NCBI GenBank assembly: GCA_024220525.1
Contig: JAMYWO010000168.1
Span: 40,151-91,531 of the forward strand
Reading direction: 5' to 3'
From: Cochliopodium minus
Taxonomy: Eukaryota > Discosea > Himatismenida > Cochliopodiidae
DNA: 51,381 nt
Shown: positions 1-51,381 of the stretch, one piece after another
Layout of the letters: each line of letters begins with the position of its first letter
Numbering within the stretch: the first letter of the stretch is position 1
Translations under genes and position numbers: made by a program
Notes under the pieces: generated by a model
Told to the model about the DNA's origin: nothing
Databases searched by the model: none
What the model saw: only the letters and a program-made list of their open reading frames with translations

Positions 1-180
1 ATAAAAATAAAAATAAAAATAAAAATAAAAATAAAAATAAAAATAAAAATAAAAAAATAAAAAATAAAAAATAAAAAATAAAAAATAAAAAATAAAATAA
101 TAAAAAATAAAAAATAAAAAATAAAAATAAAAAAATTATGATAAAAATAAATAAAAATAAAAATTATGTTAAAAATAAAA
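1..180. repeat. A+T microsatellite (ATAAAA/AAAAAAT) at the left window end
   Basis: Near-perfect ATAAAA units run from position 1 to about 50, then AAAAAAT units to about 160. By exon phase this is an intron of the dipeptidase gene. The same kind of repeat closes the right end of the window. Confidence 0.95.
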
Positions 181-239
181 AATGTGTTAAAATAAATTTC
201 ATTTAAAAACTTTTAAATTAAATAGCATTTTGAAAGTAC

Positions 240-1230
240 CTTGCAGTGTAAGAACTGATGCAATCAACACCCCATCTCTCCACTAAGGATTTCAACAAGA
301 TGTCATCTTTGTAAAACTCTGGGTTTGCGTTGACTTCAAAGTTCAAGTTGGCAGGGGTTTTAGTGGCCAACAAGAAGAACTGAAATCAAAAAATAATAAA
401 AAACGAAATCAAAAATAATAAAAAATAAAATAATTCCTAAAAAGTTATGAAAGAAAAAATAAATAAAAATAAAAAATAAACAAAAAAACATTTTTACAAA
501 ATAAAAATAATAAAAAAAATTAAATTAAAAATTGGGGAAAATTTTACTTGAAGAGCTATGTTCCCTTTCTGAAGTTTAGGCAGATCCACGTGCCCACGTT
601 TGTTTTCGAGGAGAAGATCTCTTTCCCAAAGCAAGGAGTCGCTGTGAAAATCAGCAATGAACAATTTGTTGTGCAAGTCTACAAAAAAGAATTTGAGAAA
701 AGGAACACAACAAACAATTTTAAAGTTTTAATAAAATTTAGATTTAAAAATGAAATATTTCATTGTGAATTTAAATTTTTTTTATTTTTATTAAATCTGT
801 TTTTTTATAAACACTTTGCTTATTCAGAATTGATATCCCTTTAAGATTTATTGGATTCTATTCGAAGCTTTAAATGTATATATTGAAATGAATTGAAAGA
901 TATTTATATTTAATAAAACCAGAGATATCATCTAATTATAATCTTGATCTTTGGTTATCAATGAATTGCATAATCACTAATAATTTGAATATATAAAATA
1001 TTTATATTAATTAAATGACTAATCATATTAGAGATTTGAAAAGAATAAATATATTGATCTCATAGTATTCTATGAGCCCAATTGATTAATGATCAATCTT
1101 TTTTATATTTCTCATTACCTGTAGTTTCAGATGTGATAGGCCCAAATTGCTCTTTCTTCAATTTATTGGTTGCCACATCTATCATCATAGGCAACATGAA
1201 CAAGATGAATCCCAAGAAGATGGAAATCAT
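240..1230 (-). CDS. M19 (renal/membrane) dipeptidase, 5' part; runs off the left end
   Basis: N-terminal part of a zinc dipeptidase of peptidase family M19, which cleaves dipeptides. Three exons join in frame: 1119..1230, 548..678 and 240..379 (about 127 residues). Exon 1 encodes a hydrophobic stretch (ISIFLGFILFMLPMM) that looks like a signal anchor. Exon 2 carries the first metal-binding motif, DFHSD (family H-x-D), followed by a segment ending RGHVDLPKLQKGNIALQ, very typical of bacterial-type M19 enzymes. Exon 3 continues with FFLLATKTPANLNFEV. The ATG at 1230 is the first in frame. The next exons, including the expected E-G-x-H metal ligand, are not in the window; positions 1-239 are intronic A+T repeat. 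Intron 1 (679..1118) is long and less repetitive than the others. Family call is firm; whether this is the same gene as the 3' fragment at 49698..51263 is open. Confidence 0.85.
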
Positions 1231-1757
1231 GATGATAGGAGAAACCAAATCATCACAAGAATGTCCCTTTGAACAAATCAATACCCTCAAGAATTTATAC
1301 AAGATATAACTGATATTATAAAAATTTATAAAAGGGATGTGAGTTGTGAATGAAAAATAATTTTTTGAAGTGTATAGGGATTATTTTTTTACAAGATGAG
1401 AAAAACAACTACAAATGTAATTGAAAAAAAAATGATTTTGATTAATAGGGCAGGTGAAAAAGGAGAAGTCATTAAATCAACCATCGCTTTTTTTTATTAT
1501 TTTTTATCAGACTGATGATTTGAAAAATAGAATTTGAAAAGATCAATATATCTTTAGGAAAATTAACATCCCTTGATTATATTCAGATTTGAAAGCAAGT
1601 AATCAAAAAATTATTATTATTAATTTCAGAGAAATTCAAAAATAAAAATAAAATTAAAAGATAAAAGATAAAATCGAAAAAACCAAAGCTAAAACTTCAA
1701 ATAATTAAAATTTAATCTATTCATGTTTAAAGTTTTTTTTTTTTTTTTGTGGTTTCG
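1231..1757. other. Intergenic: dipeptidase upstream region / PB1 gene 3' flank
   Basis: 527 bases between two minus-strand genes. It should hold the dipeptidase promoter (next to 1230) and the PB1 gene terminator (next to 1757). The frame of dipeptidase exon 1 stays open upstream to about 1302 but has no ATG there. I see no other gene, RNA or clear motif. Confidence 0.6.
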
Positions 1758-3636
1758 TTAATAATAATCATCATAATCATCATCATAATACTTCGGTTTG
1801 CAGTTAGGATACTTTTCACAAACAAACTTCTTCTCCTTCCCTTCGGTATCTACAACCCTCTCAAAGGTGGGATTTCCACAAGTAGGACAGCAAGCTCTGG
1901 GCTTCTCTTCAAGCTCTTCTTCGGTCTTTTTGACGGTCTGTCCAAAGAGTGAGCTTCTGTCATACCAAAAGTTGGAGCTTTCTATCATTTTCTTGAATGC
2001 TTTTTGTCTTTGGTTTTCCTTTTGAAAAAATGAAAATAAAAAATGAATGTATGAAAATAATTCAAAAAATGAAAAATAAAAGAAAAACAATTTAAATAAA
2101 AATAAAAAATAAAAATAAACAAATAAAAAAAATTTAGAAACAAAAATAAAATAAAACTTCAAATAATAAAATAAAATTTTTACAGAAGGTCTTGAATTGT
2201 TGTTCATTGAATAATCTTCAACTTTTCTCTTTTTGTTGTCAACATACCTAACAGAACCAATTCCTAATAAATTTAAAAAATTGATTCAATATTAATAATT
2301 TTTTAAAAATTCAAAATTATTTTTTTATTATTTTTTTGTTAATTTTATTTTATTTTATTTGTTTTTTTTTTACCTCCTCCATCGTTTAAGAACAAACACA
2401 AACCTTCATTGGCAGAAGCGATACCTGCAAATTTAAGTTGGAAGGAGATTCTGTCAACTTTGCTGACCACTTTCCCATCCATCCTCCCAGGCTTGACTTC
2501 TGCGATATAATTGGAAGGAATCTGTACATCATCTTCATTACCGTGGACCACTTTGTATTCAGTAAACTAAAAAAAAAAAAAAAATCAAAAATTATCTAAA
2601 AAAATCAAAAAAAATTAAAAATAATTTTAAAAACAATAATTTTTGATATTCTTAATTTTTTAAATTGAATTAAAAAAAAATTTTTATTTTGTTTCTTACT
2701 TTGAGTTTGTTGTCCTTTGTAATTTTTCCCAAAAATTTTGTGACAACTTGACTTTCTGGCCATTCTATATTGAAAAGATAAAAAAAATTTTAAATTTTTC
2801 CGTTATGAAACTTTTTTTTGCGCCAAAAAGTTTCTAATTTTTATCTTACCCAATAATCCTTCAGCAACATCTGCATTCCTTGTGATGATGATCATATTGA
2901 ATGAAAATTCATCATTTTCCTTCTCATTATGAAAGATACATTTTCCTGTCCACTGTGATCCTCGCATCAGACTGTCTATGTTATTTGCTCCTTCTTCCTC
3001 TTCCATATCTCCTTTCTCTTCATCTTTCTTGCCTGATAAAGATAAATTTAACAGCATATCTGTCACTGCCATCAACGTGTTCTCATTTTTATCGTTTTTC
3101 TTCATTATGAAAAGATATAATATTGGATGTGTTTTCCTCTCATTTGCTACCCATTCTATTTTTAACAATAAAAAAATATATCGTTTAAATTTTCAAAATA
3201 GTTTATATATTGAAGAATATTAACTAATGATGAATAGCAAATTAAGTGGATAGATTAAATTTCGATGTCAGACTCAGATAAAGATTTATTATCTATGTAA
3301 ATTAATTATCTTTCATTATGATGAAATTATGGAAAAAATTTGTGAATTTTTTTACCCAATGCATTCATTAGATCTTCATTTGATGCAATTGTCACCTAAA
3401 TTTGAATTAATTTATTTTTTTTCAAAATTTATTTTTCTTTATATCCATGATAGATTTACCATATCTCCTTCATCGTCTCTATACTTTATTTGAGATAGTT
3501 TATCATCGAAATCATCGTACATTTTCTTGAATATTTGGACTAATTCATCAAAACAAATATTATCTTGCAATTTGAATCTCCTTATATCATCTGTAAAACT
3601 TGCCTTTATGTTTATAAAATTAATATTAGGCTTCAT
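1758..3636 (-). CDS. PB1-domain protein with beta-rich middle module and topoisomerase-type C4 zinc ribbon
   Basis: Seven exons join in frame to 373 residues: 3460..3636, 3356..3395, 2850..3155, 2700..2764, 2374..2566, 2184..2263, 1758..2018. Residues 1-80 form a PB1 domain: basic/hydrophobic start (FTDDIRRFKL), then the acidic OPCA-like stretch YRDDEGDMV and the ending SNEDLMNAL, as in p62/NBR1-type scaffolds. The middle (about 115-265) is beta-rich, with SQWTGKCIF, a KFLGKI strand, the box FTEYKVVHG, IPSNYIAEV, and MDGKVV; it resembles lipocalin-like barrels of the W-x-G...EY...G type. A KKRK cluster could be a nuclear signal. The C-terminus has CCPTCGN...FVCEKYPNCK, a C4 ribbon like those at the end of topoisomerase I, then an Asp/Tyr tail. 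Function is unknown; PB1 implies heterodimerisation, the ribbon possible nucleic-acid binding. I know no standard family with this order. Confidence 0.82.
2819..2838. promoter_or_regulatory. E2F-like motif TTTTTGGCGC (reverse strand), inside PB1 gene intron 3
   Basis: The + strand reads GCGCCAAAAAGTTTCTAA. The reverse complement begins with the E2F/DP consensus TTTGGCGC. A near-identical copy lies at 26088..26104 upstream of the DUF3291 gene. Placement in an intron makes a regulatory role uncertain. Confidence 0.3.
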
Positions 3637-3750
3637 ATTTTTTTTTTATTTATTTTAATTTTCAAATCAAATAAAAAAGAAAATTATATATTCAAAATAT
3701 TTACAAGAATAATTTTAAAAAAATGAACAAAAATAATATCAACAAAAACT

Positions 3751-6700
3751 TTAATTTGTTTTAGGATTGATATTCCTAAATTTTTTAACAATATCTATCA
3801 CCAATGATAATTCATTGTTGATTTTACTTGGCAAATGAAGTTTTTTGATTCCTAGAGAAAGATTATATAAATTGTTGACCGCTAGTTGAAGTTTGTTGTC
3901 ATCCACATCTAGCAGTTTGATATAATGTCCTCTGTAATTGCAAAGTTTGTTGTATAGATCTCTTGCTTCCTCATTTTTAAAAACATTAGTGTAAACTTCG
4001 TTGACCAAAGCCAAAAGATTTGAAGCTTTTTTAGCTGTAGAAAAAAAAGTAAGAAAACAAAAATTAAATAAAAAAAAAATTTCTGATGAAAAATTATGAT
4101 ACCTTGAATAGGATCGTTAGTGAAATTATCTGGATGATTTTCTCGAGTAATTTCCCTTCTTTTCTTCGTAATTTCGTTGATATCTGACTCACGAGATACA
4201 CCAAAAAGAGTGTAATAATCATTTTCTTCAGTGAGAGTGGTGAGCTCTTCGATGTAATCTTCTTTGCTTCTTTCTTTAACTACCACTTGTTGTATATTGT
4301 TGGGAATAGTAGTTTTGATATCTTTTTTTAATGGAGGAAGGTTCTTTTTTGGAGGAAAAGTTTTTTTTGGAAGAGGAAGATTTTTCTTTGGAGGAAGTTT
4401 CTTTAATGGAGGAGCAAAATTTTTGGTAGGAAATTGCCTTTTGTAAGGAGGTTGAGTGGAGTCAACATTGTTATTTTCTATTACTATGTCATTAGAAGAA
4501 GGAGAAGGAGAAGTTTTATTGTTGAAATAATTGTTTATATTGAAACTGTTGTTGATATTGATGCTTGTGTTTGCATTTGTATTTGTGTTATTTTTTAGAG
4601 CGGACAAATTTACAGAAGCTCTGTTGTTATTTGTATTTTCTACATTTTTGACAGGAGAGAGGTTGACAGAAGCCCTGTTGCTATTTTTTAGAATCGGAGA
4701 TTTGTTTTTAACTAAAAAATTTTTGTTGGGATGGTTGAAATGGTTGTTGATGTTCTTCACCAAATTTGGCGAAGTGCTGTTAGAAGGAGGAGTGTTTTGT
4801 CTCAAATAAGGAGGAGTGACTTTATTATCACTATTAGTATTCTCCTCATGATTCACTCTTAAATTAACAGATGTATTGGTATGACTAACATTTTCGTTGG
4901 AAGAAATTTCTTCCTCTTTTTCTACGACAACGAAATTTCTTTCGATTTTTCTTTTCGCATTCTCTTCTTCCTCCTTTTGTAACCTAAGTTTGTCTCTCAT
5001 AGAAAGGATTTTAGGGCTCTCCTCTTTAACCCTCCTTTCCTCGTTCTCCTTCCTCTTCCTTTCTTCCTCCTCCCTCATCTTCTTCTCTTCCCTCTGCCTC
5101 TTCTCCTCCATCTCCCTTTGCTTCTTCTCCTCTTCCCTTTGCTTCTTCTCCTCTATTTCCCTCTGCTTTTTTTCTTCTTCTCTTTTTTTTTCTTCAGTTT
5201 CTCGTTGTCTAATTTTTTTAAAAAAAACAATTAACATTTAAATTTAAATTTTTTTTACTTTATTTTTCATAATTTTTTAAATGATTTTTATTAATTGAAA
5301 AAAAAAACCTTTTTTCTTCGATTTCTCTCCTTTTCCTTTCAAGGGTTTCCTTTTGTTTTTTTTCATTTTCTTCTTTATCTCTTATTTCTTGTTCTTCTTT
5401 TTGTCTCCTTAATTTTTCTCTCATTGAATATTTTTCCTTTTAAACAATAAAAAATGATAAAAAATAATAAAAAATTAAAAAAAAAAATAATAAAAAAATG
5501 ATAAAAAAAAAAAAATTATAAAAAGTAAATTGCTTTTATTTTTACTTCAAACTCGTCTTCTTGAATCTGTTCATCAGTTTGGTTTGGACCCCTTCCAATT
5601 TGTTTTTCAGGTAAAATGGTGACATTTTTGTTTCTTTTTAAATCTCTAAAATGAAACAATAAAAATAATTGAAAACAAAACAATCAAAAAAATGAAAAAA
5701 GAAAAAAAAAATGAAATATTAAGAAAAATAATCAAAAATAAATAAAAAAAATGAAAATAAAATAATCAAAAAATAATCAAAAAAAATGAAAATTTTTTAC
5801 TCTCGTTTATAAATTTGATTGCACATTTCATCATAGTCAAGACAATCAGTATAACCTATGTAATCATCATCCCCACAAGGCTCGAACTGAGGCAAGGGAG
5901 GGAAATTTGCGTTGGTGGTGATTTTGGAGTCGATGAAATCGTTCAGGTCTTTTTCTTCATCCAACTCTTTGACGCAAGTGAATATTTTGTTAAAACAAGA
6001 AAGATACTCCTTCACACCACTTTGTTGAGTTCTAAAAATAATAATTTTTTAAAATTATTTTTATTAAATTTTAGAATTATTTTAATTTTTTTTATTGAAA
6101 TCTTAAATGTTCATATTTAAAGTTTCAAATATTATAATCTTTTTGTATTGTACTCTTAAATATTTTTCTGATTGTAATTAATATTTTTTACTCAACATTA
6201 ATTTAATTTTTTTTAAAAAATTTTTTTTAAACAAAATATTTTTTAAAAAATTCAAAATTTTATTTTTTAATTTGGTATTAATTTTGATTATTATTTTTTT
6301 TTTTTTTACACGATATATTTTTCAAGAGAATTTTTGATGATCATCATCCTTTCCTCTTCCCACTCTTGGAGTTCCCTCAGAACTTTGGGCATCACATGCC
6401 TGAAATAATCATTTTGGATCTGTCTACATCTAAAAAAATATTTGAAAAAATGTTGAACATACAAAAATAAAAATTAAATTTAAATTAAAAATCTAAAAAA
6501 ATATAAAAAAATGTTTAAAATATTTAAAAAAATAAAATAACCCGTCAATGGATTCTTTGTATTTGGAAATAGAGTCTTGATGATCTTTGTCAAGAGACTT
6601 CAATTTGTTGGAAAGAGTAGTGGTGTTTTTCTCGCTGTACTCTTTCTTGACGGATTCTATTGTTTGGCATACCTTTTGGTACTTTATTTTGAACGTTTGT

Positions 6701-7811
6701 ATCTTTTGCAAAGATGTGTTGTATTTGTTGATCCACTCTCTTCCTTCAATAATGCTCTGTAAAAAATTTTTTGAATATTGAATTTATTTATTATTGTTTA
6801 TTTTAATTTTATTTTAAAAAATTTTAATTTTCATTTATATTTATTTGAATTTTATTTCTATTGCACAAAAAAATTTTTATTGTTTTTCTTATTTTCATTT
6901 TTATTTTTATTTTCAAAATTTTTAACTCTTGAAACTTTTGATCTTATTTTTATTTTTATCTTTTATTTTAATTTTCTAAATATTTTTCTTTTTTACTTGT
7001 TTGAATGTAGAATCTTTCTTTTCAAAGAATTGATTGATTGGATTGAGAATATCGTTGGTGATTTCCTTCGCAAAGTTCTGATGTATAATGGATCTAAATT
7101 GGTAAAAAATAAAAAATGAAATTCTGATTTGATTATTTCTGATTTATATTAATTTCTTTTGAATTATTATATTTGATATTTAAAAAGGTTATATTAAAAT
7201 ATTATTTTAAACCTTTCATTGATCTGATTTTTGATCTGATTCCATGCCATCTCGAAGGATGGCGATATATTAATTATTTTGTTGCTCGTCACTTTGCTCA
7301 TCAGAAATTTGACGAGCACATTCGATTCGAATTTGGCGGATTGGCTTTCTATCAGCTTCTTTAACTCTTTTGAATAATTCTCTTCTATAGTGATGAATGA
7401 TTTCCAAAAATCTGAACAGAATTTCAGCACTTCTTTTCCATCTTCCAATTTCTTCTGTATGGTATCAAAACCATTTTCCTTTGATTGGAAAATATAAAAA
7501 ATAATTCAATCAAAATAATTCAGAAGGGAATCAATTCATCTTATTTATGAAGATATTTTAAATCAATAGATATGCTTTTTATTTAGAAGATATATCATTA
7601 TCATTTCATGATTAGCTTGACATTAAATGCATATTAAATTATAAGACTTAATAACGAGTTAAAATGCATATAATGAATTGATTATTTAAAAGTAATTAGA
7701 TGGCATTTGCCTTTAAGGATATAAATTGTCCAGTACATAATAAATTTGAATTTTTCGTTATAAATTTGGATATAGATTTACAATGCAGCTGAATATCTGG
7801 AATTCTGACAT
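3751..7811 (-). CDS. F-BAR domain protein with long coiled coil, Asn-rich linker and C-terminal DnaJ (J) domain
   Basis: Ten exons join in frame from ATG 7811 to TAA 3751 (858 residues): 7782..7811, 7213..7478, 6997..7093, 6542..6756, 6310..6429, 5801..6031, 5546..5645, 5309..5436, 4103..5208, 3751..4034. Residues about 5-300 are an F-BAR domain: ENGFDTIQKKLEDGKEV, EENYSKELKKL, then helices with SIIHQNFAKEITNDIL and ELQEWEEERMMIIKNSLEKY, the typical last F-BAR helix. Residues 355-470 are an E/K/R coiled coil. An Asn- and Pro-rich linker follows (many NN, PPKK). Residues 726-800 form a J domain with DYYTLFGVSRES and an intact HPD (ENHPDNF), split by the last intron. F-BAR domains bind and bend membranes; J domains recruit Hsp70. 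Auxilin-like clathrin uncoating is an analogy only, since the J sequence looks canonical. The 30-base first exon is the least certain part. Confidence 0.85.
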
Positions 7812-7955
7812 TCAATCAAAATATTTCAAAAAACAAAACTTTTTATTTTATTTTTTTTTTTATTTTAATTTTTAAGAGAATTTAAAAACAAATTTAAATA
7901 ATAATAAATTTTTTCAAACAAAAAAAGAGGGGTTATCAAATTTAAATGAACTTCT

Positions 7956-8326
7956 TCATTTGTTCTTCTTCTTTTTATTAATTATATTTTCGTTACTGTT
8001 AGTTTTAGAAGATCCATTATTCAAAAGGTTGACACTGGTAGTCTTGATCTTCTCAAGTAACTTTGTTGAAGTTTCTTTCAAGTCTCTTTTTTGTTCTTCA
8101 ATGATCATCTCCACAGCAGAAGCGAGACCACTTTTTTCTCTCATGGATTCACCATATAACTAAAAAAATAAAAAATAAAAATAAAAAATAATAAATAAAA
8201 AAATAAAAATAATAAAATAATAAAATAATAAAAAAATAAAAAATAAAAAATAAAAAATAAAAAATATAAATAATAAAAAATAAAATAATAAAAATAAAAA
8301 TAACAAAATAATAAAATAATAAAAAT

Positions 8327-8362
<36 letters not shown>

Positions 8363-11275
8363 AAATAAAAAATAAAAAATAAAATTAAAAGAATGATTAC
8401 CTTTTTCATGTGAGGCTTTTCTACAAATTGTGCAAATAAATAATTGGTTGCCTGAGCGATAGCAGCCAAGAAAAACAAAGTGTAAGATTCTGACAATAAA
8501 GCAATACCATAAAAACCGGCAAAACCTTCAAAAAAATAAAAAAAAAAATTATTTAAAAAATCATTAAATATAAAAAATAATTAATTAAAAGTCAACAATT
8601 AAAATATAAAAGCAAACAAAAAAATAAAAAAAAATTACCAGTAATAGAATCGGGGTTGTTCAAGTAACGATAAATACCCTTATAACTTAATGAAATAGAT
8701 TTGTTTTCCAAGAAAAAATCTCCGTAAAAAAATCCAAAGTCTCCAACCACTTCGTAGGTAGAGTAAGAGGAGTAGGCGTTCAAAATGATCAAGAGGAGTC
8801 CGATGACCTGCTTGAGGAAATATTTGTTGAAGCCATAAATGGTCCTAAAATTAAATAATAATAAAAAATAAAAACAAAAACAAAAATAAAAAATTTAATT
8901 TTTAAAAAAAATAAAGAAAAAAAAAAGAAAAAAAATAAAAAAAAATTTAAATTAAATTAAAAATTTTAAAGTAAAATTAAAAAAAAATTTAAGTACATAT
9001 AAAAAATTTTATAAAAAATAAAAGAAAAAATTGAACTAAAAAATAAAAAAAAATAAAAATTAAAAAATTTTAATCAAAAAAAATTAAAAATAAATTGTGA
9101 CATAAAAAATAAAAACTGATAAATTTTTTTACCAGATATCAAATGAAATTAATTTAAAAGCTGCAACAGAAAAACTGACCCATTGCATGGTGAGACTAAG
9201 ATTAAAAATGGATTTCCAGTTTTGGAAAGCCTCCTCTGACCCATTCTCTGAATTGAAATAGAAGCTGAAAAGCTTATCTTTGTTTTGTCTGTACAAGATG
9301 TAAAACAAGAAAACATGGAAGGCTCTCCAAACAATCACTTGGCTAAAATAAATTTAACAAAGTGAGTTCAAAATAAAAAAGGTATTTTAATTGAAAAAAT
9401 TTTTTATAAAATAAAATTTATCAACTTTTTAAGATTAACTATAAAAATCAAAACAAAAAAATTTATTTGAAAAAAATAAATTTGTTTCAAAAAATAATTA
9501 ATTTGAATAAAATATTGAAAAAAAAGAGAATAAAAAATGGAAAAATTTTCAATCAAAAAATAAAAAAAAAATTTAAAAGAATAACTTTCAAAAAACAAAT
9601 AATTAAAAAAAAAAAATGTTCAAAATTTTTTACAAAATGAAAAAATTCTTGGGCAAATCAAAAAACACTTGCAGAACGTTGCTGAGCAAGATGATGACAT
9701 AAAATACATCCGAAGCTTTCAAGATGCTGAAGGTTTTGAAGGCGATGAGATATTTTTTGAGGTAACTTCTCTCGTCCTTCTCCTTTTCGCTGACTTCCAA
9801 TTTGTTGTAGAGTTTGTTGATATGTGGGTCCTCGACGAAATAAAGGAAAACAAATTGAAATGCGTGAGCAATTAAACTAATAAAAAAAAAATAATAAAAA
9901 TGATTAATCATAAAAAAAAATAATAAATTAATAAATTAAAAAAAAAACTAAAAATAAAAAATGAAAAATGAAAAAAATTTTTTTACCCCACATATAATAC
10001 AGTATATGATTTTGTAATGAAAGATGCTCCATAGTAGAATAGATATCCTTTAAAATTAATAATATTTTAAATTCGAAATAAGAAAAGGAGTGTTTTTGGA
10101 ATGTTTACCTGCAGTGTACATAGGATGAGGTATAATGTTAAAAACTCTTTCGAATGTCAAGTTCCCACTGTCATATAGGAAAAAAAAGTCTCCCCAATCT
10201 AAAAATATAAATAAAAAAAAATCAAAAATAAAATTGAAAAAATAAAAATAAAAAAATAAAAATAAAAATAAAAAAAATAAAGAAAAATATTTAAAAATTT
10301 TTTACACCATGCAAAGTCTTTGATTACGTTGTATGCATCTTTTTTGGCCCACAAAGAAAGTAGGATTAGAATGACTCCGAAGGAGTAAGACAAAACTTCG
10401 TAGAAGGAGAACTCCTTTGGGAGCTCGAAGAATCTGAGGGCGAAGGCGAGGTAGGAAAACAAATCGTGAGACAAAACTATAGTCGCTATTGTTCTGAAGA
10501 TCAACCATGCATTGAACTCTGGAGGGAAGTTCTATTATTTTTTTTGAAAAAGAAATTGGGAATGTAAATTTTGAATACATAAATTAAAATTAACAAAAAT
10601 AAAATATGAAATGAAAAATTTTAAAGAAAAAATTTTTGTTTTTTTAAAATTAAAAAGATTAAGCTCTGATTGAAATTTATAACAAATAAATTTAAAACTT
10701 TTCCGATCAAAAATTGTTGTTTAAAAAATGATCAAATAAAGTATCAATGTAAATCAATCAGAATGAAAACGATTTCTATGAAAAGGAAAATTTAAATTTT
10801 AAAAAAAATTTTTTAAATATTTCAAATCAATATAGAATTCCACATGAAAATTCAATAAAGTTTATATCAAAGTGGATCTTATAAATAAAAAAATAGATGA
10901 AAAAAAAAAAATTTTTACCGCCATTTCAAAATTATCATCCTCTATATCGTGCTTCAAGATTTTATTTATAGTGTTATACATCTTGGGATTGATCTCCTTG
11001 TCAAAGTTTAAATAATTCTTGAATATTTCTACAAATTTGAATGCTGTGGATTGTTTGTAGAGGATATATCCGATCCCAAGATCATATGCCAATCTCCAAA
11101 ATAAAAATGTGGCTATAAATAACCAATCTGGGAGATTTGTGAATAATAAAAACAAATGTATGAGGCATGTTGCTTCCAATATCTCTTTAAATTCCCATTT
11201 CCAAAGCTGATATAATAGTGGTGAAAAATGAATGGGAATTTTAGTTTTGGGCATATTGAATCCTATCCAATTCAT
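7956..11275 (-). CDS. CHO2: Phosphatidylethanolamine N-methyltransferase, CHO2 type
   Basis: Membrane enzyme that methylates phosphatidylethanolamine towards phosphatidylcholine with SAM, in the ER. Nine exons join in frame to 573 residues: 10919..11275, 10306..10531, 10109..10198, 9987..10047, 9634..9876, 9133..9342, 8639..8844, 8401..8525, 7956..8159. Family hallmarks: [40 protein letters not shown], the joined KDFAWYWGDFFFL block, [36 protein letters not shown] and [11 protein letters not shown]. Many hydrophobic segments fit a multi-pass protein. It is shorter than yeast Cho2 (about 870 residues), mainly through short loops and C-terminus. The C-terminal tail is Lys/Asn-rich. Splicing at 10306 uses the GTAAAA donor, not the overlapping GTGTAA, because only that keeps the WYWGD block. 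Introns are A-rich on the + strand; intron 8 (8160..8400) is nearly pure AAAAAT repeat. Confidence 0.93.
8160..8400. repeat. A+T microsatellite filling CHO2 intron 8
   Basis: About 240 bases of AAAAAT, AATAAA and ATAATAAA units, bounded by a GTAAT donor and an AG acceptor on the minus strand. Confidence 0.9.
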
Positions 11276-11902
11276 TTCAATGAATTAAAAAAAAAAAATC
11301 ACATGATTAATCATTATTCATATATAATTTTTAATTTATCCAATATCTCATCTAATCATTCGATATTTTGATTCAATAGGGAACTTAAAAACATATTCTT
11401 TGATAAACAATGATATCTATCATTATATAATACAGCATTTTATTATTCTTTACAAATTATCAATCATTTATATAAGAGCTTGGTTATATAATGAAATATT
11501 TTTACTTGTTTCATTATTGAATGTAAAACAATTGAATTCTTCCTTTATTTCGACATTTTTCTTGTCTTTCTCCATTGTTTCTATTAATTTTCTTGGGATT
11601 TTTTCAATTTTTTATTATTTATTTATAAAGTTGTCACAGTCAAATGTTTTTTATATTCTCATTTTAGGATTATTCAGCACAAATTATCCTAAAATTTCAA
11701 TAGATTCAAGAAATTCAAATTTAATTTAAAAGATTCAATTTTACATTTCTATTCAAAGAGCCAAACATATAAAAACTTGTTAAGATGGTTTTTTGAAAGA
11801 AAAAAGACAGATATTGAAAATTCATCACCCCAAATATTCTCTAAAAATGAACAAAATGTAGTTTTTAAATTATTTTTGAATAAATAAAAAAAAAAAAAAA
11901 AA
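11276..11902. other. Divergent intergenic region between CHO2 and SNU23
   Basis: 627 bases between two head-to-head genes; it probably holds both promoters. A 109-codon open frame on the + strand (11400..11729) is very rich in Ile, Leu, Phe and Ser, begins at TTG and resembles no family; I read it as chance. A run of A stands directly before the SNU23 ATG. Confidence 0.6.
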
Positions 11903-12705
11903 ATGGAAGAGAATAAATCTGAAAAGAAAGGAGTGATACAAACATTCAGAAGAACATGGAATACTGAAGAATATGAGAAAAAAGCACAAGAAAAAAAAGA
12001 ATCCAATAAAGATGAGAACAAAACTAAAAAGAAGAAAAAACAGAAAAGTATAAAAAAATTTAAATCAAATCACCTTCAAAACTAATTAGTTGACTACATT
12101 TCCTTTTTATAAAAATTTAATAGAAAGAAAAAAAGAGAAAGAAGAAGAGGATATTGATATAAAGGCAAGAGAAACACCTATTGATTTCCAACAATTCACA
12201 AATAAAACCTATGTTATCAATATAGATACTCCTTTGAGCGAACAAGGAGGATTTTATTGCGATGCATGTGAATGTATATTGAAAGATTCTGCCAATTATT
12301 TAGATCATTTGAATGGAAAGAAACGTAAATTATTTTCCCTTATTTAAAGATTATTCTTTTTAATTCTTTGATTTAGATTTACTTAATATTGGTAGTGGTC
12401 TAAGACCCAAAAAGGCTAAATTGGATGATGTCAAAAGCAGATTGCAATTACATAAACTCAAAAAACAAGATAAGAAAAAGAATAATACAGAAGAATATAA
12501 CAAAAAATTTCAAATGTTGAAAGAATTGGAAGAAAAGAAATTGAATAAGAAAGAAGAAAAGATTGAAATTAAAGAAAATATAGGTGAAAAATCAACTAAT
12601 AATAAGAAAAAAGAGGATAAAATTGAAGAAAATGACCAAGACAATGGTTTAGATCCTGAATTTCAAAAAATGATGGGTTTTTCTGGATTTGGAAAGAATA
12701 AATAA
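11903..12705 (+). CDS. ZMAT2: SNU23/ZMAT2, zinc-finger component of the U4/U6.U5 tri-snRNP
   Basis: Spliceosomal protein of the tri-snRNP / B complex. Three exons, 11903..12047, 12124..12324 and 12377..12705, join in frame to 224 residues. The N-terminus has the family motif FRRTWNTEEYEKKAQEKK. After a Lys-rich stretch comes TPLSEQGGFYCDACECILKD and YLDHLNGKKH, the C2H2 matrin-type finger (human TPQSEMGGYYCNVCDC and HINGKKH). The C-terminus ends MMGFSGFGKNK, matching the human MGFSGFG end. Length is close to human ZMAT2 (199). The acceptor at 12124 was chosen over one at 12090 because only it keeps frame. Confidence 0.93.
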
Positions 12706-12872
12706 AATAATTATAGATATAATGATCCATGTTTAAAAATAAAGTTATTTAAGGATATCAGAAAGATTTAAACAATGGAGTTATAAATATTAAATTTTTA
12801 ATTTATATCCTTTTTTTTATATGTAAATTCAACATGATTTAAATTATATGAAACTTTTTATTGATAGACTTT

Positions 12873-13481
12873 TTAATATCCATATGATCTAAGAATATTG
12901 CTGGATTCGCTATTTTTAACAGAAGGATCAGCACGAGCTTTAGAATCAAGTTTTCTAAATTGTTTTCTAGCATTATGCCATTTTCTTGCACGAACAAGTC
13001 TTTGTTTTTCAAGTCTTTCAACAACTTCGCTTCTTTTCCATCCGGTTGCTTTTGCCAAATCACCGAGAACGCAAAATTTAGATCTAGGTCTCAATCTCAA
13101 AGCTTTCAATGCAGCTGGTACAACCATTTTTTTCTTTGCTTGTAATTGTGGAGGTACTCCATCAAAAACATAAAGTCTTGCAAGTGCTGCCTTACCTCTG
13201 GTGGTTCTGTGAGGCATCATTCCTCTTACAGCTTTAAAGAACATTTTAGATGGAGCTCTGTAATGTTCTGGACCTCCTCTCTTTGGGTTAGACATAAATT
13301 TTTTTCTCAAATATGAAAGAACATATAATTTATTTCTGAAGAATGTTCCTGAGATATTCATTTGTTCACATCTTACAACAGATACTTTTTGTCCTTGTAA
13401 AAGTTGTTTAGCGACTACTGATGCGAGTCTACCCAAGAGATGTCCTTTTCCATCAATTACGACAGGTTTACGGTAAGCCAT
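12873..13481 (-). CDS. RPL13A: 60S ribosomal protein uL13 (L13a)
   Basis: Large-subunit ribosomal protein, 202 residues, single exon, in a region where nearly every other gene has introns. Hallmarks: VIDGKGHLLGRLASVVAK at the N-terminus, RGGPEHYRAPSKMFFKAVRG, the signature GMMPHRTTRGKAALARLYVF, and a basic C-terminal helix RARKWHNARKQFRKLDSKA. Length matches eukaryotic L13a (about 200). It is convergent with SNU23, with 167 bases between them. The only RNA-like feature near it is the snoRNA candidate 440 bases upstream on the other strand. Confidence 0.98.
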   Translation of the reverse strand: MAYRKPVVIDGKGHLLGRLASVVAKQLLQGQKVSVVRCEQMNISGTFFRNKLYVLSYLRKKFMSNPKRGGPEHYRAPSKMFFKAVRGMMPHRTTRGKAALARLYVFDGVPPQLQAKKKMVVPAALKALRLRPRSKFCVLGDLAKATGWKRSEVVERLEKQRLVRARKWHNARKQFRKLDSKARADPSVKNSESSNILRSYGY

Positions 13482-14335
13482 CTTTTCAAAAATTATTTGT
13501 TATTTTTATAAAGGATGATATTTTAAGATATATTGATTCTTTTGCTTTTCAAAAAATAAAAAATTAATGCAAATATCTATTATAAAAATCCTCTTTTTCA
13601 TTATTAATCTTATATTGATAAAAGATGATGTTGGATAGGTATAAATGATGTTTTTTATGAATTATTTTGTTATATCTTTTTATAAAATAAATTTACCTAT
13701 AAATATAAATAAAGCGATTTTTTTTAATTATAAAATATATAAAAATTTCAATTTATAAATTTATAAAATAAAATCAATTCTCTAATTGATAGTAAGAACA
13801 ATTTATTTTATATATTTTTTTTTTTTAAATTTTAAATAATAAAAAAATATAGAAATAAATTATAAAGAAGATAATTTCATTTTGGTTGATTTGTCTTTGA
13901 TTTTAATGTACCTTTTTTTTTAAAATATAAATGATGATACTTCACGTCGATCTTCTGAATAAGAATGAAAAGAGACTATAAAGTGATACTGATTATATTT
14001 TAAACACCAATTTTATAATATTTGATAAAATGAGAATAAGAAAGAAAATAAAAGTGTTTGAATGAAGATATTCCCCATATAAATATGCGAGATATAGACA
14101 GTGTTTTAATTATCAGTTCAAAATTTAATTAAAAATTAAAAGTAGAAATGTATCAATTTAAATCTCTTCCATATTTATGAACTTTGATGGATTTTGTTGG
14201 CATCCCCCTTCCAAGGGATTTCAATGTCACCTTAAATAGAAAGAAAATAAAAATTAAGAAAAATATTGTTTAATCACTTTTTTTAAAACATTCGAGAAAA
14301 GATATCAACAAAGATTAAATCCTTTGATCCAAGGA
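13482..14335. other. Intergenic region upstream of uL13
   Basis: 854 bases between the uL13 start and the RasGEF stop. It contains the snoRNA candidate (13921..14002) and, at about 14165..14240, a short island of higher complexity. That island holds a 20-codon + strand frame starting at 14177 and, on the minus strand, a TTTAAG acceptor-like site before GTGAC followed by an open stretch. I cannot attach either to a gene. The rest is A+T-rich without recognisable features. Confidence 0.6.
13921..14002 (+). ncRNA. Candidate box C/D snoRNA
   Basis: A C box ATGATGA lies at 13931..13937 and a D box CTGA at 13989..13992. The ten bases before the C box (TAAAATATAA) are the exact reverse complement of the ten bases after the D box (TTATATTTTA), giving the terminal stem that brings C and D together. 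An internal D' box CTGA lies at 13955..13958, followed by a degenerate C' near 13964. The spacers just upstream of D' and D (17 and about 16 bases, less A+T-rich than the surroundings) would be the guides. About 80 bases is normal for this class. I could not identify the rRNA or snRNA target. In vertebrates RPL13A introns host C/D snoRNAs; here the candidate lies outside uL13 on the opposite strand. Confidence 0.62.
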
Positions 14336-17300
14336 TCATAAATTCAACATATGGTCGATCCTCTCAGTATATTTTTTGAATCTTTTCTCTTTTTCCAAAT
14401 TTATTCCCAAGAAATTATCGACAAGAAAGGAATTGTTTATCTCCAACAACTTCCTCAGTGCAGATTTGATTTTATAATTCTTAGTGTCTTCAAGAGAAGA
14501 AAGATGATCCAATATCTTTTCGATTATTTCACCAAAATGTTCTGTAGAATTTTCTACAAATTCTATTTCGAGCTTGGTGATAACATTTTTTTTCTTATCT
14601 GCCAACGGAAACAACTTGTTCTCTAAGAACTGGATAAATTGGGTGACCGCTTCTTTTTTCTTTGTTTTTTCTTGTGCGTTTGTTTTTGCTTTTTGGAGTT
14701 GAGAACTAAACATCTCGAACATTTCCAGAGTTTCTTGAACTTTCTCCAGTTTTTCGTTTGATGAGAGATCTTCATTAACTAAAAATAATGATTAAATAAA
14801 TAAAAGAAAATGGTTTAAAAATTCCTACCTTGATTGAACTTTAGAAAGCTATTGTACAGTTCTGTTTGTTTTTCGTCTATGTTTGGTACTTTCAAGTTAA
14901 ATTCAAAGAAAGAATTGTCAGAGATGGATTGGAGGATAGGTTTAAAAGATCCTTCGTTGAGTGAGTTTTTGTGGATGGATACTATCTCCTCTTTTTGTAT
15001 GGATAATGAATGAAAATGAATGATTTGTTTGTCAAGGGCATTTGTAAATTCGAAAAAGTCAGACTCTTTCTTTTGTATGGAGGAGATCAAGTTTTGAATA
15101 ATTTCTTTCAACTTTAAATGAAATTTCTCGGTTCTCTTGTAGAAAAAAAGAAAGTTTCTGTGCGCAGAAACATTTTTAACGAGAAGATTCAACAATTTTT
15201 CTCTTGTTTCGACACTGAGATCCAAAGCTTTGAATAGTTGAACAAGCTGGAAGAAAAAATCAATGGAAGAAATGGAGATAATGATGTCCTTGGCAATAGA
15301 GAAAACATTTGACTTTTCATCTTCGACAAAAACAAAGCTCAATAAATGAGAAAAAGCTTCAGAAAAGGTAAAAGCATCTTTATAGTTTTGCATTTTCCAT
15401 CCATCATCGATACTTATGTCGTTGTTTTGAATGTTTTGAAACCATTCTCTCAAAATCCTCTCTTTCGCCTCATCTTCGTTCTTTTCCTGGTAGAAAATGG
15501 AGTTGGATTGATCATTGAGAATGGTGAGGAAGCTTGAGAATTTGTAGTTTGTGTTGACTATCAAGGTATTTTTCAACTCATTGTTAAGAGTTTTTCTTCC
15601 TTCAGAAGGAGACTCAGGTACTTCTATCAAAAAATATTTTTTAAAGAAAAAAATTAATTAAAGATTTTTAAAGAAAAAAATAAAAATATTTTTAAAGAAA
15701 AAATTAAAAATTTTTTTAAAGAAAATTAAAAATGTTTACCGTTTCCAAAATCTTTATCATCCAAAATTTCTGTCAGTTTTTCATTGGAATAACCAAATAC
15801 ATTTAAGGACAACTTGAAGATGTTCGATTTTTGGTGAGTGGTAAGGATGGAGGTATGCCAAGGGTAGTCACAATCTCTGAGCCCTTTAATATTAATCAAC
15901 TGTTCTGCTATGGAAATGAATTTGGAATAGAAAATATGTTGAGGGAGACCACTGTTGTCCTCTTTGTGCATAACTAAAATTAAAAAAAAATTGAAGGTTC
16001 AAATTTTTATTTCGTTGATCCAAAAATTTATTTATTTCAAAAATATTGTTTTAGTTTTATTTTTTTTTAAAGTTTTTTTTGCCTTTTTCCCCTCCATCTT
16101 CGATAAATGTTAAATCACTCTTTTTATTTTATTTTTGAAAAAATTCAATTTAAATTAATTATTTATTATTTTAATTTCCATTTTACCAAGTGAACTCCGA
16201 GGAAAGGAACCAATAAGGACACGTTTTGGCTGCTCACAGATCTTTCCATTCTAGGACTCTTTTGATCATTGATGGATTTACTCATAAAGTTTTTAATTTT
16301 TTGGCGATAGTTGGAGAAGTTTTTGTGAAACATCCAATTTGCTATAAAAATGAAAAAAAAAAAAATGAATTTTTTTTTTATTAACGGCTTTTTTGGTTAA
16401 TATTTTGTTTATGGTTTTTCTTACAGCATCCTTGCATGATTTCTTCTTCCTTCTTGGAGATTTTGAGCATATCTTTATCTTTCAATTTTCTAATGATGGC
16501 ACTGTTAAAAGCACCAATCAAAGCCTGCATCCCATTGTAATTCTGAAAGAACTCGAATGCTTGTAATAATTCTACGAACCTTATTTTATTATTTAAAAAA
16601 AAATTTTTTTGATTTTTTTTTTTGATTTTTTTTTGATTTTATTTACCATGACAACCTTTTGTTCCTTTCTTTGTTTGTTTTCGCAAGGACAAGTGATGTG
16701 GAAACCCAAAATGAGAGTTTATTGAATCTAGAAATCATAGCTAACAAATTGGGAGCGTTTCTACCTTCATTTTTCGACCATTTTTGACCAATAAATTCTT
16801 ATTGTTTCAAAAAAATTAAGATCGAAATAAAATCAAAAAAAATTTTTATAAAATAAAATAAAATGGAATATTTTTATTTTTACCGTGTAATGGTATGTGA
16901 GAAAAAATGATCTTGTCTTGACAGGTTATTAATTGAGCTATCAGTTTTGGTTTTTGGTCGAAGAGCTCAGACAAGTTGTTGAAAGAGATGCTTGTGTCTC
17001 TCGCGTATCTATTTATTATGTAAAAAAAAATTTAAAAAAATTATTGAAGAAAAAATCAAAAGAAAATTAAATAAATAAATGGATTAAAATGTTTCCTTTT
17101 TTTCACCTATTCTTAGATACAATGGTACCAGATCTCAGATTATTCAAAATTCTGTCAGCTACATTGGAAAACCCAGTTTTTTGTATGTTTGTCAAAAACT
17201 CAACAAGAGCACTGTAATCTTTGGGATTGTCCCAACACTGGTCTTTATCAGAGGCCCACTTATCCAAGTACTTCATCACAGAGCTTTTGGTGGATTCGTC

Positions 17301-19994
17301 TTCGGAGAATTTTTGTTGGAGGACATCTACAATCTGCTCTCCTGTTGTGAACATTCGGTAGCAATTTAGGAGGCAAAATTCCAAAGTGATATCTTGTTTG
17401 TCCAAGATCCAATTTATTCCTCCTAACAATTTTTTTAAGAAAGAAAATAATCAAATTTTTTAATTTTGTTTTTGAAAAAAAATAATTTATTTTTTTAATT
17501 TTTTTTTAAATTATTTTTTTTTTATTTTTATTTTACCGATGAGCGTCCCACATTTAATGATCGGAGGGTTGTACGAGGAAAAGCACATGTCCTTGCTGTT
17601 TTTAAGTCCCACCAATGCCAAAATCATGTTTTTTGCCAAAGAAAGTTCTTCTATTTGGATACCTATTTTTTAAAATTGTTAATTTTTTAATTTTTTTTTA
17701 AAAAATAGAAATTTTACATTTTTATTAAAGAATAATTTACCTCTTTCTTTGAATTGAGTAACTAGCTTAGGGTTGTAGACAGTTTGAGGTTTTTCTTCTT
17801 GTGTCAATCCCCAGTAGTAAAGCGAGCCGTTAATATCAATAACCACGCTGGTGTTGTGAGAGCAATATATTTTCTTCACTTTGGTAGTTTCTTGTTTGGA
17901 GTTTTTTAAGTCGTTTGAAGGAAACTCAACTTTTGTCAATTTTTTAACGAATATAGGTATTTGCTTTTTGGATTCAAAAATAAAATGAAAAAATAGTTTA
18001 AAAAATTTTAAATTTAAAATTTACTTGTTCTTTGCTTGAGACTCCACAAGCACCTTTCAATCCCAGTCCAAATGAATAAACTTCCTCTTTTTCCGTGAGA
18101 GCCAAGAGATGTTGACTACCTACTGAGAGTTCAACAATTCTATCTTTTAGCTCCAACAAAGTTGGTGATTTGAAAACCTTTAAATTATTTGAAATTAAAA
18201 TTTTATTTTTTATGATTGTGATTTTACAAGTTCAGCTTTTTCAAATGTCCCCCAAACGAATAAATCTCCTTTTAATTTATTAAAAATTTTGAACATTTTT
18301 TAAAAAAGATTTTTTTTTAAAATTTATACCATCTTTGGTTATCGCTGCACTGAAAAGTGCAAACGTTTTTACAGAAACGAAAAAATAATCTTTCGTTTTT
18401 AGAGCAAATTTTTTCTTCTTTATTTCTAACTTGTTGTTTGTAAGCGTTCTATTATCTATTCCTAATTGGTAGTTTTGGTTGTTTCCAAAACACAAAACAT
18501 TTCCAATTTCAGTTGTAACACAAAAATCTTTTTTTTTTTGATTTTTATCAATTGGTGATTTAATATTATAAAATTATTTTGATTACGTTCTGATCCTAAA
18601 CTTGCTGATGTAATTTTTGGTTGAGGGTAATGCATTCCTGATACTTTGGAAACCTTGTAAAAAAAAAAATCGAAAATTTTGAAATTATTTAAACAAAAAA
18701 TTATAACTAAAAAGAAAATCAATCGACCATATCTGAAGTGGATTGTGGAGAATTATTATTCATTCCATCATAGTAACCGAAATAGAAAAATATTCCGGTA
18801 GATGTGGTGACTCCTGACCAATTTTCTACTGCACAAATGTCAATTACGCTTGGAAAGTTGATTAGAAGTTTAGGTGTATTCACGTCATCGTAATTCTATA
18901 TTGTTTTCTTAAATAAATTGAATTATAACAATCTTTTTTTTTATTACTCCGTGTCCTAATTGCCCAAATCTTCCACTTCCAAATGTATACACTTTATTCG
19001 AATCTTTATTTCAGTTTTGTGAAATCAAAATTTGAAATTAAAAAAGAAAATTGGTTGAAATCACCAGTCAATAATAAATTGTGATTATTCCCACATACTA
19101 CTGTTTTGATTGTATTATCTCCTATGTTTAATCTTTTTGGCAATGGAGGATTAACATTGCCTAATGTAAGCCAAAACAACTGATCATTTTCATCCAGATT
19201 CACCATCAAGTCATCTTGTGAGATTTCCAATGTTCTTTTCCCTGTTGTTTCATTTTTGATGCTGAAAGGATCAGATAGAACCCATCCTTCCTTTAAAATT
19301 GATTGTTTTTTTTATTAAATAAAGAATTTTGTTAGTAATTTATCAAAGAATGGATCAATATCAATCAACATATACAAATGATAATATGATTATATTCAAT
19401 CAATGATCAATTTATATACTATCATATGTTGAAATATAAAATTATTGAGCAAAATACATTCATACAAAAAAATTTTCAATAATTTTGAATAAATATTTTT
19501 TTCTTACTGATTGATATTCTTTGAGGGATTGTGATATTGCCAATTCATATTCATGATCCTTGAAAATAAAAAAAGAATATTTGTGTTTCAATTTTTTTTT
19601 TTTAAAAATTTTGGACTTTATATTGATTCAAACAATTATTCAATTAATAATCTTACATTATCTTCCTAATGAGTTGAAAATTAGATTAAAATAGAAATCA
19701 AAGTTTCCTTAAATATTGAATTTTACATCTTTTGATTGAAGATCTAGCCCAAATATATCTTCAATGTTTCCATCATTGTTATGATGGATTGGATCAAAAT
19801 ATTGAGATATTGCATCTTCCAAATTATAATTTGTTTTCTCCAAAAACTTTGTTGAAGCTTGGTTTATGAATAAATATAAAAAATAAAAATAAAAAGAAAT
19901 GTTGGAAAAATAGGAATTAAAAAGTGAAATTTTCATTACTTTTAACATCACATCCTGTAAAATTTTGGAACTCTAGAACAAGATCATTTATCAT
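14336..19994 (-). CDS. UBA - UIM - RCC1 repeats - RasGEF_N - RasGEF protein
   Basis: Predicted guanine-nucleotide exchange factor for Ras-type GTPases. Twenty-two exons, including a 9-base microexon, join in frame to 1304 residues (ATG 19994, TGA 14336). Residues 1-45: UBA-like domain (LEFQNFTGCDV, then STKFLEKTNYNLEDAISQYF, like p47/TAP-C UBA). Residues 66-82: a ubiquitin-interacting motif, HEYELAISQSLKEYQ. Residues 85-455: RCC1 blades (VYTFGSGRFGQLGHG, VLCFGNNQNYQLGID, GDLFVWG, VYSFGLGLKGACG, GSLYYWGL). Residues 460-606: RasGEF_N (CGTLIGGINWIL, ITLEFCLLNCYRMF). Residues 607-890: catalytic RasGEF (SELFDQKPKLIAQLI, APNLLAMISRFNKLSFWVS, NYNGMQALIGAFNSA, PFLGVHLSDLTFIEDG). Residues 893-1304: helical, Lys/Glu-rich, unassigned. 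The intron after 16083 needs a GC donor. RasGEF and RCC1 calls are firm; UIM and microexon are probable. Confidence 0.88.
19657..19665 (-). other. Candidate 9-base microexon (Glu-Asp-Asn) in the RasGEF gene
   Basis: GAAGATAAT on the minus strand is bounded by TTAG and GTAAGA, sits between two phase-0 exons, and would add three residues in front of the UIM, extending its acidic N-cap. Skipping it also keeps frame. Confidence 0.5.
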
Positions 19995-20339
19995 TTCTTT
20001 TTTTTTTATTTTAATACTTTAACTATTCAATAACATTATATCAATCTCCACTTAATTAAAAGATGAATAGATTGTGGGTAAATTAATTTTTTTTGTTGGT
20101 GATTTTGATTTTAATTTTATCAAAAAAAAAAATTTTTTCAAATTATATCATCACAACCAGTCAGTATTATAGTAAAATTTTATTCATTCCAAATTTGATT
20201 TTCATAATATTGTTATTGTAATCCTTTCAAAAAAGAAAATTCTGAAGAAATTTTCAATTGAAAAAAATTTCGAAAGGATTAAAAATAATTAAAAAATTAT
20301 TAAAAAAAAAACAAAAAACTTATTAATAGATTTGATTTG
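19995..20339. other. Divergent intergenic region, RasGEF / small unknown gene
   Basis: 345 A+T-rich bases between two head-to-head starts; it presumably carries both promoters. No specific motif seen. Confidence 0.5.
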
Positions 20340-20717
20340 ATGGGTAACTCTTTTAACAACTCCAACGTCTTGACAAAACTTGACAATCCTATTACTGAAC
20401 CAATAAAACTCTCAAATAATACGGTCATTGTTGAAATTGTCCAATTTTTAATCTCTATAAACAAGAGTGCTCCAGAAGATTTGAAGAAAAATATATTAGG
20501 AGTATTTTTTCATTGTTTTCCAAATGGAACAATTACTAAAAATTTTGATGATCCTGGATTGAACAGTGAAAGATACCAAACTAAAACTATCAGTCTGTAT
20601 GACTTTGAATTTAGAGCAAGGTTAATTGATCTCTTTGAAGACAGTGGTTACATTGTAACTGTCTCGGAGTATGGACAAGCACTTAGGCACATTTGCTTAA
20701 CTTTAAAGAAAAAATAA
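20340..20717 (+). CDS. Small protein of unknown function (125 aa)
   Basis: Single exon from ATG 20340 to TAA 20717. Composition is balanced and protein-like, unlike the A+T-driven chance frames nearby. It starts MGNSFNNS, with Gly at position 2, so N-myristoylation is conceivable, though position 6 is Asn rather than the preferred Ser/Thr. The middle predicts a helix (VEIVQFLISINKSAPEDLKK), then mixed beta/alpha (GVFFHCFPNGTI, YDFEFRARLIDLFEDSGYIV, YGQALRHICLTLKKK). I do not recognise a family. Confidence 0.6.
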   Translation: MGNSFNNSNVLTKLDNPITEPIKLSNNTVIVEIVQFLISINKSAPEDLKKNILGVFFHCFPNGTITKNFDDPGLNSERYQTKTISLYDFEFRARLIDLFEDSGYIVTVSEYGQALRHICLTLKKK

Positions 20718-21832
20718 TTAAACTTTCTTGAAAAGTTAAATCAAAAATTCTTTGTATTTAATAGTTTGTTTATCTATCAATTAAAAAAAAAAAAAAAAGA
20801 TGAATTAATTTTTGATAAATCCTCCCAAATTAAAAAATATCCTCCCAAATAAAAATTATTAAAATCTAGGTGATGGTATCAACAGCTAAAATAACTCATT
20901 TGAAGTTAATTAATAATCAATAGAAAAAAAAAAATTCAAAAGAAAATTCACATCAAAATGGAGGTCAAAACTATCGATCCAATCTGAGCATAATTACAAA
21001 TAATAAGAACAAAGATGATGAGATATTATTTCAAGATGTAAGTCAAATAATAAATTTATTCAAAAAAGATTATTCTTATATTTTTCAACATCTCAAATAT
21101 TAAAAATAAAGAAATCACTTCTATTCTTTATCTTAAACTAAACAAATGTATGTGAAGAAAAAATTTATAAATTAAATCACATAAAACTTTATATCTAATT
21201 TATCAACTATTTGAAAATATATTTTAATTACGATATAAAAAAGAGATAAATAGTTAATTACAATTCAATTTGATAGAATAGAATTTGAATTGTTTTTGAG
21301 ATCAAAGATTTCAAACCAATAAAATTTAAATTAAATTTAATATCCCTCAACACAATTTCCTCAATTCATATCAATATTTAACCACCAGATCTAATCTTCT
21401 ACAAAATGAACGAAGAAAATTTCGGAGTATTTCTTTTATTTTTTCATATAATATTTACAAATCAAAAATATTCAATAGAGAAGTTTATAAATGCCATATT
21501 ATGTGAAAATGTGATGATTAACCTGAATTTTTGGATCTCTTATTGATTTTAAGAAAAAATAGAAAAGAGAAAACCAATTAAAAAAAAATAATATAAATTA
21601 TTATAAAAATAAATAAAAAAAACTTAAAATTTAAAAAAAAAAAGGTAAAAAAAAATTATTTAGAAAAAAATAGAATCTTATAAACGATGAATAATTTCTA
21701 AATGAATCAAATTTCAAATTATATTTTAATTATTTAAAGGAGCAAATATAATAATTATATTTATAAATATTTCTCTTATAAAATATTTTAAATATACTCG
21801 AACATATTTTTTATTATTATTTTTTTTTTCAG
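20718..21832. other. 1.1-kb A+T-rich intergenic region with possible 5'-UTR intron
   Basis: No coding region was found. A long T-run ending TTTTTTTTTCAG stands immediately before the ATG of the next gene, exactly like an intron acceptor, and a strong donor GTAAGT lies at 21039..21044. A 5'-UTR intron of about 790 bases ending at the start codon is therefore plausible but unproven. Confidence 0.35.
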
Positions 21833-23473
21833 ATGATGAAAATTTTGATTTTAATTTTCGCAATCTTGGCAATATGCTCTGCCACAATGAAAGATGAAAT
21901 AATCCATAAAACAGAACAATTGAAATTGGTAAGAGATCAATTGAACCATGCAAGAACTGCATTCTCTGAGTACCACAATGAAGCAATCAAATCTCATCAA
22001 CACGTACAAGAATTGATCCGTAAAAAAAATACCGATAGAAATGCTCCAATCAACAGAGCAACCCAACAATGTTTGACTGCAATAACCCAATTGACAACAA
22101 CATTCACAAATGTAACATGTTCAACCTATATAACCTTGTTTTTCCAAACTGGACAAACAACTGAGGTCAGATTAACCGCAACAACCAATTTCTGTAACAA
22201 TTGTCAAGGACTTTTTGTTTCATCAGTCCAAAATGTGGTCTCACAATGTAATTTGACTGATATCTCATTAGAAACCGCAAGAGCAGTTGGATTCTATCCA
22301 AAATTCTTGTGCTCCAAAGATAATAGCGGAAAATTTTGTGCTAATGCATTGGCTGAAGCTGCCACCAGCGCACCAGCTGATATCACCCAAGTCACCCAAG
22401 CTCAACTCGATACCATCTGTAACACCTGTGTCATCACTGCTTTGAATATCCTCGTACAAGGAAAGGCAGTTTCTCCACTTTATTATAACGCTGTAGTCTC
22501 ATTGGGAGGAATCTGTGTTAAATATGGAGGAAAATATTGTATCCTCAATTTGAAAGATACCATCAACAAAGCAATTGATATTGGTCAAAAATTCTCCACT
22601 GGTGGAGATGTCTCCTCTGGGGATTTCCAAACCCTTTTGGATTCATTCTGTGCACCATGTTATCGTATCCTCATTGCTAGACTCACCCTCGGAAGCGATA
22701 TTGCAGCTATCACTGTTCTTCAAAACTTTAATGGAATCGGTCCATTGTGCAGAAAGAATCAAAAAAAGGAATACTGTATTGTGAAGATCTTCTCAATCGC
22801 TAAACCATACTTGTCAAATCCATCCAGCTTGCCTTGCAAAGAGGCTGATTTCACTGCAAGTACTAACGGAACCTTCACTTGTTCCAATGACTGCTCCGAA
22901 GTCTTCAAGAAAGTGATCAACGATGGAGGATGTTGTTGGGCTGTTTTGGTTGATACCATCTCTGGATCTGGTCCTGGAAGCAACTCTCAAGAAAAGGATA
23001 ACATCTACAATGCTATCAAAACTTGTGCTCCTGGCATCACCATTCCTGATCCTTGCCCATCTACTGCCTCTGCAACCATCACCATCACCTATACCAATCT
23101 TAACATCGATTGGGTCAATTCTAACAAAGCTATTTTCATCCAAGCTGTTTTGGCTGATCTTTCCATCACTATCGGAGGTTACGATTCTGTTAACAACAAT
23201 ACCATCACTGTTTCCACCTCTGTAAACAAGAAAAGAGCTACCACCTCTACTACTGTTGCTGTCTCAAGCGTAAACGTGCCTGCTACTGCTGGTGGTACTT
23301 TGTCTGTTTCTAACACTAACTGTATCAATGTTTGTAGCACTGCTCCTGCTAACGATCCTTCTGCTTCTGTTACCGTCTCCTCCTCCACCTCCAACTTGAG
23401 TATTCAAAGTTCTTCCAACTTGATTACTTATAGTTTTGCACTTTTGTTTATCCTTTCTCTCTTTTTCTTTTGA
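21833..23473 (+). CDS. Secreted, probably GPI-anchored Cys-rich repeat protein
   Basis: Single exon, 546 residues. The N-terminus is a clear signal peptide (MMKILILIFAILAICSA) and the last 22 residues are hydrophobic after a Ser-rich stretch (ITYSFALLFILSLFFF), the layout of a GPI-anchor signal. The ectodomain has about four Cys modules with a C-x2-C or C-x3-C core: FCNNCQGLF, TICNTCVITAL, SFCAPCYRIL, TCSNDCSEVF. Modules 2-4 are joined by a KYC/EYC linker Cys, so this looks like a tandem Cys-paired helical repeat. Many potential N-glycosylation sites (NVT, NLT, NGT). The C-terminal 130 residues are Ser/Thr-rich. Codon use in the second half is much richer in C-ending codons than neighbouring genes, suggesting high expression. 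Ligand unknown. Confidence 0.85.
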   Translation: MMKILILIFAILAICSATMKDEIIHKTEQLKLVRDQLNHARTAFSEYHNEAIKSHQHVQELIRKKNTDRNAPINRATQQCLTAITQLTTTFTNVTCSTYITLFFQTGQTTEVRLTATTNFCNNCQGLFVSSVQNVVSQCNLTDISLETARAVGFYPKFLCSKDNSGKFCANALAEAATSAPADITQVTQAQLDTICNTCVITALNILVQGKAVSPLYYNAVVSLGGICVKYGGKYCILNLKDTINKAIDIGQKFSTGGDVSSGDFQTLLDSFCAPCYRILIARLTLGSDIAAITVLQNFNGIGPLCRKNQKKEYCIVKIFSIAKPYLSNPSSLPCKEADFTASTNGTFTCSNDCSEVFKKVINDGGCCWAVLVDTISGSGPGSNSQEKDNIYNAIKTCAPGITIPDPCPSTASATITITYTNLNIDWVNSNKAIFIQAVLADLSITIGGYDSVNNNTITVSTSVNKKRATTSTTVAVSSVNVPATAGGTLSVSNTNCINVCSTAPANDPSASVTVSSSTSNLSIQSSSNLITYSFALLFILSLFFF

Positions 23474-23591
23474 ATTTGAGTGAATAAAAAATAATTTTTG
23501 AAAAAAATCTTTCTTTTTACTCTTGAAACTCAATCATTTTTTTTTTTGAATGAATTAAGTTTTTTTTTTAATCAAAAATTATAATTCAATT

Positions 23592-25867
23592 TTAATTATT
23601 TCTTTTTTTATAAATAAATTGAAAAAATCTTATAAAAATGAAAGAAATTCCAAGAAAGAACAAGCAATAAGAAAAGAATAGGAAATGTTTTCTCATATTA
23701 TAATTGAGTGATTGGATGATTATTTGAACAATAGTTTGAATAAACATTGAAAATACGGTGTTAATAGAAAAAATAGTTCCAAATCTTTGTTTCCTAGAGA
23801 CAAATAAAATTTTAAAAAATGAAAAATTGAAGAAAATCTTTTTTTTCTCTGTACTTGATTTTTTGCATTTGAGAAGCAACTTGGTAAGAAGATATAGGAA
23901 CAATAAACTCAAAGATACAGTTGTACACAACAAAGAGGATGTATGCCACAATGATATGAGTAGTGGTAGAAATAATAACCATTATTGTGCCCAAAATGAA
24001 TGGGACGACAACCATTAATACTTTTGAAAGTGTTTTCTTGTTTCAAAAAAAAAAAATATTTTTTATTTCAATTAAACAAAAAAATTTTTACTAATTTGTG
24101 TTCAAAATAAATAGGAAGAGAAGCACACAAAAAAGAACAGAAATAAGAAGCCGCAAAAACATACCCATTGTATTGAGAGTTAGGATCAATGGCCAGAAAC
24201 ATATTTTGCCAATATGTCAAAAACAACTGGTGGATAGCTGTTTTTCGAAATTATGATTATTGACATTTTCAAATAAAATTTTAAAGTTATTTTTAAATTT
24301 TTTTTTAGATTTTTTTACCTAAACCAATTCCCATCCAAAAAGCCCACTCCAAAATCACTTTTCTTTTGTAAATTTCAAACAAAGAAATAAAGAAGTTCTA
24401 TTATTTTAATTTTAATAATAAACAAATTGAAAAAATTTTCATAATTAAAAAAAAAAATCAAGAAATTTAAAAAATAAAAAAATTTAAAATAAATAAAAAT
24501 TAAATGATTATAAATTAAAATAAATTAAAATAATTTTTTTTTTACTTTTATTTTTTCACAAGAAGACGATTCCTCATCAATTTCATTAACAGCAAAGTAT
24601 TTATTCGACTGAACAGTTCTGTTGGGAAACAAAAAAGAAACGAAGAAAACCAACACGTGGAAAACTGCCGCCAAATAAAAAACTACCCGCAAAGAAACTT
24701 TGTTAGAGAACATCAGTTGTCCTGTAATGGAAGATGTGACCGTGCCAAATAATATCAGTGATCTTGATAAACTTGTCTAAATAAACAATTTTTTTTTAAA
24801 ATTTTTTTTTAAAAAAAAATATTTGATTTTATCACACAGTTTTTTTTATTTATATTTTTTTTTTAATTTCAATTTTTTTTTTAAAAAAAATTACGATTTT
24901 GAGATAGTGTTCTGTAGGGACGAGGACATACACAAATGAAGAAAAAATGATTCCACAAGCAAAAAAAAAACCGTCAAAAATTTCTGAAACCTGACCAAAT
25001 AAAAAAACATGTTAAACACTAAGTTTTATTTATTTTTTTTATTTATTTTTATTGATCCAAATTTTTTTTTTCATTGAAAATTTTGATTTTTAATCAATTT
25101 AATTTAATTTTATGAAATTTTTTTAATCATTTTATTTTTCACATTAAATTCGAATATAAATTGATTTTTCATTTTTTTTTATTTATTTTAAATTTTTTTT
25201 TATTTTTTTTTATTCTTCTTAATATTATTTTTCTTATTTTTATAATATTTTTTTTTATTAATTTTATTTTTATTTTTTTATTTTTTACTTGTATCCATAC
25301 GAGACTGTTATTGGTGAAAGGAATGAGCAAAAGAAATATTGTTATGAGATCCGCCAACATTCCGATAATCAATTCCATTTTGTAGCCTATCAGCTCCGTC
25401 AATAGTCCCATCAACACAAGAAATACAAAATAACTAATTAAATAAATTAAATTTTATAAATAAAAAAATTTACAAAAAAAAAAACAAAAATAAATAAAAA
25501 CAAAAATAAAAATAAATAAAACAAAAATAAATAAAAAATACTTAATCAAAATAAAAACACAATATAGATTTTTGTTACCTGTAAGTCCAATAAGGAAACA
25601 CTTTGTTGTACACTTGTTCCGCAGTTAATCCTTTGAATTGTATCAAGTAACTTTTTTATAAAATTTTAAAATAAAAAAATTGTTTTAAAATTTCCTTTTT
25701 CTTTGATTAATTTCATTTTTTTTTTTTTACTCTACGAAGAATGGTGCATTTGGCTTGAAATATAAAAGAAAGGAAAACAATAAAATTATGAAGGTGGTAT
25801 AATTGATGAATTTCTGTTTTGTGTATCCTATTGTATTTTCTTCATAATTTTCTATATCTTGGATCAT
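23592..25867 (-). CDS. SLC19 family folate/thiamine transporter
   Basis: Multi-pass plasma-membrane carrier of the reduced folate/thiamine family. Nine exons join in frame to 429 residues: 25731..25867, 25579..25650, 25289..25433, 24895..24990, 24546..24776, 24319..24397, 24092..24237, 23855..24036, 23592..23793. Hallmarks: YFKPNAPFFVEYLIQFKGLT, then VFPYWTYSYFVFLVLMGLL (human EVNNEIFPVWTYSYL), FGTVTSSITGQLMF after TM4, a hydrophilic central loop (about residues 210-245), QYNGYVFAASYFCSFLCASL matching the YNGAVEAAST segment, and KQRFGTIFSINTVFSMFIQT near the end. Length is slightly below human SLC19A2/3 (about 495). Substrate (folate or thiamine) cannot be told from sequence. Several introns are T-rich on the + strand. 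Confidence 0.92.
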
Positions 25868-26220
25868 TTCTCTATGAGGAAATGAAAAAAAGTCTTATTT
25901 CTTATTTTCCTGTATTCTTTTGCAAATATAATTTAAGTATTGATGGAGTGCAGTTTTAAGGTGGATTAATTCGAGCTATTTTTATTTTATATTTTTTTAT
26001 ATAATCAGTATATTTAGGAGATGTGATTCTATTGAAAATCAAAAGTCTTATTCATTTTTCTTCAATGTATAAAAAGAAATTTTTTTAGCGCCAAAAATTT
26101 CTAAAATTTTATATTTATTGAATTAGTTTTAATATATGGAAACAAACAGATCAATTGGAATTTGAAAATCTTATCACAAAAGGAGATTTAATTAAAAAGA
26201 TTTTCACAAAGATATTTTTG
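25868..26220. promoter_or_regulatory. Divergent promoter region, SLC19 / DUF3291, with E2F-like site
   Basis: 353 bases between two head-to-head genes. At 26088..26104 the + strand reads GCGCCAAAAATTTCTAA, whose reverse strand contains the E2F/DP consensus TTTTTGGCGC, 117-133 bases before the DUF3291 ATG. This is one of very few G+C clusters in the intergenic DNA. Confidence 0.45.
26088..26104. promoter_or_regulatory. E2F-like site
   Basis: GCGCCAAAAATTTCTAA on the + strand; shares the core and the flanking TTTCTAA with the copy at 2820..2836. Confidence 0.4.
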
Positions 26221-26790
26221 ATGGGAAATATAATAAAAAAGATGGAAAAGGAAGTAAAAGTTGATATCAAAGATGAATGGAGATTGGCATGTTTCGTAAC
26301 CACAAATACAATTATGCCATGGTCGCATGATTGCAATAGAGAATTGAAGGAATCAATAGAGACAATCCACGGCGAATTGAAGGATAGCAAGGGATTATGC
26401 AATGCAAAGGAGATATTGGATATCCCATCTGACAAGATGTTGAATGGAAAACAATTATGTGGAATATCTAAATGGAGATCAGTTGAAGATTTGGAGAGAT
26501 TCGTATTGAATGGCACCCATGGCAAATTCTATGCAAGAAGGGGTGAATGGTGTAAGAATCCAGAGAAATACAGTTATGTGTTGTGGTGGGTCAAGAAAGA
26601 TGATCCTATACTCCTTGCCGATTCTATGCGTGCACTTGAGAGGCTTAGATTGAGAGGACCATCTATCAATGCATTCAATTTTGAGAAGAGATTTCCTCCC
26701 CCTATCACTACCCTCTCTGATATTTTGAAATTGTTGTTTTCTTGTATATTTTTTCTATGTATTATTATTTATGTTCTATTTATTCAATAA
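26221..26790 (+). CDS. DUF3291 domain protein with C-terminal membrane anchor
   Basis: Single exon, 189 residues from the ATG at 26221; the frame is open further upstream but without ATG. The second half matches DUF3291, a small alpha/beta domain known mainly from bacteria and some eukaryotes and unassigned in function: ISKWRSVEDLERFVLNGTHG (a WxSVExLxxFV pattern), FYARRGEWCKNP, YVLWWVKKDDPIL, ERLRLRGPSINAFNF. The last 25 residues are a single hydrophobic helix (FSCIFFLCIIIYVLFIQ), suggesting a tail-anchored protein, an addition I do not know from bacterial members. The N-terminal 30 residues are Lys-rich. Direction and the E2F-like site upstream suggest its own promoter. Confidence 0.85.
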   Translation: MGNIIKKMEKEVKVDIKDEWRLACFVTTNTIMPWSHDCNRELKESIETIHGELKDSKGLCNAKEILDIPSDKMLNGKQLCGISKWRSVEDLERFVLNGTHGKFYARRGEWCKNPEKYSYVLWWVKKDDPILLADSMRALERLRLRGPSINAFNFEKRFPPPITTLSDILKLLFSCIFFLCIIIYVLFIQ

Positions 26791-27140
26791 AAAAGGATTG
26801 AATGTTTGAAACAAACATTCTATTTTTTCTTTCTCATTTTTCTTTTTGAATTTGTTGTTTATTTTTCATTCTAATATATTTGATGTGTAAAAATATGTGA
26901 AGAAATATAAATAAATAAAAAAAATTAAGTGGATTCCTTTTTAGAGAACAACCCTTATTATTTCTTGAGCAGATAAAAAAACAAAATCTTTTTAACTTTT
27001 GTCTTTTTTTTCTAATATTTGAACAGAAAAGAAAACAAAATTAAAATAATTTTTTTCTCAAACAAAATATTATTTTTATTAATTGTATTTTTTTTCCCAA
27101 TACCTTTTTGTTCATCTTTGTATCAATTAAGAATTGAAAA
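26791..27140. other. Intergenic region upstream of CstF64
   Basis: 350 bases; contains an AATAAA-like signal just after the DUF3291 stop (26788..) and a short inverted repeat (GAATGTTTGAAACAAACATTC, about 26799..26819). That 21-base near-palindrome could be a transcript-end hairpin. Confidence 0.45.
26799..26819. repeat. Short palindrome after the DUF3291 gene
   Basis: GAATGTTTG, then AAA, then CAAACATTC: nine paired bases with a three-base loop, directly downstream of the stop codon. Possible 3'-end hairpin. Confidence 0.55.
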
Positions 27141-28406
27141 ATGTCAGTACAAAACTCAGTATTTGGTAAATTTTATTCAAAAAAGAAATTATAGAGAATC
27201 ACCCCTTTAAAAATATTATAATTTTGATATATCCGTAATAAATTTTTTTTTTTTGCTTATTTGTATTAATGTAGTTGGGAATATTCCATATGAAGCTACG
27301 GAAGCACAATTGAAAGATTTTCTGGATCAGATAGGTGGAGTGGTAACATTCAAATTGCAATACGATGATAAGAGTGGCAAATCGATGGGATATGGCTTCT
27401 GCGAATTCAAAGATAAGGAGCATGCAGAGATGGCCATCAAATGTTTGAATGGAGGAGAATTTCAAGGAAGAAATTTGATAGTGGGAAAGAAGCATGGCAA
27501 GAAGAACAGACAGGAAAATGTTACAAACAATAACAATAAAGTGAATCAGCCAAGAAAGATGACTACCAATGGAGAAGGCATCAATAATATTCTCAAGGAG
27601 AAGATGAATGATAAGCAGCTGTTGCAGATCTTGGCACAGTTCAAATCATTGATACAACAGAATCCAGGGGTGACGCAACATATCTTGCAATCTAATCCAC
27701 AATTGACATATGCATTGTTGCAGGTAAAAAAAAAAAATGATAAAATAATTTTTATACATACAAATATCTTTCAACATTCATTTATCTAATCTTTTTCAAA
27801 TATCTTTCGATCAATGAATTGAATTATGTTCATATTGATCGTTAAATAAAATTCATTTATAAAAATTTTTTTTTTCATTTCGATTAGGCACAAGTTATAT
27901 TGGGTATCGCTCCGAATGTCGTACAAGAAATAATGAAGATGAAATCTACGCCGAGTAACACAATCAACAGAACCAACATCCAGCCAAACCCCAACATCAG
28001 CCTCCCCTCGCAACAACAGTACAACACCTCCAACCTCCAGACTTCTAATCCCAACATCCAACCCACCACCAACCCTCTCTACAACTACTACAACAACGCT
28101 CCCAAACATGTCAACATCAACCCTGTTACCATGTCCTCTGTTAATTTAATGAACCCCATTGGTACTCATTTGGTTAATACCCCTACTGTCAATGTAAGTA
28201 AGCAAGAGGAGCAGCTCGTTTCTTTTTTGAGTTACATTTTGAATACTCCTACTCAGCAGATCACTAATTGCACTCTTGAGCAGCAGGTTCAGATTTTGGA
28301 TGTTTTGAAGAAGATTGTTGTCAATCCCGTCTTTACTTCTTTGACTACTCAGCAACAGACCAAGGTTTATGAGGTCATCACTGTTCTTTCTAACAAGAGA
28401 AACTGA
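27141..28406 (+). CDS. CSTF2: Cleavage stimulation factor subunit 2 (CstF64)
   Basis: RNA-binding subunit of CstF, which recognises the U/GU-rich downstream element in mRNA 3'-end cleavage. Three exons join in frame to 330 residues: a 25-base first exon 27141..27165 (MSVQNSVF), 27275..27723 and 27888..28406. Residues 7-84 are an RRM with RNP2 VFVGNIPYEA and RNP1 KSMGYGFCEFKD. The hinge, which binds CstF77 in the family, follows: LLQILAQFKSLIQQNPGVTQ and ALLQ/AQVILGIAP. An Asn/Pro/Thr-rich linker leads to the C-terminal three-helix domain (KQEEQLVSFLSYILNTPTQQ, TLEQQVQILDVLKKI). Linker codons (27920-28110) are strikingly C-rich. Without the tiny first exon the protein would lack its start. Confidence 0.93.
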
Positions 28407-28562
28407 AAACTTATTTTTCCCCCTTCTTTTTGTTCATTATTGTTTTAAATTAAAATTACATTTTTGAAAAAAACTTATTTCTCTTTAAATTGATTTAATT
28501 AAAAAAAAAATTATAAAAATTACTACTTTACAAAACTCTTTTATTAAATATTTTTCTCTTTT

Positions 28563-29981
28563 TCATTTTTTTTTATTCCTTTCTAACATTTCGTGAATAA
28601 AAGAAGAGTGCTGACTGAACAAACTTCCAATTAATCTCAAATCCTGATCAGAAAAGGAAGAGTATTGAGACTCCAAGATTGGTTGATCTTTGTTCGACAT
28701 AATCCAGCTGTAAAAGGGATGTACATTGTTATAATTAACATTCGCATTATTGTTATTAGAAGGAACCAAAAAGTAATTGATTTCATCGTCATCATTATTG
28801 TTTAAAAGATTCACATTATTGTTGTCAACATTGTTATTATTTTTTTTTAATTCAACATTTTTATTTTCAGTTTTGTTGACTTTGTTTTTAACGAGTTTGT
28901 TTATTTCTTTTGTGTCTTCTTCCATCTTTCTCTTTTTATTCTCATCCTTTTCTTTTTTCTTCTCGTCATAAACCCAACTCTTAGTTTTGGTCTTGCCATG
29001 AGTAGACTTTAACACACTCATTCCGCACATCTTGAGGCCTCTCTCGAAAGAAACAAAGTTTACCTTTCCTTTGAGTTCTGCGATGAGAAGTTCTCTTTTA
29101 CAAATGAGCTCAAAAGATTCTGGACCATCTTTTTTTTCGAGCCATATCAATGTTGGATAATTCTTCAGATAATCTATTCACAACCAACAAAAAATTGAAA
29201 TATTAAAAAAAAACTTGAATAAATCTAAATTTTGATATATTATGAAATGGATAGATGTCATTAAAGTTAATATTTGATTATTGATAAATATAATTTGAAT
29301 CATTTTATTATGGAAGCTATAATTTATCATAATGTTTTTTTTTTTGCCTTTTAATTGAAGAATGGCAGCGGGATATTTGTCTTTATCTTTTCTGAATTTG
29401 ATAAGAAATTCCAAATCTAATTTCTCTTTGTTTGAATCGATCAGATTGTCGATGATATCGGATGATGGAGTATTATCAGTGTTTTTCTTGTTATTGATGT
29501 TATTATTTGTCAGATGATTGTTAATATTGATGTTATTGCTGAGCATATTGTCGTTATTATTATTTTGGAAGCCTGTGATGCTTATTGATTGAATTTCTGA
29601 GAAAGATATTGTTTTCTGATTGAGATTATCTTTTGATATCAAGTTTGATTGGTTATTATAACTGATATTGCTATTCATGTTATTCAAATTTATGCCATTG
29701 ATGTTATTATTGTTGCTATTCTCATTATTACTGAAGAAATTGCTGAATCCCAATGAATTAATATTGCTATTGAGATTATTATTGAGAATATTATTCTCTC
29801 CAAACTGATCTATCTTTAATTGTTGTGATGTTAGATTATTATTATTATTTTGATCTCCAAACAATAAATTTTCAAGGTAGAAATCACCCGAATTCTTGTT
29901 TATTGATCCAGTTGGATTCAATGTATCAAAAAATTTATCGTCCATTTCCAATATACCATAGTATTCTCCTCCTATATCCAT
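28563..29981 (-). CDS. Asn-rich protein with HSF-like winged-helix domain (putative transcription factor)
   Basis: Two exons, 29348..29981 and 28563..29173, join in frame to 414 residues if the intron uses a GC donor (AAAAG then GCAAAA); no GT donor gives an open product. The N-terminal 190 residues are dominated by Asn runs. Residues about 200-290 contain PAAILQLKDYLKNYPTLIWL, ESFELICKRELL and the block KVNFVSFERGLKMCGMSVLK, then KTKSWVY. This follows the heat-shock-factor DNA-binding pattern (helix, I-x-W, G-x-SF-x-V, NFSSFVRQLNMYGF, W-x-F) with several replacements; ETS domains share the fold and are an alternative. A Lys/Glu-rich basic region with KKRK follows, then more Asn runs. DNA binding is inferred, not certain. 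Confidence 0.6.
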
Positions 29982-30534
29982 TTTATTTTGGGAGAATCTC
30001 TTCAATTTTTTTTTTTTTTCAGTTAAAATAATAAAAAGCAATTTGAACAGAGAAAATATTCAGAATTCAGAGTATTATCAATTTAGAAATTGGTTTTTAA
30101 TCATCAAAACATTTATCCTTTTCCTCACAATTCTTTCCACTTTCCATTTTATCATATTTTTTCATTCTTTAAAAGTAAAAAAGCTCATCAATCAAGAATT
30201 GTTTAAAATTCAAAGAAATAATTTAATTTGCTATCTTTTTTCTTCATATCTTTAAAGTTTAATTGAAAACATATTGTTTTGATTCTTTCAATATTTTGTT
30301 AAAATAGAAATGGAAAAAGGATGAAATAATTGTTTGCTAAATATATATGACAATTTAAATATAAAAAAAAAAATAGAAAGCCAGATTATTCAAAAGAAAG
30401 AATAACTTCTTGTATTTGAAGAAAAGATATATAAGAAAAATATCTTTCCTATAAAAATCAACCCATCCCCCCCCAACAAAAAAATAGAATAAAAAAATAA
30501 TATACAACAATACCAAAAAAATATACAAGGAAAA
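29982..30534. other. Divergent intergenic region
   Basis: 553 bases between the HSF-like gene and the three-module gene, head to head. A C-run (CCCATCCCCCCCC, about 30462-30474) is a rare G+C element 60-70 bases upstream of ATG 30535. Nothing else recognised. Confidence 0.55.
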
Positions 30535-31731
30535 ATGGAAAAACACAATTTAATACCAATTTTGATATCTACGAATAATTATAAAGGAATATTAGAAATA
30601 GAAAGACAAAATGATACAACATATCTTGCAAACATCAATTATTATAATTTGGGAAAATTGCAGGGATTAGATAATTTCAAATATGATAGCAACAGTGGAG
30701 AAATGAGCTTTTCAAAAGGAGAACAAAAGTAAGCTTCATCAAAAAAAAATTTCAATTATCACTTTATAAAAAATATTAGGTGAATAAAAAATATTTATAA
30801 AGAAAATGATCCATAAATAATATTTGTTTATTCAAAATGTTCAAATTATTATATTCATTCAAACCCATTTTTTTATTTGGCTTATTTTCAATTTTTTTAT
30901 CAGATATGATGGTGTATTGAGCAATAGTGGATCTCTTGTAGGCAAAGTATCTTTCAAAAACAAAGAATACAGTTGGGTAGGAAGGCAATTCATGGTGAAG
31001 GAATACCCAATCAGGGAAGTATGGAGAATAACTGCAAATAATTACAAGGCATTATTGACGATCGAACAAGAGAAAGGACATCATTGCAAGGGAACATTGG
31101 TATTCGACGAATTGGCGATCAATGAGAATCTAGAGAAGATTTATTATGGAACCCAAAATGGAATGATCCATTTTGTAAGATCAAAAGGAAAGCAAATCTT
31201 TGAAGCAGAAATCATTGATAATAAGATGAGGTAAATATATTAAAAAAAAAATTTTAGTTTTTGAACATTATTTTATGTAATATTTCTTTTTAATAATTAT
31301 CTAATCTTATCTTTTTTTTTTAAAGAGGAATTTTCATCTCCGATTCGAGAAAATACAACTGGGAAGGCTACCGCGTCGACAACGCTCTCCAACCTATCCA
31401 AAAGAAGTGGAGGATCAAGATCGAGAACCACCAAGCCACCCTCGAGTACTCTGCCGACTCCAACAAGAGCGCTGGCATCATCAAGTTCGATGAATTAAAC
31501 AAAAATGAAATTTTAGACGAAATTTACTTTAATCCTATCACTGAAAAAATCTTTTTTAAGCGAAAAAACCAAATTTTTGATGGTGCTGTCATCAACCATC
31601 GTATTTACGGCTCCTTTTTTTATCAGGGCTCGGAGTACAGTTGGGGTGAGCTTTCTGAGACTGATGATGATTCTTCTTCTTCTGAGACTTCTGTTTCTAA
31701 GAAGAGAAAGTTGTATGTTGAAGCTAATTGA
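30535..31731 (+). CDS. Three-module beta-rich repeat protein, unknown function
   Basis: Exons 30535..30728, 30904..31230 and 31326..31731 join in frame to 308 residues. The protein is three tandem modules of about 90-95 residues. Each has an opening strand (LISTNNYKGILEI; VWRITANNYKALLTI; KWRIKIENHQATLEY), a middle ending in a Y/F-rich strand before a turn (FKYDSNSGEMSFSKG; IYYGTQNGMIHFVRS; IYFNPITEKIFFKRK), then F-x-G/A-x-x-x, a G-x-F/V strand and a closing Y-x-W-x-G (EYSWVG; KYNWEG; EYSWGE). The pattern resembles small bacterial barrel-like repeats with W...NGY.G.L and G.+.F.R. There is no signal peptide; the acidic/Ser tail with KKRK suggests a nuclear or cytosolic protein. The start of exon 3 is far richer in G+C than the rest. 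Function unknown. Confidence 0.78.
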
Positions 31732-31836
31732 TTTCTTTCAATTTTTCTAATTTATTCTTTTATTTGTACTATAAAATAAAGTTTTTGTTTTTTTTGAAAA
31801 TATTTATTTTTTTGTTTTTTTTTTGTTGATCTTTAT

Positions 31837-32333
31837 TTATTTTGTATAAATCGAATATTCTGTTCTTTTGTTCAAAGTGGTTGAAGTGTATCCATTTGAA
31901 GCATCACGAACATAGGAAAGATATCTTTTGATGTTTTCACAATTCATGTCAACGTTGTCAGCAACAATTATTGTTCCATTCTAAAAACAAAACAAAAAAA
32001 AGGTTTCAGTTTATAAATTTTTTAACAATAATCAAGAAAGAAAATAATTTTACTTTGAAAAACTTTTCTAATTGTTTCAACAAAGGAAGGTAAAGATCTT
32101 TCCATCCATCTAAAAACAAAAAGTCAATCTTTTTGTTTTCGTTTGTCAAGTATGGTTCAATGGTTTTCATTGCATCTCCTTCCAAGAAAACAACATATTG
32201 GGAAAGGTTTGCTTCTTTTATATTTTGTTTTGCAGTGATCACTTTGTTTGGTTCTAGTTCCGATGTGATGACTGTTCCTTTTGTTTCTTTTGCAGCAGAT
32301 GCACAGTAAATTGTTGAGATTCCAAAACTTGTT
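31837..32333 (-). CDS. Class I SAM-dependent O-methyltransferase, 5' end missing at an assembly gap
   Basis: Exons: a partial one ending at 32054, and 31837..31980. The 5' part is lost where the sequence meets a single N (32334) and an AAAAAAT repeat. Motif I is visible right at the edge (GTSFGISTIYCASAAKE, like bacterial YrrM-type O-methyltransferases), followed by GTVITSELEPNKV, a second acidic position (VFLEGDAM), the catalytic-strand motif IDFLFLDGWKDLY, then NGTIIVADNVDM and the C-terminal stretch SIYTK. About 140 residues remain of an expected 200-220. Substrate unknown (small molecule or catechol-like in the family). Confidence 0.85.
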
Positions 32334-32334
32334 C
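32334..32334. other. Single ambiguous base (N), likely assembly gap
   Basis: The only N in the window. It sits at the end of an O-methyltransferase exon and at the start of an AAAAAAT repeat. Divergent genes on both sides lack their 5' ends, so sequence is missing here. Confidence 0.9.
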
Positions 32335-32403
32335 NAAAATAAAAAATAAAAAATAAAAAATAAAAAATAAAAAATAAAAAATAAAAAATAAAAAATAAAA
32401 ATC
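32335..32403. repeat. AAAAAAT microsatellite next to the gap
   Basis: Roughly nine perfect 7-base units after the N. Confidence 0.95.
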
Positions 32404-32498
32404 AAAAATAAATTAATTGATAAAAAAAATAATAATCAAAGAAAAAATAATTTAGTTTAATCAAGAATGATTTAATTTTAATCAAATTAAAATTAAAG

Positions 32499-33990
32499 GA
32501 AGGATCTGTTTCTTTTCTTGAACATGATGGGCCAAAGAGAATTTACAACTGTTTAAGTTATACTAAAACCCCCAAGCTCATCATATCTTGTCTAAGTGTA
32601 ATTTGGAATGCAACAGGAACTCAAACAAGTGAATAATTTTATTTTTTATTTATTTATTTTCGGAATTTTGAGAAATTTGTGTTGGGAGTCTGAGAATTCT
32701 GCTTTTGTCAGTAAAAAAATTTTTTTTCCAATTTTTTATTTTTTATTTTTATTTATTATTTATTTATTATTTCATTTATTTTATTTTATTTATTTATTTT
32801 ATTTTTTTATTTTATTTTATTTATTTGTTTTTTATTCTTTATTTTTTTATTTTTTCTATTAAAATTTTTTTTATTAGTTTTAAATTTTTATATTTTTATT
32901 TTTTAATTTTTATTTTCAAGTTAACAACAAAATGGATTTTTTGATGAGTTTTTTCGAAAGTGACAACTTAAAATTGAAAGAAACACTGTCTGCTGTATTT
33001 TTTAACTTATGTGGTACTAAAGAAACAAGACAGCTCATAATAGGAAAATTTTTGGTAATTCAAAAAAAAAACTATCAAAAAATTTTAAAATAAACAAAAA
33101 AAAAATAAAAATTTTAAAATTTGAAATAAAATATTACAATTTTTATTTACTTTATTTATTTTATTTATTTTATTTATTTTATTTATTTTATTTATTTTAT
33201 TTATTTTATTTTTTTTATTTATTTTATTTATTTTATTTTTTTTATTTATTTTATTTTTTTATTCATTTTATTTTTTTATTTATTTTATTTTATTTTTATT
33301 TTTTGAAAGACAAAATTTGTTGCTCTGGTGGGAAATAACCTAAACATAGAGTACAGCAATGTTCCCCAGGTTTGTACCCACACCTTAGTCTTGTTGGGAC
33401 TGGAAGTTGAAGGGAGAGAAGAAATTTATAAAAGAGGATTAGATGTTACTATTTTCCAACATTTATCAAATAAAAAGAGGTTAAAAATCTTATTTTAATT
33501 CTAATTTTTTATTTTATATTTTTGTTTTAAAATTTTTTTTCTTATTAAATTTTATTTTTCTTAATTATCATTATTTTTAAAATTGTCTTATCATTTTAAT
33601 TTTAATTTTGATTTTAATTTTAATTTTAATACTAATTTTATAATTATTTATTTTTTTTAAATTTTATATTTTTTTATTTTTTATTTTATTTTTTATTTAA
33701 AATTTTAAAATTTCATCATTTTAATTTTATCATTTTATTTCATTAGTATCAGTTGGATGAATAAGTTCTTAAATGACCTAAAATATAAAGAATGGAAAGA
33801 TTTCGTGATGAAACAGCTTATGTGGAACGAAAAAATCCATCATTTGTATCCCCAATATGTAAAAGATAAAGTTTTTCAAATCTTGTTGGTGAGATCTCTT
33901 AGACCTTCATACAAGAACTTGATAACCAAAGTTCCAAAAGGAATTTTGTTTTTGATTATTAAATTTGTGACCAGTGGCTTGTTTGAATAA
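32499..33990 (+). CDS. Armadillo-like repeat protein, 5' end missing
   Basis: Recognised exons: 32499..about 32629, about 32660..32710, 32921..33054, 33310..33479, 33747..33990. The last four join in frame. Helical repeats of armadillo type are visible: YNCLSYTKTPKLIISCLSVIW, ILRNLCWESENSAFV then INNKMDFLMSFFESDNLKLK, ETLSAVFFNLCGTKETRQLI, CTHTLVLLGLEVEGREEIYK. The last exon (ISWMNKFLNDLKYKEWKDF...VTSGLFE) is helical and ends at TAA. The join between the first two exons could not be made in frame with any GT donor, so either a base error next to the assembly gap or an unrecognised exon is involved. Upstream exons and the start are beyond the gap. Function unknown. Confidence 0.7.
33135..33300. 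repeat. TTTATTTTA microsatellite in an armadillo-gene intron
   Basis: Tandem TTTATTTTA/TTTTATTTA units within intron 33055..33309, T-rich in the sense direction. Confidence 0.9.
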
Positions 33991-34087
33991 AAAAAAAAAA
34001 AAAAAATTTAGTTTGTTTTGTAGTTCAGTTTTTATGGTTTTTACATCAAATAAAAAAAAAAATCCAAAAATAAAAATAAAAATTATT

Positions 34088-36652
34088 TTAGAAATAGAGT
34101 TGATTCAAAATAAAAAACAAAACATATTTTGGTATTTTCATTTTGAAATTTTTCAAGCACAAAAGTAATTCAACCACCAAATCCAAAAAAGACAAAGGGA
34201 AATAACGAAGAAGATTCAGTGACCTGACAAAAAAAAATAATTAAAAAATTTTAAATAAAAAATTTGAAAAAAATATTAAAACCATTTATAAAATCTTTGT
34301 CCACTATTAATAAGCATGACAGATCTATTATTCTCTAAAAGAGTGGGAACATTAACATTTTCATTGTGTTTTAGTCCTAATTGTCCTTTAAACAATATAA
34401 ATAATATAAAAATAAAAAAATATAAAAATATAAAAATAAAAAAATAAAAAATAAATAGAAAAACTATTAATTGAAAAAATTTGCCATTTGTATTTCTTCC
34501 CCACACTAACAAATCACCATCACCTTTGTACAAAAAATTGTGACTTTCTCCACAAGTAATATCCCTTGTTAAACATAATTTGATATTTGAAAAAATTCTT
34601 AAAAGAAAAAAGAAATTTACTTGACATCCTCGCCAAAATTACCAATAAAAACATATCCTTTTGAATGTATATCAAAATCTCCGCATCCAAGTTGTCCTAT
34701 GAAAAAATAAAAATAAAAATAAATATTATAGTAAATAATAAAATGTTAAAAAAATAAAAATAAAAAATAAATATTAAAAATAAAAATAAATATTAAAAAT
34801 AAAAAATAAAAAATAAATATAAAATAAAATAAAAATAAAAATAAAATAAAATGATAAACATTTGTTTACCATTTTCATTTAGACCAAGTGAAAATAAATC
34901 TCCATTTTTCATCAAAAGCAAAGAGTGATCTCCACCCAAACTAATTTTCTGTATGTCAGGTTTCAACCCCGACAGAGCAGTTATACTTTTCACATATTTT
35001 TTGTTGTTGATTCCCAATTGATCTTTTAAAAAAAAAATTATTAAAAAAAAAATTATTAAAAATAATAGAAATAATTTTAAAAAATAATTAAAGAAATTAA
35101 AATAATTTTTTTTTTTATTTTTACAAAATTCGTTTGACCCAAAAGCCAACACCACCCCGTTTTTTTTCAATATCATGTTGTGATCTCCACCCACATAAAC
35201 ATCTTTGATATTTCCATCAGACATTATTCTGGTGAACATTCCAATTTTTTTATTTGATAACATTCCTTTAAAAAATAAAAAATAAAAATAAAAAAAATAA
35301 AAAAATAAATGAAAAAAAAAATAAAATAATTAAATAAATAAAAAAATTAAGAAAATAAAAAAATTTACCTAATTGACCATATTCATTAAATCCTTTTTTT
35401 TTTTTTTTGATTTATTATTTCTTACAAAAAATAGAATTTAACTTTACCACAACCAAACAATTCTCCATTACCCTTCAAAATTAATGAGTGGTTTCTACCA
35501 CAATGAACTGACTGTATTGCTAATAAAAAAAAAAAATAAAAAAAATAAAAACAAAAATAATTTGAAAAAAATAAATTTTAGTCGAAAAAATTAATAAATT
35601 TAAAAAAAATTTAATTTAAAAATTAATTAATTTAAAAAAAATATTAAAAATTACTTGTGTCATTCATGAGTAAAGTCTCATTTCTAATCTCTCTCATTCC
35701 GCTCACAGACATTTGGTTGTCTGAATTCCAACTGTGAAAAATAAAAAATGGATTTATTTTTTTTTAAAATAAAAAAAAAAATAACATAATGAAAAAAAAA
35801 AAAATGGATTAAATAAAAAAAAAATATTTCAAAAAAAAATTAACAAAAATTAAAAATTACCCAAAACCTGTTAGATCTCCATTTTCTTTCAATATTAAAG
35901 TATGATATGCCCCACTCTTTATATCTCTTATTTTCGAAGATTTATTGATATCGACCGACTTCGGCCTAATCTGGCTGTCATTAGATCCTAAGCCAAGTTG
36001 TCTGAAAAAAAAAATTCGTAATAGTTTTGTAATTTTGATGAAAATTAAATTTTTTAATTTTTTTGTTTAATTTATATTCTTAAAAAATTATTTTATAAAT
36101 GAATTTTTTCATATTTTTTAAAATAATTTTTGATGTAAAATTTTTTAATTTTTTTATTTTAAATTTCAAAAAAATTTTTAACACAAATATTTTTGACTTC
36201 AATTTTTTTAATTTCAAACTATAATCATTGTTTTCTTGTTTTAAAATAAAATTATCTTACCCAAATGTGTTTTGTCCGAATGATAATATTTCCCCTCTTC
36301 TGTATGCAATGATGGTGTGGAATTGTCCCAGTGAAATAAACTCTATGTCTCTGTGATTGTTTATTCCCAACAAAGTTTTTTTGTTCAGTCCATCTTTGGA
36401 ACAGTTCCCTAATTGTCCAAATGAATTGCCTTTTTTAAATAAAAAATTTAATTTAATTATATCGTTGCAATGAAAATAAGAAAAAAAAAATTACATCCAA
36501 ATATATGAAGCCCTTCATCTTAAATAAAATCATTTTGATTAATGTATCCAACAATGTTGATTCATTAAATAAAAATATATATGAAAAATCATTAAAAAAT
36601 ATATTTTACCATCTAATAGTAGGGTATGATTAGATAGGCAATTACTATTCAT
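34088..36652 (-). CDS. RCC1-repeat (beta-propeller) protein with C-terminal KIPKY helical tail
   Basis: Thirteen exons join in frame to 412 residues (ATG 36652, TAA 34088). Successive RCC1 blades: SNHTLLLDG, NSFGQLGNCSKDG, ILSFGQNTFGQLGLGSND, GAYHTLILKENGDLTGFG, VHCGRNHSLILKGNGELFGC, NEYGQLG, VGGDHNMILKKNGVVLAFGS, QLGINNK, LGGDHSLLLMKNGDLFSLG, GQLGCGD, CGESHNFLYKGDGDLLVWG, GQLGLKHN. Length is close to human RCC1 (421). The intron after 34485 needs a GC donor (AATG then GCAAAT), supported by the conserved NGQLGL across the junction. The last exon (34088..34223) encodes a non-RCC1 helical tail ending KIPKYVLFFILNQLYF, echoed in the ankyrin protein. Ran-GEF activity is not implied; such propellers are often scaffolds. 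Confidence 0.9.
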
Positions 36653-36984
36653 TCAAATGAAAATAAAATAAAAATAATTTTCCCTTTAAAAATTTATTTG
36701 GTGACAATTTTTTTTTTTTAATTTGTAAATTTCGAATGATTGTTTCAATGAATCTATGAACAACAGATTGGGGATATATATACCTTCAAAAACCAACATT
36801 TTAATTCTAATCACGAAAGAAAAAATTAAGATGAAAATACGTTATGTTGGCTCATTACAAAATATTTTTTTGGGAATATTCAAACACAAATAAAAAATTA
36901 TAAAGAAAATTTTAAAAGAAAAATAAAATAAATAAAAAATTTAATTAAAATCCTTCATGCAAAGTATGTGTTGTTTGTTTTTCT
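36653..36984. other. Intergenic, RCC1 upstream / TPR downstream
   Basis: 332 A+T-rich bases between two minus-strand genes. A short frame starting at an ATG on the minus strand near 36801 could be an upstream exon or uORF; no splice to 36652 keeps frame. Confidence 0.4.
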
Positions 36985-38729
36985 TTAATAAACATTGTAC
37001 TCAATACCCTGCTTCTTCAAACGCTCCTGGTAGTCAAGGTACTCCTGCAAGTACTTGGAAGAAGTGTCCTCATCACCCTCGCCCTCGAAAATCTTGTGAA
37101 GGAGATAAAAAGTGTCAGGAAAAGGAAACTCACAATTCTCCACAGCACGCAACAAAACTTTCTTAGCGGATTTTTGTTCACCCATATTCTTAAGAGCAAC
37201 GGCTTTAAAATGTAGAATTTGACCATGATCTGGTTCAACTAACAAAGCCCTATCGAACCATTGAATAGCCGAAGCGTTGTCTTCTTTGATGTTGAGATAG
37301 ATTTGACCGACGTGGAAGTTTAGTTCGACGAAATCAGAGGAGTAGTACTCGATGTCGTCTTTGACGATGTCGATCGCTTTTTTGTAGGTCTCGAGCGACT
37401 CTTCGTACTTGTCCACTTGGAAGTAGGCGTGTGCGAGGTTGTTGTAGCAGGAGAGGTTGTCGGGTTCGATGTTGATCACTTCTTTGAAGAGATCGATTGC
37501 TCTGTATAATTTTCAAAAAGAAAAATTTGATTTTTTTTTAACAAAAACTAATTTTAAAATAAAAGCAAAGTAAATGAAAATAAAAGTAATGAAAATAATG
37601 TTGTTGTTCATTTATTATAAATAAAATTCAAACTATTAAGAGAATGATAAGTTTCTTTGAAAAATTAGATAGACTAATAATTTTCTTCGTTTGGTATTAT
37701 GATAAATTTTATTAGACTTTTTAAATATTTTTGCAATGCCCATTAAAAGCTTATTTATAAAACAAATGTCTTTAAAAAAAAAAGATTAAATTAATTACTT
37801 GAGTTTTTCGAATAAGAATTTGTTAGATATCCAAAGTCATTTTTTATGTTTATAAAGTTTAAGTTATATTAACCAAATATTCTTTCTTATATGATCTTTT
37901 TTTCCTTTTAATAATTAAATTATGTAAAATTGATCGATAAATGATCTATATTAATCAACATATAAATGATATGAAGATAATTTGGGTCATTATATATTCT
38001 TATTGAAGTATCTTTTTTGAGATATAAAATTGAGGAAGAAATAAATTTTCGAATCCTGATATATAGATGTTATAATTTCTTTTACCTCTCATATTCATTC
38101 AACTGGATATAACATATGCCCATACCGATCAAAATGGGACCAGTATGATAATCAATAGGTACATTCATGGCAGATTCATAACTAGATAGGGCCTCCTCAA
38201 AATGTCCCTTTTCAATCATCGACTCAGCCCTCAACACATGCTTCTTGAGGTTATCAAATTCCTTGCTGAGCTTCTTGGAATCCTGACCCAACTTGTTGGT
38301 CAATCGGGCATCGAATTTAAAGGCTTCTTTATCCTTATCTTTGATCGATACATTTTCATTGAAGGATCTCTTTACACTTTCTTCAATCTCCATCACATCA
38401 TCCTCATTCAATGGAACATCTTCTTGATCACTGACAGCGGAGGTTTTTTTTGTGTTGTTTGTGCCAAAGATATTCTCTCCTTTCTTCTTCTTCATCATCT
38501 CTTCTGTCTGCATCTTATCCCAGTTCTTTAATTTGGATGCTCCCATTTTACCTGATCTCCTTCTCTCAAATGATTTGATGGTGGTATGATAATCATGTTT
38601 TAAGTTCTGCATAGATAGAAATGATGTTGGGAGAAAATTTTTTTTACTGAATATATTTTCAAATAAAGCTTTATTGAATTTATTCGATTTGAAATGATGT
38701 GTGGATTTGAATAATTTGAATTTAAACAT
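36985..38729 (-). CDS. TPR-repeat protein with possible mitochondrial presequence
   Basis: Exons 38086..38729 and 36985..37501 join in frame to 386 residues, across a long 584-base intron. The first 35 residues are rich in Lys, His, Phe and Asn with few acids (MFKFKLFKSTHHFKSNKF), compatible with a mitochondrial or related-organelle presequence. Residues 60-160 are charged and low in structure (MKKKKGENIF, DVPLNEDDVMEIEESV). From about 165 come TPR units: MIEKGHFEEALSSYESAMNV, AIDLFKEVINIEPDNLSCYN, AHAYFQVDKYEESLETYKKA, GQIYLNIKEDNASAIQWFDR, ALKNMGEQKSAKKVLLRAVE. TPRs mediate protein-protein binding; partner unknown. Exon 2 is notably rich in G+C. Confidence 0.85.
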
Positions 38730-38822
38730 TGTTATTGATGATCCTTTTAATTTTCTTCCTTTATATATTTACAAACAACAATTTTTTTTTTAATTTTTTT
38801 CCCTCAGATAGAATATTCAGAA

Positions 38823-39393
38823 TCAAATATTTTTTATTTTGCTTATGTTGTTTAATAATTTAGAGGGACCCAATGCAAATCCAGACCATCCTGGATATGT
38901 TTCAAAAAATCAAATTAAATTTGTTTGATTTTTCATTCTTCAATATTTCATTTACCTATCATGAATGATACTCCTCCATATGGTGCAAGATAATTATAAC
39001 TCTTATCATTTGTGATGGTGGAATAATATTGTGATCCACAAAACAAAACGATCCCGCTGGTGAAAAAAGATGCAGTAAATAGAGGAAATCTACTGATGGG
39101 TGCAAGTAATATCCCAAATGAATGGATCAGATGGTAGATATCTTTGATTGAGAAGAATATTTTATATATGAATAAATATTATCAAGATGAAAAGAACGAG
39201 GATATATTATTCTGTTGGAAGATATTACTTGCTGTTTTGAATATTTCTTTATTTTGCTTTGAATGTTATTGATGTGAGAAATAAAAAAGAGAAAAGATTT
39301 TACTTGATCATTTTTCAAAACATGGGCTCCATATGCACCCATTCCAACAGCAGATGCGCCAGATATAGAAGATATTATAAAGCAGGCTTTCAT
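38823..39393 (-). CDS. TMEM256/DUF423 family membrane protein
   Basis: Four exons, 39304..39393, 39229..39256 (28 bases), 38956..39141, 38823..38890, join in frame to 123 residues (human TMEM256 has 113). Sequence follows the family closely: ISGASAVGMGAYGAHVLKND, EIFKTANIYHLIHSFGILLA (human ELFDKANKHHFLHSLALL), SGIVLFCGSQYYSTITND, LAPYGGVSFMIGWSGFALG. Four hydrophobic segments fit a small multi-pass protein. Biochemical function is not established for the family. The 28-base exon was needed to recover the conserved second segment. Confidence 0.92.
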
Positions 39394-39822
39394 TTTTTTT
39401 TATTTTCCTTTAAAAAAAGGATTTTCGGGAATTATTATTCAAGAGAACAAAATATAAATATATTTTCTTTTAATAGAATCAATTGTTAAGATGGAAAGTT
39501 CAATAATGCAAGGTGAATACATTTGGATTTTTTTTTTTTTGACTATTTTTTATAAATTATGCAAACTATGTGAGAAATCTCGAAATGAAGATCAAAAAAA
39601 TTCAAAATAAAAATTTTTAATTGTGGAATTATTCCCTTTTGTTTAAATATAAAACAATACTTGAACAATTTTTTTCTTGCCAAAAAAAAAATATCTTTCT
39701 TTTTTTTTTAAAGTTTGTTGATGATAATATAAAGGGAAATATAAAATATATTTTTTTTTATTATATCTAACACCCTATATTGATCAAAAACAGAAAAAAA
39801 GAAATGATATTTTGGATAATGA
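39394..39822. other. Intergenic, TMEM256 upstream / CaaX gene downstream
   Basis: 429 A+T-rich bases between minus-strand genes; nothing recognised. Confidence 0.5.
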
Positions 39823-40846
39823 TTAGGATATAATACAACAATCGTAGTGATGATCATTTTGTTTTTTGGGAGGTTCTTTGTGTTGATTCTGCTTCAATTC
39901 TTCGAGCTCTTCTTTGAGATTCTTCTCTACCTCCTGGATGGTGTTAAGGATGATATCATTGGGGACATCACAATATTCGAAATCACCCTTTGCTTCCATA
40001 CCGAATTGATACAATTTGGGTTGAAGATCTTTATATGATGATAATAATTGTTCAGATATAGGCACTGCTTGCACGCTTTCGAATTGGGGGAGGATATATT
40101 TGTCCAGAATGAAATGAAGATCCAAATCCCTTCTTTGCAATTGCATCTCATCTTTTGTATCTTTGAAGGTTGTATCCAAATTTTTCTATTGATATGGTAG
40201 AAATAATAATAATTAAAATGTAATTCAAATTGATTGAATTTTTGGATGGTGTATTAATTTATTTTTTGGGATCTTATTGTTGTTCTATGTTATATTTATA
40301 TTCTACTCCAAAATTTTTAATTTGCAAATATGAAAATAAAATTTATTATTTTAGTTATGATGTTAATAATGAAGTGATATTGTTTAAAATGTGATGTAAA
40401 TATTGTTGTTTGTCGAAATAAAAAAAAATTAAAAATAATTATTTATTATTTGAAATTATATATATCTTATATAATATGAAAGATATATAAGAGGAACTTT
40501 ATAGTAGAAAAAATGATGTATGTGTAGAGAAAAATATTTATATGGGTCTTTGAATATGTTCATACATGAAAATCGGATAGATCCCTCCAACAATAGAAAT
40601 GATATAGTGTCCCTTTCACTTGATTTTGTTTTAATGTTCTCTCTATTTCTTTCATAGCATCTATGTTGTTAATATCGAGATTTATAGGTGTATCACTATC
40701 AAACATTTCTCTTCTTGAATCAAACTAAAATTTTTTTTTATTTTTAATTATTTTTATTTTAATTTTATTTTTTTATAATTTGATCAATAAAATATAAAAA
40801 TTTATCAGTCCACTTACATTGGGAAGATTACGTTAATCCCAACCAT
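39823..40846 (-). CDS. Small CaaX-box protein, unknown function
   Basis: Exons 40832..40846, 40566..40724 and 39823..40185 join in frame to about 178 residues; the 5-codon first exon (MVGIN) is tentative, and MFDSDTPIN in exon 2 is an alternative start. The C-terminus is CCIIS: a CaaX box (CIIS, Ser at X favouring farnesylation) with an adjacent Cys that could be palmitoylated. The preceding region is a helix rich in Glu, Lys and Gln (VEKNLKEELEELKQNQHKEP). The body contains VKGTLYHFYCWRDLSDFH and DLHFILDKYILPQFESV, which I do not recognise. Prenylation predicts membrane association, but there are no GTPase motifs. Confidence 0.72.
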
Positions 40847-41158
40847 ATTATGTCTAGATATGTTTTTTCTTGGTATCAATTATTCATTTTTTATGGGAAT
40901 ATAAATTTAATTCGAATTGAAATCGTTGATATCATGGGATTTATTATATCAATTCATTTATTTTTGATTCAAAATAAGTGATTAGCCAAAGGAAATAAAG
41001 TTTAGATTAATTTAAAAAAAAATTGATTTAATATCAATCACAGGTATTGAATTCATAATATAAAAGTTATTGGATAGAGGTGATAAAGATTAAATAGGTT
41101 AAAAATTTTTATTCTTTCAAAAAATAATGAAAATGATTGTGGATTTTAAAAACTTGAT
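40847..41158. other. Intergenic, CaaX gene upstream
   Basis: 312 A+T-rich bases; no features recognised. Confidence 0.5.
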
Positions 41159-42050
41159 TTATTTATCCAAAGTAACCAAAGCATTAAACCAGAATTCAAC
41201 TCCAGGTTTTCCGTGGAATGGTTGTTGAATAGCACTGTAGGTACCAGTAGCATTTTTGTAAGCACCAAGACCTCCATTGATTACACCAGTATCCTATCAA
41301 AAAGAAAACATTTTGTCAATAAAAGAAATTTGGATGAAAATTGAATTATTAAAAAGAAAATTCTTTTTTTTTTTTACAATAAAGATAGCATGGGAATGAG
41401 TACAGTTTGGAATACAGAATCCATTCAAAGAACTATAGTAGATAGCATGTTCATCAAATACTCCATAGGTGACATTTCCGTAGACGGTGTAGGAATTGGA
41501 TCCAGTATAGGTTGCATTTCCAAAATTACGGGAACGTGCTCCAATTACATTGCTTACAGATGTTTTAGCTCCTGCATTAGCATTGATGTGTGTTGTGATG
41601 AGTCTTTTTTTTTATTAATAATGTTAAATATTGTTCCAACTTAATTTTTTGGATTGTTTACTCAGATGTTGCAACTCCATGACACTTTTTTTTGTTTGAG
41701 AAAGATAAAATTAATTTTGGTTTTGTAAAATATATTATATTATTTTGGAATATTTTGGAATTATGGTTAATGTTAATTACATGTAAACTTCATTTTGTTA
41801 TATTCTCATTAAAAGCAAAATATATTTTCATACTGTTATAAAATTTTTTATATTTTTTTTATATTTTATTTAAATAAATTTAGTTGATGGGTGTTTTTGT
41901 TCTTACAGCAGCACCTCTGGACCATGGATCACAAGCTCCATTATAGAGTAATACGATTGGGAATTGTACTTGCAAAGATAAAGCGAGAGCGATGGAAATG
42001 AGAATCAAAAAGAGTACTGGTTGTTTTGAAGATATTAATTTTTGTATCAT
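41159..42050 (-). CDS. Small secreted protein, dirigent/allene-oxide-cyclase-like barrel candidate
   Basis: Exons 41907..42050, 41662..41684 (23 bases), 41378..41603 and 41159..41293 join in frame to 175 residues. A signal peptide is clear (PVLFLILISIALALS). The mature part is rich in Gly, Asn, Tyr and Thr with repeated N-x-T sites (NATYTG, NVTYG, NCTHS, NATGTY). Near the C-terminus the stretch DTGVINGGLGAYKNATGTYS strongly resembles the TGVITGGTGxYxxAxGT hairpin of dirigent and allene-oxide-cyclase barrels, followed by a last strand GVEFWFNALVTL. Four Cys (ACDPW, ACHGV, GFCIPNC) may pair. Fold is inferred; an enzymatic role is not. Homologues in plants act in stereoselective coupling or cyclisation. 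Confidence 0.75.
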
Positions 42051-42323
42051 AAAATAGGTATGGAATGAAGAAAGAATTACCTTTCATTTTTTTTGATGAA
42101 ACAATTTTTTTTTATATTTTATTATTTTGATTATAATTTTCTTTCTCCAATTCCAAAAACAAACAAAAAAAATATCAAGTATTCAACTTTGAATTGAGAT
42201 TCTCTTTGAACATTTTTGTATATTTCAAATTTACCTTGTGATTATCCATTTTTATAAGATTAAAAAAAAAAAATAGTCATTTCCACATACTTGTATTTTA
42301 TATTGAACATATATAAAGGATAA

Positions 42324-42554
42324 ATGAGCAATAACAAGAATAATGAAAAGAAAGTATTCAACTATCTTAATGATGTTGAAAATAAGAATGGAAAGAAGGA
42401 GAAAGATCAAAGCATCAACAAGGAATTGAAGCAGAATGAATTACCCAAAAGAAGGAAAAGTGTAGAGGAGGAAATGTTGTCAAAGGAGGAAGAAAGATTG
42501 ATGAAAACAACCATGAGAAACTATGAATTTCATCCGAAATTCAATAACAAGTAA
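42324..42554 (+). CDS. Small charged protein, unknown
   Basis: Single-exon frame of 76 residues, ATG 42324 to TAA 42554. Half the residues are Lys, Glu, Asn or Arg. It contains PKRRKSVEEEMLSKEEERLM, a basic patch with a potential kinase site (RRKS), then MRNYEFHPKFNN. Predicted helical and partly disordered. A GTAATA directly at the stop and a TTTTAG at about 42714 would allow splicing to a four-residue end instead. Family not recognised; location 240 bases upstream of the mucolipin gene on the same strand. Confidence 0.55.
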   Translation: MSNNKNNEKKVFNYLNDVENKNGKKEKDQSINKELKQNELPKRRKSVEEEMLSKEEERLMKTTMRNYEFHPKFNNK

Positions 42555-42794
42555 TATGAATGGTGTGATGTTCATATCTATTGATAATATACACGAATAT
42601 TTGTTTTTTTTTAACAAATATTCTTTTTTTTTAAAAAATAAAATGACATAATTAAAGCAAATAATTGTGAAAAAATAAATTGTTACATTGATCTATCTTT
42701 AATTCTATTTTAGCAAAGATAATTGAACTCCCAACCTTTTATTCATTCAAAATATTAAAAAATAAAAAATCACCGAAAAAATTAAAAAAAAAAA

Positions 42795-45700
42795 ATGCTG
42801 ACAAAACCATTGTTGGACACTCAAAAAAAAGAAACAGTGAATATACAATTCTTTCCATCCAAAAAGAATAGAATAAGCTTCAAGGATACCATATTGTTGA
42901 CCAGTTGGGAGAAATGGAAGAAATATAGGGTTGTTCCTTGGAAAGTAAAATCAAAACAAACATTTTCAAAATATACATCAAGAAAATGAATCATATAATC
43001 TTTAATTTCATCTTTATAGTTTTTGGCAGATTTGATTCTCACCATATCTGTAATTACACAATGTATCATATTTGTAGAACAAGTAAAGAATGAAAATTTT
43101 TTTTTTTAATCCTTAATATATGCATACATGTTTATATCTTTAACTCAATAATATACATATATTTGCAGAATACCGATTATTTCTATCAATCTCGCACATC
43201 ATTGAATAACGTTTTCCCTGGCAGCAATTATAATGTATTATTTTTTGCTAAAGATGTTCCATTGAGCTTGAAATCGAATGTAGGTGAGTGTGATTTTTTT
43301 ATTTTTAACACAATTCAATGAAAATTCATCAAAAATTTAATTTGATTTCTTATATGTGATATTTTTTATAAAAATTGCAAAAATCTTGAATTATTCGAAA
43401 TTTCTTAGCATCAAATTTTTGAGTTCTGTTTATATCAGATCATTTCAAGTATAATGCTTAAAATCATGGTGATTACTGTATAATTGAAATCACTTTATCT
43501 TTAAAATGCATTCAAATGATTTTAGTGTGGGTACTCATTATGCCCGAGAATAACATATCTTAATTAGAAAGATAAATATTTTATTTTTTGTTTTAATTTC
43601 AATGCGATTCTTGGTTTTTACTGTTTGCCCTCGATAAAGTTCATAAAAAAAATTTCATATAAACCAATATTAAAATTTTTATATATTAAATTATCGGGAG
43701 ATCTAAAATTATGATAGGTTATATTATTTAAAGGAGAATTTTTTGTAATTTTCATTCATAAATTGTATTAGATGCTCCGTCCATTCCAATAACATACCAG
43801 ATGTTTTAAATATCAAATAATATTTTAGTCTTTGCTTATATCATTACTCAAAATCATTGAATGAGACTAATGTTTATATTTTAAATTCTAAAATATAATT
43901 TATATTTTGAATTATATAAATTATTATATTTCTCAATCAAAAATAAATATTAAAATAAAAATAACATTAATTACACCAATACTGATTTTGATTAAAAAAA
44001 AATTTAAAGAAAGTTATTATACGATATCAAACGTCTCCATATCGAGGTATGGGCACACTTATATGAACAGCACAGAGATAATGCCCATAAAACTCACAGT
44101 GATTCGATACAACACACCAGATGGGTTTTGGGACTCCACAACAAAGATGTATGCGGATTACACGGATGCTTCTGTTTTGACTGAGTTTTATTTATTGAGT
44201 AGGGACAACCCCTTGGGTCCTTTCACTAACATGACTGATGTGATGGTTCAACAGTACGTTCATAGTATGTTGAGTATGGAATTGGATTTTTCCTTGGAGA
44301 GTATGCAGATTGATTTTCTTGCTTCTATTCCAAACAAGTAAAAAAAAAACATTTTTCATTATTTTGTTTTATAATTTTAACAGTTTATTTTTGATGATTT
44401 TTTTTCTAATTCCAATTTTTTATAAATGTTTTCCAATTTTTTAAAAATGTTTTATAATTTTTTATTTCATATTTTTTAATATTGAATCATTTTTTGTTAA
44501 AAAATTTTTGTTTTTTAATTTTATTTGTTATTTTTTATTTTTATTTTCATTTCTTATTTATTTTTTTTCTTCATTTTATTGTAGATGGGATTTAAACTTG
44601 AAATTCACAATGGAAATGGGAACAGGACAAGCCAAATCCAAACTTTCGGTCAAAAGGAACATCCTGACGAGCCCCGTGGAGAAATGGTACGTCTTAATCG
44701 ACACCATCGTTCTCGCCCTCTCCGTCTTTGCCCTCTATCTTCATTTGAGATCTTGGATTCGTCTCGCGTTCTATCACAAAGAGCTCAAGAACAAATGGAA
44801 GAAAATCCCAAAATCTGTCAAAGAAGAGTACACCCATTCTGAGTATGATTGGGATGATCTAAGTTACAAAGTATTATAAAAATTTTTTTTTGTTTTTGAT
44901 ATAATTTTTTTATTTTTTTTTTTGAATTGTTTTAATATTTTTGTTTAACATTTTTTTGAAATTTGATTTTCATTTATTTATTAAAAAAATTCTAATTTAT
45001 ATTTAAATTATTTTTTGATTCTTTATTTAATATTTTTTTCAATTTATTTTTTAAATTAACTTTGATGTTTTTGTTTAATCATTTATTATATTTTTTGTTT
45101 TTTTTTTTGAAATCATTATTTAAATTTGATTTTAATAAAATATTTGATTATTTTTTTGGTTTTTCAATTTTAATTTTATTTTAATAATTTATTTGATTAA
45201 AAATGTCATTTTTTTTTTTTTTAAATAAAATTTTCTATTCGTACTCTTTTCAATTTTTAATTTTAAAGGTGAGAGCTTCTGTGATTGGAAGAATGTGGCC
45301 AATTTGGGCAATCTTCGGCTCTCTTTTCATAATCATTTCCTGCGCTTTGGATCTCGTTATCCACTTGGAGAGGTTGCCAATAGGAGACGCTAAGGATGTA
45401 TTTTTGGGAATTGGATCTTTTATTGTCTGTTGTAATTTGTAAAAAAAAATTTTATTTTATTTCGATTTTTTTTTTTTTTTTAAATTTATTGATTTTTTAT
45501 TGATATTATTTTTTCTGTATTTTTATTTTTTATTGTATTTTGATTTATTTTTCGTTTCATTTTTATTTTTTAAATTTATTTTGTTTTTTAATTTTTATTT
45601 ATTTATTTTTGATTTTTTTTTTTATTTGTTTTTTTTTATTTTTTTTTTACATTTTATTTCTGTTTATTAATTTTTTAATAATTTTTCAATATCTTGAAAT

Positions 45701-47792
45701 CAATTTTTAATACTGTGTTAGATTTTCAAATGTTTTTTTTTTTATTTTTTTTTCATTTTTATGTATTTTTTATTTTTGATTCAATTTATTTTGATTTATT
45801 TTATTTTTACCAATTTTTTATTTTTTATTTTTTTTTATTTTTTTTTAGAATGCGTTATTTGGAGTATAACAGACAGTTTTACTTTTTGATTTTGGTACTC
45901 AAAAACTGCTCCAAGAGAGTTTTCATCTTTCTCATCTCCACCTCTCCCATTTTCATTGGCTACGCTTTCTTTGGCACTGTTGCTTTTTCAAGTGAGAATT
46001 TTTTTATTCTAAATTAAATAAAAAATAAAAAATAAAAAATAAATAAAAAATAAAAAATAAAAAATAAAAAATAAAAAATATAATAAATATTTAAAATGTT
46101 TAATAAAATATAAATAAATTACAATTTTAAAGTAAAAACAAATTAAATGAAATATTAATAATAAATAATAAAAAATTAATGGAAAATAAAATAAATTAAA
46201 TTAAATTAAATGAAAAAATTAAAAAGTAAAAAGTAAAAATTAACGAATAATAAAATAAATTATTGGAAAATTAAATTCAAATCAAAACATAAAAAATAAA
46301 AATTGAATCAAATGAAAAAAAAATTAACAATTTCTTTAAAATGAAAATTAATTAAATTAAAAATTTTAAAAATTAAAAAATTAAAAATTAAAAATTAAAA
46401 ATTAAAAAATTAAAAAATTAAAATTTAAAATTAGAATACACACCCAGATTCGAAAACTTTCTTGCAACAACCACGACTTTGTTTGCCTTGATTAATGGTG
46501 ACGAGATCAGGGCAACCTTCATCGAGCTCTACGAAAACTATCCCAACAACATCGTCAGCGCCATTTATGTTTATACTTTCACTCTTTTATTTATTGCTGC
46601 CATTTTGAACATTTTCATTTTTATCATTGAAGACAGTAACAAATATTTTTTTTTTATTTTTTGATTTTTATTTTTGAACATTTTTATTTTTAATTTTTAA
46701 TTTATGTTTGATGAAAAATTTTTTTTTTTTTTGTTGATTTATTTAACTTTTTATTTTTTTTTTAAATTTTATTTATTTTTTTCATTTTTCTTTTTTTCAT
46801 TTTTCTTTTTTTCTATATATTTTAACATTTTTTTCATTTTATTAATAATCTGAATTTTAGATTTGATTAAAAATATTTTTTATATTTTTGATTTTATTAA
46901 TATTTCATGTTTTTAAAAATTTTTTTTTTTTAATAATCATTTTTTTTTAATTTTATTATTAAAAGTTTGATTAAAAATATTTTTTATATTTTTGATTTTA
47001 TTATTATTTCATGTTTTTAAAAAATTATGTATTATTTTTAAATTTATTTGTATTCATATTATAATATTTCATGATTTTTGAAATTTATTTTTCAATTAGG
47101 TTACCATTTTTCCAAGCATGTTGACAAATCTAAGGAGCACTCCGTGAAAAAACTCACCATAGAAAATATTTTGGACATTATTGAACTTGAAGGTACCAAT
47201 AACTTTTTTTATTTTTTTCAATTTAATTTTTATTTTTTCAAAGTTTTTATTTATTTTTATTTTTAAAAAATTTTTTAATTTATTTTTTTAATTCATTTTT
47301 TATTTTATTTTTTTAAAATCATTTTTTTTTTAAGATAAGGGATACATTGATGTCGAAAACAATTTGTCTTCCATAAAGAAAAAGAAGCTCGTTTCTGAGC
47401 CCGTATTAAACATTGACTCTGACTCTGACAATGATGAGTCTGAATCAGAAGAGATTCCATCTGGTAAAAAAATATTATGTTAATATATTTTTTTTATTTT
47501 TTTTTATTTTTTTTTTTTGATTATTTTTACAAATTTTTTAATTATCTTTTTTTTTTGATTTTTACAAAATTTTTTAATTTTTGTTTTGATTTTTAATTTT
47601 TTTTTTAAAGGCATGAAAAACATTTTGAACGACTGGATGCAAAAACTCGAAACAAAGTTGGAAGAGCAATCGAAGATCACAAGGAGAAAATATCTCGAGA
47701 AACTCAACCAATCCGTTTCCAAATTTGTAAAGTCTCAGAAATCAAAGCCCAAAGTGCAAAAGTTGAATATTTTGGAAAAAGATGATATTTAA
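42795..47792 (+). CDS. Mucolipin (TRPML) cation channel
   Basis: Endolysosomal TRP-type cation channel. Eleven exons join in frame to 619 residues: 42795..42944, 43020..43082, 43169..43283, 44010..44337, 44585..44870, 45269..45438, 45849..45991, 46435..46635, 47100..47192, 47335..47463, 47611..47792. The N-terminus ends with KKYRVVPWK then FLADLILTISVITQCIIFVE (TM1; human RVIPWKxxLQxLKI). The long first luminal loop has N-glycosylation sites (NVSIS, NMTD). TM2 lies in WYVLIDTIVLALSVFALYLH; later TM segments include PIWAIFGSLFIIISC. The pore region reads TTTTLFALINGDEIRATF, matching mucolipin LFSLINGDDMFATF, and TM6 follows (YTFTLLFIAAILNIFIFIIED). The cytosolic tail is longer than in animals, with an acidic Ser-Asp stretch and a Lys-rich coiled end. 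Intron 3 (726 bases) could hide another exon. Confidence 0.92.
45992..46434. repeat. A-rich microsatellite intron in the mucolipin gene
   Basis: Intron of 443 bases built mainly of AAAAAAT and AATTAAA units, A-rich in the sense direction, whereas the two introns before and the three after it are T-rich in sense. Confidence 0.85.
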
Positions 47793-47868
47793 AAAAAAAA
47801 AAGAATATTTGTTAAAAAAAAAAATAAAAGTAATTTTAGAAATTTTATTTATTTCTTTAAAATTATTT

Positions 47869-49332
47869 TTAATTTTGTTCTTTTTTGGTTATTTGGTTTT
47901 TGAGAATTTGATTTTCTTCCAATAATCTTTTCAACAACCCCTCCTTTTCTTCAATGGTTTTGTCCTTCACACTCAATAAGGTGTCCTTTTCGTTGACAAT
48001 TATATTCTTTTCAATAACCAATCTGTCCCTTTCTCCCTTTAATTGAAAAATGGTTTTTTCATTTTCAGAAATGATGGTGTTTTTTTGGTCAATCAAGTTT
48101 GTATAACTAGAGACAATTTGTCTGTTTTCAGATTGAAGTTTCTCAAATCTGTCAAATTTTACAGTGTCTTTAAAGTAGGAAATTGAACTGTCGTTTTCAT
48201 TTTTTCTTTTTCTATAATTTTTATTTTGAGGAAACAAAGAAGAAGCAACGAAATAGTTGATGATGATGAAAAAGAGGTATTTCGGGATTTTCCAGTTAAG
48301 TTTTTGGCCCAACTTCACTTTGACAGAAATCATAAGATAAAGAATGGATTTTTTGATTTTAATGGAGAAATATTTGTGGTCATTTTCGTTCCAAAGGTTT
48401 TTGTTTTTCAAGTTTTTGATTAAAGTTTTAATTTCACAATTTTGGTTCGGAACAATACTTGCGTCCAATATTTGTTTTTCCAAGAAACTAAAGACGTTTT
48501 CTTTCTTTTTGTTTTTAAAGTTTAGATCGAGGCCAAAACAAAGAGAGATAAACAAAACACTTTTTAGATTTTCAAAGTTTTTGTTTTCGTAGAAAATTTC
48601 AGAAATGTAAAATTTGAGAGGAGATTCTTGTTTGAATCCATTATTGACATTGCTCTTTTTCTCAATCAAATATATAATGGAATCTACATTGGCAGATTTA
48701 TTTTTACAAAGATTATGAAGAGGAGTAAGACGAGAGCTATTTTCATAGGTAACATTAAGTTCAATCTGATCAACAAGATAATCCAAGTTTTCCACTTGTA
48801 CATTTTTGTTGTGAAGACAATATAAATGAAGGAGACTGTTTTTGTTCTCATCAACAAATTTCACGTTACAACCTACGTCCTCTATCAAGTATTTCACGAT
48901 CTCAAAGTTTTTGTTTTTCGACAACGCATTTGACAAAGGGGTTCCACCGAATTTGGTAGCATAAGGATCGCAATGCAAAGTTTCGATGAAATATTTCAAT
49001 GTCTCCAAGTTTTCACAGTAACGGTAAATAATTCCGAAATTCTCCGGTACTTCCCTCTTTATTTTTTCGATTTTTTCAATCAAATATTGAATTATTTTCA
49101 AGTTTTTATTAAAATAATATGCAAAGTGGTATGGATTGTAGCTGTATCTGTTTATTGCGTACAAATCACAAATTTTTACTTCTTCTATTAGGTACTTTAT
49201 CACTTCAATGTTTTGGTTGAATGCCATGCAGTAGTGGAATGGAGTGTCTTTCCTCCCGTTTGGTTTCATTGGATTGTAATTTTTGTTTACTATAAGATCT
49301 TTCATTGCTTCCACATCTTTTATTGTTGTCAT
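47869..49332 (-). CDS. Ankyrin-repeat protein with coiled-coil C-terminus
   Basis: Single exon, 487 residues from ATG 49332; the frame is open further upstream (IHKTDYEFNEEDFE) without an ATG, so a spliced upstream exon is possible. Residues 1-300 are degenerate ankyrin repeats: DTPFHYCMAFNQNIEVIKYL, NPYHFAYYFNKNLKIIQYLI, GTPLSNALSKNKNFEIVKYL, NSLLHLYCLHNKNVQVENLD, RLTPLHNLCKNKSANVDSII. Residues about 315-375 are a non-ankyrin helical segment containing IKIKKSILYLMISVKV and KIPKYLFFIIINYF, similar to the end of the RCC1 protein. After a basic patch (NYRKRKNEN) the last 100 residues form a coiled coil rich in Glu, Lys and Asn. Likely a protein-binding scaffold; partner unknown. Confidence 0.85.
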   Translation of the reverse strand: MTTIKDVEAMKDLIVNKNYNPMKPNGRKDTPFHYCMAFNQNIEVIKYLIEEVKICDLYAINRYSYNPYHFAYYFNKNLKIIQYLIEKIEKIKREVPENFGIIYRYCENLETLKYFIETLHCDPYATKFGGTPLSNALSKNKNFEIVKYLIEDVGCNVKFVDENKNSLLHLYCLHNKNVQVENLDYLVDQIELNVTYENSSRLTPLHNLCKNKSANVDSIIYLIEKKSNVNNGFKQESPLKFYISEIFYENKNFENLKSVLFISLCFGLDLNFKNKKKENVFSFLEKQILDASIVPNQNCEIKTLIKNLKNKNLWNENDHKYFSIKIKKSILYLMISVKVKLGQKLNWKIPKYLFFIIINYFVASSLFPQNKNYRKRKNENDSSISYFKDTVKFDRFEKLQSENRQIVSSYTNLIDQKNTIISENEKTIFQLKGERDRLVIEKNIIVNEKDTLLSVKDKTIEEKEGLLKRLLEENQILKNQITKKEQN

Positions 49333-49697
49333 TTCAAAATCTTCTTCATTGAATTCATAATCTGTTTTATGTATTACTTTTTTTAAAAATGAATTAAATT
49401 TAGAAAGGATGGGAAAATATATATAAAATTTGTATTGGAGAACAATCCTTAGATTGTGGGATGAATTTTAATGATATGATTTGAATTAAAGAATATTTAA
49501 AAATAATAATATTTTATGTTTTAATTTATATCCCATTTTTTTTTTTATTATTTCAACTTCCATTTATAAATTTTTAAAAGGGTTATTTATAAATTTATAA
49601 ATTTTTACAAATGAGAATTACAAAAAAAAAGTTCAATCTTAAATCTTTTTTATTTTTATTTTTATTTTATTTTAATAATATTAATTTTATTTTTTTT
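49333..49697. other. Intergenic, ankyrin upstream / dipeptidase 3' flank
   Basis: 365 A+T-rich bases. The part next to 49332 is open in the ankyrin frame and could hold an upstream exon. Nothing else seen. Confidence 0.45.
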
Positions 49698-51263
49698 TTA
49701 TTTGAGATGAGTCAACAAAAATCTCTTAACATTTCCACCCATAATCTTTTCAATATCATCGTGGGAGAATTTTTTAGAAGCCAACAAAGCATTGGTCAAG
49801 TGGATGATGGTGGAAGAATCGATGGAAACAGTGACACTTCCGTCCCAATCAGAACCCAAAGCGATGTATTCCACTCCAACCAAGTTTTTGAGATGGATCA
49901 TTGTACTTACTAAATAAAAAATAAAATGTGAAGAAATAAATAATAATGAAAAATAAAATAATTAAAATAAAAATAAAATAAAAAAAAAAAATAATTAAAA
50001 TAAAAATAAAAATAATTAAAATAAAAATAAAAAATAAAAAAATGTAAAAAAAAATAAAAATAAAATGAAAAAATAAAATAAAAAATATAAATAAAAATAA
50101 ATATAAAAATAAAAAATTTATTAAAAGGTACTGTAGAAGATGGTTGAAAAAAAAAATAAATAATAAATAATAATGAAAAATAATTTAAAAAAATATACCA
50201 AAATGGTTGAAAAAAAAAATAAAAAAACCAACTTCAAAAATAAAAAATAAAAAATCGAAAAAAAATAAAAAACTTTAATAAAATAATAACAAATAAGAAT
50301 AAAATCAACGTAAAAAAAAAAAATGAAAAATAAAAAATGTTTTAAAAAATGTTGAAAAAATTTTTTTTACCAATTCCTTCGACCATATTTCCATCACAAA
50401 ATACTGTTTCGAAAAAAGCAACACCAATGAGACCACCACTCTTCGCAATGTTCTTCAAAGTACGATCGTTCAAATTTCTATGAAAAAAAAAATATTGAAA
50501 AAAATGATAATAAAAAAATAAAATTGAAAAAAAATAAATAATAAATAATAAATGAAAAAAACAATCAATCGAAAAAAAAAATTGAAAAAAAATTTTTTTT
50601 TTGGTATTAATTTATTTTTTTCATTTATTATTTAATAAAAATTAATGTTATTTATTTTTTTTTCTCACCTTGAGATGTCACATACTGCGGTAACACCAGT
50701 GTGGGAAGATACAATAGGTACTTTGTTCTTGGTCATCTCAAAGATTTCATCAATAGTTTTTTGAGAGTTGTGGGCGATATCGATGATAATTCCTAATAAA
50801 AAAGTTGGTTTTAATAAAAAAAAATTAAAATTTAAAAAAACGTAAAAAATTATAAAAATTAAAACAAAAACAAAAAATAATGAATAAATAAAAAAAAAAA
50901 TTAAATAATTAAAAAAAATAATATAAAAACCAAATAAAAAAAATTCAAAAATTAAAAAGCATACAAAAAAAAATTGAATAAAAAAAAAATTGGTTAATAA
51001 AATTTATGAAAAATAAAATGAAAAAAGAAAATAAAAAAATAATTTTTAAAAACAATAAAAATAAAAATAAATGACTTTATAAAAACAATCAAAAAATAAA
51101 AAACAAAAAACAAAAATGAAAAATAAAAAAAAAATAAAAATAAATATCAAAAAATAATGAACAAAATAATTTTTTTTGTTACCCAGTTCAGTCATTCTTT
51201 TGATCATTTTTCTTCCCAAATCAGTCAACCCTCCCTTTACTACTCCATGAGCACTACCAGAAA
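49698..51263 (-). CDS. M19 (renal/membrane) dipeptidase, 3' part; 5' end beyond the right window end
   Basis: Four exons join in frame: 51183..51263, 50669..50792, 50371..50477, 49698..49909 (about 174 residues, TAA at 49698). Sequence: SGSAHGVVKGGLTDLGRKM, then IIIDIAHNSQ (family D-x-x-H zinc ligand), PIVSSHTGVTAVCD (second His ligand), NLNDRTLKNIAKSGGLIGVA, and the C-terminal IALGSDWDGSV (conserved DFDG-type loop) and DIEKIMGGNVKRFL. This is the C-terminal half of a bacterial-type M19 enzyme. The exon before 51263 is missing; the first exon needs one leading base from it. Positions 51264-51381 are intronic AAAAAT repeat. See the finding on the two dipeptidase halves. Confidence 0.9.
49915..50125. 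repeat. A-rich microsatellite intron, dipeptidase 3' fragment
   Basis: AAAAT, AATAAAA and AAAAATAA units within intron 49910..50370. Confidence 0.85.
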
Positions 51264-51279
51264 CTAAAATAAAAAATAA

Positions 51280-51381
51280 AAAAAAAATTTATTTAATTAA
51301 CAAAAATAAAAATAAAAATAAAAATAAAAATAAAAATAAAAATAAAAATAAAAATAAAAATAAAAATAAAATAATAAAAAT
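51280..51381. repeat. AAAAAT microsatellite at the right window end
   Basis: About ten near-perfect AAAAAT units, then AAAATAATAAAAAT. The left end starts with the same hexamer and later contains AAAATAATAAAAAAT. Confidence 0.95.

Follow-up and report, generated by a model that had tools for sequence, protein, structure and literature searches.

A single gene of Cochliopodium minus, lying on the minus strand of the window (the whole stretch of 51,381 nucleotides analysed here, from the contig that we designate C168), very probably encodes one protein in which an F-BAR domain is joined through a long charged helix and an Asn-rich linker to a J domain close to its C-terminal end. The usual partners of F-BAR domains are SH3, kinase or RhoGAP domains. 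From its domains the product would be a cytosolic F-BAR protein with a C-terminal J domain, acting in Hsp70-driven disassembly at a membrane, a reading to which, taken as a whole, we give about an even chance of being right.

Rebuilding the gene from splice sites and reading frame gave ten exons, running from 7811 to 3751 and comprising 2577 nt, which specify 858 residues and end at a TAA stop (Table 1). Coordinates, exon count and length all agree with the initial annotation, which had followed ten exons in frame from an F-BAR domain to a J domain. All nine introns are of the GT-AG type and are 68–303 nt long, with a GC content of 0.07–0.21 compared to 0.27–0.38 in the exons. Introns of Acrasis kona, by comparison, are reported to measure 9–95 bp (PMC11589745). 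In eight of them the continuing frame runs into stop codons; the remaining one, intron 9 (68 nt), is free of stops but shifts the frame. Codon usage was scored with a model built from 68 long frames (16,483 codons) in stretches of the same genome, the target gene being left out. The claimed frame scored highest in nine of the ten exons (exons 2–10) and was the lowest of three nearly equal scores in exon 1 (30 nt), while all nine introns scored negatively in every frame.

Table 1. Features of the F-BAR/J gene (positions are those of the window)
Feature	Position	Strand	Evidence
Entire coding region (858 residues in ten exons)	3751..7811	minus	Frame, GT-AG sites, trained parser
Exons 1–10	7811-7782, 7478-7213, 7093-6997, 6756-6542, 6429-6310, 6031-5801, 5645-5546, 5436-5309, 5208-4103, 4034-3751	minus	
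F-BAR domain, residues 12–277 (exons 2–6 plus introns between)	5929..7475	minus	Pfam FCH and FBP17 alignment
Exon 7 (5645-5546) and the flanking introns 6 and 7, which carry the one-gene reading	5437..5800	minus	Lowest forced-stop costs (11.6 and 11.7 nats)
E/K/R-rich single alpha-helix, residues 357–486 (exons 8–9)	4938..5427	minus	Charge-pair pattern
Asn-rich linker whose Pro-rich end is basic, residues 516–690	4326..4850	minus	Composition
J domain, first part, from residue 726 (HPD at 4136-4128)	4103..4220	minus	Pfam DnaJ
J domain, part encoded past intron 9, up to residue 793	3949..4034	minus	Pfam DnaJ; intron 9 forced stop 63.4 nats
65-residue tail behind the J domain, 42% hydrophobic	3754..3948	minus	Frame and composition

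A search of the protein with the Pfam FCH and DnaJ models, proposed earlier as a check, placed both domains above their cut-offs (33.8 and 28.0 bits; cut-offs 27.8). The FCH match covers residues 13–104 (E 4.2e-8), and together with an alignment to the F-BAR domain of FBP17 (formin-binding protein 1, PDB 2efl; E 2.7e-7) it extends the homology over the whole helical region. Weaker F-BAR alignments were obtained to GAS7, Fes, Imp2, FCHO2 and PSTPIP1, nine distinct PDB sequences being matched in total. When the full protein was scanned against Pfam at E values up to 1, nothing besides FCH and DnaJ was found, and thus no SH3 domain and no RME-8 N-terminal region. FBP17 and CIP4 carry HR1 and SH3 domains. 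The F-BAR part of our protein can be aligned to that of FBP17, but what follows it is different: first an E/K/R-rich helix, then the Asn-rich linker and finally the J domain, with no Pfam SH3.

The initial annotation had called the charged segment behind the F-BAR domain a coiled coil. Residues spaced i/i+4 in this segment form 63 opposite-charge and 7 like-charge pairs, a net of 56 compared to a mean of 0.7 in shuffled sequences, and none of 2000 shuffles reached this value; hydrophobic residues take up no more than 22% of the a/d positions in any heptad register. Given the charge pairing and the low hydrophobic share, we rejected the coiled coil and read the segment as a single alpha-helix, whose 130 residues would span about 20 nm if fully helical (at 0.15 nm per residue). 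The charge pattern runs across the boundary of exons 8 and 9 and so supports their junction. The linker that follows had also been described as Asn-rich, and its composition (Asn 24%, Pro 13%) bears this out.

The J domain was likewise recognised at the outset, with an intact HPD motif, and both points hold: the Pfam DnaJ match (E 2.4e-6) covers the profile over its whole length (1–63 of 63), HPD is present at residues 754–756 and helix II is basic (ITKKRREITRENHPD). The score is low, only 0.2 bits above the cut-off, and a six-frame DnaJ search of the assembly (44,654,751 bases in 598 contigs), which returned 30 matches at E ≤ 0.001, did not list this domain, since it is divergent and split by intron 9. 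The low score and the absence from that list would also fit a single gene whose J domain no longer drives Hsp70, serving as a binding surface only or decaying, yet the kept HPD, the basic helix II and the end-to-end profile match make such a loss of activity unlikely. A second profile, which we built from eight of the 30 genomic matches picked as near full length, also aligned to the protein end to end and scored 30.4 bits. We read the J domain, by its sequence, as complete but divergent, and not auxilin-like.

This last point bears on the suggestion, made earlier, that such a protein might uncoat clathrin vesicles. Auxilin and GAK (DNAJC6 and DNAJC26) have a PTEN-like module, clathrin/AP2 motifs and a J domain; they are membrane-associated, as is predicted for our protein, and share with it the position of the J domain near the C terminus. 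The fusion could accordingly be a clathrin uncoating factor that replaces auxilin, the F-BAR domain standing in for the usual membrane-binding part, and an auxilin J segment used as a query against the genome gave only weak matches (best on C156, E 9.8e-4), although this search sees single exons only and so does not establish that an auxilin gene is missing. However, the best PDB matches of the J part are DNAJA3 (2.9e-5) and DNAJC3 (4.2e-5), and among the 40 matches listed for it (E up to 1) no chain is named auxilin or GAK. Clathrin-box-like motifs occur once (LLDVD, residue 805) where 0.50 would be expected by chance, and neither NPF nor DP[FW] is present in the protein. The tail behind the J domain is a further difference from auxilin and GAK. 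An auxilin identity is thus unsupported by J-domain similarity, by clathrin/AP2 motif counts or by the genome search, and we regard replacement of auxilin as improbable, leaving the uncoating suggestion with little in its favour. Two SH3-ligand patterns were also absent from the F-BAR/J protein.

The weak point of the F-BAR/J reading is its one-gene status, because the neighbouring genes are so close. Upstream, a PEMT-like gene (7956-9342, minus strand; Pfam phospholipid methyltransferase, E 3.6e-31) ends 144 nt before the ATG at 7811, and downstream the ATG (3636) of a PB1-domain gene (3636-3356, minus strand) lies 114 nt past the F-BAR/J stop. The PB1 match reaches E 9e-13 when read from ATG 3636 and 4.3e-11 without the first 11 residues. 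With neighbours at such distances a gap of intron size is no proof of an intron and can equally be a gene boundary. The sequence might therefore contain two adjacent genes, an F-BAR gene that stops at 5797 (or reads through exon 7) and a J gene that starts at ATG 5625 or 5424. The start context of ATG 5625, used in the best split, is strong, at the 95th percentile of training starts, compared to the 7th percentile for the gene's own ATG at 7811. Across 20 predicted gaps between same-strand genes (37 stretches, 167,728 bases) the median distance is 196 nt.

An untrained gene parser joined all the exons, but a split between the F-BAR domain and exon 9 cost it just 1.7–4.0 nats, about equal to the 1.6–4.0 nats at 3751, where the gene presumably ends. 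Since these margins are so small, splice-site, start-context and length models were trained without supervision on 37 stretches of this genome (167,728 bases in total), from which the target gene was excluded, and the training was then repeated under a rule that disallowed stops in split codons. The trained parser reproduced exons 1–9 exactly; exon 10 it began at the right position but ran on into the downstream gene. Splitting the F-BAR domain from the J domain was penalised by 10.3–12.5 nats over nine settings, and by 10.5–12.5 nats over the nine settings of the repeat. Forcing a stop in each of introns 1–9 in turn cost 17.5, 34.9, 17.3, 21.4, 23.6, 11.6, 11.7, 32.3 and 63.4 nats. As a scale for these values, 285 other joins made by the parser (both strands, unverified) have a median margin of 18.8 nats and a tenth percentile of 2.9. 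The best split, moreover, has to read exon 7 in a lower-scoring frame (codon score 19.4, compared to 27.2 for the claimed frame), and the signals of the two critical introns are of the commonest types: introns 6 and 7 both begin with GTAAAA, the leading donor in the trained set (22 of 73), and intron 7 ends in AAAG, the leading acceptor end (24 of 73). The donor GTAAGT is rare in the same set (4 of 73), and the splice signals of this genome look unusual.

We calibrated the trained parser on seven gene ends with homology support of varying degree. Four were placed correctly, namely those of the PEMT-like gene (7956), uL13 (12873), a CSTF2-like gene (28406) and an F-BAR-SH3 gene on contig C104. 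At the other three the parser made false joins: at 3751 (0.2–2.4 nats), at a Rab-like gene on C38 (1.0 nats), whose end we take from its CCII terminus, and at an F-BAR-SH3 gene on C205 (4.9 nats, its exact end being uncertain). With three false joins in seven the parser over-joins, a point in favour of two genes. The F-BAR/J margin exceeds those of all recognised false joins, in a small sample of seven ends. An eighth case, a DUF3291 frame on the plus strand (26122-26790, E 1.7e-17), where the parser prefers splicing past the stop at 26790 by 10.3 nats, was kept out of the seven because the Pfam domain ends before both alternatives and does not decide between them. It indicates that margins near ten nats can occur even where a stop is at hand; should 26790 be a true stop, false joins would have margins nearly as large as that of the F-BAR/J gene. 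Weighing the small untrained margins and the over-joining against the trained penalty, the codon scores and the splice signals, we judge two separate genes quite improbable and favour a single F-BAR/J gene with high, though not full, confidence. The one-gene claim of the initial annotation is thus the reading favoured by the trained parser, with the qualification that it hangs on the two introns with the lowest forced-stop costs, 6 and 7.

Elsewhere in the window, a plus-strand frame of 563 residues (21782-23473) is rich in Cys and Ser/Thr, has hydrophobic ends and sits in the kilobase where the GC content of the window peaks (0.40). It had no Pfam match at E ≤ 0.001, and its product looks like a surface protein. 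The uL13 protein of the window has strong PDB matches (60 of 76 listed), the best of which seem to be fungal and animal, Giardia and Trichomonas seemingly ranking low.

Searching the assembly for FCH gave five matches, the F-BAR/J gene and loci on C205, C104, C98 and C38. The genes on C205 and C104 also carry C-terminal modules, but here these are SH3 domains (E 7.1e-16 on C205; E 1.4e-15, in two stretches, on C104) instead of a J domain. A direct search with the F-BAR part found, besides its own gene, the C98 locus as the closest relative (26% identity, E 6.3e-8) and a weak match on C35 (0.155). Behind the F-BAR domain on C98 come an Asn-rich segment and a piece resembling RGS that scores exactly at the Pfam cut-off (23.9 bits; positions 3112-5477 of the analysed part of C98). 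An F-BAR/RGS fusion is possible there, though the parser put a stop between the two parts. On C38, the single downstream piece that was looked at gave no match. Stretches of 10 kb around each of these four loci showed no J domain, the best match there having an E value of 0.057. As a positive control the same search recovered exon 9 of the F-BAR/J gene (E 4.5e-6); its other half, in exon 10, came out at only 0.79, which shows that half J domains can be missed. The J part on its own matched four other places in the genome (E 0.006–0.044), and no second F-BAR/J gene was found in the assembly.

We found no relatives in viral contigs (21 pattern matches, none confirmed, and no match in another pattern search) or in prokaryote genomes (73 pattern matches, none confirmed); such searches, being viral and prokaryotic, say little about protists. 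The initial annotation knew of no F-BAR protein with a J domain, and none came up among the open-licence PMC papers listed for this subject, as judged by titles and the openings of abstracts. This agrees with the earlier statement as far as open-licence papers reach, and the architecture may exist unremarked elsewhere.

F-BAR dimers bind curved membrane, J domains activate Hsp70, and SNX1 is a BAR protein. Going by the domains, the F-BAR/J protein would bring Hsp70 to curved membranes, and we infer that its likeliest role is to recruit Hsp70 to F-BAR-coated membrane for dismantling the scaffold, or what the scaffold has assembled. Here the F-BAR dimer would coat a curved membrane, with the helix and the flexible linker holding the J domain off the bilayer. 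The J domain would then trigger ATP hydrolysis by cytosolic Hsp70 at the membrane, and Hsp70 would pull apart nearby assemblies, most likely the F-BAR scaffold itself together with bound coat or actin-regulatory factors. The outcome would be a self-limiting membrane scaffold, in which one chain does the work proposed for two partners, SNX1 and RME-8/DNAJC13.

RME-8/DNAJC13, likewise a J protein, recruits HSC70 to a membrane and is proposed to act there in the turnover of SNX1 and clathrin: its interaction with HSC70 is described as regulating the turnover of both on endosomes (PMC12404652). DNAJC13 binds PI(3)P via a PH-like domain, and dismantling of DNAJC13 oligomers by HSC70 is offered as a speculation by the authors (PMC12404652). 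The two systems differ in their membrane contact, a PH-like domain in DNAJC13 and the F-BAR domain in our protein, and in that RME-8 and SNX1 are two proteins acting in trans whereas the F-BAR/J protein is one chain. A bolder version, which we put forward tentatively and think rather less likely than not to hold, is a self-dissolving scaffold whose growth raises the local density of J domains until Hsp70 dismantles the coat, a counterpart of SNX1/RME-8 that evolved separately. If true, this would be a new F-BAR architecture.

Hsp70 acts at membranes via separate J proteins, through which clathrin is removed and SNX1 turnover has been proposed. A J domain fused in nature to a curvature-binding scaffold would supply genetic evidence for scaffold assembly and Hsp70-driven disassembly acting on one object, and it would offer a compact protein for testing whether the lifetime of BAR-type coats is under the control of chaperones.
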